Under the pieces are notes generated by a model. That model was not told the origin of the DNA, did no database searches, and worked only from the letters and a program-made list of their open reading frames with translations. A DNA stretch of 64,000 nt from Enterobacter sp. JUb54 (lineage in GTDB: Bacteria > Pseudomonadota > Gammaproteobacteria > Enterobacterales > Enterobacteriaceae). Made by a program: the position numbers and the translations under genes. The stretch covers positions 3,100,001 to 3,164,000 of the forward strand of contig NZ_CP060418.1 of assembly GCF_014298075.1 (NCBI RefSeq), given 5' to 3'. The first letter of the stretch is position 1. Each line of letters begins with the position of its first letter. Below, piece by piece: positions 1 through 64,000 of this stretch.

Positions 1-237
1 GATAACCGTTTGAGACGGAACAAAGAAAATCACATGTTTTTCTACAGGTAGGGAATGCATATCATTACCCAGTTCCGGCCTGTGCGTACCAATCTGATGC
101 TCAGTGAGCACACCGAATACAGCCGAGATTTTTTCAATATATTCCTCAGCTGTTGCCGGCCCAAACTGCTCATAGCTATAAAACCAGATGGTTTCCAGAT
201 CTTCTATAGCCCGTGGCGTTAGCTCAATTTCCTTCAT
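1..237 (-). CDS. parE: ParE/RelE-type toxin, partial (C-terminus beyond window edge)
   Basis: Seen: an open frame of 79 codons from an ATG at 237 runs off the left edge. It begins MKEIELTPRAIEDLETIW and continues with an aromatic-rich stretch (FYSYEQFG) and a VIFFVP strand near the edge, the usual layout of ParE/RelE-fold toxins (about 95-105 residues). It overlaps the 3' end of the upstream antitoxin gene by 14 bases, as expected for a translationally coupled TA operon. Family knowledge: ParE toxins poison DNA gyrase, while RelE members cleave mRNA; the visible part does not decide between them. The ParD-type partner favours ParE. The last 15-25 residues are not in the window, so integrity of the toxin is unknown. 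Confidence 0.82.
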   Translation of the reverse strand, partial: MKEIELTPRAIEDLETIWFYSYEQFGPATAEEYIEKISAVFGVLTEHQIGTHRPELGNDMHSLPVEKHVIFFVPSQTVI

Positions 238-490
238 CTGCAATCCGCGTTTTCGCTTTCACCTGCTTCAGAAAAACATCTTTATTCCAGGTGACGGCTT
301 CACCGCTACTGATGCCTTCAGCCAGCAGGTCGCGCAAAGCCTGCAGACGCGATTCTGCCTGCTTTTCACGTAATAAACGCAAGGCATCTCGCAACACCTC
401 ACTCTGAGTCCGATAGTCACCAGATTTAACCAGTGAATCAATAAACTCACGGAGTTCATCACCTACGTCAACGGTCATTGTACGTGCCAT
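224..490 (-). CDS. parD: ParD-type antitoxin
   Basis: 88 residues. The N-terminal half (MARTMTVDVGDELREFID, then SGDYRTQSEVLRDALRLL) is a ribbon-helix-helix DNA-binding domain of the ParD/CopG type: a short beta strand followed by two helices with the S/T-x-S-E-V turn. The C-terminal half (LRDLLAEGISSGEAV) is the flexible toxin-neutralising segment. It is the first gene of a two-gene operon with the ParE-like toxin. ParD proteins repress their own promoter. Here a perfect 8-bp inverted repeat lies 11 bases upstream of the start codon, between a TATAAT box and the gene, so autoregulation is a fair inference. The pair sits beside cueO and is accessory in this family. Confidence 0.88.
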   Translation of the reverse strand: MARTMTVDVGDELREFIDSLVKSGDYRTQSEVLRDALRLLREKQAESRLQALRDLLAEGISSGEAVTWNKDVFLKQVKAKTRIADEGN

Positions 491-501
491 AACTGCCCCA
501 C

Positions 502-528
502 TGTAAGATTTGATCTTACATCATTATA
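502..528 (-). promoter_or_regulatory. parDE promoter and inverted-repeat operator
   Basis: Read on the minus strand, a perfect TATAAT -10 box (complement of 523-528) is followed by the inverted repeat TGTAAGAT-caa-ATCTTACA (502-520). It sits between promoter and parD start, where a ParD dimer would block transcription. No good -35 hexamer is visible. Role as the ParD operator is inferred from position and symmetry. Confidence 0.6.
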
Positions 529-555
529 GCGACTCAGGAGATCTAAGATCCATCA

Positions 556-2157
556 TTAGACCGTAAACCCGAGCATCATTCCGGTGTCTTCATGTTCCAA
601 CAGGTGGCAGTGCGCCATATAGGCATGCTCTTTCGGCGCATCATGGTCGAACTTCACTAACACTTCACTGACCCCACCTTCCACCCGCACGGTATCTTTC
701 CAGCCCGAACGGTGAGCGGCAGGCGCGGCGCCATTTTCCGACAGAATGCGGAACTGGGTCCCGTGAATATGGAACGGGTGCAGCATCATGTCGCCTTTGC
801 CTGAAATCACCCAGCGTTCATATTGCCCTTTGGTCGCGGCAAACATCGGCGTGTTCATATCAAACGCTTTGCCATTAATCCGGTTGGCATTATGGAAATC
901 AAAGCCCTTAGCGCCATGGTTCATCTGCCCCATATTGCCATGCTTCATGTTCCCCATATCGCCATGATTCATCTGTCCCATGTTGCCCATTTTGCCGTGA
1001 TCCATCATGCCGCCATGGTCCATGCCGGACATCGCCTGGTCGCCATATTTTTGCATCAGCGCCTGCATGCCCATCATGTCGAGCATCGGGTCCATCGACA
1101 GCTGCAGTGTGCGTTGGGTCAGCCCTTCCAGCGACGGTAGCGCGGGCATGCTGACCAGTGAATCCGGAAGCGTGCCGGATGCCTGAACCGTCAATGGCTG
1201 AATGCGTAATACCGGCTGTAGCTTATCGAACGGCGTAATCGCCATCCCCATCTGACTCACCGGCAACGTGATCAGATCGAACGCTTTACCGTCGCGGGTA
1301 TCTATCAGCACTTCAAAACGCTCGCCCATTAACACCGGCAGTTCATTCACCTTCACCGGCTCGGCAAGCAGGCCACCATCGCTGGCGACAACGTACATCG
1401 GTCGGTTATCACTGGTGGAGAAATTGAGCGAGCGGGCATTACAACCGTTAAGCAGGCGCAGACGCAGCCAGCCGCGCGGTGCAGCATGTTCCGGGTAGAG
1501 CGCTCCGTTCGTCAGCAGCGTATCGCCAAACCAGCCCACGGCAGCGCTCATGATGTCGAGCTGATAGTCAATCTCGCCGGCCGCGGTAAAACGCTTGTCC
1601 TGGACGATCACCGGCACATCATCGATCCCCCACTGCTTCGGCAGCAGCAGTCGTTCGCTTTCTTCATCAGATATCAGCACCAGTCCCGCCAGCCCCATAG
1701 CAACCTGATGACCGGTTTTGCCATGCTGATGCGGGTGGAACCAACAGGTCGCGGCCCGCTGGCTGGGAGTAAAACTCACGCTGCGGGAGGCGCCCGCCGC
1801 AATAATCCCCTGCGGTCCGCCGTCGACCTCCCCGGGAACCTCCAGGCCATGCCAGTGCACGGTGGTTTCTTCCGCCAGGCGGTTATGAATGTCGACGGTC
1901 ACGGCCTCACCTTTTTTCAGTTTCAGCGCCGGCCCCAGCAGATTGCCGTTATAACCCCAGGTGGACGCCTGATGGGGACCAAACTGCGTCTTTCCGGCCT
2001 GGATCGTTAAGGTGATGCGATTTCGTGCGTCGGCGGTCAAAATATTGGGTACCGGCAGAGCCGGACGGCTGGCGGCAAACACCGAGCGACTCCAGAGCGG
2101 AAGCGCGCTCAATACGCCGGCTGCAGCGGTTAATTTGATAAATTCACGACGTTGCAT
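556..2157 (-). CDS. cueO: Multicopper oxidase CueO, periplasmic cuprous oxidase
   Basis: 533 residues; oxidises Cu(I) to less toxic Cu(II) in the periplasm. The N-terminus has a Tat signal ([14 protein letters not shown]...) ending near VFA, consistent with folded export. Copper ligands are complete: HWHG and WFHPHQHG in the first cupredoxin domain, HPFHIHG and [12 protein letters not shown] in the last. Between them lies a Met/His-rich insert (about residues 360-415) with repeated MGNM-x-MNHG units, longer than in E. coli. Start: the frame is open from a GTG at 2163, but the ATG at 2157 has AAGGA seven bases upstream and gives the family's MQRR N-terminus. A CueR-type promoter precedes it, so copper induction is expected. 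No break is seen. Confidence 0.96.
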
Positions 2158-2191
2158 TTTCACATCCTTTTATTCTGCTGGTGAACATTTG

Positions 2192-2222
2192 AGCTTAAAC
2201 CTTCCCCCAACGGGAAGGTCAA
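2192..2222 (-). promoter_or_regulatory. CueR-type copper-responsive promoter of cueO
   Basis: On the minus strand TTGACC (complement of 2217-2222) and TAAGCT (complement of 2192-2197) are separated by 19 bases. The spacer holds the palindrome ACCTTCC...GGAAGGT (2199-2219). A long 19-bp spacer filled by a CCTTCC/GGAAGG dyad is the signature of MerR-family CueR promoters such as those of copA and cueO. The CueR gene itself is not in the window. Confidence 0.88.
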
Positions 2223-2302
2223 GCAGAAGAGTAAGAATAAAGCTCTGCGCACTGTAACGAAGTATGCTAACGTTGAGCGTCCGTGATGCAATGGTAAAAA
2301 AA

Positions 2303-2650
2303 ATGAAGACGCTTTTCAGAACGGTAGTGCTCGGCAGCCTGCTTACTCTTTCCAGCAATAGCTATGCGTTAAGCGAGTCCGAAGCGGAAGATATGGCTGA
2401 TTTAACGGCGGTATTTGTCTTTCTGAAAAACGACTGCGGGTACCAGAACCTTCCCAATACCCAAATCCGTCGGGCGCTGGTGTTTTTTGCCCAGCAAAAC
2501 CAGTGGGATCTGAGCAACTACGACAGTTTCAACATGAAAGCGCTCGGTGAAGACAGCTACCGCGATCTCAGCGGCATCAAAATCTCCACAACGAAAAAAT
2601 GCAAAGCGCTGGCCCGGGATTCACTGAGCCTGCTCGCTTATGTGAAATAA
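2303..2650 (+). CDS. yacC: YacC family small exported protein (pilotin-like)
   Basis: 115 residues from the chosen ATG. Signal peptide MKTLFRTVVLGSLLTLSSNSYA, then a mature domain (ALSESEAEDMADLTAVFVFLKNDCGYQ...CKALARDSLSLLAYVK) almost identical to E. coli YacC. The two cysteines (DCGY and KKCKA) could form a disulfide. YacC belongs to the PulS/OutS-like pilotin family, whose studied members escort type II secretion secretins to the outer membrane; the role of YacC itself is unsettled and no secretin gene is nearby. In-frame ATGs also exist at 2264 and 2291, but the 2303 start puts the signal peptide at the N-terminus. In E. coli the next gene is speE; here the unrelated 2984-5142 pair intervenes. 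Confidence 0.9.
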   Translation: MKTLFRTVVLGSLLTLSSNSYALSESEAEDMADLTAVFVFLKNDCGYQNLPNTQIRRALVFFAQQNQWDLSNYDSFNMKALGEDSYRDLSGIKISTTKKCKALARDSLSLLAYVK

Positions 2651-2983
2651 ATTAATCATGGAGTCTGTCGTCATACTGGCACCAGCGAAGACGCCAGTGC
2701 CATATTGCCGTTTTTTATGTTCCCCATCAGAATTAATCGTTTGATGTTTGGCAAAACCCTAATGCATACATAGCCAACCCTTTAATTTCACCCAAATAAA
2801 AACTCCACAATCAATTAAAAACAAAAAAACCATTAAAACAGTGAATTATTAATACCTCTCACATCCAAACACTGAATAATATAAAATAAAAATAGTCCTA
2901 TGTAACTTACAACACGTCTAAAAAACAGTCGGACTTTATTGCAATCTCATTTTTAGCACGCTAACATTCCTCGATAATACTTT
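2651..2983. other. AT-rich intergenic region yacC to lipoprotein gene
   Basis: 333 bases without a gene. After yacC an imperfect hairpin (about 2672-2701) lies ahead of a T6 run at 2711-2716, perhaps a weak terminator. From about 2750 the sequence becomes strongly AT-rich with A and T runs up to the next start codon. Several TATAAT-like boxes occur, but none pairs with a convincing -35, so I do not call a promoter. Confidence 0.5.
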
Positions 2984-3436
2984 ATGTCAACACCTATTTA
3001 TCAGTGGAATATAAACTTGAACATATCTCAACTAATCCGTATAGCACCTCTGACCATCATTTTATTGGTTGGTTGTAATACAAACCCATCCCGACAATCC
3101 GCCAGAGTGATAACGCCCTCATCAGAGGCAACATTAAACCAATCACAAGCCCAACAGAAACCCGTGGAACTTGAACAAGAGCGAATTGATTCCTGCCGCG
3201 AAGCATTGGAATCACTAAAAGAAGTTAATCCCAAGCAAGGGGAATTACTTGGGAATAACTTTACCGCTTTAATCGGTGCAGCATCACAATATAATTCTGT
3301 GCGCGGTAAGGTTGCTGAACCGACCAGGCAAGGGATTGACTCAATGTATCAGTTCAAGTCAATCAAACTGTGTGCTGACATTGAAAAAGAGCTAATAGAT
3401 AGCCTTGTCAAACGTGGTGAAAACATTCCCTTATGA
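2984..3436 (+). CDS. Predicted lipoprotein of unknown family
   Basis: 150 residues, family not recognised. Seen: a hydrophobic segment (IAPLTIILLVGC) ends in a lipobox with Cys31 as the acylation site. The +2 residue is Asn rather than Asp, so outer-membrane sorting by Lol is expected. A Gln/Pro-rich linker (about 40-65) follows, then a helical domain with two cysteines (Cys71, Cys130) that could be disulfide-bonded. The N-terminal 18 residues before the hydrophobic core are long for a lipoprotein signal, and no good ribosome site precedes the ATG, so the true start may be downstream. The stop overlaps the next gene by 4 bases (ATGA), so the two are probably translated together. AT-rich compared with flanking core genes, suggesting acquisition. 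Confidence 0.75.
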   Translation: MSTPIYQWNINLNISQLIRIAPLTIILLVGCNTNPSRQSARVITPSSEATLNQSQAQQKPVELEQERIDSCREALESLKEVNPKQGELLGNNFTALIGAASQYNSVRGKVAEPTRQGIDSMYQFKSIKLCADIEKELIDSLVKRGENIPL

Positions 3437-5142
3437 ACCGACTAACAGCCATCAATCTCAAAGTGATAGCGCTGGCGATGACTCCCGTGCTGGCATCATT
3501 TTTAGTGCCTAATGCCTATGCAGAAAAAGATGTCACAACTGGGGTCGTTCCCCGCTCTGACAGTGACAATTCGGGGCCCGCCTTTCTTATTTTTGCTAAG
3601 CAGCAACAGGAAAAAGAAAAGGAAAAAAAATCAGCTGACAGATCGATTGAACATAAAACCAGTGAAACCAACAGTAATACTACAAGAACCACTAATAATA
3701 CACCCACACAGAAAACAAAAAACATTTCACAGCAGAATGCAGTCATTGCTCAGAAAGATAAAATAATACGTCAACTCAAGAAGCAACTTGCCACCAGGCC
3801 ATCTGAGATGATACCTGTCGCTGATAATCAAAAAGAACTTACTGATAAAATTAAGCAATTGCAGGGTAAATTAGAGACTGCGCTGGCAGAAAAGCAGCAA
3901 CTAATAATAAAAGAAAGCACAGCGGTCAATGATAAGAAACAGAGTAACCTTAAGCTTGATGCCACTGAAAATAAAAATCAGAAACAGTCTATAGCCCTGG
4001 CTGCTGTTGAGGCGGAAAAACAAAAGCTTGAAGCTCTGCTGGCCAAAACCGAAGTTGAAAAACAAACGCAGATTAAGAAATTCGCAACTCTGACGTCAGA
4101 TCAGCAAGCTCTGACGCTAAAACTCGCGACTGAGGCGCAAGAAAAACAGCTCCTCGCCGAGAAAATCACGAACGCCACGGCACAAACACAAACGCTCACC
4201 GAAAAACTTAACACTGCAACGGCAGCTCAGCAGACACTAACGGCACAGCTCAGCACTGCGACAGCGGAAAAAAAAGAGTTGATGGCTAAGCTAACGACCG
4301 CAGAGTTAGGATCGCAGGTCCTCACGGCAAAACTTGATGCATTTGTTATTAATAAAAAAAAGGTGGCGCAAGAGGATGAAGCCTTTCGGCTTCAGGTCGA
4401 TAAAGATAAAGCGCTCCTGCAAGCCAAAACGGATGAGCTTAACCAGTTAAAGGCAGCGCAGGCAAATGCCAAACCGGATAAAAAATCTGCGGGAATCGAT
4501 CTCACACAAAAGTCTCAGCAGCAAGCTTACGCTCTGGGTGCCTCTATGGGTGATGGTGCCCTGGAAATACTGGCTATGCGTAATACCCAGGGCATGAAAA
4601 TCAATCAAGATGTGGTACTGCAAGGTTTCGCTGATTCTTTCTCTGGAAAGTTTGCTCTTGATGAAAGCACACGTAAAACAGCGCTGATTGATGCGACAAA
4701 AGAAGTCTCTTTGATTCAAAATAAGGTAGAAAAACAAAACATTAGCGACGGAAAAGCCTATCAGCAGAAGTTTGCTAAACAAAAAGGGGTCGAGTTTAAA
4801 AACGGTATCTACAGCCGCGTTGATTATGCAGGTAAGGGCAAGATTCTCGGCAGTGATATCGTCACGGTAACAATCAAGGAAGCACTTATCGATGGAACCA
4901 TCATTCAAGACATGGAAGCAGAGAAAAAAGTCTGGTCGCAGGTATTAAATGCCTATCCACCATCGCTCCTCGAACCCATGAAACGCCTGGAAAACCATGG
5001 CACTGTTACCATCGTGCTCCCTCCCGATGCCGCTTACGGTAGCGAAGGCGTTCCACCCAAAATTCCGCCCGGCGCCACCATGGTCTATACGGTCAGAATA
5101 GTTGATGCCACTGCCGAAAAACCACCAGCCAACAAGCCCTGA
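3433..5142 (+). CDS. Exported coiled-coil protein with degenerate FKBP-type domain
   Basis: 569 residues. Signal peptide ends at AYA (residue 30). Residues 31-100 are polar and low-complexity (KEKEKKS, Thr/Asn-rich). Residues 100-345 form a long coiled coil with repeated TAT/AEKQxL-L heptads. Residues 363-435 match the FKBP N-terminal dimerisation domain (QQAYALGASMG...), and 455-558 match the FKBP C-terminal domain, with AAYGSEGVPPKIPPGATMVY well kept. The Phe/Asp and Val-Ile-x-x-Trp positions that line the prolyl isomerase pocket in FkpA-type proteins are not recognisable (IIQDME and NAYPPSL instead), so catalysis is doubtful and a chaperone or scaffold role is more likely. Translationally coupled to the lipoprotein upstream. 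No equivalent lies here in E. coli K-12. Exact family unknown to me. Confidence 0.82.
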   Translation: MNRLTAINLKVIALAMTPVLASFLVPNAYAEKDVTTGVVPRSDSDNSGPAFLIFAKQQQEKEKEKKSADRSIEHKTSETNSNTTRTTNNTPTQKTKNISQQNAVIAQKDKIIRQLKKQLATRPSEMIPVADNQKELTDKIKQLQGKLETALAEKQQLIIKESTAVNDKKQSNLKLDATENKNQKQSIALAAVEAEKQKLEALLAKTEVEKQTQIKKFATLTSDQQALTLKLATEAQEKQLLAEKITNATAQTQTLTEKLNTATAAQQTLTAQLSTATAEKKELMAKLTTAELGSQVLTAKLDAFVINKKKVAQEDEAFRLQVDKDKALLQAKTDELNQLKAAQANAKPDKKSAGIDLTQKSQQQAYALGASMGDGALEILAMRNTQGMKINQDVVLQGFADSFSGKFALDESTRKTALIDATKEVSLIQNKVEKQNISDGKAYQQKFAKQKGVEFKNGIYSRVDYAGKGKILGSDIVTVTIKEALIDGTIIQDMEAEKKVWSQVLNAYPPSLLEPMKRLENHGTVTIVLPPDAAYGSEGVPPKIPPGATMVYTVRIVDATAEKPPANKP

Positions 5143-5147
5143 GCCCG

Positions 5148-5174
5148 ACGCCTCCTGATAATGGAGGCGTTTTG
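5148..5174 (+). terminator. Rho-independent terminator after the FKBP-like gene
   Basis: Perfect stem ACGCCTCC/GGAGGCGT (5148-5155 with 5163-5170) and a TTTT tail at 5170-5173. It ends the two-gene unit and separates it from speE. Confidence 0.8.
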
Positions 5175-5296
5175 CGTAGGGTACTCCCCTGACTTACACT
5201 GCTGAAATACCAACCGTGCATCCTCATCTATAGTTGGCTATGATGTTGCGCTTATTTCTACAGGCGTAACGGGTGTTAACAACGGAGGATCTGCCA

Positions 5297-6166
5297 GTGG
5301 CCGATAGCAATCTGTGGCATGAAACGCTGCACGACCATTTTGGTCAGTACTTTGCAGTTGATAAGGTGCTGTACCACGAAAAAACCGATCACCAGGATTT
5401 GATCATTTTTGAGAACGCCGCCTTTGGCCGCGTGATGGCGCTGGACGGCGTGGTACAAACCACCGAACGCGATGAGTTTATCTATCACGAGATGATGACC
5501 CATGTGCCCCTGATGGCCCACGGCCAGGCAAAACATGTGCTCATTATCGGCGGTGGCGACGGTGCCATGCTGCGTGAAGTGTCTCGCCACAGCACCATCG
5601 AAACCATCACCATGGTGGAAATTGACGCCGGTGTGGTCTCGTTCTGCCGCCAGTACCTGCCTAATCACAGCGCAGGCGCGTACGACGATCCGCGGTTTAC
5701 GCTGGTAATTGACGATGGCGTCAATTTTGTTAACCAGACGACGCAAACGTTTGACGTGATCATCTCCGACTGTACCGACCCCATCGGTCCCGGTGAAAGC
5801 CTGTTCACCTCCGCCTTTTACGAAGGCTGTAAGCGCTGCCTCAACCCTGGCGGCATTTTTGTTGCCCAGAACGGCGTCTGCTTCCTGCAACAGGATGAAG
5901 CCCTCGATAGTCACCGCAAGCTTAGCCACTACTTCAGCGATGTCAGCTTCTATCAGGCCGCCATCCCGACCTACTATGGCGGCATTATGACCTTCGCCTG
6001 GGCGACGGATAACGACGCCTTGCGCCACCTGTCCAATGAGATTATCCAGGCGCGTTTTCACAAAACGAATCTGAAGTGTCGTTACTACAATCCGGCGATT
6101 CATAAGGCGGCCTTCGCCTTGCCGCAATATCTGCTGGATACGCTGGCTGCCAGCGAACTTAAGTAA
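5297..6166 (+). CDS. speE: Spermidine synthase
   Basis: 289 residues from a GTG start. Transfers the aminopropyl group of decarboxylated S-adenosylmethionine to putrescine in the cytosol. The [11 protein letters not shown] loop (about residue 85) binds the nucleotide substrate, and the DCTDPIGPG segment (about 158-166) carries the catalytic aspartates; YHEKTD and YYGG are also family hallmarks. The frame is open from 5273, but GTG 5297 has GGAGGA seven bases upstream and matches the length of E. coli SpeE (288). speD follows after 14 bases, so the two form the usual speED operon: SpeD supplies the aminopropyl donor that SpeE uses. Confidence 0.97.
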
Positions 6167-6180
6167 GGGGGTGAACGAAA

Positions 6181-6975
6181 TTGAAAAAACTGAAGCTGCA
6201 TGGCTTTAACAACCTCACCAAGAGCCTGAGTTTTTGCATCTACGATATCTGCTATGCCAAAACGGCAGAGGAGCGCGATGGTTACATTGCCTATATCGAT
6301 GAACTCTATAACGCCAACCGCCTGACCGAAATATTGTCAGAGACCTGCTCGATTATCGGCGCCAACATTCTGAACATCGCGCGTCAGGATTATGAACCTC
6401 AGGGTGCCAGCGTCACCATTCTGGTCAGTGAAGAGCCCATTGACCCACAGCTTATCGATCAGACCGAGCATCCGGGCCCGCTGCCAAGCGCCGTGGTTGC
6501 CCATCTTGATAAAAGCCATATCTGCGTGCACACCTACCCGGAAAGCCACCCGGAAGGCGGGCTATGTACCTTCCGCGCCGATATTGAAGTGTCGACCTGC
6601 GGGGTGATCTCGCCGCTTAACGCGCTGAATTATCTGATTCATCAACTTGAATCTGACATCGTGACTATTGATTATCGCGTTCGCGGTTTTACCCGAGATA
6701 TCAATGGAATGAAGCACTTCATCGATCATGAAATCAATTCAATTCAGAATTTCATGTCCGACGATATGAAAGCGCTGTATGACATGGTGGATGTTAACGT
6801 CTATCAGGAAAACATCTTCCACACCAAGATGCTGCTGAAAGAGTTCGATCTGAAGCACTACATGTTCCACACCCGGCCAGAAGACCTGACCGAGGAAGAG
6901 CGCAAGACCATTACCAGCCTGCTGTGGAAAGAGATGCGCGAAATCTACTACGCCAGAAATATCCCGGGTATCTGA
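6181..6975 (+). CDS. speD: S-adenosylmethionine decarboxylase proenzyme
   Basis: 264 residues, the same length as E. coli SpeD, from a TTG start preceded by AAGGGGGTGA (E. coli speD also starts with TTG). The proenzyme cleaves itself at Lys111-Ser112 (seen in [16 protein letters not shown]) and Ser112 becomes the pyruvoyl cofactor. The [11 protein letters not shown] segment with the active-site cysteine is intact. It makes decarboxylated SAM for the neighbouring SpeE. The class is the long bacterial SpeD (type 1A) rather than the short archaeal or Bacillus SpeH form. Confidence 0.97.
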
Positions 6976-6982
6976 GCTGATG

Positions 6983-7002
6983 ACAGCGCTCGCGGGCGCT
7001 GT
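6983..7002. terminator. Hairpin between convergent speD and the DeoR-type regulator
   Basis: Stem ACAGCGC/GCGCTGT (6983-6989 with 6996-7002) directly after speD and touching the stop codon of the opposite gene. No T-run follows on either strand, so termination activity is only plausible. Confidence 0.4.
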
Positions 7003-7769
7003 TACTCCGGCTGAACCAGTTTGAGAGGCACCTGCTGCCCTTTTAGCATGCTTTGTACTGACTGCGGCAGATTGGCGTCCGTCACCACCTCGCTAAAGTC
7101 AGCCAGCGGCGCTACGGTAAATAGCGAATGTGCGCCGTATTTGCTGCTGTCTGCCAGCAGCACCTTGCACTGGGCATTAGCAATGATTTCCTGCTTCAGT
7201 CCGGCTTTCTCTTCCGTCGGCGTTGTGACACCGGTTTCCGCGCTCCATGAGTTACAGCTCATAAACGCGATATCAGGGAAAACGCTGCGCAACATTTTGC
7301 GGCCATACTCACCGATACAAGACTGGCTGCTGTCGTCGATTCGCCCACCCACAATGGTCACTTCGATTTGCCTGAATTCAGATAAAAACAGGGCGATGTG
7401 CAAATCCACGGTAATCACCCGCAGTGGCAAATGCGTTAAGCACTTCGCCAGTTCGAGCATGGTGGTCCCGGCATCCAGCACCACGGCATCTCCGGGATGC
7501 ACCAAAGAAGCGGCATAGCGCGCGATCGCCCTTTTTTCGCCGGGCGATCGTAACTGCTTTTCATTCGTAGTCGGCTGCACTGGCTCAAAGCGACGTAGCG
7601 CAACGCCGCCATGGCTGCGGCTGATAACGCCCTGCTCATCCAGCTTTATTAAATCACGTCGGATCGTCGCCGCAGACGCATCTACCGCCTCAACCAGTTG
7701 CTCTACCGTAACCAGCGTATGGCTTTTCAGATACGCGACGATTTTATCCAGACGGTGTTGTCCTTTCAT
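7002..7769 (-). CDS. DeoR-family transcriptional regulator of the D-threonate-type operon
   Basis: 255 residues. N-terminal winged helix-turn-helix of the DeoR type ([28 protein letters not shown] then [13 protein letters not shown], residues 5-48) with the family's RDL-x-LD-x-G-x-x-x-R-x-HGG run. The C-terminal sugar-phosphate-sensing domain has [16 protein letters not shown] (about residues 95-110). Last gene of a minus-strand operon kdgT-like, DUF1537 kinase, pdxA2, regulator; starts 9 bases after the pdxA2 stop. DeoR proteins usually repress their own operon until a phosphorylated intermediate accumulates; here that would be a 4-phospho acid sugar (inference). Resembles E. coli YgbI, which flanks a comparable cluster. 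Confidence 0.88.
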
Positions 7770-7778
7770 AACAGGGAA

Positions 7779-8762
7779 TTACGCCAGTTGCATTGCCAGT
7801 TTTATCGATATCGCCATGCTCTCAGATTTTGCTTTTCCCGTCCAGGCGATATCAAAAGCAGTCCCGTGATCGGCTGAAGTGCGGATAAACGGCAGGCCGG
7901 CCGTGATATTGACACCGTCATAGAAGCCCAATAATTTCAAAGGGATATGCCCCTGATCGTGATACATTGCGACCACCATATCGTACTGCCCTTCATAAGC
8001 CTGCAGAAACACGGTATCGGGTGGACAGGGTCCGAACACCGCTATCCCTTTGGCCTTTGCATGTGCAATCGCCGGCGCCAGGAAACGTCCCTCTTCGTCG
8101 CCAAACAGACCGTTTTCTCCGGCATGAGGGTTCACCCCGGCAACAGCAATTCTCGGCTGCTGGTAACCAACGCGTTTCAGGAAGGTATCCGCAATATCAA
8201 TGACCGTCTCGACACGCGGCGTATTCAGCGTATCAAGGAATTTACGCAGCGCAATATGGGTCGAGACATGGATGACTTTCAGCTTTTCCGTAAATAACAC
8301 CATCGCGTAGTCGCGCGTCTCTGTCAGCGTAGCCAGCAGTTCGGTGTGTCCCGGATAATGGTGCCCGGCGAGATGCAGCGCCTCTTTATTTAACGGCGCG
8401 GTCGCTATCGCGTGGACATCGCCCTTCAGCGCCAGCGTCGTCGCGCGCTTCACACAGCGATAAGCCAGATCGCCTGCCTGCGCCTGCACCTTACCAATTT
8501 CAAGCGCCTGCGGATCGGCCAGAGGTTCATCGATCACATGGATCACTCCAGGCGTAAAGCGAGCCGCCGCCACGTCGTCGATAACGCAGAACTCAACGCC
8601 CTCTGCCAGACCTTTCTCCTGCAGTCGCTTCAGCGTCTGGAAACAGCCTACTACCACTACCGGTGCGCCATTTAACCGATCTTCGCTGAGCGCCTTAACG
8701 ATAATTTCCGGCCCAATCCCTGCCGGATCTCCCATTGTAATTGCCACAGTCTTAATGCCCAC
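7779..8762 (-). CDS. pdxA2: PdxA2-type D-threonate/D-erythronate 4-phosphate dehydrogenase
   Basis: 327 residues from a GTG start with GAGGAG ahead, the same length as Salmonella PdxA2. PdxA-family oxidative decarboxylase: the metal-binding histidines are present (STH about 169, NPH about 213, YHDQGH about 268), as are TMGDPAGIGPE and PLNKEAL. Linkage with a DUF1537 kinase and a KdgT-like permease, and not with ksgA/surA, shows it is the catabolic paralogue rather than the vitamin B6 enzyme PdxA. Known for this set: phosphorylated D-threonate is oxidised and decarboxylated to dihydroxyacetone phosphate. It overlaps the kinase stop by 11 bases. The longer open frame to 8816 is unlikely to be used. 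Confidence 0.92.
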   Translation of the reverse strand: MGIKTVAITMGDPAGIGPEIIVKALSEDRLNGAPVVVVGCFQTLKRLQEKGLAEGVEFCVIDDVAAARFTPGVIHVIDEPLADPQALEIGKVQAQAGDLAYRCVKRATTLALKGDVHAIATAPLNKEALHLAGHHYPGHTELLATLTETRDYAMVLFTEKLKVIHVSTHIALRKFLDTLNTPRVETVIDIADTFLKRVGYQQPRIAVAGVNPHAGENGLFGDEEGRFLAPAIAHAKAKGIAVFGPCPPDTVFLQAYEGQYDMVVAMYHDQGHIPLKLLGFYDGVNITAGLPFIRTSADHGTAFDIAWTGKAKSESMAISIKLAMQLA

Positions 8763-10023
8763 AGTACATCTCCTCAATAAAATAAAGCGCATCGCACAAC
8801 GTACGATCGGAGCCAAATCCCCCAGCCTTGGTGATCACCGGTAGATCGTCGATATCACTGTTAATAAACGTGCCGCAGGGAATACAGGGCGCGACTTCGC
8901 TCTGAATCCGATAACCTTCAGCACCCAGTGCGCTGGCGACGGCAGTGGCCATATCCCCTCCCGTCAAAAACAGGCCGCCGATGCGTGCCTGCTCAAGGAT
9001 CTTTAACGTTATCTCTCCCACATGCAGACTCAGCGTCTCGCCCAACTGCTGGCGGCTCATGCCGGTAGTGGCACACAGAGTATCAATGCCCTGTCGGTCC
9101 TCCATCCGGCGGCTGGTGCGCAGGATCGTATGCCGCTGTCGGCTCAGGAGCGCGCAGGCTTGTTCCACTACCGCGGCCATCTCCTGGGTGCAGAAGGGCG
9201 ACACCAGGCGAGAGACATCGATGTCCACGATCTCTGCTCGCCCCTGGCTGAGCGCATAGTCAACCTGTCGGCGCGTCGCTTCACTCATCGATCCCGCCAC
9301 CACCAGCACGGGCAGTGCCAGCTTATCCTGTTTAAACATCCAGCCAGGCAACGCATTCGCCAGCCCGGCCGCCCCCACCATCAGCGGTATCTGGGTTTGT
9401 TCACAGATCGCATGCGCAATCAGTGTCAAATCCCGATCTTCCAGTGTATCGACCACAACCATGCACTCGCCTTCCGCGGCCCATGCCTCCAGCAGCGCAC
9501 TGAGCCGCCCGCGACGAAGCTCCTCCAGATGGACTTCATGAACAGTGATCTGGCTTTGCAACGCGATCAGCTCGGCAATGCGAGAAGAGATAATCGGCGT
9601 TTTGGGATCGCTGGCGAATTCGGTATCCACAAGCGGGATACCGTTAACCAGGCACTGGCCATCCCGCGTCGTGCGCCCGGCAGCAGGGATCGCGGCGGCA
9701 ATGACCGCGAGACGTCTGCGACTGGCTTTCATTGCCGCAGCCACTTCGGCCCCCACGTTGCCCCGAAAAGTAGAATCAATCTTTTTGTACACCAGCGGTG
9801 CGTCTGGTGTATCACACCAGGGAGCCAGCGCCGTCTGAACCATGTCTACGGCTTGTGGGGCCGGCAACGCCCGGCTTTCAGTGTTAATAACCAGCACATC
9901 GGCACGGCGGGAAGGCTTCTGGGCCGCACTTAGCATCACTTCCGTCCGCGCGCCTTTTTTCGCCAGCTGGACCCCGGTATCATTGGATCCGGTAAAATCA
10001 TCAGCGATAACGATCATTTTCAT
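8752..10023 (-). CDS. dtnK: DUF1537-family four-carbon acid sugar kinase (D-threonate kinase type)
   Basis: 423 residues. N-terminal DUF1537 signature [19 protein letters not shown] (residues 5-23), a central [15 protein letters not shown] substrate segment, and the C-terminal nucleotide-binding glycine-rich part [19 protein letters not shown]. Phosphorylates a four-carbon sugar acid, D-threonate in the characterised Salmonella-type cluster, for the PdxA2 enzyme encoded next. The start overlaps the permease stop (ATGA), so translation is coupled. Substrate could instead be D-erythronate or a relative: DUF1537 sequence alone does not fix it, and the symbol rests on the cluster. Confidence 0.87.
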
Positions 10024-10973
10024 GCGTTTTTTTCCTCCGCAAGCTGACGTGCCTGCCTTTTTGCCACCCAGGAAGTCAGGAGTGGCGTCAGGATCGCGGT
10101 CGTGATCACCGAGGCCGCAATCAGCGGTGCTGCCGCTGCGGCAACGGATGCCAGTGAAGGGTCGGCCTGAGCGATCGCCAACGGTGTGGCCACCGCATTT
10201 CCGGCGGTGCTGGACGCGGCAGCGCCAGCAATACCGCTTCCGCCCACCAACCGGTCAGCACGAATGTTAAAAAACCCGCCAATAAAGGTCGTCAGAACGC
10301 CGAGGAGGATGCCTGCCAGCCCGCCCTGGAGCAGCATCTCGAGATTGATCCCGGCCCCCAGCGCAAAGGCAAAAAACGGAATGAGCAGAGGCCCGCCTTT
10401 GGTCAAAAAATCACGCATGTTGGCGTCAAGATTGCCGAGGATCATGCCAACAACAAGCGGAATAAGTACCGCAACCAGCGCCATCAGAGGAATGTTGGCC
10501 ATGCCGGCCGCACCCAGCGCGATCATGGTGAAGAAAGGACCGTCGTTCAGCGACAGAATGGAGATAGCCCCCACGTCGCGTTCATTGCCAAACTCTCCCA
10601 CCAGCGCCGCGTAGAGTCCGCCGTTGGAATTGCTCATAGCCGCAATAATCGCTACGCCGCTCAGGCCGAAGATCCCCTCGGCGCCAAAAAGATGCTCAAC
10701 ACCCAGTCCCAACGCAATCGCGATAAGCAGCTTTGTGAGCGTGATGGTCCCGCCCTGTAGCAACGCCTGAGGGGCGGCTTTGACGCTAATGCCCGCCCCC
10801 ATGCACAGCAAAAATGCGCCAATCAGCGGTGCCGCACCATTCTTAAATAAGGCGGTGGTAAATCCGCCGACTTCCAGCGCCTGAGGAGCAAACGTATTGA
10901 TGATCGCCCCAATAACCAGTGGCACAACCATCATGCCGCCAGGTACTCGTTCTATTGTTTTCTTGATGTTCAT
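10020..10973 (-). CDS. kdgT: KdgT-type sugar acid permease
   Basis: 317 residues, about ten membrane helices, with the KdgT signatures [37 protein letters not shown] and [22 protein letters not shown]. Named for 2-keto-3-deoxygluconate:H+ symport, but as first gene of this operon it more likely imports the acid sugar used by the kinase and PdxA2 (inference). Start: ATG 10973 has AGGCGG upstream and gives the [14 protein letters not shown]-terminus of the family; the open frame to 11012 would overlap the operator. Stop overlaps the kinase start by 4 bases. A second kdgT-type gene elsewhere in the genome would support the reassignment. Confidence 0.88.
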
Positions 10974-10995
10974 GTCGTGCCGCCTGTCATCAATG

Positions 10996-11059
10996 TGATT
11001 AAATAAAATCATATTGATTATATTTAATCAATAACAAACCACAACAGACCGCGATCACA
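10996..11059 (-). promoter_or_regulatory. Promoter and palindromic operator of the kdgT-dtnK-pdxA2-deoR operon
   Basis: On the minus strand TTGTGG (complement of 11039-11044), a 16-base spacer and a perfect TATAAT (complement of 11017-11022). A perfect 10-bp inverted repeat TGATTAAATA/TATTTAATCA (10996-11005 and 11021-11030) overlaps the -10 box and initiation site, where a repressor would block transcription. A TGTGA half-site (complement of 11055-11059) lies about 40-50 bases upstream of the start site and could be half of a weak CRP site; its other half is poor. Confidence 0.6.
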
Positions 11060-11067
11060 GATTTAAT

Positions 11068-11093
11068 ATGATTATAAAAAATCAAATAATCAT
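11068..11093. promoter_or_regulatory. Second inverted repeat upstream of the acid-sugar operon promoter
   Basis: Perfect 8-bp arms ATGATTAT (11068-11075) and ATAATCAT (11086-11093) with a 10-base spacer. The TGATTA core also occurs in the promoter-proximal repeat, so this may be an upstream operator for the same DeoR-type regulator. Inference from shared half-site and spacing. Confidence 0.45.
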
Positions 11094-11100
11094 CAATTGC

Positions 11101-11127
11101 AAAAAAAACCGGGAGACAGGCTCCCGG
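11101..11127 (-). terminator. Terminator of yacL
   Basis: On the minus strand stem CCGGGAG/CTCCCGG (11109-11115 with 11121-11127) followed by eight T residues (complement of 11101-11108). It insulates yacL from the acid-sugar operon promoter just downstream. Confidence 0.88.
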
Positions 11128-11147
11128 CGTGAACACATGAAGGGCGG

Positions 11148-11510
11148 TTAGGCTTTGCCGATAAACTCGCGGTACGCCGTCACCACCTGAAGAAAATCCT
11201 CGACGCCGCACAGGGAGAAGCTTTCTTCGTCGTAATAGCTCATCCCTTCTTCGATCTCATCGCCCGCAATATCCAGCTGATTGGCGCGGATCATCACCTC
11301 TTCGCCATCCAGCCATAACGTGTATTCATGACCGGCACGCTGCCAGGAGCGCTCGCTGCCTTTTACGGTGTGCGCTGCCTGTTCCACTTCGTCCAGCAGG
11401 GCCAGGTTTTCTTTCACTTCCTCATTAAACCAGTGCCCAACGACCTCGTGGCCCATCGACATTCGCACCTTTACCACTCCGGTAATATCGCGCAGAAATT
11501 CGTAATCCAT
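11148..11510 (-). CDS. yacL: YacL, UPF0231 family protein
   Basis: 120 residues, nearly identical along its length to E. coli YacL ([40 protein letters not shown]...). Small acidic cytosolic protein without signal peptide, membrane segment or known catalytic motif; conserved in enterobacteria and function unknown. It is a single-gene unit with its own strong terminator. In E. coli it lies between speD and acnB as here, apart from the acid-sugar operon inserted on one side and the SDR gene on the other. Confidence 0.93.
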
Positions 11511-11654
11511 AGTCTCTTCCTCTGCAAGGGCAATGCGTCACCGCTACATTGTACCCATAGGGTAATTATCGCAGTACCAGGGCAGAAAAAAAGTGGAGCA
11601 GACTGGGCTACAGCAAATAAAAACGCCGCAGTCTGTTAAGCGGTCGTCTTATCA

Positions 11655-12383
11655 TCAACTGCCGAGCATGATTCCACCATCGATCGCCAGATGCTGGCCG
11701 GTGATAAAGGTATTTTGCAGTAAGAACAGATAGGCGCCGGCCAGCTCATCAATGGTCGCGGTACGTCCCAACGGGATCGTCCCGGCAAAACGCAGCCGGG
11801 TTGCTTCCAGCTGTTCGGCAGGCATATCGCGCCAGAACGGCGTGATGGTCCAGGTCGGCGAGACGGCGTTAACCCGCGCGCGCGGAGCCAGCTCTACCGC
11901 CAGCCCCTCAACCAGCGCATTAATGCCAAAGTTGCCGACGTAGCTGGCACAGGCATCCTGGGCACGCCCGCCGGTGCCGGAAGTGAAGATCAGGCTGCCG
12001 CCGGTATTCAGTTTCTCCGCCGCCAGCTGGCCAATTTTCACATTGGTGAAGAACTTCGACTCCATGACATGGCGAATTGTGGACAGTGATGCAGACAGAA
12101 AACCACCGCCCATCACATCGCCAACCATCGAAATGAGGTGATCGATGTTTGGCAACGCGGCAAACAATGCCTCCAGCGCCTGATGATCGTGCGCATCCAC
12201 GGCATACGTCTCAACCGTCGCTCCCGCCGAGGTCAGACTCATTTTCGCCTCGGCAAGACGTCCGGCATGACGCCCAATCACGATCAGATTAGCCCCGGCC
12301 TCCGCCGCAAGCTGCGCAACTCGAAAACCGATCCCCGAGCTGCCGCCGATAATAGCCACTGTCTGATGTTGTAACGAAACCAT
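11655..12383 (-). CDS. Short-chain dehydrogenase/reductase family protein with atypical active site
   Basis: 242 residues, Rossmann fold. The nucleotide-binding motif is GGSSGIGFRVAQ (residues 12-23) with IVIGRH at the end of strand beta-2, so NADP(H) is possible. The Ser of the triad is seen in IFTSGTGG, and a Tyr in ASYVGNFGINAL, but the usual YxxxK reads YVGNF: the catalytic Lys is replaced by Phe. The C-terminus VNAVSPTW and ITGQHLAIDGG is standard. Start at ATG 12383 has AGGAGAGA upstream; the open frame to 12443 lacks this. Isolated between yacL and acnB. Substrate unknown; either an atypical SDR or a non-enzymatic relative. Confidence 0.85.
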   Translation of the reverse strand: MVSLQHQTVAIIGGSSGIGFRVAQLAAEAGANLIVIGRHAGRLAEAKMSLTSAGATVETYAVDAHDHQALEALFAALPNIDHLISMVGDVMGGGFLSASLSTIRHVMESKFFTNVKIGQLAAEKLNTGGSLIFTSGTGGRAQDACASYVGNFGINALVEGLAVELAPRARVNAVSPTWTITPFWRDMPAEQLEATRLRFAGTIPLGRTATIDELAGAYLFLLQNTFITGQHLAIDGGIMLGS

Positions 12384-12526
12384 ATCTCTCTCCTTCCTGT
12401 CTGGGAATTCAGGACCTGTCGATACATTGAGATGTTCTGACACGGCGTGATACAGGAGAGGTTAAGGAATCGCCTGGCGGCAGTAATAGACATTTGATGC
12501 GCTTAACGCAACAGGTAACGCAGCAA

Positions 12527-12557
12527 CAAAAAAGCCACCCCGAAGAGTGGCTTTGAG
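12527..12557 (-). terminator. Terminator of acnB
   Basis: On the minus strand a GCCAC-x-loop-x-GTGGC stem (about 12534-12554) followed by six T residues (complement of 12528-12533), directly after the acnB stop. Confidence 0.85.
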
Positions 12558-12571
12558 CAAGCAAGATTCGC

Positions 12572-15169
12572 TTATACCGCCGTCTGGAAAATCACACCGT
12601 CAGCTTTCTCGGTGTACTCTTCCAGCTGGTTGAAGTTCAGATAACGATAGGTATCCGCCGCGGTCTTATCCACCTGGGCGACGAAGGTCTGATACTCTTC
12701 CGGCGTCGGCAGCTTGCCGAGCAGAGAAGCGACCGCCGCCAGCTCAGCAGAAGCCAGATAGACGTTAGCGCCGGTACCTAAACGGTTCGGGAAGTTACGG
12801 GTTGAGGTGGATACCACCGTCGCGCCATCAGCAACACGCGCCTGGTTACCCATACACAGGGAACAGCCAGGGATTTCGATACGCGCACCGCTCTTACCAA
12901 ACACGCTGTAGTAACCTTCTTCAGTCAGCTGCGCCGCATCCATACGGGTTGGCGGAGCCACCCACAGACGGGTTGGCAGCTGGCCTTTATGGCTATCAAG
13001 CAGTTTACCTGCCGCGCGGAAGTGACCGATGTTGGTCATGCAGGAACCGATAAACACTTCATCGATTTTTTCACCCTGCACGTCGGACAGCAGACGAGCA
13101 TCGTCAGGATCGTTCGGTGCACAAAGGATCGGCTCTTTGATATCAGCCAGATCGATTTCGATCACCGCAGCATATTCAGCATCGGCATCCGCTTCCATCA
13201 GTTGCGGATCCGCCAGCCATTTTTCCATGCCCTGGATACGACGTTCCAGCGTACGACGGTCGCCATAACCACCAGCAATCATCCACTTCAGCAGCACGAT
13301 GTTGGAGTTCAGGTACTCAACGATCGGCTCCTGGTTCAGCTTGATGGTACAGCCTGCTGCAGAACGTTCTGCGGAAGCATCGGTCAGCTCAAACGCCTGC
13401 TCAACTTTCAGATCCGGCAGACCTTCGATTTCCAGAATGCGGCCAGAGAAGATGTTTTTCTTACCTTTCTTCTCAACGGTCAGCAGGCCCTGCTTAATCG
13501 CATACAGCGGGATCGCATGGACCAGATCGCGCAGGGTGATCCCCGGCTGCATCTTGCCTTTAAAGCGCACCAGTACCGATTCCGGCATATCCAGCGGCAT
13601 CACGCCGGTCGCCGCGGCAAACGCCACCAGGCCAGAACCCGCCGGGAAGGAGATACCAATCGGGAAACGGGTATGAGAGTCACCACCGGTACCAACGGTA
13701 TCCGGCAGCAGCATACGGTTCAGCCAGGAGTGAATAACCCCATCGCCCGGACGCAGAGAAACACCGCCACGGTTCATGATGAAGTCTGGCAGCGTGTGGT
13801 GCGTGGTCACGTCAACCGGCTTCGGATAGGCTGCGGTGTGGCAGAAGGACTGCATCACCAGATCGGCAGAGAAGCCAAGGCACGCCAGGTCTTTCAGTTC
13901 GTCACGGGTCATCGGACCGGTGGTGTCCTGAGAACCAACGGAGGTCATCTTCGGCTCGCAGTATGCGCCAGGGCGAATACCGGCAACGCCGCATGCGCGA
14001 CCGACCATTTTCTGGGCCAGCGAGTAACCACGGCTGCTTTCAGCAACATCTTTCGCATGACGGAAGACATCGCTGTGCGGCAGACCCAGGGCTTCACGTG
14101 CACGAGTCGTCAGGCCACGGCCGATAATCAGCGGAATACGGCCACCGGCGCGGACTTCGTCGATCAGCACGTCAGTTTTCAGCTCAAAGGTCGCCAGCAG
14201 CGCATCGGTGTCGTGGTTGCGGACTTCGCCTTTGAACGGGTAAACGTCGATAACGTCGCCCATGTTCAGGTCATTGACGTCGACTTCAATCGGCAGTGCG
14301 CCAGCATCTTCCATGGTGTTGAAGAAGATCGGCGCGATTTTACCGCCCAGCACCAGGCCGCCGCCGCGCTTGTTAGGCACGTTCGGGATATCGTCACCCA
14401 TAAACCACAGCACCGAGTTGGTCGCGGATTTACGGGAAGAACCAGTACCGACGACGTCACCGACGTAGGCCAGCGGGAAACCTTTCTGCTGAAGCGCTTC
14501 AATTTGCTTAATCGGGCCAACTGAACCCGGCTGATCCGGCTCGATACCTTCACGGGCGTTTTTCAGCATCGCCAGGGCGTGCAGCGGGATATCCGGACGA
14601 GACCAGGCATCTGGCGCCGGCGAGAGGTCATCGGTGTTGGTTTCACCGGTCACCTTGAAAACGGTAACGGTAATTTTTTCAGCCAGCTTCGGACGGCTCA
14701 GGAACCACTCGGCGTCGGCCCAGGCTTGCATCACCTGCTTCGCGTGCTCATTACCGGCTTTTGCCTTCTCTTCTACATCGTAGAAGTTATCAAACATCAG
14801 CAACGTATGGGTGAGCGCTTTTGCAGCAATCGGTGCCAGTGCGGCATCGTCCAGTGCATCAATCAGCGGGTGAATGTTGTAACCGCCCTGCATGGTGCCC
14901 AGCAGTTCAACGGCTTTTTCAGGAGTGACCAGTGGGGAGGTCGCTTCGCCTTTGGCGATCGCGGCAAGGAATCCGGCTTTAACATAGGCGGCTTCGTCGA
15001 CGCCCGGTGGTACACGGTTGATTAACAGGTCTAACAGGAATTCTTCTTCACCCGCAGGCGGGTTTTTCAGCAGTTCTACCAGCGCGGCCATTTGGGTAGC
15101 ATCTAAGGGTTTTGCAACAATCCCAACGGCTGCACGCTCAGCTACGTGCTTACGGTATTCTTCTAGCAC
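12572..15169 (-). CDS. acnB: Bifunctional aconitate hydratase 2 / 2-methylisocitrate dehydratase
   Basis: 865 residues, the E. coli AcnB length. TCA-cycle enzyme that isomerises citrate to isocitrate with a [4Fe-4S] cluster; also hydrates 2-methylaconitate in the methylcitrate cycle. The cluster cysteines are visible in [12 protein letters not shown] and [10 protein letters not shown]. The N-terminal HEAT-like domain and the swivel domain precede the catalytic domains, the order typical of AcnB and different from AcnA. Start: GTG 15169 has GAGGAG eight bases upstream and yields [11 protein letters not shown] as in E. coli; the open frame to 15274 lacks support. Monocistronic, with its own terminator. 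In E. coli it is controlled by Cra, CRP and ArcA; cra is also in this window. Confidence 0.97.
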
Positions 15170-15525
15170 GACGGTTCTCCTCGCTCTCATTGTAAAATGC
15201 GGTAGGCGATTCTCTTCACGCTCCTGTGAGACAGCAGTTTGTAGGGTAAATGCCCGATACCGCGTCGGCAGCATAGCAGGATTTTGGCGAGGTGTTAATC
15301 TGTTTACAAAAAAGCAACATTAAAATTTAGCTGAATCGTTAAGGGCAGGATTTTACAGGCTTTCCCCTCATTTCCCGGTATATAAATTTAATTCTGTGCA
15401 AGTTAGCTGACCAAAAACCCAACAAACATCAAAAATCAAAAATAGAGCGGCTTATACTCCGACAGGAGCGCTATTTTCGGCGATACTCAGTGGAGACAGG
15501 CCAAATTTTTGTGCCGGGAGCTAAC
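15170..15525. other. Divergent intergenic region acnB / yacH
   Basis: 356 bases holding the start regions of two divergent genes. No gene is seen. A short AT-rich part at 15300-15440 probably carries both promoters. An imperfect inverted repeat GAGCGGC...GGAGCGC lies at about 15444-15471. I could not fix hexamers with confidence. Confidence 0.45.
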
Positions 15526-17136
15526 ATGATACGACCTTTTAAACCCCACGTGATTGCACTGATCTGTAGTGCAGGGATTTTAGCCGCCTCTGGCACCCTG
15601 TATGTCAAAAGTCGCGCACCACAAACCATTACCGAAGCGCCTGCAACGACTCAGCCCGCTCCTGCTGCCACCCCGGCCACACCTCAGCCTCCGGCGCCAA
15701 CGGCCGCTCCGCCAGTGACCACCGCCTATACTCAGGCGCAGATTGATCAGTGGGTGGCCCCTGTCGCCCTCTACCCTGACAATCTGCTGTCACAGGTGCT
15801 GATGGCATCGACCTACCCCAGCAACGTGATGCAGGCCGTACAGTGGTCTCAGGATAATCCTTCAATGCAGGGCGACACTGCGGTACAGGCAGTGGCCAGT
15901 CAACCCTGGGATCCAAGCGTAAAATCGCTTGTCGCTTTCCCGGCACTGCTGGCGTTGATGGGCGAAAACCCGCCGTGGGTCGAGAACCTCGGCAATGCGT
16001 TTTTAGCTCAGCCGCATGATGTGATGGATTCGGTGCAGCGGTTACGTAATATCGCGCAGCAGACCGGCACCCTGAAATCTTCGCCGCAGCAAAAAGTCAC
16101 CACCACCGCCGTACCGGCCCCTGCGGCAACCGCCACGTCGACATCGACGACCGCCACAAGCACCAGCGCTGCACCCGCGCCGACTCAGGTCATTAAAATC
16201 GAATCCACCGACCCCAACGTGGTGTATGTCCCTACCTATAACCCCTCAACGGTATACGGAACCTGGCCCAACACCGCCTATCCGCCGGTCTATTTGCCGC
16301 CGCCTCCAGGGGAGCAGTTTACCAACAGTTTTGTGAATGGCCTCGGCTATAGCCTTGGCGTCGCCACGACCTGGGCGCTGTTCAGCAGCATCGACTGGGA
16401 TGATGACGACGACTACCACGGTCATGGCTATGACCACGGCGGTTATTCGCATAATGGCGATAACATTAATATTAATGTCAATAATTTCAATCGCATCACC
16501 GGCGAACATCTGACGGGCGACCGGACTAACTGGCAGCATAACCCGGCATATCGCGGCAATATTCCTTACCCGAACAACAATGTCGCCCAGCGCTTCCATC
16601 AGACCAATGTTGCCGGCGGATTGAGTGCCACCCAGCACGTGGCGGGCGATCGTGATGCCCAGCGTCAGGCGGCAAAAACGCAGCTCCAGCAGCATAACGG
16701 GAGCGTTGCTAACGGCCGTATCGCCAACAATACGTCGCGTGATGCCCAGCGCAAAGCCGCCGCAACGCAGCTCAACCAGGTGACACAGCGAAACAACTAT
16801 CGCGGCTACGATAAGACGCAAACGGCGGCGATCAAAAACCGCCAGAGTAGCGGGCAGCAGCAACAGCGTCGGGAAGCCGCTAAAACCCAGCTTCAGCATC
16901 CTACTGAGCACCAGCAACAGCGTCGTGCACAAGTCAAATCAGCCACACCGGAGCAACGTCAGCAAAAAGCAAGCAACCTGCGGTCCAACGCGTTAAGCGG
17001 CAACGAGAGCCGGTCGCCATCCTGGCAATCACAACATGCTCGCGGGCAGCAAAGCCGCATCGCCTCGAACCAGAACCGGCCGCAACGCAGCGCCGTTCGG
17101 GAGAATCGGGCTGAACATCATGAACGTCGTCGCTGA
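15526..17136 (+). CDS. yacH: YacH-type DUF3300 protein, cell-envelope
   Basis: 536 residues. One N-terminal hydrophobic segment (residues 9-27, signal anchor or uncleaved signal), a Pro/Ala/Thr-rich linker (30-66), the DUF3300 domain (about 68-260: QIDQWVAPVALYPDNLLSQVLMASTYP, AVASQPWDPSVKSL, PNVVYVPTYNPSTVYG), a His/Asp-rich stretch near residue 290 (DDDDDYHGHGYDHGG), and a basic Gln/Arg-rich tail with three copies of a (R)DAQRxAAxTQLxQ-like unit. Function unknown; the domain is probably periplasmic. ATG 15526 has CGGGAG ahead; a longer frame to 15490 is open. The next gene (DUF2950) begins 10 bases after the stop, so the two are likely one operon. E. coli has yacH at the same site between acnB and lpd. 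Confidence 0.88.
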   Translation: MIRPFKPHVIALICSAGILAASGTLYVKSRAPQTITEAPATTQPAPAATPATPQPPAPTAAPPVTTAYTQAQIDQWVAPVALYPDNLLSQVLMASTYPSNVMQAVQWSQDNPSMQGDTAVQAVASQPWDPSVKSLVAFPALLALMGENPPWVENLGNAFLAQPHDVMDSVQRLRNIAQQTGTLKSSPQQKVTTTAVPAPAATATSTSTTATSTSAAPAPTQVIKIESTDPNVVYVPTYNPSTVYGTWPNTAYPPVYLPPPPGEQFTNSFVNGLGYSLGVATTWALFSSIDWDDDDDYHGHGYDHGGYSHNGDNININVNNFNRITGEHLTGDRTNWQHNPAYRGNIPYPNNNVAQRFHQTNVAGGLSATQHVAGDRDAQRQAAKTQLQQHNGSVANGRIANNTSRDAQRKAAATQLNQVTQRNNYRGYDKTQTAAIKNRQSSGQQQQRREAAKTQLQHPTEHQQQRRAQVKSATPEQRQQKASNLRSNALSGNESRSPSWQSQHARGQQSRIASNQNRPQRSAVRENRAEHHERRR

Positions 17137-17146
17137 GGATATGCAG

Positions 17147-17947
17147 ATGAAAAAACAGTTAAAGATGGCTCTGCTGGCGCTGGCATTGTCACCCATGATG
17201 GCCGCGGCCCAGCAGCAGTTTTCCACCCCGGAGCTGGCGGCGAACGCCCTGGCTCAGGCAATCAATGACAATAACCCTGCGGCCTTCAGTGAACTGCTCG
17301 GCGATAACTGGCAGCAGTTTTTACCACCGGATGGTATCGATCCTGATGCGGTGGCCCGCTTTCAGCGCGACTGGAAGATAAGTCACCAGATCGTTCAGCA
17401 AAGCGATACCGCCTGGCTGGATGTTGGCCGTGAAGCGTGGCGTTTGCCGATCCCAATGGTGAAAAACAACGAAGGCTGGCATTTCGACATCGCCGCCGCG
17501 CAGGATGAAATACTCACCCGGGCCATTGGCCGTAACGAACTGTCAGCTATCCAGGCGATGCATGCCTACGTCGATGCCCAGCAGGATTACTACCAGCTAA
17601 ACCACCGTTGGGCGCAGAAAATTATCAGCAGCGATGGCAAAAAAGATGGCCTGTACTGGCCTGCTGCTCCGGGAGAAGCCCCCAGCCCCTTAGGCCCGGC
17701 CTTTAGCCCCGCCGAGCCAGGTGAAGGCTATCATGGTTATCATTTCCGTATTATTCACAGCAGCGACGATCAGGCCGCGGCCCTGCTGGCATGGCCCGTC
17801 GAGTGGGGGGAAACGGGTGTGATGAGCTTTATGGTTGATCAGGACGATCGCGTATATCAGGCCAATCTTGGGGAGGAAACGGCAACCTTAGCCCAGGCCA
17901 TCACCCGTTTTGCGCCGGATGCCAAATGGCAGGCTATCACGCAATAA
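17147..17947 (+). CDS. DUF2950 family exported protein
   Basis: 266 residues. Signal peptide MKKQLKMALLALALSPMMAAAQ (cleavage about residue 21). The mature part carries the DUF2950 features: F-x-S/T-PE-x-A-x-x-LA near the N-terminus, AVARFQRDWK, WHFDIAAAQDEILTRAIGRNEL, the repeated QAMHAYVDAQQDYY helix, DGLYWPA and YHGYHFRII. Role unknown. The family is frequently encoded next to DUF3300 genes, as here, which suggests a shared periplasmic job (inference). Start: ATG 17147 has GAGGA at a good distance; ATG 17141 is too close to it, and the open frame to 17036 lies inside yacH. Confidence 0.85.
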   Translation: MKKQLKMALLALALSPMMAAAQQQFSTPELAANALAQAINDNNPAAFSELLGDNWQQFLPPDGIDPDAVARFQRDWKISHQIVQQSDTAWLDVGREAWRLPIPMVKNNEGWHFDIAAAQDEILTRAIGRNELSAIQAMHAYVDAQQDYYQLNHRWAQKIISSDGKKDGLYWPAAPGEAPSPLGPAFSPAEPGEGYHGYHFRIIHSSDDQAAALLAWPVEWGETGVMSFMVDQDDRVYQANLGEETATLAQAITRFAPDAKWQAITQ

Positions 17948-17982
17948 AAAAATGCCCGGCGCAGTCATCTGCCGCCGGGCAT
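17945..17982 (-). terminator. Terminator of the small secreted protein gene (also separates convergent genes)
   Basis: Perfect 10-bp stem ATGCCCGGCG/CGCCGGGCAT (17952-17961 with 17973-17982). The T-run (complement of 17945-17951) is on the minus strand, so it mainly serves the gene at 18003-18287. Confidence 0.8.
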
Positions 17983-18002
17983 CCTGAGAGTCTGAACGCG
18001 GT

Positions 18003-18287
18003 TTAGCCCTGATGCGGCATCAGCTGCGGATAGCCGTTAAATGCCGGCTTCGTGCTGCTCAATGCCGCTTCATCCTGATGAATGCTGCCAGAGTTCGCCG
18101 CCCATACCCCTTCTGAGGTTTTGCTGATCAGCTGATGCTGTACATTCAGATTCTGCCCCATCGCGGCAATATGGTTGCTTTCGGTCCCGCCGCTGTTGGC
18201 AGCCCAGGGAATGGAAAGGTCAGCAGCACCGGCGATACCCGAAGCCAGCGTAGCGGCTAACAGCGTCGTGGTTAAAAAGAGCTTCAT
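18003..18287 (-). CDS. Small secreted protein with duplicated WAANSG motif, unknown
   Basis: 94 residues. Signal peptide MKLFLTTTLLAATLASGIAGA, leaving a mature protein of about 73 residues without cysteines. The motif WAANSGx occurs twice (residues 28-34 and 62-68), each followed by a polar turn and a helix (NHIAAMG; HQDEAA), an internal duplication. ATG 18287 is preceded by GAGGTGTG. Own terminator at 17945-17982, so it is a monocistronic unit between the DUF2950 gene and lpd. I do not recognise the family. Codon use and composition look like the rest of the genome. Confidence 0.75.
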   Translation of the reverse strand: MKLFLTTTLLAATLASGIAGAADLSIPWAANSGGTESNHIAAMGQNLNVQHQLISKTSEGVWAANSGSIHQDEAALSSTKPAFNGYPQLMPHQG

Positions 18288-18398
18288 TACACACCTCACT
18301 AATAATTAACTATCTATAAGTTTAGCGGGTAATTATTTTCAAAGTATTTATAAGATGTGCCGATTTGTTTACGCAGACACAGTTCTAAACATCAGGCA

Positions 18399-18425
18399 TA
18401 AAAAAAGCGGCTCTCAGAGCCGCTT
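18399..18425 (-). terminator. Terminator of lpd / pdh operon
   Basis: Stem AGCGGCTC/GAGCCGCT (18406-18413 with 18417-18424) and a run of seven T on the minus strand (complement of 18399-18405), shortly after the lpd stop. Confidence 0.92.
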
Positions 18426-18448
18426 ATGTCCTGCTGCGAAAAGAAAAC

Positions 18449-19873
18449 TTACTTCTTCTTCGCTTTCGCGTTCGGCAGGTCGGTGATGCTACCTTCGAAG
18501 ACTTCCGCCGCCAGGCCTACGGACTCGTGCAGAGTCGGGTGCGCGTGGATAGTCAGGGCGATGTCTTCAGCGTCACAGCCCATTTCGATAGCCAGACCGA
18601 TTTCACCCAGCAGCTCGCCGCCGTTGGTGCCGACAATCGCGCCGCCGATAACACGGTGGGACTCTTTGTCGAAGATCAGTTTGGTCATACCGTCTGCGCA
18701 ATCAGAAGCGATAGCACGGCCAGAGGCTGCCCACGGGAAGGTGGCAGTTTCGTAGCTGATGCCTTTTTCTTTCGCTTCTTTCTCGGTCAGGCCAACCCAG
18801 GCAACTTCTGGCTCGGTGTAGGCGATTGACGGGATCACTTTCGGGTCGAAGTAGTGCTTCAGGCCGGAGATAACTTCAGCGGCAACGTGACCTTCGTGAA
18901 CACCTTTGTGCGCCAGCATCGGCTGACCCACGATATCGCCGATAGCGAAGATGTGCGGCACGTTGGTACGCAGCTGCTTGTCAACACGGATAAAGCCGCG
19001 CTCGTCAACTTCAACGCCCGCTTTACCTGCATCGAGGTTTTTGCCGTTCGGTACGCGACCGATAGCCACCAGCACGGCGTCATAACGCTGTGCTTCTGCC
19101 GGCGCTTTTTTGCCTTCCATAGAAACATAGATGCCGTCTTCTTTCGCTTCTACGGCAGTCACTTTGGTTTCCAGCATCAGGTTGAATTTCTTGCTGATGC
19201 GTTTGGTGAAGACTTTCACGACGTCTTTGTCGGCAGCCGGAATAACCTGGTCGAACATTTCAACCACGTCAATCTCTGAACCCAGCGCATGGTACACAGT
19301 ACCCATTTCCAGACCGATGATACCGCCACCCATGACCAGCAGACGTTTTGGTACGCTTTTCAGCTCCAGCGCATCGGTGGAGTCCCACACGCGCGGATCT
19401 TCATGCGGAATGAACGGCAGTTCGATCGGACGGGAACCCGCCGCGATGATGGCGTTGTCGAAGTTGATTACGGTTTTACCGTTCTCGCCTTCCACTTCCA
19501 GGGTGTTAGCCCCGGTGAATTTACCCAGACCGTTGACCACTTTCACTTTACGGCCTTTAGCCATGCCAGCCAGACCACCGGTCAGCTGAGTGATCACTTT
19601 TTCTTTCCAGGTGCGGATCTTGTCGATGTCAGTTTTCGGCTCACCGAAAACAATGCCGTGTTCGGCCAGCGCTTTCGCTTCTTCGATAACTTTCGCAACG
19701 TGCAGCAGTGCTTTAGAAGGGATACAGCCGACGTTCAGGCAGACACCGCCGAGGGTGCTGTAACGTTCTACGATGACGGTCTCCAGACCTAAATCAGCGC
19801 AACGGAAGGCAGCAGAATAACCTGCAGGACCTGCCCCAAGTACCACGACCTGAGTTTTAATTTCAGTACTCAT
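18449..19873 (-). CDS. lpd: Dihydrolipoyl dehydrogenase (E3)
   Basis: 474 residues, as in E. coli. FAD-dependent oxidoreductase that re-oxidises dihydrolipoyl groups in the pyruvate and 2-oxoglutarate dehydrogenase complexes and the glycine cleavage system. FAD motif GAGPAGYSAAFRCADLG at the N-terminus; redox-active disulfide in GGVCLNVGCIPSKAL; NAD motif GGGIIGLEMG; C-terminal catalytic dyad in HAHPTLHESVG. Last gene of pdhR-aceE-aceF-lpd; a 332-base gap with an ERIC-type repeat and the aceF terminator separates it from aceF, so it can also be transcribed from its own promoter as in E. coli. Two ATGs lie side by side (19876, 19873); the second gives MSTEIKTQ. Confidence 0.98.
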   Translation of the reverse strand: MSTEIKTQVVVLGAGPAGYSAAFRCADLGLETVIVERYSTLGGVCLNVGCIPSKALLHVAKVIEEAKALAEHGIVFGEPKTDIDKIRTWKEKVITQLTGGLAGMAKGRKVKVVNGLGKFTGANTLEVEGENGKTVINFDNAIIAAGSRPIELPFIPHEDPRVWDSTDALELKSVPKRLLVMGGGIIGLEMGTVYHALGSEIDVVEMFDQVIPAADKDVVKVFTKRISKKFNLMLETKVTAVEAKEDGIYVSMEGKKAPAEAQRYDAVLVAIGRVPNGKNLDAGKAGVEVDERGFIRVDKQLRTNVPHIFAIGDIVGQPMLAHKGVHEGHVAAEVISGLKHYFDPKVIPSIAYTEPEVAWVGLTEKEAKEKGISYETATFPWAASGRAIASDCADGMTKLIFDKESHRVIGGAIVGTNGGELLGEIGLAIEMGCDAEDIALTIHAHPTLHESVGLAAEVFEGSITDLPNAKAKKK

Positions 19874-19915
19874 CATGACCTCTGTAGTTTATATCCGGCG
19901 GGTCTGACGCTATTG

Positions 19916-20043
19916 TTATACACTTCATCCTTCAAGCCGCCTCTGCGTTGGCTGCGCTCGCTCACCCCGGTTACGTACCGCTTGTACGCTCCAGGGATTC
20001 ACTCCCTTGCCGCCTTGACGCAACTCGAATTATTTTGTGTAAA
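19916..20043. repeat. Divergent ERIC element between aceF and lpd
   Basis: About 128 bases, the standard ERIC length. Matches the reverse complement of the ERIC consensus: CTTCA-x-x-CTTCAAGC at the left end, GTTGGCTGCGCTCGCTCACCCC in the middle left, CTCCAGGGATTCACT in the middle right and CTCGAATTATTTTG at the right end. Central half diverged. It is transcribed with lpd or its leader and can fold into a long hairpin. Confidence 0.8.
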
Positions 20044-20174
20044 TTACGCCCATGTCCACCGGGTCGTTCTATCCGCCTGCATTTTACAAAATTGTTAACA
20101 ATTTTGAAACAACAAACGGCAAACGATTTTGTCCTTTGTTGCTGGTAACCCCGAAACAGTGACCAGATTACCAG

Positions 20175-20202
20175 AAAAAAGCCGGCCGTCAGGCCGGCTT
20201 TT
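20175..20202 (-). terminator. Terminator after aceF
   Basis: Stem GCCGGCC/GGCCGGC (20181-20187 with 20192-20198) with six T on the minus strand (complement of 20175-20180); TTTT also follows on the plus strand. Probably gives partial termination between aceF and lpd. Confidence 0.85.
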
Positions 20203-20205
20203 CGC

Positions 20206-22098
20206 TTACATCACCAGGCGGCGAATATCACTCAACGTATTGTTGATGATAGTGATAAAGCGCGCACCATCAGCACCATCGATCACGCGGTGGTCGAAGG
20301 ACAGAGAGATAGGCATCATCAGACGCGGCACAAACTCTTTACCGTTCCACACTGGCTCCATCGCGGACTTGGAAACACCGAGGATAGCCACTTCCGGCGC
20401 GTTAACAATCGGCGCAAAGTGGGTTGTACCCAGGCCACCGATGCTGGAGATGGTGAAGCAACCGCCCTGCATTTCGCCAGCGGTCAGCTTACCGTCACGC
20501 GCTTTCTTAGAAATCACCGTCAGTTCACGAGACAGCTCGGTAATGCTCTTCTTGTTCACGTCTTTAAAGACCGGAACAACCAGACCATTCGGCGTATCAA
20601 CCGCAACACCAATGTTGATGTATTTCTTCAGCGTCAGACGCTGTGCATCTTCGGACAGAGAGCTGTTGAAGCGCGGCATCTGCTCAAGCGCAGCGGCTAC
20701 GGCTTTCATGATGAACACTACCGGCGTGAATTTCACATCCAGTTTACGTTTCTCAGCTTCAGCATTCTGCTGCTTACGGAACGCTTCCAGATCGGTAATG
20801 TCGGTTTTGTCGAAGTGGGTAACGTGCGGGATCATCACCCAGTTACGGCTCAGGTTAGCACCAGAGATTTTCTGGATACGGCCCAGTTCCACTTCTTCAA
20901 CTTCACCAAACTTGCTGAAGTCAACTTTCGGCCACGGCAGCATGCCCGGGATACCACCGCCAGCGGCGGCTGCAGCCGGAGCGGCTTCTGCGCGTTTAAC
21001 CGCGTCTTTCACGTAAGCCTGAACGTCTTCGCGCAGGATACGGCCTTTACGACCGGAACCTTTCACTTTCGCCAGGTTCACACCGAATTCGCGCGCCAGG
21101 CGGCGAATCAGCGGAGTCGCATGAACGTAAGCGTCGTTTTCAGCGAACTCAGATTTGCCTTCCGCTTTCGCTGCCGGAGCCGCGGCTTTAGCAGCCGGTG
21201 CCGGTGCGGCAGCCGCAGGAGCTGGTGCAGCAGCAGCCGGAGCCGCAGCAGGCGCAGCGCCTTCCACTTCGAAGACCATGATCAGAGAACCGGTGGAGAC
21301 TTTGTCGCCGGTGCTGATTTTAATTTCTTTCACGGTACCCGCGAACGGTGCCGGGACTTCCATAGAGGCTTTGTCGCCTTCTACGGTGATCAGTGACTGC
21401 TCAGCAGCAACTTTATCGCCCACTTTCACCATCACTTCAGTGACTTCAACTTCGTCGCCACCGATGTCCGGTACGTTGACGTCTTTCGCGCCGCTGGCTG
21501 CTGGTGCCGCCGCCGCTGCCGGAGCAGCTGCCTGTGCTGGCGCCGCAGCAGGTGCAGCACCCGCCACTTCGAAGACCATGATCAGGGAACCGGTAGACAC
21601 TTTGTCGCCAGTGTTGATTTTGATCTCTTTCACCACACCCGCGAACGGAGCCGGGACTTCCATAGAAGCTTTGTCGCCTTCTACGGTAATCAGGGACTGT
21701 TCAGCCGCAACGGTGTCGCCAACTTTAACCATGATCTCGGTGACTTCAACTTCGTCGCCGCCGATATCAGGTACATGAACGTCTTTCGCCGCTGCCGCAG
21801 CAGGTGCTGCTGCCGGTGCCGCTTCTTTCTTCTCTTCCTGCGCAGGTGCAGCAGCTGCTGCACCCTCGGCGGAATCGAAAATCATAATCAGTTTACCGGT
21901 CTCGGTTTTGTCGCCGACAGAGACTTTGATCTCTTTCACGACGCCAGCCTGCGGAGACGGGACTTCCATAGAGGCTTTGTCGCCTTCTACGGTGATCAGC
22001 GACTGTTCAGCTTCAACTTTGTCGCCAACTTTGACCAGGATTTCGGTGATTTCAACTTCATCTGCCCCGATATCCGGTACGTTGATTTCGATAGCCAT
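20206..22098 (-). CDS. aceF: Dihydrolipoyllysine acetyltransferase, pyruvate dehydrogenase E2
   Basis: 630 residues, forms the core of the PDH complex. Three tandem lipoyl domains, each with the lipoylated lysine in GDKAS (Lys41, Lys143, Lys243), joined by long Ala/Pro linkers that act as swinging arms. A peripheral E1/E3-binding domain (about residues 325-365, [30 protein letters not shown]) and the catalytic acetyltransferase domain follow, ending with [12 protein letters not shown]. Domain count matches E. coli AceF, which also has three lipoyl domains. Starts 14 bases after the aceE stop. The repeated lipoyl coding units (about 21250-22098) form long DNA direct repeats that are prone to recombination. 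Confidence 0.98.
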
Positions 22099-22112
22099 TA
22101 TTCTTTTACCTC

Positions 22113-24776
22113 TTACGCCAGACGCGGGTTAACTTTTTCTGCATCGATGTTGAATTTAGTGATGGCATCCGCAACCACTTTCTTATCGATTTCACCACGT
22201 TTAGCCAGTTCGCCCAGCGCCGCTACAACCACATAGGAAGCATCAACTTCGAAGTGGTGACGCAGGTTCTCACGGCTGTCAGAGCGACCGAAGCCATCAG
22301 TACCCAGTACACGGTAATCATCAGCCGGTACGTAAGTACGGACCTGCTCGGCGAACAGTTTCATATAGTCAGTAGATGCAACAGCCGGAGCGTCGTTCAT
22401 CACCTGAGCGATGTACGGTACACGCGGGGTTTCCAGCGGGTGCAGCATGTTCCAACGTTCGCAATCCTGGCCATCACGCGCCAGTTCAGTGAAGGAGGTG
22501 ACGGAGTAAACGTCAGAACCTACACCGTAGTCTTTCGCCAGGATCTGTGCTGCTTCACGAACGTGACGCAGGATAGAACCGGAGCCCAGCAGCTGAACTT
22601 TACCTTTGCTACCTTCAACGGTTTCGAGTTTGTAGATACCTTTACGGATACCCTCCTCGGCACCTGCTGGCATGGCCGGCATGTGGTAGTTTTCGTTCAG
22701 CGTGGTGATGTAGTAGTAAACGTTCTCTTGTTTCTCACCATACATACGCTCCAGACCGTCGTGCATGATCACAGCGACTTCGTACGCGTAAGACGGATCG
22801 TAAGAGATACAGTTCGGGATAGTCAGAGACTGAATATGGCTGTGACCATCTTCGTGCTGCAGACCTTCACCGTTCAGCGTTGTACGACCGGAAGTACCAC
22901 CGACCAGGAAGCCGCGAGCCTGTTGGTCGCCAGCCTGCCAGCACAGGTCACCGATACGCTGGAAACCGAACATGGAGTAGTAGATGTAGAACGGGATCAT
23001 CGGCAGGTTGTTGGTGCTGTAAGACGTTGCCGCCGCCAGCCAGGATGCGCCTGCGCCCAGTTCGTTGATGCCTTCCTGCAGGATCTGACCTTTTTCGTCT
23101 TCTTTGTAGTAAGCAACCTGCTCACGGTCCTGCGGGGTGTACTGCTGGCCGTTCGGGCTGTAGATACCAATCTGACGGAACAGACCTTCCATACCGAAAG
23201 TACGCGCTTCATCGGCGATGATCGGCACCAGGCGGTCTTTGATGGATTTGTTCTTCAGCATCACGTTCAGGGCACGAACGAAGGCGATCGTTGTAGAGAT
23301 CTCTTTGTTCTGCTCTTCCAGCAGCGGTGCGAAATCTTCCAGAGTCGGCATCTCGAGCTTCTCAGAGAAGTTCGGCTGACGGCTCGGCAGATAGCCGTGC
23401 AGTTTCTGACGCTGAGCGTGCAGGTAGGTGTGCTCTTCAGAACCTTCCGGGAAGGTTACGTACGGCAGTTTTTCGATATCAGCATCGGCAACCGGTACAT
23501 TGAAACGATCGCGGACGTAGCGTACGCCGTCCATGTTCATTTTCTTCACCTGGTGAGCGATGTTTTTACCTTCAGCGGTATCGCCCATGCCATAGCCTTT
23601 AATGGTATGAGCCAGGATAACGGTCGCTTTGCCTTTGGTATCCTGCGCTTTTTTCAGTGCAGCGAAGACTTTCTTCGGATCGTGACCGCCACGGTTCAGG
23701 GCCCAGATCTGCTCGTCAGTCCAGTCAGCAACCAGTGCGGCAGTTTCCGGATATTTACCGAAGAAGTGCTCACGCACGTAGGCGCCGTCTTTGGATTTGA
23801 AGGTCTGGTAGTCGCCATCAACGGTTTCGTTCATCAGCTGAATCAGCTTACCGCTGGTGTCTTTACGCAGCAGTTCGTCCCAACGGCCGCCCCAGATAAC
23901 CTTGATCACGTTCCAGCCAGCACCGCTGAAGATGCCGTCCAGTTCGTTAATGATTTTGCCGTTACCGGTGACCGGGCCGTCCAGACGCTGCAGGTTGCAG
24001 TTGATGACGAAGACCAGGTTGTCCAGTTTTTCACGGGTCGCGATGGTGATGGCGCCTTTAGATTCCGGCTCATCCATCTCACCGTCGCCCAGGAAGGCGT
24101 AAACGGTTTGTTTAGAGGTGTCTTTCAGACCACGGTGTTCCAGATACTTCAGGAACTTAGCCTGATAGATCGCACCGATCGGGCCCAGACCCATAGATAC
24201 GGTCGGGAACTGCCAGAATTCTGGCATCAGTTTCGGGTGCGGATAAGAGGACAGACCGTTGCCGTGAACTTCCTGACGGAAGTTGTTCATCTGCTCTTCA
24301 GTCAGACGACCTTCAAGGAAGGCACGTGCGTATACGCCCGGAGAGATGTGGCCCTGGAAGTACACCAGGTCGCCGCCGTCCTGCTCGTTACGCGCACGGA
24401 AGAAGTGGTTGAAGCACACTTCGTAGAAAGTCGCGGAGGACTGGAAGGACGCCATGTGGCCGCCCAGTTCGAGATCTTTTTTCGATGCGCGCAGAACGGT
24501 CATAATGGCGTTCCAACGAATCGCAGAACGAATTCGACGTTCCAGATCCAGATTCCCCGGGTATTCCGGTTCATCTTCAACGGCAATAGTGTTGACGTAA
24601 CTGCCTGTAGATGTGCCAGCAGCAACCTTCACCCCGCCTTTGCGGGCTTCAGAAAGGAGTTGGTCAATCAGATACTGAGCGCGCTCAACACCTTCTTCAC
24701 GGATGACCGATTCGATCGCCTGTAGCCAGTCGCGAGTTTCGATCGGATCCACGTCATTTGGTAAACGTTCTGACAT
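22113..24776 (-). CDS. aceE: Pyruvate dehydrogenase E1 component
   Basis: 887 residues, homodimeric E1 of the enterobacterial type. Decarboxylates pyruvate with thiamine diphosphate and acetylates the lipoyl arms of AceF. The ThDP motif is visible as [14 protein letters not shown] followed about 30 residues later by [23 protein letters not shown] and [14 protein letters not shown] are also family marks. Second gene of the pdh operon, 192 bases after the pdhR stop. A shortened ERIC-like sequence lies in that gap. No truncation seen. The very long frame on the opposite strand (22254-24725) is a codon-bias shadow. Confidence 0.98.
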
Positions 24777-24837
24777 GGGGGTTATTCCTTATCTATCTAA
24801 TCGTTGATTAATCTGGAACCTGTCCCATTGCGCTCTT

Positions 24838-24912
24838 TGTTCTTCATACTTTCGGCTGTCTCTTTGTTGGCTGCGCTTGCCGCCGCGATACATCCAAAAT
24901 TATTTTGAACAA
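24838..24912. repeat. Truncated ERIC-like sequence between pdhR and aceE
   Basis: CTTCATACTTTCGGCTGT and TGTTGGCTGCGCTTGCCGC (24842-24882) match one end of ERIC and CCAAAATTATTTTG (24895-24908) matches the other. The conserved centre is missing, as if deleted. It lies in the transcribed leader of aceE. Confidence 0.55.
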
Positions 24913-24968
24913 CTAAAAGTGCAATAAGACAGGTTCTGCGTTTAGTTGCCGCGCTCTAAAAATGGCGC

Positions 24969-25748
24969 TTAAGAACCGGAGTTCTCATCTTTCCGTTGCT
25001 GTAAACGACGCAGTGAGCGTTCTCGACGACTCTCCTCACGGCTACGATCCAGCAAAATTTCTTCAATGAACGCCAGGTGACGATGCGACGCTTCACGCGC
25101 CTGCTCCGGCTCCCCGGCGATTATCGCCTCGAAAATCCGAGAGCGATGATTGCTGACCTGCGGGAGCATTTCCCGGCGGGCGTACAACAATTCAAAGTTC
25201 TGACGAACGTTTTGCGCCAGCATCGGCTCCATGCAGCGTAGCAAATGGAGGAGCACGACATTGTGTGCGGCTTCGGTGACAGCAATTTGATACTGGACGA
25301 CGGCGTCTGATTCGGCGTCAAGATCGCCAGATTGCTGAGCCCGCTCAATCGCCTGGTGCAGTTCGCGAATACGCTCACGGTCAGCCTCATTGCTGCGCAG
25401 TGCCGCGTAATAAGCCGCGATGCCTTCCAGTGCGTGACGGGTTTCAAGCAGATCAAATTGGGATTCAGGGTGATCGGACAGTAGCTCTACCAGCGGATCG
25501 CTGAAGCTCTGCCACAGACTGCTTTGAACAAAAGTTCCACCGCCCTGGCGACGAAGCAACAAGCCCTTGGCTTCGAGGCGTTGAATCGCCTCACGCAGCG
25601 AGGGACGGGAAACGTCAAACTGTTTTGCCAGTTCGCGTTCAGGCGGGAGTTTTTCACCGGGACGCAGCGTCCCTTCAAGGATTAAAAACTCAAGCTGCTG
25701 CTCTATCACATCAGATAGTTTTGGTTGGCGGATTTTGCTGTAGGCCAT
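24969..25748 (-). CDS. pdhR: Pyruvate-sensing GntR/FadR-type repressor PdhR
   Basis: 259 residues. N-terminal winged helix ([51 protein letters not shown]; GntR fold with the classic PPERELA-x-x-F-x-VSR-x-x-LREA run), C-terminal FCD helical effector domain with pyruvate as known ligand. Represses pdhR-aceEF-lpd and respiratory genes when pyruvate is low. Start ATG 25748 gives [13 protein letters not shown] as in E. coli; the open frame to 25793 would run into the operator. The C-terminal tail ([10 protein letters not shown]) is about five residues longer than E. coli PdhR. A PdhR operator lies 31 bases upstream of the start. Confidence 0.97.
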
Positions 25749-25778
25749 ATTCCCTGTCTCTGCCATTAGCCCGTAGTC

Positions 25779-25795
25779 AATTGGTCTTACCAATT
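25779..25795 (-). promoter_or_regulatory. PdhR operator
   Basis: AATTGGT-ctt-ACCAATT, a perfect palindrome with the known PdhR box core (TTGGT-N3-ACCAA). It lies just downstream of the predicted start site, so binding blocks transcription of the whole pdh operon. Confidence 0.9.
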
Positions 25796-25811
25796 CGCAG
25801 TTCGTAGCGCT

Positions 25812-25840
25812 AAAGTAACAAAGTATTCACCTTCTGTCCA
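25812..25840 (-). promoter_or_regulatory. pdh operon promoter
   Basis: On the minus strand TGGACA (complement of 25835-25840), 17-base spacer, TACTTT (complement of 25812-25817). The expected start at about 25805 places the PdhR box at roughly +10 to +26. Confidence 0.7.
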
Positions 25841-26391
25841 TACAGGTTTTGATTGAAATCAGGAAACCACGCACATTTTAACAACCTTACAGAAATAACA
25901 TTTCAGAATTGTAACTTCACACAAATGATGTATTTACCCACCTCGAGGTAGAATTAACGTTTATGAAACGAAATATTAGGCTATCTGAACCGATTCAACT
26001 CTGAAAAAACCGCCATTTTATTCACATGAAGTGAATATGAAATCACATTCAACTCAACTCCCCTGCCGCCGCGCCATTTACAAATGGTTTCTTTTTGTTC
26101 GCTTCGTCATCATCCCTTCATAAAGCAGGTGCATTCACCCGCGCTTACCACTATTCTCCAGGATACGAAAGGCCTTTAGGCGATTTCATGCTGCGCCTTG
26201 CGTAAAGAAATCAATACGAAAACGGAATTTCATAATTACACACCACAACAATATGACAGCCAAATCCATCGGGACTGCACTGACTAAAACTCCCTTGAAT
26301 ATAGATAGCTATGCTATTTGGCAGGGACAGACAACGCAGCAGTAACCTGAAGGACGACGCGTATAAACATAATAACCACACACGAGGTTTC
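25841..26391. other. pdhR-aroP divergent intergenic region
   Basis: About 550 bases without a supported gene. Contains the region upstream of the pdh promoter and the aroP regulatory region. An AT-rich part (25860-26080) has short poly-T and A-T runs. A weak TyrR-box-like dyad (CGTAAA-N6-AATACG) lies at about 26202-26219. In E. coli aroP is TyrR-repressed from this interval. Only very short frames occur, such as 13 codons from the ATG at 25962. Confidence 0.4.
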
Positions 26392-27765
26392 ATGATGGAA
26401 GGTCAACAGCATGGCGATCGGCTTAAGCGCGGCCTGAAGAACCGCCATATACAGCTTATTGCCCTGGGCGGTGCTATCGGCACCGGCCTGTTTCTGGGCA
26501 GTGCATCGGTGATTCAATCTGCAGGCCCCGGGATCATTCTGGGCTATGCAATTGCTGGTTTTATCGCCTTCCTGATCATGCGTCAGTTAGGCGAAATGGT
26601 CGTCGAAGAGCCGGTAGCCGGTTCATTCAGCCATTTTGCGTACAAATACTGGGGCGGGTTTGCCGGCTTTGCCTCCGGCTGGAACTACTGGGTGCTGTAC
26701 GTTCTGGTGGCGATGGCGGAACTGACTGCCGTTGGGAAATACATCCAGTTCTGGTGGCCTGAGATCCCAACCTGGGTCTCCGCTGCGGTGTTCTTTGTTG
26801 CCATCAACGCGATTAACCTGACCAACGTGAAAGTGTTCGGGGAGATGGAGTTCTGGTTCGCCATTATTAAAGTTGTCGCGGTTGTTGCCATGATCCTCTT
26901 CGGTGGCTGGCTGCTGTTCAGCGGCAACGGCGGCCCGCAGGCAACCGTGAGCAACCTGTGGGATCAAGGTGGCTTCCTGCCGCATGGTTTCACCGGGCTG
27001 GTGATGATGATGGCGATAATCATGTTCTCGTTTGGTGGTCTGGAGCTGGTCGGCATCACTGCCGCGGAAGCCGATAACCCTGAGCAGAGCATTCCAAAAG
27101 CCACAAACCAGGTCATTTACCGCATCCTGATTTTCTATGTGGGTTCCCTGGCCGTCCTGCTGTCACTGCTGCCGTGGACGCGCGTCACCGCAGATACCAG
27201 CCCGTTTGTCCTGATCTTCCACGAGCTGGGCGATACCTTTGTTGCCAACGCGCTGAACGTGGTTGTTCTGACCGCTGCGCTTTCGGTATACAACAGCTGC
27301 GTCTACTGCAACAGCCGTATGCTGTTTGGCCTGGCTCAACAGGGTAACGCACCAAAAGCACTGATGAACGTTGATAAACGTGGCGTACCGGTCAACACCA
27401 TCATCGTATCGGCGGTGGTGACTGCACTGTGCGTGCTGATTAACTACTTCGCACCGGAGTCGGCGTTTGGCCTGCTGATGGCGCTGGTGGTCTCCGCCCT
27501 GGTCATCAACTGGGCAATGATCAGCCTGGCACACATGAAGTTCCGTCGCGCCAAACAGCAGCAGGGCGTCGTTTCACGCTTCCCGGCCCTGTTCTACCCG
27601 GTGGGTAACTGGGTCTGCCTGCTGTTCATGCTGGCGGTGCTGGTGATTATGCTGATGACCCCGGGAATGGCGATTTCCGTTTACCTGATCCCGGTCTGGA
27701 TTGCGATTCTGGGCGTCGGCTACCTGTTTAAACAGAAAAGCGCCAGCGCAGTAAAAGCACAATAA
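26392..27765 (+). CDS. aroP: Aromatic amino acid permease AroP
   Basis: 457 residues, 12 predicted membrane helices, amino acid-polyamine-organocation family. Imports Phe, Tyr and Trp by proton symport. N-terminus (LKRGLKNRHIQLIALGGAIGTGLFLGSASVIQ) with the helix-1 glycine-rich substrate-binding turn, and near identity to E. coli AroP throughout (GGLELVGITAAEADNPEQSIPKA; NSCVYCNSRMLFGLA). PheP and others are close paralogues, but neighbours pdhR and ampE fix it as AroP. Start ATG 26392 is preceded by GAGG; the open frame to 26311 lacks support. Likely TyrR-regulated. Confidence 0.95.
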   Translation: MMEGQQHGDRLKRGLKNRHIQLIALGGAIGTGLFLGSASVIQSAGPGIILGYAIAGFIAFLIMRQLGEMVVEEPVAGSFSHFAYKYWGGFAGFASGWNYWVLYVLVAMAELTAVGKYIQFWWPEIPTWVSAAVFFVAINAINLTNVKVFGEMEFWFAIIKVVAVVAMILFGGWLLFSGNGGPQATVSNLWDQGGFLPHGFTGLVMMMAIIMFSFGGLELVGITAAEADNPEQSIPKATNQVIYRILIFYVGSLAVLLSLLPWTRVTADTSPFVLIFHELGDTFVANALNVVVLTAALSVYNSCVYCNSRMLFGLAQQGNAPKALMNVDKRGVPVNTIIVSAVVTALCVLINYFAPESAFGLLMALVVSALVINWAMISLAHMKFRRAKQQQGVVSRFPALFYPVGNWVCLLFMLAVLVIMLMTPGMAISVYLIPVWIAILGVGYLFKQKSASAVKAQ

Positions 27766-27777
27766 TACATCTCTCAA

Positions 27778-27815
27778 CGCTGTGTCCGCCCTGAACGGAC
27801 GGGCACAGCGCATTG
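27778..27815 (+). terminator. Probable aroP terminator hairpin
   Basis: Long imperfect stem CGCTGTG-TCC-GCCC with GGGC-ACAGCG (27779-27814), containing a G-T pair, shortly after the aroP stop. Followed by only a short T-rich stretch, so strength is uncertain. Confidence 0.5.
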
Positions 27816-27861
27816 TTAGCTGGTTCACACTTTCCTCTCCATAGCATATTTATCCATATCG

Positions 27862-27890
27862 TTGACCTAATACTGCAACGCATTTATTCG
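27862..27890 (+). promoter_or_regulatory. Possible promoter of the transporter-GH43 operon
   Basis: TTGACC (27862-27867), 17-base spacer, TATTCG (27885-27890). The -35 is good and the -10 poor, as in activator-dependent promoters. A 10-bp direct repeat TCCATATCGT occurs at 27853-27862 and 27911-27920 flanking it. Confidence 0.35.
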
Positions 27891-27937
27891 TTACTCAGCA
27901 AATAATTCTCTCCATATCGTAATGGGGAGATCGCCAG

Positions 27938-29344
27938 ATGGCAGGCAATAAACTTTCAGTCAGAGAAAAGATTGGCTACGGGATGGGTGATGCCGGATGT
28001 AACATCATTTTCGGTGCCATCATGTTGTTTGTTAACTACTTTTACACGGATATCTTTGGACTGACGCCGGCCCTGGTCGGTGTGTTGCTACTCTCAGTAC
28101 GCGTGATCGATGCGGTAACGGACCCGATTATGGGCGCCATGGCCGACCGCACCCGCAGTAAATATGGCCGCTTCCGTCCCTGGCTGCTGTGGATAGCCTT
28201 CCCCTATGCGCTGTTCAGCGTGCTGATGTTCACCACGCCGGAATGGACCTATAACAGCAAAGTTATCTATGCCTTCGTCACCTATTTCCTGCTCTCCCTG
28301 ACCTACACGGCGATCAACATCCCCTACTGCTCATTGGGTAGCGTCATTACCAATGACCCGCAGGAACGCGTCGCCTGTCAGTCGTACCGCTTCGTGATGG
28401 TCGGCATTGCCACCCTGCTGCTGTCGCTGACGCTGCTGCCAATGGCAGACTGGTTCGGCGGGGCTGATAAAGCCAAAGGCTACCAGATGGCGATGACCGT
28501 GCTGGCGCTGATCGGGATGTGCATGTTCTTGTTCTGCTTCGCCACCGTGCGCGAACGCGTGCAGCCGGCGGTACAGACCAACGATGAACTGAAAAAAGAC
28601 CTTAAAGACGTGTGGAAAAATGATCAGTGGGTCCGCATCCTGCTGTTGACGCTGTGCAACGTCTGCCCAGGCTTCATCCGCATGGCGGCCACCATGTACT
28701 ACGTGACCTGGGTTATGCAACAAAGCACCCACTTCGCGACCCTGTTTATCAGCCTCGGCGTGGTCGGGATGATGATCGGCAGCATGCTGGCAAAAGTACT
28801 GACCGACCGCTGGTGCAAGCTGCAGGTGTTCTTCTGGACCAATATCGTGCTGGCGGTCTTCTCCTGCGCCTTCTACTTCTTCGACCCACATGCCACCATG
28901 ATGATTATGGTGCTCTACTTCCTGCTCAATATCCTGCATCAGATCCCATCGCCGCTGCACTGGTCGCTGATGGCCGACGTGGATGATTACGGCGAGTGGA
29001 AAACCGGCAAACGCATCACCGGTATCAGCTTCTCTGGTAACCTCTTCTTCCTTAAAGTCGGGCTGGCGGTCGCGGGAGCCATGGTCGGCTTCCTGCTCTC
29101 CTGGTACGGCTACGATGCGGGCGCCAAAGAACAGAGCGCCTCAGCGGTTAACGGCATTGTGCTGCTGTTCAGCGTGATCCCTGGTATCGGCTATTTGATC
29201 ACCGCCGGCGTGGTTCGCATGCTGAAGGTCAATCGCGAATTTATGCGTCAAATCCAGTCGGACCTGGAAAAGCGCCGCACCAACTACAGCGAACTCAATA
29301 CCTGGCAGGATCACAAAACCAGTGAACACGTAAGGAAAGCTTGA
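27938..29344 (+). CDS. GPH-family (MelB-like) glycoside transporter
   Basis: 468 residues, 12 predicted membrane helices of the glycoside-pentoside-hexuronide:cation symporter family. Signatures: KIGYGMGDAGCNIIFGAIMLF at the N-terminus, RVIDAVTDPIMGAMADRTRSKYGRFRPW with the cation-site Asp, and ADVDDYGEWKTGKRITGISFSG near helix 11. Resembles YicJ/XynP-type xyloside or arabinoside importers. The stop and the next ATG share one base (TGATG), so the glycosidase is co-translated: the transporter imports a short glycoside that the cytosolic GH43 cleaves. No dedicated regulator is adjacent. Exact sugar unknown. Inserted between aroP and ampE, where E. coli K-12 has none. Confidence 0.87.
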   Translation: MAGNKLSVREKIGYGMGDAGCNIIFGAIMLFVNYFYTDIFGLTPALVGVLLLSVRVIDAVTDPIMGAMADRTRSKYGRFRPWLLWIAFPYALFSVLMFTTPEWTYNSKVIYAFVTYFLLSLTYTAINIPYCSLGSVITNDPQERVACQSYRFVMVGIATLLLSLTLLPMADWFGGADKAKGYQMAMTVLALIGMCMFLFCFATVRERVQPAVQTNDELKKDLKDVWKNDQWVRILLLTLCNVCPGFIRMAATMYYVTWVMQQSTHFATLFISLGVVGMMIGSMLAKVLTDRWCKLQVFFWTNIVLAVFSCAFYFFDPHATMMIMVLYFLLNILHQIPSPLHWSLMADVDDYGEWKTGKRITGISFSGNLFFLKVGLAVAGAMVGFLLSWYGYDAGAKEQSASAVNGIVLLFSVIPGIGYLITAGVVRMLKVNREFMRQIQSDLEKRRTNYSELNTWQDHKTSEHVRKA

Positions 29345-30294
29345 TGAACAACTGGCCCAACCCGTTTATTGAACAGCGCGCAGACCCGTATATTCTGCGC
29401 CACCAGGACCACTACTATTTTATCGCCTCAGTGCCGGAATATGACCGGCTGGAGATCCGCCGCGCCGCCACTCTGGAAGGTCTGCGCCAGGCGACACCGG
29501 TAGTGGTCTGGCGCAAACCGGAAAACGGCCCGATGAGCCAGCTGATCTGGGCGCCGGAGCTGCATGAAATTAACGGCAAATGGTACATCTATTATGCTGC
29601 CACCCACACCCACGACCTGGATGAACTGGGGATGTTCCAGCACCGGATGTTCGTTCTTGAATGTGCCGACAGCGATCCGCTGAGCGGCCAGTGGGTAGAA
29701 AAAGGTCAGGTACACACGCCGTTCGACACCTTCGCCCTCGACGCCACTACTTTCCAGCATCAGGGTAAGCAGTGGTATTTGTGGGCGCAGAAAGCCCCGC
29801 ATATTGCCGGCAACTCCAACCTGTATCTGGCGGAACTGGAGAATCCCTGGACGCTGAAAGGCGAGCCGGTCATGCTGAGCAAACCGGAATTTGACTGGGA
29901 ATGCCGCGGTTTTAAGGTCAATGAGGGCCCGGCGGTGCTGGTGCACGGCGACAGGCTGTTTATCAGCTATTCCGCCAGCGCCACCGATGAGAACTACTGT
30001 ATGGGGCTGCTGTGGATAGACCTGCAGGCCGACCCGCTGCGCCCGGAAAACTGGCATAAATCACCGGAGCCGGTATTTCGTACCAGCTATGAGAACCGTC
30101 AGTACGGTCCCGGTCACAATGGCTTTACGCAAACCCCGGAGGGGGAAGATGTGCTGGTCTATCACGCCCGGAACTACACCGAAATTGAAGGCGACCCGCT
30201 GTACGACCCCAATCGCCATACCCGGCTGAAGCTGGTGCGCTGGCAAGAAAACGGGATGCCTGACTTCGGCATCCCGGCTGCGGACACAGAGTAA
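29344..30294 (+). CDS. Glycoside hydrolase family 43 enzyme (arabinofuranosidase/xylosidase type)
   Basis: 316 residues, single five-bladed beta-propeller without signal peptide, therefore cytosolic. The three acidic residues expected in GH43 are visible: Asp14 (RADPYILR, general base), Asp133 (FALDATTF, pKa modulator) and Glu194 (KVNEGPAVL, general acid). The conserved His occurs in YGPGHNGFT. WAPELHEINGKWYIYYAA is typical of exo-acting alpha-L-arabinofuranosidase members. The sequence does not separate arabinofuranosidase from beta-xylosidase. Co-translated with the GPH transporter upstream, which implies intracellular hydrolysis of an imported arabino- or xylo-oligosaccharide. Confidence 0.87.
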   Translation: MNNWPNPFIEQRADPYILRHQDHYYFIASVPEYDRLEIRRAATLEGLRQATPVVVWRKPENGPMSQLIWAPELHEINGKWYIYYAATHTHDLDELGMFQHRMFVLECADSDPLSGQWVEKGQVHTPFDTFALDATTFQHQGKQWYLWAQKAPHIAGNSNLYLAELENPWTLKGEPVMLSKPEFDWECRGFKVNEGPAVLVHGDRLFISYSASATDENYCMGLLWIDLQADPLRPENWHKSPEPVFRTSYENRQYGPGHNGFTQTPEGEDVLVYHARNYTEIEGDPLYDPNRHTRLKLVRWQENGMPDFGIPAADTE

Positions 30295-30325
30295 AACACC
30301 GCCCCTGTCCGGATACGGGCAGGGG

Positions 30326-31180
30326 TTAAATCAAGGTGCCGTAAATGGTCAGCAGCGCCATGATGACGACCACCACCAGCGAGGTTTTCTTGGCCATTGA
30401 GACCGCGGCTTTTGGCGTCTCGACCTTATCGACATGCGGCTCGCGGGCCAGAGAAAACTGCGCCAGACGAGTCAACACCTGATACTGCGATGAATGGCGA
30501 TCGCCCAACGAGGCGAACCAGGCCGGCAACGCTCTTTCCCCATGTCCCACCAACGCATACACCACCCCGACCAGACGCACCGGCAGCCAGTCCACCACGT
30601 GTAAAATCGCATCAATCCCCGACTGCTGGCGATGGCGAGGCGTTTGATAGCGCGCCAGCCACGTCTGCCAGGCACGCAGCACGCAGTATCCTATCAGCGT
30701 GACAGGCCCCCAACTGCCGCCCACCACAAACCAGAACAGCGGCGCCAGATAGTAACGGTAATTGATCCACAGCAGCGCATTTTGCAGTTCGCTGAGAAAT
30801 TCGCGGTTATCGCAGCCGGGCGGCACACCGTGAATCAGCGTCAGTTCGCTGGCCATCGCATCACAGGCGCGGCTATCGTTGCGGGATGCCGCTTTAAGAT
30901 ACGCATGATAATGCAGCCGTACCCGACCGGCGCCAATGCACAGCAGCCCCAGCAGGATCCAGAAAATCAGCAACGGCACGTTAAACAGCACTCCGTGCAG
31001 CAGGCGCTGAATGATAAACACCGCCGCCATCGCAACCACCGTCATCAGCAGGGTAGCGGCAAACGAAAAATGCTTCACGCGACGAAACAGCACTTCCAGT
31101 CGGTGATCGAGCTGCCAGTGTTCACCCAGCTTAAACAGACGTTCAGCGATGAGAACCAACAGCGTAGTAAACAACGTCAT
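30326..31180 (-). CDS. ampE: AmpE, inner membrane protein of the ampDE operon
   Basis: 284 residues, CobD/CbiB-like membrane protein with about four hydrophobic segments (residues 1-15, 40-85, 140-175 and the C-terminal helix). E. coli-type N-terminus [29 protein letters not shown]. Co-transcribed with ampD: its ATG overlaps the ampD stop by 4 bases. The function is poorly defined; it was described as a possible sensory membrane protein in beta-lactamase induction, but AmpD alone explains most of that phenotype. Confidence 0.95.
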
Positions 31181-31740
31181 GGCATCTCCTTTTCTGACGA
31201 AGCGGTCAGCAGACCGCGGAATTTTGCCCAGTCAAAAGCAGGGCCGGGATCCGTTTTCCGTACCGGCGCAATATCGCTATGGCCGGTGATATTATCGGCG
31301 ATGGCCGGATACAGCGCGATCAGCTGCCGCGTCACGGCCACCAGTTGCTGGTACTGTGCATCGGTATAGGCCAGCGTGTCTGTCCCTTCCAGCTCAATAC
31401 CAATAGAAAAGTCATTGCAGCGTTCTCGCCCCTGATACAGGGAGACGCCCGCGTGCCACGCCCGCTTATCGAAAGGAACATACTGCACGATTTCGCCATC
31501 ACGGCGAATCAGACAATGTGCGGAAACGCGCAGGTGCGCGATCTCGGCAAAGAAAGGATGGGCGTTGGGATCGAGAGTGCCACTGAACAGCGCGTCAATC
31601 CACGGGCCACCAAACTCCCCGGGCGGCAGGCTAATATTATGCACCACCAATAAAGAAGGGGCTTCATCATCCGGACGGCAATCATGGTGCGGCGAAGGAA
31701 CCCGACGCGCCTCCATCAGCCATCCCCCATTCAACTGCAT
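31177..31740 (-). CDS. ampD: 1,6-anhydro-N-acetylmuramyl-L-alanine amidase AmpD
   Basis: 187 residues. Cytosolic zinc amidase that removes the peptide from anhydro-muropeptides in cell-wall recycling, and so keeps the AmpR inducer low. Zinc ligands are in place at His34 ([10 protein letters not shown]), His154 (TGHSDIAP) and Asp164 ([11 protein letters not shown]), with Lys162 nearby. Start ATG 31740 has GGAGAGG upstream; the open frame to 32076 runs through the ERIC element and is not used. In species with inducible chromosomal ampC, loss of ampD raises beta-lactamase; no ampC or ampR is in this window. The gene is intact. Confidence 0.97.
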
Positions 31741-31898
31741 GTGACCTCTCCTTTCACTCGCTGGTGCTCCCGGGCCTCCACTGGCCAAAGGATGCTGATT
31801 ATCATACACAAAATCGTTTACCCTGCCGCACAACATCCCTGCATATTCAACGTCAACGCTGGGGAAAACTGGCGGGCCAGGCAACAATAACCACCAAC

Positions 31899-32102
31899 TA
31901 TATACCCTAAATAATTCGAGTTGCAGGAAGGCGGCGACGCAGTGAATCCCCAGGAGCTTACTGAAGTAAGTGACTGGGGTGAACGAGGACAAATTCGTCA
32001 GGAACGAATTTGAACGCAGTTTACTGCGCCCGTTAGGGCGAGGCCCAGGGATGGGCCGAGTATTGCCAACGCTCATGCAACTTGAAGTATGACGGGTATA
32101 TA
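31899..32102. repeat. ERIC element with about 75-bp internal insert
   Basis: Core GTGAATCCCCAGGAGCTTAC (31942-31961) followed by AAGTAAGTGACTGGGGTGAA is the ERIC consensus nearly letter for letter. The ends TATACCC...GGGTATA (31901-31907 and 32094-32100) are the terminal inverted repeats. Total length is about 200 instead of 127 bases. The extra block (roughly 31990-32065) has its own palindromes, AAATTCGT/ACGAATTT and GGCCCA/TGGGCC. It lies upstream of both ampD and nadC (divergent). Confidence 0.93.
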
Positions 32103-32146
32103 TGGTGTCGACACGCGGTTCAGGTTAGCATGTTTCCCATTGCTGA

Positions 32147-33064
<918 letters not shown>

Positions 33065-33245
33065 TTGACCTCCCCGGTGCCCTCCCGGCATCGGGGCTAT
33101 CATTTGCGAAGCCGCTAGCATTTCTTGCCCGCCATCTGTGTAACAACACCAGAAAGCCTGGAACCTCGTTTCCCACTCTCTTATTTGCCATTCGCCGCCA
33201 TCGCCGAAGCCCGTCACTGTACTCCTGACAACACAAGGAGCACTT

Positions 33246-33677
33246 ATGGACAGACAACGCGGATTTACCCTGATCGAACTGATGGTGGTTATCGGGATCA
33301 TCGCTATTTTGAGCGCCATCGGTATTCCGGCTTACCAGAATTACCTGCGTAAAGCCGCCCTGACCGACATGCTACAAACGTTCGTACCCTACCGCACGGC
33401 CATTGAATTATGCGCCCTCGAACACGGCGGCCTCACTACCTGCGATGCGGGCAGTCAGGGCATACCGTCTCCCGCCACTACGCGCTACGTCGCCACCATG
33501 AGCGTCGCCAAAGGCATCGTCACCCTCGACGGGCAAGAGAGCCTCACGGGCCTGAGCGTGACCCTGACGCCTGGCTGGGACAGTGCCAACGGCATCACCG
33601 GATGGCAACGGGTTTGCAATATTGCCAGCAACAGTTCGCTTAAGCAGGCCTGTGAAGATGTCTTTCGCATAAACTGA
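33246..33677 (+). CDS. ppdD: Type IV prepilin PpdD
   Basis: 143 residues. Class III signal MDRQRG|FTLIELMVVIGIIAIL: cleavage after Gly6, mature Phe1 and Glu5, then the hydrophobic assembly helix. Two C-terminal cysteines (CNIAS, ACEDV) form the expected D-region disulfide, and a second pair (LCALEH, TCDAG) lies near residues 57-67. Major pilin of the enterobacterial type IV pilus; forms an operon with hofB and hofC and needs the prepilin peptidase encoded elsewhere. In E. coli laboratory conditions the operon is nearly silent. AAGGAG precedes the start. Confidence 0.95.
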   Translation: MDRQRGFTLIELMVVIGIIAILSAIGIPAYQNYLRKAALTDMLQTFVPYRTAIELCALEHGGLTTCDAGSQGIPSPATTRYVATMSVAKGIVTLDGQESLTGLSVTLTPGWDSANGITGWQRVCNIASNSSLKQACEDVFRIN

Positions 33678-33687
33678 GGCCATCACG

Positions 33688-35070
33688 ATGAAAACTGAAC
33701 AATTGGTCACCCTCTGCCAGCGCTATCATGCCCTGCTGCTCAGCAGCGATGAGCACACCATCATCATCGCGGTGGTCAATAACCCGGCGCCAGAACTCAT
33801 GGAAGCCCTACGCTTCGCCACCCAGAAGCGCATCGATATCGAATGCTGGAGCCAGGATCAAATGAACAAGCGGCTGAAGACCGGTCAACCTTTGCTACCC
33901 GCCAGCAATGATATGACGTCAGGCGTTATCAAACAGGTCAATCAGATCCTTGAGCAGGCCTTACACCAGCGCGCCTCCGATATTCATATTGAACCGGAGG
34001 AAAATCACCTGCGTATTCGCCTGCGCATCGATGGAGTCCTGCACCCGCTGCCATTGCTGTCGCCTGAGCTAACCGCCCCAATGACCGCACGGCTTAAGGT
34101 GCTCGGTAATCTGGATATCGCCGAGCACCGCCTGCCGCAGGACGGTCAGTTCACGCTGGTATTTGCTGGCCGCCCGGTCTCGTTTCGCATCGCCACCCTG
34201 CCCTGTCGTCACGGAGAGAAAATCGTGCTGCGCCTGTTACATCAAGTTGAACAAGCGCTCGACATTGACGCCCTGGGGCTGGCTCCAGAACAGCTCAGGA
34301 TCTTTCGCTCCGCGCTGGAGCAGCCGCAGGGCCTGATGCTGGTCACCGGTCCTACCGGCAGCGGTAAGACCGTGACGCTCTACAGCGCGCTGCAGGCCCG
34401 CAATCAGGATGCCGTCAATATATGCAGCGTCGAGGATCCGCTGGAGATCCCGATCGCCGGCATGAACCAGACGCAGATTAACCCCCGCGCCGGACTTAAC
34501 TTCCAGAACGTGCTGCGGGCGCTGTTGCGTCAGGATCCGGACATTGTGATGGTCGGGGAAATTCGCGATGCCGAAACGGCAGAAATTGCCATTAAAGCCG
34601 CGCAGACCGGGCATCTGGTACTGTCGACGCTGCATACCAACTCCACCAGCGAAACCCTGATCCGCCTGCAGCAAATGGGCGTTGCCAGCTGGATGATCTC
34701 TTCCGCGCTCTCCCTGGTCGTGGCGCAACGTCTGGTACGCAAGCTGTGCGTGCATTGCCGATGCGAAACCGGCCAGAGTGCCGAAGTTCCGCGCACGCTG
34801 TGGCCGCGTCCGCTCCCTCGCTGGCGGGCCGTGGGCTGCCAGCACTGCTATCACGGCTACTATGGCCGCCAGGCGCTATTTGAACTGCTGCCGGTGAACA
34901 CCGCACTACGTCAGGCTATTGCCCGCGGTCTTAACACCATGGAAATTGAGTCTCTGGCGCGCGAAGCGGGAATGATGACGCTGTTTGAAAGCGGCTGCGA
35001 GGCAGTGGAACAAGGGTTGACCAGCCTTGAAGAGGTTATCCGCGTACTGGGGATCCCTCATGACAACTAA
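33688..35070 (+). CDS. hofB: Type IV pilus assembly ATPase HofB (GspE/PilB family)
   Basis: 460 residues. An N2-type domain (ASDIHIEPEENHLRIRLRIDG, about residues 97-120), Walker A GPTGSGKT (about 220-227), Asp box EDPLEIPIAGMNQTQIN, Walker B with VGEIRD, His box TGHLVLSTLHTN, and the tetracysteine zinc motif CVHCR...CQHC near residues 352-390. This is a complete secretion-superfamily ATPase that powers pilus polymerisation. It starts 10 bases after the ppdD stop and its end overlaps hofC by 11 bases. The N-terminal domain is shorter than in PilB of Pseudomonas, as in E. coli HofB. Confidence 0.95.
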   Translation: MKTEQLVTLCQRYHALLLSSDEHTIIIAVVNNPAPELMEALRFATQKRIDIECWSQDQMNKRLKTGQPLLPASNDMTSGVIKQVNQILEQALHQRASDIHIEPEENHLRIRLRIDGVLHPLPLLSPELTAPMTARLKVLGNLDIAEHRLPQDGQFTLVFAGRPVSFRIATLPCRHGEKIVLRLLHQVEQALDIDALGLAPEQLRIFRSALEQPQGLMLVTGPTGSGKTVTLYSALQARNQDAVNICSVEDPLEIPIAGMNQTQINPRAGLNFQNVLRALLRQDPDIVMVGEIRDAETAEIAIKAAQTGHLVLSTLHTNSTSETLIRLQQMGVASWMISSALSLVVAQRLVRKLCVHCRCETGQSAEVPRTLWPRPLPRWRAVGCQHCYHGYYGRQALFELLPVNTALRQAIARGLNTMEIESLAREAGMMTLFESGCEAVEQGLTSLEEVIRVLGIPHDN

Positions 35071-36265
35071 CCGCCTCTGGCGCTGGCAAGGGGTAGATGC
35101 GCAAGGCGAACGTTGTCAGGGGACGCAGTGGAGCCAAAGTCGGCTGGACATCTGTCAGACGCTGACCCATGAACATATCATTCCACTGGCGGTTCGCCGC
35201 TGCGCGGTCAAAAACGCGCTCTGGCACCCACGTTATAGCGGCCAGGTTGTGCGCCAGCTCGCCGCCCTGCTGCAAGCCGGGCTTCCGCTGGCAGAAGGCC
35301 TTATTCTGCTGGCGCAACAGCAATCCAACGCCCAGTGGCAGGCGCTGCTCTACGCCCTGGCTCGGGAGCTGGCGCAGGGTACTTCGCTCTCTGCGGCGCT
35401 GGAAAAGTGGCCTCAGGCTTTCTCGCCGCTCTACCTGGCGATGATCCGCACCGGGGAGCTCACCGGTAAACTCGATTTCTGCTGCCTGCAGCTGGCGCGT
35501 CAGCAACAGGAGCAGCAGCAACTGACAGAGAAAGTGAAAAAAGCGGTGCGCTATCCCATCATCATTCTGGGCCTGGCCCTGCTGGTGGTGATGGCGATGC
35601 TCTGTTTTGTTCTGCCAGAGTTCGCCGCTATCTATCAAACCTTCAATACGCCGCTGCCGTTATTGACGCAGCTCGTGATCCACGCCAGTGAAGGGCTGAT
35701 CCGCCACTGGCCCTGGCTGATTTTGCCGATCGTCTTGCCCATCGCCCTCAATCGGCTCTCCCAGCGTCGGCCACAGTGGCTGCTGCAGCGGCAGAAAATG
35801 CTGCATGCTCTGCCAGTGGTGGGAAAGCTTATCCGCGGGCAATTGCTGAGCCAGATCTTCACCGTGCTTGCCCTCACCCAGCGTGCCGGCATCAGTTTTC
35901 TGCAAGGTCTGGAAAGCGTTGAGGATACGCTGGCCTGCCCGTTATGGCGTCAGCGGATCCAGCAGGTGCACCAGCACATTACGCAGGGCGTCCCCATCTG
36001 GCAGGCCCTCGAACGCAGCGGTGGTTTTACCTCATTGTGCTTACAGCTGATCCGCACCGGAGAAGCATCGGGATCGCTGGATACCATGCTGGACAATCTC
36101 GCCCGGCACCATAGTGAACAGACGCATTATCAGGCTGAAAACCTGGCGACATTACTGGAGCCCATGCTGTTGTTGATAACCGGAGTCATTGTGGGTGTGC
36201 TGGTGGTGGCGATGTATCTACCCATTTTTCATCTGGGTGACGCGATTAGCGGTATGGCGGGATAA
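35060..36265 (+). CDS. hofC: Type IV pilus platform protein HofC (GspF/PilC family)
   Basis: 401 residues; inner membrane protein with two related T2SSF domains. First copy near residues 65-185 (QLAALLQAGLPLAEGLILLAQ...LYLAMIRTGELTGKL), second near 265-385 (LTQRAGISFLQGLESVED...LCLQLIRTGEASGSLD), and three membrane helices (about 170-195, 215-235, 370-395). Start is ATG 35060, 11 bases inside hofB; the open frame to 35027 is a shadow of hofB. Works with HofB and PpdD. The repeated RTGE motifs mark the two domain copies. Confidence 0.95.
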   Translation: MTTNRLWRWQGVDAQGERCQGTQWSQSRLDICQTLTHEHIIPLAVRRCAVKNALWHPRYSGQVVRQLAALLQAGLPLAEGLILLAQQQSNAQWQALLYALARELAQGTSLSAALEKWPQAFSPLYLAMIRTGELTGKLDFCCLQLARQQQEQQQLTEKVKKAVRYPIIILGLALLVVMAMLCFVLPEFAAIYQTFNTPLPLLTQLVIHASEGLIRHWPWLILPIVLPIALNRLSQRRPQWLLQRQKMLHALPVVGKLIRGQLLSQIFTVLALTQRAGISFLQGLESVEDTLACPLWRQRIQQVHQHITQGVPIWQALERSGGFTSLCLQLIRTGEASGSLDTMLDNLARHHSEQTHYQAENLATLLEPMLLLITGVIVGVLVVAMYLPIFHLGDAISGMAG

Positions 36266-36290
36266 ATGCTGGCGCGTGGCGCGCCAGCAT
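36266..36290. terminator. Perfect hairpin between convergent hofC and guaC
   Basis: 11-bp perfect arms ATGCTGGCGCG/CGCGCCAGCAT with a 3-base loop, located between two convergent stops. No T-run on either strand, so it may rely on Rho or act as an RNA-stabilising hairpin. Confidence 0.5.
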
Positions 36291-36296
36291 CTGGCA

Positions 36297-37340
36297 TTAC
36301 AGGCTGTTGAACACGCGGTTCTCTTGTTCCTGTACGCGAATAAAGGTGGTGCGTTTGGTCAGCTCTTTCAGGCGTGAAGCGCCCACGTAGGTGCAGGCAG
36401 AGCGCAGGCCGCCGAGGATATCGCGTGCGGTATTCTCAACCGGGCCACGCAGAAGCAGCTTAACGGTTTTGCCTTCTGCTGCGCGGTACTGCGCAACGCC
36501 GCCAACGTGGCGGGTCATCGCGGACTCAGAGCTCATGCCGTAAAACAGCATGAACTTCTCGCCGTTTTCTTCAACCACTTTGCCACCGCTCTCTTCATGA
36601 CCGGCCAGCATGCCACCGAGCATGACAAAATCGGCGCCGCCGCCAAAGGCTTTTGCTACGTCACCCGGCATTGTACAACCGCCATCGCTGACGATCTGGC
36701 CGCCGAGACCATGTGCCGCATCGGCACATTCAATCACGGCAGAAAGCTGCGGATAACCCACGCCGGTCTTCACACGAGTGGTACATACGGAACCCGGGCC
36801 GATGCCGACTTTCACGATATCTGCGCCTGAGAGAATCAGCTCTTCGCACATTTCGCCGGTGACGACGTTACCCGCACAGATGGTTTTCTGCGGCCAGGCT
36901 TCACGCGCTTTAGCAACGAACTGTACAAAATGCTCAGAGTAGCCATTCGCCACATCGATGCAGACGAAGTTCAGCTGTGGATTTTGAGCGAGGATCTGTT
37001 TGGTTTTTTCGAAATCAACATCAGAAGTCCCGGTGGACACCATGACGTATTTCAGCACATCCGCAGAAGATGACTGCACAAAACTCTGCCACTCTTCAAC
37101 GGTATAATGTTTGTGAACCGCGGTCAGAATGCCGAAAGATGCCAGCGCTTTCGCCATGCCAAACGTCCCGACGGTGTCCATGTTAGCGGCAATGATCGGC
37201 ACGCCGGACCATGACTGGCCAGAATGTTTAAATGTGAATTCACGTTCCAGCTCAACATCAGAACGGCTTTTGAGGGTAGAGCGTTTTGGGCGGATAAGAA
37301 CGTCTTTAAAACCAAGCTTCAGATCTTCTTCAATACGCAT
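36297..37340 (-). CDS. guaC: GMP reductase
   Basis: 347 residues as E. coli GuaC. NADPH-dependent deamination of GMP to IMP in purine interconversion. Same TIM-barrel family as IMP dehydrogenase but without the CBS domains. Catalytic Cys in [11 protein letters not shown]; substrate phosphate loop [27 protein letters not shown]; flap with EESGGK. Start ATG 37340 gives [15 protein letters not shown] with AGGAATT upstream; the open frame to 37406 lies over the promoter. Monocistronic, divergent from coaE. Confidence 0.97.
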
Positions 37341-37395
37341 GTGCGAATTCCTGGGGTTAATTGCATTATTGTGAGAGCACAACTCCAGTGACGTT

Positions 37396-37423
37396 ATCAT
37401 ACGCACGAATCATGGCTGCGCAA
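37396..37423 (-). promoter_or_regulatory. guaC promoter
   Basis: On the minus strand TTGCGC (complement of 37418-37423), 16-base spacer, TATGAT (complement of 37396-37401), about 50 bases upstream of the start codon. Confidence 0.6.
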
Positions 37424-37686
37424 GACTGCGATTTTCACTTTTTTTACGCTACAATCGTATAAATTTACCTGGTGAATAGTGAATAACGCGATCGCGAGCA
37501 CCAACGTGAGATGCGTTAAATTTAACCAATTGATTTGTATATACAAAATAAACCAGTATAGGCTGTGACCCAGTCGGTTGGCTTGTGCCATCATGATGGG
37601 ATTTCGCTCGTAAGAGCATCGGGGCGTGTACGACCGGCGCCACTGGAATGTAATGAGTTCATTGGTCAGATCGGGATACGGAGTGT
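37424..37686. other. guaC-coaE intergenic region
   Basis: The 346 bases between the two divergent start codons hold the guaC promoter, T-rich and A-rich runs (37437-37470, 37500-37560) and the coaE leader. No gene is supported; the 117-codon minus frame here is hydrophobic but lacks a ribosome site or family resemblance. Confidence 0.4.
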
Positions 37687-38307
37687 ATGAGGTATACGGT
37701 AGCGTTAACGGGCGGTATTGGCAGTGGTAAGAGCACCGTGGCCGATGCATTTTCTCACCTTGGGGTGAACGTTATTGATGCCGACATTATTGCTCGTCAG
37801 GTGGTCGAACCCGGAACCCCGGCACTGCAGGCTATCGCCGCTCATTTTGGCCCAGGGATGCTCCATGATGACGGTACGCTGAACCGCCGTGCGTTACGTG
37901 AAAAAATCTTTGCCCACCCCGACGATAAAACCTGGCTTAACGCGCTTCTGCATCCGCTGATTCAGCAGGAAACACACCGACAGATGCAGGCAGCGACTTC
38001 CCCCTACATTCTCTGGGTTGTCCCCTTACTGGTTGAAAACCACCTGGCCGCGAAGGCCGATCGCGTGTTGGTCGTTGATGTCCCAAAAGAGACGCAGATC
38101 GAACGGACGATCTCGCGTGACCGGGTCAGCCGTGAACATGCAGAACATATTCTTGCCGCCCAGGCGACGCGCGAACAGCGTCTCGCCGTTGCGGATGATG
38201 TCATTGAAAACACAGGCACGCCGGATGCCATCGCATCGGATGTTGCCCGCCTGCACGACCGGTATCTACTCCTGGCATCGCAGGCCGCCTCACAGGAAAA
38301 ATCGTAA
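37687..38307 (+). CDS. coaE: Dephospho-CoA kinase
   Basis: 206 residues. Last step of coenzyme A synthesis: phosphorylates the 3'-OH of dephospho-CoA. P-loop [14 protein letters not shown] (residues 8-21), [17 protein letters not shown] (substrate-binding Asp), LHPLIQQE and the lid segment [16 protein letters not shown]. Its stop shares one base with the zapD start (TAATG), so the coaE-zapD-yacG operon is translationally coupled. Confidence 0.97.
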
Positions 38308-39050
38308 TGCACACCCCTGTTCTGTTTGAACATCCACTGAACGAGAAAATGCGTACCTGGCTGCGCATCGAATTTTTAACGCAGCAGCTATCCGTTCACC
38401 CGACGTTAGCCACCTATGCTGATGCGCTGCATTTTTTCCGCAACGCGGGCGATCTTTTAGATGTTCTGGAACGCGGTGAAGTCCGAACGGACATGCTGAA
38501 AGAGCTCGAACGCCAGCAGCGTAAACTGCAGTCCTGGGCTGAAGTCCCCGGCGTCGATCAAGAGCGCATCGGCGCCTTGCGTCAGCAGCTCAAACAGTGC
38601 GGTAGCGTCCTGATGTCCGCGCCACGTATCGGTCAGTTTCTTCGCGAAGACCGGCTGATTGCCCTGGTACGGCAGCGACTGAGCATTCCTGGCGGCTGCT
38701 GCAGCTTTGACCTTCCGACGTTGCATATCTGGCTGCATATGCCTCAGGCACATCGTGACGAACAGGTCGAAAAATGGTTAGCCAGCCTCGAACCTCTGAC
38801 GCAATCGCTGGTGCTCATCCTTGACCTGATCCGCAACTCCGCCCCGTTCCGCAAGCAAACCAGCCTTAACGGTTTTTATCAGGACAACGGCGAAGATGCC
38901 GACCTGCTGCGCTTGCGTCTGGATATTGCCAGCCAGCTCTACCCGCAAATTTCCGGCCATAAGAGCCGCTTTGCTATTCGCTTCCTGCCGCTGGATAGCG
39001 AGCTTGGCGTTGTACCTGAGCGTTTTGATTTTGAACTGGCGTGTTGTTAA
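38307..39050 (+). CDS. zapD: Cell division protein ZapD (Z-ring-associated)
   Basis: 247 residues, as E. coli ZapD (formerly YacF). N-terminus [23 protein letters not shown], alpha-helical first half and beta-rich C-terminal half. Dimeric cytosolic protein that binds the C-terminal tail of FtsZ and bundles its protofilaments. Sits between coaE (one-base overlap) and yacG (9 bases). The conserved RIEFL and SIPGG-x-CSFDLP segments are intact. Confidence 0.96.
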
Positions 39051-39059
39051 GGAGTAAAA

Positions 39060-39257
39060 ATGTCAGAAGAGACGATAGTCAACTGCCCTACCTGCGGTAA
39101 GACCGTAGCCTGGAATGAACAAAGCCCGTTTCGGCCATTTTGCTCTAAGCGCTGTCAGCTGATCGATCTCGGCGAGTGGGCGGCGGAAGAAAAACGAATC
39201 CCCAGCGCTGGCGATCTGTCCGACAGCGATGACTGGAGCGAAGAGCAGCAGCAATAA
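39060..39257 (+). CDS. yacG: DNA gyrase inhibitor YacG, zinc-binding
   Basis: 65 residues. A treble-clef zinc finger: CPTCGK (Cys12 and Cys15 region) pairs with [14 protein letters not shown]. The acidic C-terminal tail ([12 protein letters not shown]) is the gyrase-contacting region. Known to bind GyrB and block DNA binding by gyrase in E. coli. Third gene of the coaE operon; AAGGAG precedes the start. Confidence 0.95.
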
Positions 39258-39263
39258 TCGCGC

Positions 39264-39294
39264 TAGCCCGGCCATATGTGAAAAGGCCGGGCAA
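39264..39294. terminator. Hairpin between convergent yacG and mutT
   Basis: Perfect 8-bp arms GCCCGGCC/GGCCGGGC (39267-39274 with 39286-39293) between the two stops. No strong T-run. Confidence 0.45.
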
Positions 39295-39300
39295 CGGTAT

Positions 39301-39696
39301 TTACGATGCCGCCTGCACTAATTTGGTGATCACCGGTTCGTTCGCCGGCGGGAACGCGTCTGCGACTAACGCCTGCTGCGCAATCCAGCGCCCTGGCTGC
39401 CCCTCTTTCCCCCACGGTTCCCCCGACCAGGCCTCAACCAGCCAGAACCACAGCGTAATATGGCGATCCGGGAACTGGTACTCCAGGGTATCAAACAGAC
39501 TGGAAGACGCTACCGTAATCCCGACCTCTTCCTGAAGCTCACGCACCAGCGCTTGTTCCGGGGTTTCTCCGGCTTCAATTTTGCCACCGGGAAACTCAAG
39601 TTTATCGGCCATATGGGCATCTGATGCCCGCTGGGTAATAAAGATTTCGCCCTGCTGATTACGAATAATGCCGACGGAAATTTGCAGTTTTTTCAT
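39301..39696 (-). CDS. mutT: 8-oxo-dGTP diphosphatase MutT
   Basis: 131 residues from the ATG giving MKKLQISVGII. Cleans oxidised dGTP from the nucleotide pool and so prevents A:T to C:G changes. The Nudix box is complete: GGKIEAGETPEQALVRELQEEVGI (GX5EX7REUXEEXGU). PDRHITLWFWLVE and WGKEGQPG are also kept. A second in-frame ATG at 39705 is possible. It follows secA, with a strong terminator hairpin between, so only read-through transcripts or a local promoter supply it. Confidence 0.96.
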   Translation of the reverse strand: MKKLQISVGIIRNQQGEIFITQRASDAHMADKLEFPGGKIEAGETPEQALVRELQEEVGITVASSSLFDTLEYQFPDRHITLWFWLVEAWSGEPWGKEGQPGRWIAQQALVADAFPPANEPVITKLVQAAS

Positions 39697-39710
39697 TGTC
39701 TTCATTCCAT

Positions 39711-39747
39711 AAAAAAGGCGCAGATATCTGCGCCTTTATTTTTTTAC
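39711..39747. terminator. Bidirectional terminator/attenuator between secA and mutT
   Basis: Perfect 18-base palindrome GGCGCAGATATCTGCGCC (39717-39734) with six T on the minus strand (complement of 39711-39716) and TTTATTTTTTT on the plus strand. Confidence 0.9.
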
Positions 39748-39756
39748 TCTCTGAGA

Positions 39757-42462
39757 TTAGCTCAGACGGCCGTGGCACTGTTTATATTTTTTACCAGAAC
39801 CGCACGGGCAAGGATCGTTGCGGCCCACTTTACGGTCGCCGGTTTCCTCGGCCAGCGCAGCGGCGGCGGCAGTGTCGTCATCCTGATGGCTGAGCTGCTG
39901 CATCTGCGCCAGACGTTCAGCTTCTTCACGACGCTGCTGCTCCATCGCTTCCACTTCTTCCGGCATGCGAACCTGAACTTTGCTCAGGGTGCTGATCACT
40001 TCATACTTCAGGGATTCCAGCATCGCTGCGAACATGGAGAAGGATTCGCGCTTATATTCCTGCTTCGGATCTTTCTGCGCATAACCACGCAAATGGATAC
40101 CCTGACGCAGGTAGTCCATTGCCGCCAGGTGCTCTTTCCACAGGGAGTCCAGGGTCTGGAGCATCACACCTTTCTCGAAATGACGCATCATTTCGGTGCC
40201 AACCACTTCTTCCTTACGCTGATAGGTTTCAACCGCGCTCTGCAGAATACGCTCACGCAGCGTCTCTTCATGCAGTTCCGGCTCTTTATCCAGCCACTCT
40301 TTCAGCGGCAGCTCAAGGTCGAAGTCGTTTTTCAGACGTTCCTGCAGGCCTTCAACATCCCACATTTCTTCCAGCGACTGCGGCGGGATATGGGCATCGA
40401 TGGTCGCTTTGAAAACGTCTTCGCGGATGCTGTTAATGGTTTCGCTAACATCGGACACGTCCAGCAGTTCGTTACGCTGGCTATAGATGGCGCGACGCTG
40501 ATCGTTCGCCACGTCATCATATTCCAGCAGCTGCTTACGAATATCAAAGTTGCGGCTTTCCACTTTACGCTGGGCGTTAGCGATGGCTTTGGTGACCCAC
40601 GGGTGCTCAATCGCTTCGCCCGGTTTCATCCCCAGCTTACGCATCATGCCGGAAACACGGTCGGAGGCAAAGATACGCATCAGGGCATCTTCCATCGACA
40701 GGTAGAAGCGGGAAGAACCGGCATCACCCTGACGACCAGAACGGCCACGCAGCTGGTTATCGATACGACGCGATTCATGACGCTCGGTACCGATAATGTG
40801 CAGACCACCGGCAGCCAGTACGGCATCGTGACGAATCTGCCAGTCGGCTTTAATCTGCTCGATTTGTTCCGGCGTCGGATCTTCCAGCGCTGCCACTTCG
40901 GCCTGCCAGCTACCACCGAGCATAATATCGGTACCACGACCGGCCATGTTGGTCGCGATGGTCACCGCTGACGGGTAACCCGCCTGCGCAACGATATCCG
41001 CTTCACTGGCGTGGAACTTGGCGTTCAGTACGTTGTGTTTGATACCGGCTTTCGTCAGTTCATTTGAAACCACTTCTGATTTCTCAATCGAAATGGTACC
41101 CACCAGTACCGGCTGGCCAGCAGCAGTACGCTCTTTAATATCTTCGATGATCGCCTGAATTTTTTCCGCTTCGGTCATATAGACCAGATCCGCCATATCC
41201 TTACGGATCATCGGACGGTTGGTCGGCACGACCACGGTATCCAGTTTGTAGATAGAGCTGAATTCAAAGGCTTCGGTATCCGCGGTACCGGTCATCCCTG
41301 CCAGCTTCTCGTACAGACGGAAGTAGTTCTGGAAAGTGATGGAGGCCAGAGTCTGGTTCTCGTTCTGGATATCCACACCCTCTTTCGCTTCAACGGCCTG
41401 ATGCAGACCATCAGACCAGCGACGACCCTGCATCGTACGACCGGTATGCTCATCGACAATAATGACTTCGCCATCTTTAACGATGTAGTCAACGTCGCGG
41501 GTGAACAGCACATGGGCGCGCAGCGCAGCCGTCACGTGGTGCATCAGCATAATATTGGACGGTGAATACAGCGATTCGCCTTCGTCCATAATGCCTTCCT
41601 GCACCAGCAGTTCTTCAATCAGCACCAGACCGCGTTCGGTCAGGTTAACCTGACGCGCTTTCTCATCGACAGAGAAGTGACCTTCACCGGTAAAGGTGTC
41701 GGAGTCTTCTTTTTCCTGACGCACCAGGTGCGGGATGATCTTGTTAACGCGTTTGTACATTTCTGAGCTGTCTTCCGCCGGACCAGAAATGATCAGCGGA
41801 GTACGCGCTTCATCGATGAGGATGGAGTCCACCTCATCCACCAGCGCATAGTGCAGCTTACGCTGTACGCGTTCTTCAGGGCTAAACGCCATGTTGTCAC
41901 GCAGGTAGTCAAAACCGTATTCGTTGTTGGTACCGTAGGTGATATCCGCACCGTACGCTTCACGTTTGGCAGGCGCAGGCAGACCGGACATGTTGATACC
42001 GACGGTCATCCCGAGGAACTCGAACAGCGGACGGTTGTTTTCAGCATCACGCTGTGCCAGGTAGTCGTTGACGGTAACCACGTGGACGCCTTTACCCGAC
42101 AGTGCGTTCAGATACGCCGGCAGGGTTGCGGTCAGGGTTTTACCCTCACCGGTACGCATTTCCGCGATGCAGCGATCGTTCAGCACCATACCGCCCAGCA
42201 GCTGGACGTCGAAGTGACGCATCCCGAACACACGTTTACTGGCTTCACGTACTACCGCAAAGGCCTCAGGGATCAGGCTCTCAACGCTTTCACCTTTCTC
42301 AAGGCGAGCTCGGAATTCGACAGTTTTACCTTTCAGCTCGTCATCAGAGAGCTTTTCCATTGCCGGTTCCATGGCGTTGATCACGCCAACGGTTTTGCGC
42401 ATACGGCGCAGGGTACGATCGTTACGACTACCGAAAACTTTAGTTAATAATTTGATTAGCAT
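39757..42462 (-). CDS. secA: Preprotein translocase ATPase SecA
   Basis: 901 residues, as E. coli. Motor of Sec protein export at SecYEG. Walker A in [18 protein letters not shown] (about residues 102-119), [19 protein letters not shown] (DEAD-type box), preprotein-binding domain, helical scaffold, and C-terminal zinc finger [14 protein letters not shown] that binds SecB and lipids. Starts 59 bases after the secM stop. In E. coli, stalling on SecM opens the hairpin that hides the secA ribosome site; the arrest peptide is kept here (see secM). Confidence 0.98.
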
Positions 42463-42521
42463 AATAAAATCTCAAACGCCCCGCATCGCGGAGTCACAAA
42501 AAAGAATAATCCGTTTTTCGT

Positions 42522-43016
42522 TTAGCTGAGACGTTGAGGCCCTGCGCGGATCCCGGCGACCTGGCTAATCCAGGCCGAGATTCTAAAGGCAGAATGGGAC
42601 GGGTTGTAGGCTACAAGACGAACGGCAACCGGCGGTTTGCTCTCCTGCGTCAGCAGTGCGCTGAGCGTGTCGAGTAAAGCCAGGTGCTGCGCCTGTAATG
42701 GCGAAGATTCTTCCGCAACCGGCAGCGCCTGCGGTGCCATGGCAAATGACAGATGGCGAATGACCGTGCGTATCGCATGCTGATGCCAGTAATCGACAGT
42801 GAAATTAGGTCGACGACTGGCTTCCAGCAGCGCCAGCTGGGAGAAATTAACTTTCGTTGGATTGTGGTTACTGGCCGTTGCTTTCGCCGGTGACGTGGTT
42901 TCGTGACTATTGCTAAGCGCAGGCAAGCCGAGACTAGCCGCGACCATCCCCAACAGGAGATGCGGCCAGAAATATCGTCTGCCAAACTGTCGCCAGCGCG
43001 TCAGCAATCCACTCAC
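42522..43016 (-). CDS. secM: SecM, secretion monitor with translation-arrest peptide
   Basis: 164 residues from a GTG start (AAAGGTA upstream), as in E. coli secM. Signal peptide with an unusually long N-region ([35 protein letters not shown]). The C-terminal arrest motif F-x4-WI-x4-GIRAGP is complete at Phe144, Trp149, Ile150 and Gly155-Pro160, with the stop four residues after Pro160. The segment just before it ([14 protein letters not shown]) differs strongly from E. coli. Family knowledge: the ribosome stalls at the GIRAGP motif when export is slow, raising SecA synthesis. The open frame to 43040 adds only eight residues. Confidence 0.95.
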
Positions 43017-43193
43017 GTACGTTACCTTTAGTTGAAGCAACCCCAGGAAATAATTTTGCGCCCAAATACTACCATTAATACTGCGCTACAGCAGCATGAA
43101 TGACAGCTCTGGCAAGTCAAAAGCGCTCAATAAAACAGCGAACGAACAATGAACAGCGCCGGAGAATGACAGCAGTCATGGGAGGGGAAGGCT
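43017..43193. other. lpxC-secM intergenic stretch
   Basis: About 180 bases after the lpxC terminator, with the secM leader and likely promoter. No gene is seen. No clear -35/-10 pair can be given with confidence. Confidence 0.35.
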
Positions 43194-43246
43194 AAAAAAG
43201 AAAAAAGACTGGCCCCCTGGCCGGAGAGGGTACCAGGTTACCAGTC
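43194..43246 (-). terminator. Terminator after lpxC
   Basis: On the minus strand GACTGG...CCTGG pairs with CCAGG...CCAGTC (stem ends at 43207-43212 and 43241-43246, with nested CCTGG/CCAGG), followed by CTTTTTTCTTTTTT. Ends transcription of the dcw-lpxC unit. Confidence 0.8.
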
Positions 43247-43267
43247 GATTTTACTGAATGGTCAGGC

Positions 43268-44206
<939 letters not shown>

Positions 44207-44285
44207 CTATCCAACCGAAGTATATTATACATTCGGGAGGGCAGTTTAGCACAAAGAGCGCTGATGCCCAACTTCCAGCCAATTC

Positions 44286-45437
44286 TTAATCGGCTTGCTT
44301 ACGCAGGAAAGCTGGAATATCCAGATAATCCGGCTCTTTCGCAGTTTGCGGCGTGTTGTCGTTCACCACTTTTGCGACCGGTTTCTGCTCTTGAGTTAAT
44401 GGTGCCATACCGTGCTGCTGGTAGCGATCCATCACCGGCTGCTGAACCTGTTTGTTGGTCACCAGGGTGATTTCCGGACGTTTGTCCATGCCGATACCGG
44501 TAGCAACGACGGTCACACGCAGTTCGTCGTTCATGTCCGGGTCAAGGGAAGTACCGATAACCACGGTCGCGTTATCCGATGCGAAAGCACGAATCGTGTT
44601 ACCCACGGTTTCGAACTCATCCAGACGCAGGTCGAAGCCCGCGGTGATGTTGACCAGAACGCCGCGCGCGCCGGACAGATCGATATCTTCCAGCAGCGGA
44701 GAAGAGATCGCCATTTCAGCGGCTTCTTCCGCACGGTCTTCACCGCTTGCGACGCCAGAACCCATCATCGCGTAACCCATCTCTGACATCACCGTGCGCA
44801 CATCCGCAAAGTCGACGTTCATCAGACCCGGGCGGGTGATCAGCTCGGCGATACCCTGTACTGCACCTTTCAACACGTCGTTTGCCGCGCCGAAAGCATC
44901 CAGCAGAGAAATACCACGACCGAGCACTTTCAGCAGCTTGTCGTTCGGAATGGTGATCAGAGAGTCCACATGCTTGGACAGCTCAGTGATCCCCTGTTCG
45001 GCGAACGCCATGCGTTTTTTGCCTTCAAAGTTAAACGGCTTAGTGACGACCGCAACGGTCAGGATACCCAGATCCTTCGCCACTTCAGCCACAACAGGTG
45101 CTGCACCGGTGCCGGTACCACCGCCCATACCTGCGGCGATAAACACCATGTCTGCACCATCAAGAGCAGCGCGTAACGCTTCACGGTCTTCGTCAGCCGC
45201 ATTACGGCCCACTTCCGGGTTAGCGCCGGCACCCAGACCTTTGGTAATACCGCTACCGATCTGGATAGTCTGGCCAACAGCCGTTTTACGCAGTGCCTGC
45301 GCGTCGGTGTTCACCGCGAAGAATTCAACACCTTCGATGCGCTCGCGCACCATGTGCTCAACGGCATTGCCACCGCCGCCACCGACGCCGATGACTTTAA
45401 TCACCGCGTCGTTGGTCAGTTCCATAGGTTCAAACAT
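44286..45437 (-). CDS. ftsZ: Cell division GTPase FtsZ
   Basis: 383 residues. Tubulin homologue that forms the Z-ring. Tubulin signature [20 protein letters not shown] (about residues 104-123), T7 loop with [11 protein letters not shown], and the conserved C-terminal tail [16 protein letters not shown], which binds FtsA, ZipA, ZapD and MinC. Almost identical to E. coli FtsZ. Preceded by ftsA with 62 bases between. ftsZ in E. coli has extra promoters within ftsA and ftsQ; I did not locate them. Confidence 0.98.
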
Positions 45438-45499
45438 AGTTTCTCTCCGTTTTGTGCCTGTCGCCTGAGAACGCTAATTTTCTGCGTTCTCTGAAAAAA

Positions 45500-46762
45500 T
45501 TAAAACTCTTTTCGCAGCCAGCTATTAAGTCGCTTAATCCACGAGCCAACTGATGCAGTTACGCGTTTTTCTACTTCTGCTTCACCACTAAGATGAGATT
45601 CCTTCCCGTAGTGCAGCAACCCAACCGCCGTCGAATAATACGGCTCCTGGGCATAATCCGTTAATCCGGTAATATTCAGCGGCGCACCAATACGCACCTG
45701 CGTATGGAACACCCGCTGAGCACAGGCAGCAAGACCTTCAATTTGCGCCGCGCCGCCCGTTAATACAATCCCCGCCGCCAGATGGTGTTTCACCCCTTGC
45801 TGGCGAAGCTGCTCCTGCAGCTGCAGGATCTCTTCGTTAACCAGATTGAGCAGCTCGGTATAGCGCGGCTCAATAACCTCTGCCAGCGTCTGACGCTGCA
45901 GGCTGCGCGGTGGACGCCCACCGACGCTCGGCACTTCGACGTTTTCGTCTTTGCCGACAATAGAACCCAGCGCGCAACCGTGGCGAACTTTAATCGCTTC
46001 GGCATCGCTCGGCGGCGTACCAAAGGCGTAGGCGATATCGCTGGTCACCACATTGCCCGCGTACGGGATCACTTTGGTATGACGCAGCGCACCGCCGGTA
46101 TACACGGCGATATCCATTGTACCACCGCCGATGTCCACCACGCAGACACCCAGCTCACGTTCATCTTCCGTCAGAACGGAATAACTGGCCGCTAAACCGG
46201 CGAAAATGAGTTGGTCTACTTTCAGACCACAACGTTCAACCGCTTTAACAATATTTTTTGCCATATCGTTATGGCAGGTAATCAGATGGACTTTCGCCTG
46301 CATACGCACGCCGGACAGACCCACCGGATTTTTAATCCCTTCCTGATAATCGATGGCATATTCCTGCGGAATGACGTGCAGAACACGATGCTCATCGCGT
46401 ACGCGGACTGATTTCGCGGTATGCACCACGTTTTCAACATCGTCCTGCGTCACTTCTTCTTCTGAGATCGGCACCATGCCGATTTCATTTTGACAGCTAA
46501 TATGTTTACCTGAAAGCGCCAGATACACTGACGAAATCTGGCAATCCGCCATCAGTTCGGCCTGGTCAATGGCGCGCTGTACGCATTTCACCACGGATTC
46601 CAGGTCGTTCACTCCGCCTTTATCCATACCACGCGAAGGGCAACTGCCCACGCCAATGATATTGACCACGCCATCGGGCAGAACTTCCCCTACTAAAGCG
46701 GCAACCTTTGCGGTGCCAATCTCCAGCCCAACTACCAGTTTTCTGTCCGTCGCCTTGATCAT
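45500..46762 (-). CDS. ftsA: Cell division protein FtsA
   Basis: 420 residues. Actin-like ATPase that tethers FtsZ filaments to the membrane. N-terminus [23 protein letters not shown] (phosphate-1), [17 protein letters not shown] (phosphate-2), and the C-terminal amphipathic membrane-targeting helix ([14 protein letters not shown]). ATG overlaps the ftsQ stop by 4 bases. Confidence 0.97.
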
Positions 46763-47592
46763 TGTTGTTCTGCCTGTGCCTGATTCTGTTGTTGGTTAGT
46801 TTCCTCTACGGGAGCAGGTACCCAGCCCACTGCCGCACCCGAGTCATAACGCAAATCAACATAGCTAATCCGTTTGCCGTCGGTCTGCGCTTGTTGCTGA
46901 AGAACCGGGTAGAGTTCCATAAAGCGCTGAAGTCGTTTCATGGTGTCGCCGCGGCCAAGGTTGAGCTTAATATCGTTATTCAGCGTCAACTGCCAGGAGC
47001 GACGTGCGGTCATCGCCGCGACTTTCAACGTGAATTTATCCTTTGCCAGTACCTGCCCCATGTCGCGATACCCTTGCAACACTTCGTTCTCACTGCCTTC
47101 CGGGCCATACAGCATCGGTAAATTCTGCTTATTGGTACGATCCGCTGGTACGCTGAAGGAGTTTCCTTCGACGTCCACCATATGTTGATCATTCCAACGC
47201 GCAATCGGCACATATTCAACCAGATGAATCTTCAATTCGTCCGGCCACTGCTTTCTAACGCTCGCCTGCTTAATCCACGGCAGACGTTCGATCTGACTCT
47301 GGATGATGTTGACATCCTGGGTCATAAAGGTTCCCGGCGAACCTAACGCCAGAATCGCCTGACGAATATCATCATTGCGCGTGTAGTGACGTTCACCGGT
47401 GACCACCATTCTGGACAGCGGTAAACGCTGTGCATCTTCCATCCAGCCCAGAACCATCCACCCGCTGACCAATACGGTACTTAGCACCGCCAGCAGGAAG
47501 ACAATCCCGGCCAGACGAGTTCCATTACTCCGGCGCAAAGAAGCGTTATCTTCTTCTTCCTGGTTTCGCGTATTCAGCGCAGCCTGCGACAT
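46759..47592 (-). CDS. ftsQ: Cell division protein FtsQ
   Basis: 277 residues. Bitopic inner membrane protein: cytoplasmic tail (residues 1-25), one membrane helix ([23 protein letters not shown], 27-49), then the periplasmic POTRA domain ([15 protein letters not shown], about 67-125) and beta domain (126-260). Recruits FtsB/FtsL to the septum. Start ATG 47592 is one base after the ddlB stop. Gln-rich C-terminus as in E. coli ([11 protein letters not shown]). Confidence 0.97.
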
Positions 47593-47593
47593 A

Positions 47594-48514
47594 TCACCCC
47601 GCCAGGTCCAAAATGCGAACAACAAGTTGCGAGAAGCTCATTCCTGCCTGACGAGCCGCCATCGGCACCAGGCTGTGGCTGGTCATGCCAGGGGAAGTAT
47701 TCGCTTCCAGCAAATAAAACTGGCCATCGCTGTCCAGCATCACGTCAATGCGTCCCCAACCTTTACAGCCGAGAACATTCCAGGCTTTAAGTACCAGAGC
47801 CTGAATTTCTGACTCGCGGACGAGATCCTCACAACCAGGGCAAAAATATTGCGTCTCATCAGAGAGATACTTCGCCTCATAATCATAGAAGGTTCCAGCC
47901 ACCTGGATACGAATTGACGGTAAAATTTCTTCACCGACGATAGCGACGGTAAATTCGGGGCCACTCAGCCATTTTTCAATCAGAACGTCTTCATCATGCT
48001 GAAAAGCCAGCGTCAATGCACTCTGTAATGCACAACTTTCGCTCACTTTCGACATACCGACGCTTGAACCTTCACAAGCCGGTTTGACAATCAATGGCAA
48101 CCCAAGGGCTGCAATCTGTGCTTCCGTCTCGGCAGTAAGCCCTTTTTCGAACTGCGTGCGCGTCAACGCCACCCACGGTGCGACGGGTAACCCCGCGCCC
48201 TGCCACAACAATTTGCTGCGAACTTTGTCCATGGAGATGGCCGATGCCATCACGCCGCTGCCGGTATAAGGCAGCTGAATCAGCTCCAGCAGCCCTTGCA
48301 ACGTACCATCTTCGCCACCGCGACCATGCAGCGCAATAAACGCTTTCTTAAACCCCATCTGTTTCAGCTGGGTCACATCAACATCACGAGGGTCAACCGG
48401 ATGCGCATCCACGCCCGCTTCACGCAGTCCGGCAAGCACCGCGGTGCCGGAATTTAGTGAAACATCACGCTCAGCAGAGGTGCCGCCAAAAAGAACCGCG
48501 ATTTTATCAGCCAC
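47594..48514 (-). CDS. ddlB: D-alanine--D-alanine ligase B
   Basis: 306 residues. ATP-grasp enzyme that makes the D-Ala-D-Ala dipeptide for MurF. N-terminus [23 protein letters not shown]-binding segments [18 protein letters not shown], and catalytic [33 protein letters not shown]. Tyr216-type loop is kept ([15 protein letters not shown]). Its ATG lies 8 bases inside the murC end, so the two are coupled. Confidence 0.97.
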
Positions 48515-49982
48515 GGTGCTCCTCCTCCGTTTTTTGCGGCACGAGTTTGATTTCAGCCAGGTGACGTGCGATTTTTCCTATGTTTCCTGCGCCCTGCACC
48601 AGGATCAGGTCATTGCCAGTCAACACCGACGCCAGCATTTCAGCTGCCTGTGCCGGATCGGAGAGCAGAATCGGGTCAACTTTACCGCGGCCGCGAATGG
48701 TACGGCACAGCGAACGGCTGTCGGCTCCCGGAATCGGCGCTTCGCCAGCGGAATAGACATCCAGCATCAGCAGCGCATCAACCTGAGTCAGCACGTTGGC
48801 GAAATCATCGTAGAGATCGCGGGTACGCGTGAAACGGTGCGGCTGGAATAACATCACCAGATTTTTATCCGGCCAGCCCGCGCGTGCGGCTTTAATCGTG
48901 GCATCCACTTCCGTTGGGTGATGACCATAGTCATCTATTAACATCGCGCTACCGCTTTTCCCGTTGACGGCGGCCAACGGATATTCGCCGAGAAAATCAA
49001 AGCGACGACCGGTGCCCTGGAAGCTTTCCAGCGCCCGCAGGATCGCACTGTCTTCAATCCCCTCTTCCGTCGCCACGGCGACCGCGGCGGCGGCGTTCAG
49101 CGCGTTATGGCGACCCGGCGCATTCAGCGTCACCTGCAGCGGCTCTTTATCCTGGCGAACCAGACGGAAATGTCCCTGGGCGCCAATCTGACGGTACTCT
49201 TCGACGCGCACGTCGGCATCGTCGCTGAAACCGTAGGTGGTAATCTGCCGACCCACACGCGGGAGCAGTTCACGAATCACCGGATCGTCTACACACATCA
49301 CCGCACGTCCGTAGAACGGCAGGTTGTGCAGGAAATTAATAAAGGTCTGCTTCAGATTCTCAAAGTCGCCATGGTAGGTATCCATGTGGTCGGCTTCGAT
49401 GTTGGTCACGATAGCGACCATCGGCTGCAGGTGCAGGAACGACGCATCGCTCTCATCTGCCTCCGCAATCAGGTAACGACTGTGGCCGAGGCGGGCGTGA
49501 ACCCCCGCCGCTTTCACCAGCCCACCGTTGACGAAGGTTGGGTCAAGGCCCGCTTCCGCATAAATGCTGGAAACCATCGCCGTCGTGGTGGTTTTGCCGT
49601 GCGTACCGGCAATCGCAATCCCGTGGCGAAAACGCATCAGCTCCGCCAGCATCTCTGCACGGCGAATGACCGGAATACGTGCTTCATGTGCCGCGACAAT
49701 TTCCGGGTTTTCCGCGGAAATGGCGCTGGACACCACCACCACACTCGCATCGCGCACGTTTTCCGGGCGATGGTTGAAATAGATCGTGGCGCCAAGTTGC
49801 GTCAGCTGTTGCGTCACCGGATTCGGCGCCAGGTCGGAGCCGCTAATCTGGTAGCCTTCGTTAGCCAGAACTTCGGCAATACCGCCCATACCGGCACCAC
49901 CAATGCCAACAAAGTGAATGTGCCGGACGCGACGCATCTCGGGCACTATGGAACGCAGTTTCGCCAGATCTTGTGTATTCAT
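48507..49982 (-). CDS. murC: UDP-N-acetylmuramate--L-alanine ligase
   Basis: 491 residues. First amino acid addition in the peptidoglycan stem peptide. N-terminal Rossmann-like domain with [20 protein letters not shown] loop [12 protein letters not shown], central [10 protein letters not shown] and INFLHNLP-x-YGRAV, and the C-terminal [18 protein letters not shown]. Followed by ddlB with an 8-base overlap. Confidence 0.98.
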
Positions 49983-50029
49983 TCTTTACGCCATCTACAT
50001 CTTTATACGGACGGTGAGATTCACCGTGA

Positions 50030-51100
50030 TTAGCGCGCCAGTGCTGCAGCGCTCACTTCTTCTGCTACCCGTTCGGTAGCATCCGGAATCGAGGCTCTAC
50101 GCGCTCGTTCCGCCATATCCAGCAGCGTTTCCCGATCCCAGCCAGCCAGCGTCTGCGCTACGGCATCGACGGTGAACTGAGGTTGTTCGAGAATTTTCGC
50201 TGCGCCCGCTTTCTCCAGCGGCAGTGCATTCCAGTACTGCTGACGATCCTTGTGCTGAAACGGCACAAATAACGCCGGTAAACCTGCTGCGGCAATTTCA
50301 CTCACCGTCAGCGCACCGGAACGACACACAACAACATCAGCCCAGGCATACGCTGCGGCCATGTCATCAATAAATTCAGTCACTTTATGTTGTGGCTGCC
50401 CGGCATCGGCATAGGCCTGCTGTACCGTTTGCTGAGCACCTTTGCCACTTTGGTGCCAGATGGTCACCGCGCCTTCCAGTTTCCCTGCCACCTGCGGCAT
50501 GGTCTGGTTCAGGACGCGCGCGCCCTGAGAACCGCCCACCACTAACACGCGCGTCGGCCCCTGACGCCCGACCAGGCGCTGCTCGGGTAACGGCAGAGCC
50601 AGCACATCGGTCCGCACCGGGTTGCCCACAACATCGGCATGCGGGAATGCGCCAGGGAACGCCTGCAGCACTTTCTTTGCAATCTTCGCCAGCCATTTAT
50701 TGGTCAGGCCGGCAATACCATTTTGTTCATGCAGCACCACCGGAATACCCAGCGACCACGCTGCCAGACCACCCGGGCCAGAAACATATCCGCCCATGCC
50801 TAACACCACATCCGGCTGGAACCGTTTCATGATTTCTCGCGCCTGACGCCAGGCGTGGAAGATACGGACCGGTGCCTGCAGTTGCGCCTTGAGCCCTTTG
50901 CCGCGCAGGCCAGAAATCTGGATGAAATCAATATCAATGCCATGCTTCGGCACTAAATCCGCTTCCATACGATCGGCAGTACCCAGCCAGCGAACCTGCC
51001 AGCCCTGGTCCATTAAATGGTGCGCGACCGCCAGCCCCGGGAACACGTGTCCACCGGTACCGCCCGCCATCACCATTAGCCGCTTTTCCTGACCGCTCAT
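50030..51100 (-). CDS. murG: Lipid II synthase MurG (GlcNAc transferase)
   Basis: 356 residues. Peripheral inner membrane GT-B enzyme that adds GlcNAc to lipid I. G-loops: [17 protein letters not shown] at the N-terminus and [14 protein letters not shown] in the C-terminal domain; donor-binding [37 protein letters not shown] overlaps the ftsW stop by 4 bases; 47 bases separate it from murC. Confidence 0.98.
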
Positions 51101-52356
51101 CGAACACCCCGTGTAAACGCCTGGGCTTTTTCCAGACGGGTTTCATAATCAATTCGCAACAGCAACATGATGGCCGTTGACATAATCAGCAAACTGGAAC
51201 CGCCGTAACTAATCAGCGGCAACGTCAGACCTTTGGTTGGCAGCATACCTGCCGCGGCCCCGACGTTAACCAGTGCCTGAAAGCTGAACCAGATACCAAT
51301 GGCGCATGCCAGGAAACCGGAGAAGCGATGGTTGATCTCCAGCGCTTTACGCCCAATCGACATGGCGCGAAAGGCGACGAAGAATACCATTAATAGGGCC
51401 AGTACCACACCGATATAACCGAGTTCTTCGCCGATAATGGCGAAGATGAAATCGGTATGTGCTTCCGGTAAATACTCCAGTTTCTGTACCGAGTTACCTA
51501 AGCCCTGCCCCCACATTTCACCGCGGCCGAACGCCATCAGCGACTGGGTTAACTGGTAACCGCTGCCGAACGGGTCTTCCCACGGGTTCCAGAAGGAGGT
51601 CACGCGGCGAATACGATAGGGCTCAGCGAGGATCAGCAGCACCACCGCCGAGATCCCCATGCCGATAATGGCAATGAACTGCCACAGCTTCGCGCCACCA
51701 AGAAACAGCATTGCCAGGGTGGTCACGAACAGCACGACCACGGTACCGAGGTCCGGCTGCGCCAGCAGCAGAATCGCGAGGACGAAAATCACGCCCATCG
51801 GCTTTAAGAAGCCGCGGAGGTTATTACGGACCTCATCCCCTTTACGCACCAGATAGTTGGCGATATAGCAGAACAGCGAGAGCTTGGTAAATTCCGCCGG
51901 CTGAATACGCAGTGGGCCGAAGGCAATCCAGCGCGAGGCGCCGTTTACCGAACTACCGACCACCAGTACGATCAGCAGCATCACGATAGAGGCGATGAGC
52001 ATGGCGGTACTGTGCCGCTGCCAGAATTCCATCGGCAGACGCAGGGTTACCATCGCCAGCCCGAGCGCCAGCAGAATATATAATCCGTCACGCTTGGCGA
52101 ACAAAAAGGGATCGTTGGCCAGGCGCTGCCCAACCGGCATCGACGCCGACGTCACCATAATAAAACCGACAGCTGCCAGGCCGAAAGTCAGCCACAACAG
52201 CATGCGGTCATACATCACCAGGCTATCGTTATCTTTCTGACGCGAGCCCATCACCCAGCCTTTCAGCGCGGCGAACAGCCAGGAGAAGATAAACATCCCC
52301 GGCAGGCGCGGCAGTCTCCACTGAGGCATTCTCAGGCGCGGGAGGGATAAACGCAT
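51097..52356 (-). CDS. ftsW: Septal peptidoglycan glycosyltransferase FtsW (SEDS family)
   Basis: 419 residues, 10 predicted membrane helices. SEDS-type polymerase that works with FtsI at the septum. Landmarks: [75 protein letters not shown], and [17 protein letters not shown]. The N-terminal cytoplasmic part has five extra residues compared with E. coli. Shares one base with the murD stop. Confidence 0.97.
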
Positions 52357-53672
52357 CAGCCTAACTCCTTAGCCAGACGGGCAAAAACATCGCCACGTTG
52401 TTCAAAGCTCTTGAACTGATCGAGGCTGGCACATGCCGGGGATAGCAGCACCATATCGCCCGATTTCAGCAGCGGCGCAATCTGGCGCATCGCCTCTTCC
52501 ATCGTCGCGGTCTGGGTTGCCACGTCCGGGCGCAGCGCCGCCAGCTGTTCGCCATCGCGACCGAAGCAGTACAGACGGATATGATCTCCCGTCAGATAGC
52601 GCGTCAGCGGCGTGAAATCGGCAGATTTACCGTCGCCGCCCAGCAGCAGGTACAGCGTACCGTCGAGATGCAGCCCGTTCAGTGCCGCTTCGGTGCTACC
52701 CACATTGGTCGCTTTGGAATCGTTGATCCAGCGAACGCCGTTGTGATCCAGCACCAGCTGGAAACGGTGCGCCAGGCCGGTAAAGGTGGTCAGCGCCTTG
52801 AGGCTGCTGGCACGCGGCAGGCCGGCGGCATCCGCCAGCGCCAGCGCCGCCAGGGCGTTGCTGTAGTTGTGCTGGCCGGTGATGTGCATCTCTTTCACGT
52901 TAAGCACCTTTTCACCTTTAACCCGCAGCCAGGTTTCGCCCTGCTGACGGTTAAGGTGATAGTCACCGACATCCACACCAAAGCTAACGCAGCGCTCATC
53001 GGCGCCGCGAACCGGCATCGTCAGCCGGTCATCGGCATTCACGATGCAGGTCTTCGCATTTTCATACACCCGCAGTTTGGCAGCGCGATACTGCTGCAAA
53101 CCCAGCGGATAGCGGTCCATGTGATCCTCAGTAACGTTGAGGATTGTCGCGGCAACCGCCCGCAGACTGGAGGTGGTTTCCAGCTGGAAGCTGGAGAGTT
53201 CCAGAACATACAGCTCGCGATCCGCATCCAGCAGCATCAGGGCCGGCAGACCAATATTGCCGCCAACGCCGACGTTCACGCCGGCCGCTTTCGCCATTTC
53301 GCCCACCAGGGTCGTCACGGTGCTTTTACCGTTGGAGCCGGTAATGGCAACGATCGGCGCCTGCGCTTCACGACAGAACAGTTCGATATCGCCGACGATT
53401 TCCACGCCAGCATCCGCCGCTTCGCTCAACGCAGGGTGCGCCAGCGCGATACCAGGGCTTGCCACTATCAGGTCCGCCGCCAGCAGCCAGTCACTGTTCA
53501 GCCCGCCGACGTAACGTTCAACCGCTTCAGGCAGCTTGTCGAGACCTGACGGCGTGGCGCGAGTATCCATCACCCGCGGCGTCACGCCGCGCGCCATGAA
53601 GAAGTCCACGCAAGATAGCCCGGTCATGCCCAGGCCAATAATGACGACTTTTTTACCCTGATAATCTGCCAT
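52356..53672 (-). CDS. murD: UDP-N-acetylmuramoyl-L-alanine--D-glutamate ligase
   Basis: 438 residues. Adds D-Glu to UDP-MurNAc-L-Ala. N-terminal [20 protein letters not shown] loop [36 protein letters not shown], and the ligand-binding [16 protein letters not shown] with the carbamylated-Lys region. Starts 2 bases after the mraY stop and ends within the ftsW start. Confidence 0.98.
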
Positions 53673-53674
53673 GA

Positions 53675-54757
53675 TTAACGTACCTTCAGCGTCGCCAGGC
53701 CAATCAGCACCAGCATCAGCGAAATAATCCAGAAGCGCACGATCACGCGCGGCTCCGGCCAGCCTTTCAGTTCATAGTGGTGATGAATCGGCGCCATACG
53801 GAAGATGCGCTGACCGCGCAGCTTAAAGGAGCCGACCTGCAGAATGACCGACAGGGTCTCCACCACGAACACGCCACCCATAATGACCAGCAGGAACTCC
53901 TGGCGCAGCAGCACGGCGATAATACCCAGCGCGCCGCCCAGTGCCAGCGATCCGACATCGCCCATAAAGACCTGTGCCGGGTAGGTGTTGAACCATAAGA
54001 AGCCCAGTCCCGCGCCGACAATCGCCGTACAGACGATAACCAGTTCACCAGCATGTCGTAGATACGGAATGTGCAGGTAGTTGGCAAAGTTCATGTTACC
54101 CGTTGCCCATGCCACCAGCGCAAAGCCCGCGGCCACGAATACGGTTGGCATAATTGCCAGGCCATCAAGGCCATCGGTCAGGTTGACCGCGTTACCGGTG
54201 CCGACAATCACGAAGTAGGCCAGCAGGATGTAGAGGATCCCCAGCTGCGGCATGATGTCTTTAAAGAACGGCACAACCAGCTGAGTCGCTGGCGTATCTT
54301 TTCCGGCCATGTACAGCGCAAACGAAACGCCCAGCGCGATTACCGACATCCAGAAGTACTTCCAGCGGGCGATCAGCCCTTTGGTGTCTTTGCGCACCAC
54401 TTTGCGGTAGTCATCGACGAAACCGATAATGCCGTAGCCAATCAGTACCGTCAGAACGCACCACACATACGGGTTGGAGGGGTAGGCCCACAGCAGTACC
54501 GAAACCACAATCGCGGTGAGGATCATGATCCCCCCCATGGTCGGGGTACCGCGTTTACTGAAGTGAGATTCCGGACCGTCGTTACGTACGACCTGGCCGA
54601 AAGAGAGTTTTTGCAGACGGGCGATCATGCGCGGGCCCATCCACAACGAGATGAACAGCGCGGTCAGCAGGCTGACGATGGCGCGAAACGTCAGATAGGA
54701 AAAGACGTTAAAGCCGGAATAATATTTGACCAGATGTTCGGCCAGCCATACTAACAT
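53675..54757 (-). CDS. mraY: Phospho-N-acetylmuramoyl-pentapeptide transferase MraY
   Basis: 360 residues, 10 predicted membrane helices. Makes lipid I from UDP-MurNAc-pentapeptide and undecaprenyl phosphate. Catalytic aspartates appear in FVDDYRKV (DD pair), [10 protein letters not shown] and [12 protein letters not shown]; the substrate loop [23 protein letters not shown] is complete. ATG lies 7 bases inside murF. Confidence 0.98.
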
Positions 54758-56109
54758 GTTCCATTCTCCTGTAATGCGCGTACTACCTCTTCCATGGCGG
54801 CACTACGTGAACCCTTCACTAAAATGGTGATGATCTTGTGTTCTGACGTCAGTTCGCGCAGACGCGCCACCAGCGATGCTTTATCGCTAAGGTGTTCACC
54901 TGCGCCGCTGGCGCGACTAATTTCTGCGCTCAGCACGCCGGTGCTGAGGACACGGTCAATCCCTGCAGCTTTCGCCGCCTCGCCGACCTGGCGATGACAA
55001 GCTTCGCTTTCTGCACCCAGTTCAGCCATATCGCCAACGACCAGAACGCGGTAACCCGGCATCTCGGAGAGCACCTGCACCGCGGCGGTCATCGAACCGA
55101 CGTTGGCGTTATAGGAGTCATCGAGCAGCAGTTGAGTTTCGGTGAGCGCAATCGGGAACAGACGCCCCGGCACCGCTTTCAGCTGCGCCAGACCGGCTTT
55201 CACCGCGCTGAGATCGGCACCCACCGCCATCGCCAGCGAAGTTGCTGCCAGCGCATTAGCGATATTGTGGCGGCCCGGCAACGGCAGCAGGACATCGACG
55301 CTCCCTACCGGGGTTTGCATGGTAAATTCGGTGCCGTGGCTGGTGATATGGATATTGGTGGCGGTAAAGTCGCTCTGCGCCGCGTCAGGCGAGAAGCGCC
55401 AGACTTTGCGTGCGCCGATAACCGCTTGCCAGTTCAGCCAGTCGTTATTGTCGGCATTGAGGATAGCGATGCCGTTTTCAGGCAGACCGGTAAAGATTTC
55501 GCCTTTCGCTTTTGCCACTCCGGCCAGCGAACCGAAACCTTCGAGGTGCGCGGCGGCCAGGTTGTTGACCAGCGCGGCTTCCGGACGCGTCAGGCTGACG
55601 GTCCAGGCAATTTCGCCCTGATGATTAGCGCCTAATTCGATCACCGCATAATCATGTTCTTTGGTCAGACGCAGCAGCGTCATCGGCACACCGATGTCGT
55701 TATTCAGGTTACCGGCGGTATACAGGGTATTACCGCACTGGCTCAGGATCGCCGCGGTCATCTCTTTCACCGACGTTTTCCCGGAGGAACCGGTCAGCGC
55801 CACGACGCGCGCCGGCACCTGCTGGCGCACCCATGCAGCCAGTTCGCCAAAGGCCAGGCGGGTATCGTTCACGACAACCTGCGGTAAATCACATGCCAGG
55901 CGGCGACTCACCAGCAGCGCACCCGCGCCGGCCTGCTTCGCCTGCTCTGCAAAGTCGTGAGCATCGAAACGCTCGCCCTTCAGCGCCACAAACAGGCAGC
56001 CTTTGGTGATCTTGCGGGTGTCCGAGGTCACTTCATCGATGGCCAGATCGCCACCGTGCAATTCGCCGTGCGTGATGTCGGCGAGCTGGCTTAACGTAAA
56101 GCGAATCAT
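54751..56109 (-). CDS. murF: UDP-MurNAc-tripeptide--D-alanyl-D-alanine ligase
   Basis: 452 residues. Adds the D-Ala-D-Ala dipeptide (from DdlB, encoded in the same cluster). N-terminal uridine-binding domain [28 protein letters not shown] loop [28 protein letters not shown], and [11 protein letters not shown]. Overlaps murE by 4 bases and mraY by 7. Confidence 0.98.
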
Positions 56110-57593
56110 GCTACCGCTCCCAGCAGACGGGCCACGGTGACGCGATCGGAGTAGTCAAGGCGACGATTGCCAACAATCTGGTAGTCCTCATGGCCTTTCC
56201 CGGCCACCAGGACCACATCACCCTCTTGTGCCTGCATCACGGCGTTGGTCACCGCTTCAGCCCGGCCCTCTTTCACTTTCGCGTGCCCGGCATCAAGCAT
56301 CCCGGCGAGAATATCGCTGATGATCGCCTGGGGCTCTTCGGTACGCGGGTTGTCATCGGTCACGACGACAATGTCGGCAAACTCTTCGGCAATGGCCCCC
56401 ATCAGAGGACGTTTGCCTTTGTCACGATCGCCGCCGCAGCCAAAGACGCACCACAGCTTACCGTTACAGTGCAAACGCGCCGCCTGCAGCGCTTTTTCCA
56501 GCGCATCCGGGGTATGGGCATAATCCACAACGACGGTCGGTTTGCCCGGCGCGCTGAACACTTCCATACGCCCACAGACCGGCTGCAGACGAGATGCCGA
56601 GTTCAGCAGTTCGTCCAGCGGATAACCCAGCGCCAGCAGCGTTGCCAGCGCCAGCAGCAGGTTGCTGACGTTAAAGGCGCCCATCAGGCGGCTCTCTATT
56701 TCGCCCTTGCCCCAGCTGGAATCAAACTGAATTGTCGCTCCGCTGTCGTGATAGTTCACCGCCGTCGCCTTCAGCCAGCGGCCGTGGCAGTTCGGGTTAA
56801 TATGATCTTCCATCGACACCGCGACCGCGTCCGGCAGCTTCGCCAGCCAGCGGCGGCCCACTTCATCGTCCGCGTTGACAATCGCCTGACCGAAGTGGTG
56901 CGTGGAGTAAAGCAGCCATTTTGCCGCTTCGTAATGTTCCATATCGCCGTGATAATCGAGGTGATCGCGGCTCAGGTTAGTAAAGACCGAGGCGGCAAAC
57001 TGCAGCGCCGCTACGCGATGCTGCACCAGACCGTGGGAAGAGACTTCCATGGCGGCAAACGTTGCCCCCTGCCCTGCGAGGCCGGAAAGCACATGCTGCA
57101 CATCGACCGCAGAACCGGTGGTGTTTTCCGTCGGAATGACTTTATCCAGAAGGCCATTACCAACCGTTCCCATCACCGCGCTGGTATCGCCAAGCAGTTT
57201 GGCCCACTGCGCCAGCAGTTGAGTGGTGGTGGTTTTACCGTTGGTTCCGGTGACGCCTACCAGACGCAATTGCGCCGAAGGCTGATGGTAAAAACGCCCG
57301 GCCAGCGCCGATAAGCGCTCATTGAGTTGGCTGAGATAAATCACCGGCACGCCGTGCATCTCACGGATTTCGCCGTCTTCAGCCTCATCTTTGGCCTCAG
57401 CAATAATGGCAGCAACACCTTGCGCTATCGCCTGCGGGATATAACGACGCCCGTCCGCCTGATGACCCAAAACCGCGATAAAGAGATCGCCGGAAGCAGC
57501 CACCCGGCTGTCCAGCGTCATTTCTCGCAGAATTCGCTCCGGCGCATTTGGCACCCACGGAGCGAGAAGGTCGCGCAAATTACGATCTGCCAC
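56106..57593 (-). CDS. murE: UDP-MurNAc-L-Ala-D-Glu--meso-2,6-diaminopimelate ligase
   Basis: 495 residues. Adds meso-DAP; the specificity signature DNPRTEEPQ (DNPR, about residue 410) marks the meso-DAP rather than Lys enzyme. N-terminal domain with [21 protein letters not shown] loop [27 protein letters not shown]. Overlaps the ftsI end by 14 bases and the murF start by 4. Confidence 0.98.
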
Positions 57594-59346
57594 CTGTTCC
57601 CTCGCCTTGATTAATCACAAATTCACTTTTTTCGCCCGTTGCCAGCGCGTCCGGCTCGATGTTCATGGTGCGCAGAACGCCACCCATGATGGCACCAAAG
57701 ACCGGCGCGGAAACGGCGCCGCCGTAGTATTTACCCGCCTGCGGATCGTTGATCACCACCACCAACGCAAAGCGCGGGTGACTGGCTGGCGCAACGCCTG
57801 CGGTGTAAGCAATATATTTGTTGATATAGCGGCCATCCGGCCCCACTTTTTTCGCGGTACCGGTCTTGATGGCAATGCGGTAACCTTTGATCGCCGCCTT
57901 CACGCCCCCGCCACCGGGCAGCGCCACGCTTTCCATCATGTGCACAACAGTACGAACGAGAGGTTCCGGGAACACACGCTCACCGGGAACCGGCGGATCA
58001 ACTTTGGTGATCGACAGCGGGCGATAGATGCCATAGCTGCCAATCGTTGCGTAGACTCGCGCTAACTGTAACGGCGTTACCATTAGCCCGTAGCCGAAAG
58101 AAAAGGTGGCCCTCTCTATGTCAGACCACCGTTGTTTTTGAGGGTATAAGCCACTGCGTTCTCCGACCAACCCCAAATTGGTCGCTTTTCCGAGCCCAAA
58201 ACGTGAGTAAGTATCTACTAACGCTGAGGACGGCATCGCTAACGCCAGCTTGGAAACACCGACGTTACTCGACTTCTGTAGTACCCCGGTCAGGGTCAAT
58301 TCACTGTAGCGCGCCACGTCTTTAATCTCGTGGCCGTTAATTCGGTAGGGAATGGTATTCAGTACGGTATTTTCGTTCACAATCCCGCGCTGCAACGCGG
58401 TCATCACCACCATCGGCTTGACCGTAGAACCTGGTTCAAACACGTCGGTAATGGCGCGGTTACGCATGATGTCTTTGGCGGTACCAGAGAAATTGTTCGG
58501 GTTGTATGACGGGCTGTTGGCCATCGCCAGTACTTCACCGGTGCTGACGTCCACCAGCACGGCGCTTCCCGATTCCGCTTTGTTAAACGCCACGGCATTG
58601 TTCAGTTCGCGGTAGACCAGGGCCTGCAGACGCTCATCGATGCTTAACGCCAGGTTATGCGCCGCCTGGCTGTCGGTTGAAGAGATATCTTCAATGACGC
58701 GGCCATAGCGGTCTTTACGCACGATACGCTCGCCAGGCTGGCCGGTAAGCCATTTGTCAAAGCTCTTCTCAACGCCTTCAATCCCCTGGCTATCCACGTT
58801 AGTGAAGCCAATGAGGTGAGCGGTAACTTCACCTGACGGGTAGTAACGGCGCGACTCTTCGCGCATATGGATGCCCGGTAGCTTAAGCTTCTTGATGTAA
58901 TCCGCCATGTCCGGGTTAACCTGACGCGCCAGGTAGATAAAGCGCATCCGCGGATTGGTATTAATACGTGATGCCAGCTGGTCCAGCGGCATGTTTAACG
59001 CATCAGCCAGCGCTTTCCAGCGATTATCAATGCTGACGCCACCCGCTTCGTGCAGCTCTTTCGGGTCGGCCCAGATGGCCTTCACCGGCACGCTCACCGC
59101 CAGCGGACGACCGGAGCGGTCAGTAATCAAGCCACGCGCGGTAGAGACCTCCTGCACGCGTAGAGAACGCATGTCGCCCTGACGAACCAGCATGTCCGGG
59201 CTGATCACCTGGAGCCAGGCCACGCGGCCCAGCAGGAAAGTCAGAGCCAGCAGAATACAGCCGCACAGCAACGCAAAACGCCAACTGATAAAGTTGGCCT
59301 GTTCTTCCTGACGTTTTGGTTTTAGCGTTTTCGGCGCTGCTTTCAT
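57580..59346 (-). CDS. ftsI: Penicillin-binding protein 3 (FtsI), septal transpeptidase
   Basis: 588 residues, E. coli length. One N-terminal membrane helix ([24 protein letters not shown]), pedestal domain, then transpeptidase: SxxK motif in EPGSTVKPM, SxN in KSSNVG, and KTG in [11 protein letters not shown]-terminal tail ends [10 protein letters not shown] as in E. coli, where part of it is processed by Prc. Start ATG 59346 gives [15 protein letters not shown]. Crosslinks septal peptidoglycan with FtsW. No insertion is seen near the active site (the known YRIN/YRIK-type inserts are absent). Confidence 0.98.
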
Positions 59347-59361
59347 GCGTCGCAATAATCC

Positions 59362-59727
59362 TTATTTTTGTACAACGATATTTTCTTGTGATGGATCGAC
59401 GTGTTGCATCTGCAACTTCTCCGTCGCGATCCGCTCAACCCGACTGTGATCGCCGAGCGCGTTCTCTTCGAGGATCAGGTTTCGCCATTCAATATCCAGC
59501 GCGTCACGTTCCAGAACTAGCTGCTCGCGCTGCGCGGTTAACAGACGGGTATGGTGCGCCGTCGTCACCACGGTAATCGCCGTAATGATGATGCAAATGA
59601 ACAGACAGAGTGGCAGCTTCCCATACCGCAGAAGATCGTCTCCGATGACGCCAGGCAAGGCATGACGCTCGTTGCTTCCTAACGATCCTTTAACTTTGCT
59701 TAAGGCTTCTGTCACTCTGCCGATCAT
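59362..59727 (-). CDS. ftsL: Cell division protein FtsL
   Basis: 121 residues, bitopic. Short cytosolic N-terminus, membrane helix ([20 protein letters not shown], about residues 37-56), then a periplasmic leucine-zipper-like coiled coil ([32 protein letters not shown]). Forms FtsQLB and activates FtsWI. Overlaps rsmH by 4 bases and lies 15 bases before ftsI. Confidence 0.96.
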
Positions 59728-60665
59728 GCGTTCGTCCTCTCTGCAATACGCAGAACTGAACTACGGGCCCGTGGATTCTCTGCCACCTCTTCTTCGCCCG
59801 GCATCAACTTGCCTAGTGCTCGTAACTCACGGCCGCCCAGTTTTTTGAGCTGCTCTTCGGTCATCGGTAACCCTGCCGGAACCTGCGGACCGCGGCTTTG
59901 TTCACGCATAAAGCGTTTCACAATACGGTCTTCCAGCGAGTGGAAACTGATGATCGACAGCCGCCCGCCTGGGGCCAGCACGCTGAGCGAGCTTTTTAGC
60001 GCCTGCTCTATCTCCTCCAGTTCACTGTTCACCCAAATGCGCACCGCCTGGAAGGTACGGGTCGCGGGATGTTTGAATTTGTCCTTCACCGGCGTTGCCG
60101 CCGTTACCACTTCCGCCAGCTCTTTGGTGCGGGTCATGGGTTCGATGCGGTTACGCTCAACGATGGCGCGGGCAATGCGCTTACCGAAACGCTCTTCGCC
60201 AAAGGTTTTGATCACCCAGGCGATATCGGCTTCGTCGGCAGTCTGCAGCCATTCAGCGGCTGACTGACCGCGCGTCGGATCCATGCGCATATCCAGCGGG
60301 CCATCGCGCATAAACGAGAAGCCGCGTTCTGCGTCATCAAGTTGCGGTGAAGAGACGCCAAGATCGAGAAGAATCCCGTCGATCTTGCCAGTTAGTCCGC
60401 GCTCACTTACATAGTCAGCCAGCGCAGAGAAAGGTCCATGTACGATGGAAAAGCGGGGATCATCAATGGTCTTCGCCACCGCGATAGCCTGCGGATCGCG
60501 ATCGATAGCCAGCAGCCGTCCTTCCGCCCCCAGTTGGGAAAGGATCAGACGCGAGTGTCCGCCGCGACCAAAGGTCCCATCAATGTAGATACCATCAGGA
60601 CGAATATTCAGGCCATTAACGGCTTCATCCAGCAGTACCGTAGTGTGTTTAAAATTTTCCATCAT
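59724..60665 (-). CDS. rsmH: 16S rRNA m4C1402 methyltransferase RsmH (MraW)
   Basis: 313 residues from ATG 60665 ([16 protein letters not shown]). N4-methylates C1402 of 16S rRNA. SAM-binding elements [15 protein letters not shown] and [60 protein letters not shown]. Starts one base after the mraZ stop; the open frame to 60776 lies inside mraZ. Confidence 0.98.
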
Positions 60666-60666
60666 C

Positions 60667-61125
60667 TTATAGAGACAAATCCTGCAGTCGCTCCGATAGC
60701 TCCCCGGTAGCGGACTGCTCAGCGTCGATATCTTCCTTGACCCGTTGATACCAGGTCGTTTCATCCCACAGTTCAAACTTATTGAACTGTCCGACCAGCA
60801 TCACTTCTTTTGTCAGCCCGGCATGTTGCCGTAACACCGGAGCAATCAACAGACGCCCGGCATTATCCATCTGACATTCGCTGGCATGACCCAACAGCAG
60901 ACGCTGTACGCGTCGCTCAACGGGATTCATGCTCGATAAACGCGACAATTTTTGCTCGATGATTTCCCATTCAGGCAAGGGGTAAAGCAGCAGGCACGGG
61001 TGATGAATGTCAATGGTACATACCAGTTGACCGGAAGCGTCTTCGATCAGCCCGTCGCGGTATCGCGTCGGTACGGCCAGACGGCCTTTGCTGTCGAGAT
61101 TGACTAACGTTGCCCCACGGAACAT
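60667..61125 (-). CDS. mraZ: MraZ, transcriptional repressor of the dcw cluster
   Basis: 152 residues. Two tandem SpoVT/AbrB-like domains, each with a DxKGR/DxAGR motif: [15 protein letters not shown] (residues 10-24) and [15 protein letters not shown] (about 88-102). In E. coli it forms ring-shaped oligomers that bind repeats upstream of its own gene. GTGAGG precedes ATG 61125; the open frame to 61161 overlaps the operator. First gene of the dcw operon. Confidence 0.98.
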
Positions 61126-61144
61126 GCCAGCCTCACCCCTTTTC

Positions 61145-61169
61145 GCCACTTTAACCCACAAATTCCCAC
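61145..61169 (-). promoter_or_regulatory. MraZ operator: three direct repeats
   Basis: On the minus strand GTGGG-AATTT-GTGGG-TTAAA-GTGGC: three repeats spaced exactly 10 bases (complements of 61165-61169, 61155-61159 and 61145-61149). Matches the known TGGGN repeat array for MraZ, between promoter and mraZ start. Confidence 0.9.
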
Positions 61170-61177
61170 CAGAAGGA

Positions 61178-61206
61178 GTTTACGGAGCGGAGGAAAAGCT
61201 TGTCAA
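61178..61206 (-). promoter_or_regulatory. dcw cluster promoter (Pmra)
   Basis: Perfect TTGACA (complement of 61201-61206), 17-base spacer, GTAAAC (complement of 61178-61183). The predicted start is just upstream of the MraZ repeats. This is the main promoter for the 15-gene cluster. Confidence 0.85.
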
Positions 61207-61302
61207 GCCAGCACGAATACCAACGGAGCTCAAAAACCCATTATTTGCAGCCGATATTAGGCCTGATGAAATAATCATCAACAAACGAGGCAAATTAACG
61301 TT

Positions 61303-61431
61303 ATGAATACGTGTAAGAAAACAACCAACAAATTCGTAACAGTAAAAAGCAACAAAATATCTTCGGCGGGAAAATATAAAGTGTCAGTTTGCGACGCGAG
61401 CGGCATTTTAGGCCATTATGATGTCCGTTAA
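61303..61431 (+). CDS. Candidate small ORF upstream of the dcw promoter
   Basis: 42 codons from ATG 61303: MNTCKKTTNKFVTVKSN at the N-terminus, ending GILGHYDVR. GAGG lies about 10 bases upstream. Lys/Thr/Ser-rich, no membrane segment, two cysteines. It is divergent from mraZ and has no recognised family. It could be chance in an AT-rich regulatory region. Confidence 0.25.
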   Translation: MNTCKKTTNKFVTVKSNKISSAGKYKVSVCDASGILGHYDVR

Positions 61432-61780
61432 CAGTGCCTGTTGCTGTCGGAGAGGTGCGCTTGCTGCGGGTGCGGAGCGAAACGAGTCTGATTACGGCGT
61501 GAAATGATTGTTAATTCAGCGATTAACTTAATGAATGTAACAAAATAATACAAATAAAGGCCAATTTATCTTTTTTTATAGCCAGCAGATGCCAGAAATC
61601 CCCAACTCCAGAATAAAACAAAATAATGCGTAAAGAAGTTTAGGGATTTGTCTGAAAGCGATTTCATTTTACTGTTTCAGGGTAAAGCTGTACGGATTAT
61701 CGCCAGACGTTCTTCGTCTGGCGAGCGATGCGTCAATTATCCTTACTTTTATTATAAGAATAATCCTGGATGCGGATGCC
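61432..61780. other. cra-mraZ intergenic region with hairpin
   Basis: About 350 bases without a supported gene. Holds AT-rich DNA (61510-61670) and a perfect hairpin CGCCAGACG-ttctt-CGTCTGGCG (61701-61723) about 60 bases after the cra stop, which lacks a T-run. The hairpin may stabilise the cra 3' end or terminate with Rho. Confidence 0.45.
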
Positions 61781-62785
61781 TTAACGACGATTCAGGCTGC
61801 CACGACGATACAGATTACGGCGAATACGGCTTAATCCCGGTTTCGGCTTACGCGGTTCGTCAAGGCTGGCGAGGACAATCTCCAGCACGCGTTCGGCGAC
61901 ATCGCGATGGCGCTGGGCCACGGCCAGTACCGGACACTGCAGGAAATCCAGCAGCTCATTATCGCCGAAGGTCGCAATTGCCAGTTCCGATGGCAGCTTG
62001 CCTTCGCGACGTAAAGTCACATCCATCACCCCCTGCAGCAGCGGGAACGACGTCGTAAACAGCGCTTCCGGCATCGGGTGTGTCTCGAGCCATTTTTCGA
62101 ACAGCTGTGCCGCCGCTTCGCGTTCAAAGCTGTTGGCGTACAGATACTGGACTTCACGCGGATCGTCATTCCACGCGGTGCGGAAGCCCTGCTCACGCAG
62201 GAAGCTCACCGACAGCTCCGGTAAGGCACCAAGATACAGGACGCTTTCACCCGGGAACTTACGCAGTTCGGCGGCAAGCATTTCCGCATCATCCTGATCG
62301 GCACCCACCACGCTGGTGAAGTGTTCACGATCGAGCGCGCGGTCCAGGGCGACAATCGGGAAGGGATCGTTCGCCCAGCGCTGATAGAACGGATGCTCTG
62401 GTGGAAGTGACGTCGAGACGATAATCGCATCCACCTGGCGCTGTAGCAGATGCTCGATACAGCGCATTTCGTTGTCAGGCTGATCTTCCGAGCAGGCAAT
62501 CAGCAACTGATAGCCGCGCTGACGCGCCTGACGCTCCAGGTAGTTAGCAATGCGGGTATAGCTGGTATTTTCCAGATCGGGAATAACCAGGCCAATAGAA
62601 CGCGTGCGTCCTGCACGTAAGCCAGCAGCAACCGCATTTGGGTGATAGTTATGTTCACGAACAACGGCCATCACTTTTTCGACCGTTTTGTCGCTCACGC
62701 GGTACTGCTTCGCTTTACCGTTAATCACATAGCTAGCGGTGGTTCGCGAGACACCGGCCAGCCGGGCGATTTCATCCAGTTTCAC
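61781..62785 (-). CDS. cra: Catabolite repressor/activator Cra (FruR)
   Basis: 334 residues from GTG 62785 with AAGGGGC upstream; same length as E. coli Cra. LacI-family: [34 protein letters not shown] (residues 2-34), hinge, and periplasmic-binding-like sensor domain for fructose phosphates ([46 protein letters not shown]). Directs gluconeogenic and glycolytic flux; known targets include the aceBAK, acnB and pdh genes, some in this window. The frame is open upstream as far as the ilvH stop (see fruL-like leader). Confidence 0.97.
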
Positions 62786-62929
62786 AATTGCCCCTTGGGT
62801 AATAAGTACGGAACATAACCTTTCTTCAGCTATGGATTCATTTTGATAACATCTAAACGCAGAATAGTTAGCGCGGCAACCGGTTTTGTCTACAGTTCCT
62901 ACCGATTTCGCAAAAAAATAACCCGACAA
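62786..62929 (-). other. fruL: fruL-like leader reading frame, in frame with cra
   Basis: From a TTG at 62929 the frame reads [18 protein letters not shown] and continues without a stop into cra. FFAKSVGT matches the E. coli FruL leader peptide (28 residues). Here there is no stop between leader and cra, and no ATG or clear ribosome site at its start. The ilvIH terminator T-run encodes the FF. It may be a vestigial leader, or give an N-extended Cra at low level. Confidence 0.4.
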
Positions 62930-62940
62930 ATTGTGTCGGG
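62911..62940 (-). terminator. Terminator of ilvIH
   Basis: Stem CCCGACA/TGTCGGG (62922-62928 with 62934-62940), then TTATTTTTTT on the minus strand. About 26 bases after the ilvH stop. Confidence 0.9.
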
Positions 62941-62965
62941 CTATTTTTACGTCAGTTTCAGGGAC

Positions 62966-63457
62966 TCAGCGCATTATTTTGTCGCCGCGCGACAGCCCGA
63001 CGACACCCGATCGTGCCACTTCGACGATTCGCGCCACGTCACGCAGTGAAGCGAGGAAGGCATCCAGTTTATCGCTGGTGCCCACCAGCTGAACGGTATA
63101 AATCGACGGGGTCACATCGATGATCTGCCCACGGAAAATTTCCGTGTTGCGTTTCACCTCTTCCCGGCCAAAACCGCTCGCCTGCACCTTCACCAGCATG
63201 ATTTCACGCTCAACGTGCGAGTTCTGCCCGAGTTCGCTGACGCGCAGCACATCCACCAGCTTATGCAGCTGCTTTTCAATCTGCTCGATCGCTTTCTCGT
63301 CGCCGACGGTCTGAATGGTCATTCTGGAGAGCGTTGGATCGTCTGTCGGCGCCACCGTCAGGCTTTCAATGTTGTATCCGCGCTGCGCAAAGAGCCCGAT
63401 GACGCGCGACAAGGCGCCCGATTCGTTTTCCAGTAATACAGATAATATCCGGCGCAT
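62966..63457 (-). CDS. ilvH: Acetolactate synthase III regulatory subunit
   Basis: 163 residues, E. coli length. N-terminal ACT domain ([39 protein letters not shown]), which binds valine for feedback inhibition, then a second ACT-like domain (about residues 78-163). The GALSRV loop with its Gly14-type valine site is intact, so valine sensitivity is expected. ATG 63457 is 2 bases after the ilvI stop. Partner of IlvI in branched-chain amino acid synthesis. Confidence 0.97.
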
Positions 63458-63459
63458 AA

Positions 63460-64000
63460 TCAGGTTCTCTCCGTTTTGCTCAACCACATCTCATCCATGC
63501 CGCCGCCGCGGATATGCATGGGATACACATGCTCGCTGCCATCGACCATCACATCCACGAAGACCAGACGGTTATTACGCACCTGCTCCAGCGCCTCGGC
63601 CAGCTTAGACTCCAGCTCTTGTGGTTCGCTGATTCGGATCCCCACATGGCCATAGGCTTCTGCAACCCGGACGAAATCCGGTAGCGACTCCATATAGGAT
63701 TGTGAATGACGGCCGGAATAGATCATATCCTGCCACTGTTTCACCATCCCGAGATAGCGGTTGTTGAGGTTCAGCACCAGCACCGGCAGCTCGTACTGCA
63801 GCGCGGTAGACAGCTCCTGAATATTCATCTGGATGCTGCCATCGCCGGTCACGCAAACCACGGTCTCCGCCGGCAGAGCCATCTTCACGCCGAGCGCGGC
63901 GGGTAAGCCGAAGCCCATCGTGCCGAGGCCGCCGGAGTTAATCCAACGTCGTGGTTTGTCGAACGGATAATAAAGCGCGGCGAACATCTGATGCTGGCCC
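63460..64000 (-). CDS. ilvI: Acetolactate synthase III catalytic subunit, 3' part
   Basis: C-terminal 179 residues are visible; the gene continues beyond the right edge. ThDP-binding motif [39 protein letters not shown] (GDG...NN, about 28 residues apart) is complete, and [19 protein letters not shown] precedes it. C-terminus ends [14 protein letters not shown] as in E. coli. Condenses pyruvate to acetolactate or with 2-oxobutyrate. ilvH is co-translated from 2 bases downstream. Confidence 0.97.

Follow-up and report, generated by a model that had tools for sequence, protein, structure and literature searches.

The gene pair and its surroundings

In the 64,000-nucleotide stretch of Enterobacter sp. 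JUb54 DNA analysed here (the window), two genes were identified on the + strand, at 2984–3436 and 3433–5142. The first encodes a lipoprotein of 150 aa and the second an exported coiled-coil FkpA-like protein of 569 aa, referred to here as the partner, whose start codon lies within a four-base ATGA overlap (3433–3436) with the lipoprotein stop. A sequence-only reading of the same DNA had described two genes joined in this way, and both were recovered as described.

The pair is preceded by yacC (2264–2650), whose product is a pilotin-like protein of the YacC family (197 bits against a cut-off of 80), and followed by a gene that we take to be speE (5273–6166), with a presumed cueO upstream on the opposite strand. 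The names cueO, speE and speD are our assumptions from the sequences; in an annotated Klebsiella record at the equivalent site cueO, YacC and speD are named. Both genes of the pair are AT-rich, with GC contents of 41.7% and 45.1% compared to 54.9% for the window, and a stretch of 33.9% GC precedes them. Promoter and terminator scans gave no excess over shuffles. Further along the window, three genes in a row (7002–10023) look like an ordinary sugar-acid catabolic cluster, presumably encoding a DeoR-type regulator, a PdxA-like dehydrogenase and a four-carbon sugar acid kinase.

The lipoprotein

The lipobox (LVGC) ends at Cys31 (3074–3076, + strand), as had been read from the sequence before, and the next residue is Asn. 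The residue that follows the lipobox cysteine decides the membrane to which a lipoprotein is sorted, and it was never Asp in the 21 sequences of the lipoprotein profile A1 (18 scored by pattern and the remaining 3 by eye), which fits sorting to the outer membrane. Two more cysteines are conserved, Cys130 (3371–3373, + strand) in all 21 sequences and Cys71 (3194–3196, + strand) in 20, being absent only from that of locus L060; the two probably form a disulfide. The mature part is predicted to fold as a three-helix bundle.

No family in Pfam or NCBIfam matched the lipoprotein over its cut-off, and there was no strong PHROG match; the weak matches were DUF4055 (E 0.0073), phrog_20914 (E 0.017) and LIC10707 (E 0.072), and a profile search of solved structures gave a best E of only 0.054. 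PulS/OutS-type pilotins are small helical lipoproteins with a disulfide that dock a helix of their partner. The resemblance of our lipoprotein to them and to YacC, the product of the neighbouring gene, lies only in how it would work, as the lipoprotein has no PulS_OutS match up to E 1, whereas YacC does, and its three predicted helices gave generic fold matches. A PulS_OutS pilotin by sequence was thus ruled out. Fold searches returned generic bundles, with no pilotin among the matches listed, a result still compatible with a pilotin fold; the alignments behind this and the partner's structure prediction held 9 sequences each.

Architecture of the partner

The partner has a signal-peptide-like start, a long helix and then FKBP_N and FKBP_C domains. 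The AlphaFold2 model, of middling confidence (mean pLDDT 62.5), shows a single helix of 211 residues (133–343; 3829–4461, + strand), predicted as a coiled coil, in addition to short helices at 50–69 and 106–119. The long helix reported earlier was therefore confirmed, although not at the 245 residues given for it. At the start of helix 50–69 lies the motif PAFLIFAK (residues 49–56; 3577–3600, + strand), and we propose that this helix docks the lipoprotein. The motif gave 31 matches, one of which (L126) looks spurious.

The dimerisation-type FKBP_N domain (residues 362–454; 4516–4794, + strand) and the FKBP_C domain (residues 474–556; 4852–5100, + strand) scored 35.9 and 34.4 bits, over the Pfam cut-offs of 22 and 21.1, so that the two domains proposed before were borne out by profile. 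The nearest curated model was FkpA NF008150 (E 8.4e-31), at 107.4 bits under its equivalog cut-off of 215. FkpA (PDB 1q6u) has the same order of FKBP_N and FKBP_C and the same fold, and was the best match of the partner both by sequence (E 1.2e-27) and by Foldseek (E 2.7e-14). Compared to FkpA, the partner has about 350 additional residues at its N-terminus, which include the long coil, and it is encoded together with a lipoprotein. Mip-type FKBPs (LpMIP, PDB 8bjd and 1fd9; Foldseek E 1.8e-12) likewise join a helical N part to an FKBP domain; their stalk helix is shorter than that of the partner and their pocket is intact, and we know of no lipoprotein partner gene for them. Foldseek also matched chain B of 6h3i and 6h3j (E 3.8e-7 and 4.3e-7), the FKBP-like subunit of the type 9 translocon, in which an FKBP fold presumably binds an export pore of the outer membrane. 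That translocon is a system of Bacteroidota, and its FKBP-like subunit has no coil.

Across relatives, the length of the partner ranges from 346 to about 1500 aa, the top values being open frames that, counted from the start codon, give about 1503 aa (L164) and 1429 aa (L135). The L135 protein matched the partner profile at 289 bits; that of L164 is a weak FKBP match (65 bits). The L164 protein (5026–9537) and one of about 1430 aa in L165 (9924–14216; 64 bits to the partner profile) have very long coils, and a Pfam scan of the latter found no FKBP domain. With such a range, a rod that spans the periplasm as a general rule, as suggested before, is unlikely, and a periplasmic ruler of fixed length was ruled out.

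In a comparison of L177 with L178, dN/dS was 0.083 for the lipoprotein, 0.069 for the C-terminal domain of the partner and 0.235 for its coil; several comparisons involving the window were saturated at silent sites. Given these low values and the conservation of both proteins, chance ORFs or relics were rejected. Perhaps the protein is a structural spacer or surface rod, with a mechanical role in the envelope or with its coil exposed on the outside, and the FKBP fold does no more than cap it. The long and variable partners and the faster evolution of the coil would agree with this, but conservation is highest in the C-terminal domain, which carries a family-wide signature that suggests specific binding there, and we regard a spacer as the least probable of the explanations weighed here.

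The FKBP pocket

In FKBP12 numbering, the pocket residues are Y26, F36, D37, R42, V55, I56, W59 and F99. None of the eight is kept in the FKBP_C domain of the window, which has I26, I36, Q37, E42, Y55, P56, L59 and Y99, while Tyr82 is. We compared 73 distinct C-terminal domains (from 87 matches), aligned to the FkpA and FklB of the window genome, and 66 of them had none of the eight: R42 was kept in 5, F36, W59 and F99 in 1 each, and Y26, D37, V55 and I56 in none. Tyr82 was retained in 67. The replacements were regular, with Pro for I56 in 69 domains, Tyr for F99 in 57, Phe for W59 in 55 and Ile for F36 in 53. In contrast, all eight residues were present in 15/15 FkpA controls, picked without a motif filter (loci L023–L036, 14 in number, and the FkpA of the window genome), and likewise in 12/12 FkpA proteins picked by a motif that itself spans two of the tested residues.

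A regular pattern of replacement, together with purifying selection, suggests that the binding site has changed rather than decayed. The family-wide loss of these residues also argues against an ordinary FKBP isomerase, and hence against the FKBP catalysis on a client that had been suggested for this protein; the partner is probably not an isomerase.

Distribution and pairing

Both genes were present in 12 of 20 genus-level genomes. Among the named loci, the pair is hosted by Klebsiella grimontii, K. oxytoca, K. michiganensis, K. spallanzanii and K. pneumoniae and by three Kluyvera, and the 4-base overlap was kept in 8/8. In a set of 11 checked loci (L073–L075 and L177–L184), yacC came before the pair in all 11, and speE followed it in all 8 Klebsiella loci, whereas other genes were found there in the three Kluyvera. 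In K. pneumoniae strain 176 (L082, 6404–9410), the stretch where the partner is expected is annotated with an ISKpn18 transposase and short hypothetical proteins, and the gene table, which is incomplete, lists no speE ahead of speD; related strains carry intact copies.

Among 246 genomes of the taxonomic family, 69 gave a match to the lipoprotein profile (98 hits in all). Outside the family, only G286 and G748 gave matches below E 1e-10 among 247 order-level and 299 phylum-level genomes, sets that contain some members of the family, and no match to the partner profile was found near the lipoprotein relative in either. In G286, an exported protein of 554 aa (L186, 7802–9466) comes after the lipoprotein relative on the same strand, again with no partner-profile match. 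A phage origin was also considered and rejected, with no useful PHROG match and no relative in two scans of viral contigs.

That the two genes would always occur as a pair held for the FKBP protein but not for the lipoprotein. Among 25 coil/FKBP proteins with an open frame of at least 400 aa, from 60 genomes and counted by eye, 24 adjoined the lipoprotein gene; the contig of the 25th ends 136 bases upstream. Independent occurrence of the two genes in most genomes was therefore not seen for the FKBP protein. The 89 lipoprotein matches, on the other hand, comprised 35 with a 4-base overlap, 18 adjacent to the partner without overlap (the overlap is thus found in 35/53 adjacent pairs) and 36 without an adjacent partner, 12 of which have one elsewhere in the stretch; the copies L116, L177–L180 and L182 are omitted from this tally, in which 60 bits was the minimum score for a partner. 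We fetched 69 loci, namely the best 71 of the 98 hits minus the window and G015, so that the weakest 27 hits lie outside the locus counts. An FKBP-like partner was present in 36 of the 45 strong loci (lipoprotein at 100 bits or more), and the 24 loci below 100 bits had a partner in 13 and an usher in 5.

Some lipoprotein relatives that match more weakly or lack a partner have fixed positions on the chromosome, which we take to be next to rpoD and mug (L163, L166, L168 and L169), before prlC (L171 and L172) and before an MFS transporter gene (L067 and L138). The lipoprotein family may have a second role.

The trees of the lipoprotein and the partner agreed over 57 loci (r 0.667, against 0.231 for the best of 2000 shuffles; 0/2000), using the best lipoprotein and the best partner of each locus, adjacent or not. 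The shuffles do not correct for kinship, and as nearly all loci come from one taxonomic family they are not independent. With the lipoprotein beside 24/25 partners and the trees in agreement, the earlier description of a two-gene exported system is upheld, and the two genes are co-inherited.

E. coli K-12 had been said to have nothing at this place. For the window pair this holds at the DNA level, with no match in an E. coli collection in which K-12 was not singled out. Diverged relatives of the FKBP protein, however, occur in 19 of 5,426 E. coli genomes, and every one of these matches covers a fimbrial gene. A 20th match was to a pilin gene only.

Association with chaperone-usher fimbriae

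The sequence-only reading had missed a link to chaperone-usher fimbriae, and the best clue to function is the fimbrial setting of the relatives, which lies outside the window. Pairs were identified inside or beside usher operons in L060–L066 and L068, and fimbrial-cluster relatives on plasmids of Salmonella, E. coli, Serratia, E. albertii and Enterobacter. In two E. coli chromosomes examined, the pair is part of a fimbrial operon, where it follows pilin genes and precedes the final genes of the cluster. Three E. coli clusters run through pilins, usher, chaperone, pilins, FKBP protein, pilin and lipoprotein to PixG or an unnamed protein, one of them with a regulator gene before the lipoprotein. 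The lipoprotein and its partner are separated by pilin, regulator or other genes in the clusters of Salmonella, E. coli, E. albertii and Enterobacter. Close copies of the Pix-like FKBP-pilin-lipoprotein segment (99.1 and 97.9% identity to the query) occur on both the chromosome and a plasmid of E. coli AH19B041 (NZ_CP196316.1 and NZ_CP196317.1), with five matching places in all. The fimbrial cluster of a Salmonella plasmid (L077) carries a second, weaker lipoprotein homologue (12314–12880, 46 bits) in tandem after the first.

The window genome has a second pair (L060, 8178–9943), 3.3 kb from an usher gene with two opposite-strand genes between them. The window pair itself does not share an operon with an usher and a chaperone, as many of its relatives do, and its nearest usher match is about 146 kb away, which counts against a fimbrial role.

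An usher was found within the fetched stretch in 18 of the 45 strong loci, compared to about 2.5 expected from first-look usher counts (at most 5–6 scored per genome) and rounded genome sizes; 17 of the 36 paired strong loci had one, against 1 of the 9 unpaired. Over 27 loci, with one usher per locus that was not always the nearest, tree agreement was 0.73 for lipoprotein and partner, 0.63 for lipoprotein and usher and 0.52 for partner and usher, each with 0/2000 shuffles. Of 13 Klebsiella genomes, the 8 that carry the pair have 9–24 ushers and the 5 that do not have 4–12 (one-sided p 0.003, not corrected for kinship). Ushers were also present in 52/52 genomes with a lipoprotein match below E 1e-13 against 157/246 overall (counted by eye), but small endosymbiont genomes lack both, and this genome-level co-occurrence was not used as evidence.

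LuxR-type regulator matches were found in 16 of the 36 paired strong loci and 2 of the 33 other loci, the genes lying near the pair in L061–L064, L066, L079–L081 and others. Beside the fimbrial cluster of L061 is a regulator (6412–7386) that fuses a LuxR-type (GerE) and a FaeA-like domain. Such neighbours could suggest an envelope sensor, in which the rod reports pilus assembly or surface contact to the regulators. Yet the conserved pair includes no inner-membrane protein and a LuxR match is absent from the stretch in 20/36 paired strong loci, L073 of the window type included; we consider a sensor improbable, if slightly less so than a spacer.

A gene for a PglL-type O-oligosaccharyltransferase was near the pair in 7 of the 36 paired strong loci compared to 1 of the 33 others. 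These genes include L079 (7744–9390), L065 (8806–10641) and L081 (7977–9653), with further matches in L116, L117, L119, L122, L124 and L126. Both PglL-type proteins that were scanned have Wzy_C and Wzy_C_2 domains, and PglL_A was over its cut-off in L065 only. The enzyme may add glycans to the fimbrial subunits or to linkers in the coil protein.

In 15 of the 36 paired strong loci, L073 again among them, no usher, LuxR or PglL match was found in the stretch. Loci of this kind, for example the yacC site and a site with what are presumably folD and cysS, have no recognised fimbrial surroundings and would suit a general FkpA-derived periplasmic holdase that is tethered to the outer membrane and serves many outer-membrane or secreted clients, its presence in fimbrial operons being incidental. 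The closest relative of the partner, in sequence as well as in fold, is FkpA, and the window genome retains an FkpA and an FklB of its own. The enrichment beside ushers and the correlation of the trees with that of the usher speak against such a general holdase, which we consider unlikely, albeit clearly less so than a sensor or a spacer.

The Sef fimbria of Serratia plasmids is described in the main text of PMC10758657, in which the words FKBP, isomerase, coiled and lipoprotein are absent; it mentions sea17 and sea18 genes with unspecified 'regulatory motifs', which may or may not correspond to the pair. A literature search, with subscription journals mostly outside its scope, found no published description or name for the pair, in line with the earlier statement that no named system has this layout.

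Proposed role

We give a probability of about one half to the reading that chaperone-usher fimbriae of enterobacteria have an accessory module, of which the pair is one copy. What we observed is a conserved, co-inherited gene pair, frequently located in or beside fimbrial operons, with replaced pocket residues. The pairs within or beside usher operons, on plasmids and in the two E. coli chromosomes favour this reading, as do the enrichment of ushers, the agreement with the usher tree, the LuxR matches, the pocket replacements and the usher numbers in Klebsiella. Against it stand, besides the distance of the window pair from an usher and the 15 loci with no usher, LuxR or PglL match, the partnerless members of the lipoprotein family, the origin of nearly all loci from one taxonomic family and the fact that unrelated genes often gather in fimbrial operons.

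The best reading of the two proteins is a tethered holdase or scaffold for fimbrial assembly, rather than an isomerase. The lipoprotein, a small helical bundle that is probably disulfide-bonded, would be anchored in the inner leaflet of the outer membrane and would tether the partner, probably through the conserved N-terminal helix of the latter. Dimerisation of the partner may involve both the FkpA-type N domain and the long coil, and the dimer would present two FKBP folds whose pocket appears to be no longer of the isomerase type. These folds could hold or position an exported client, perhaps a fimbrial subunit, a tip adhesin or the usher, without isomerising it. The window copy, distant from any usher, would either act in trans on fimbriae made elsewhere or have changed its client.

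The sequence-only reading was right about the pairing and had found a real system, for which we found no name either, and its overall interpretation is partly supported. We file the pair as a variant derived from FkpA-type periplasmic chaperones, now a fimbria-linked tethered module. More tentatively, and with odds somewhat below even, many enterobacterial chaperone-usher fimbriae may have an unrecognised part, in which a pilotin-like lipoprotein tethers a coiled-coil dimer of variable length whose FKBP fold has turned from an isomerase into a dedicated binder of a fimbrial subunit or adhesin, while free-standing chromosomal copies serve several fimbriae in trans. The general view of chaperone-usher fimbriae is that, apart from the subunits themselves, they require no more than a chaperone and an usher. 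An additional pair that recurs in fimbrial operons and includes a folding helper with a replaced pocket would add a step to the chaperone-usher pathway and would account for a group of proteins that are now annotated, probably wrongly, as isomerases.
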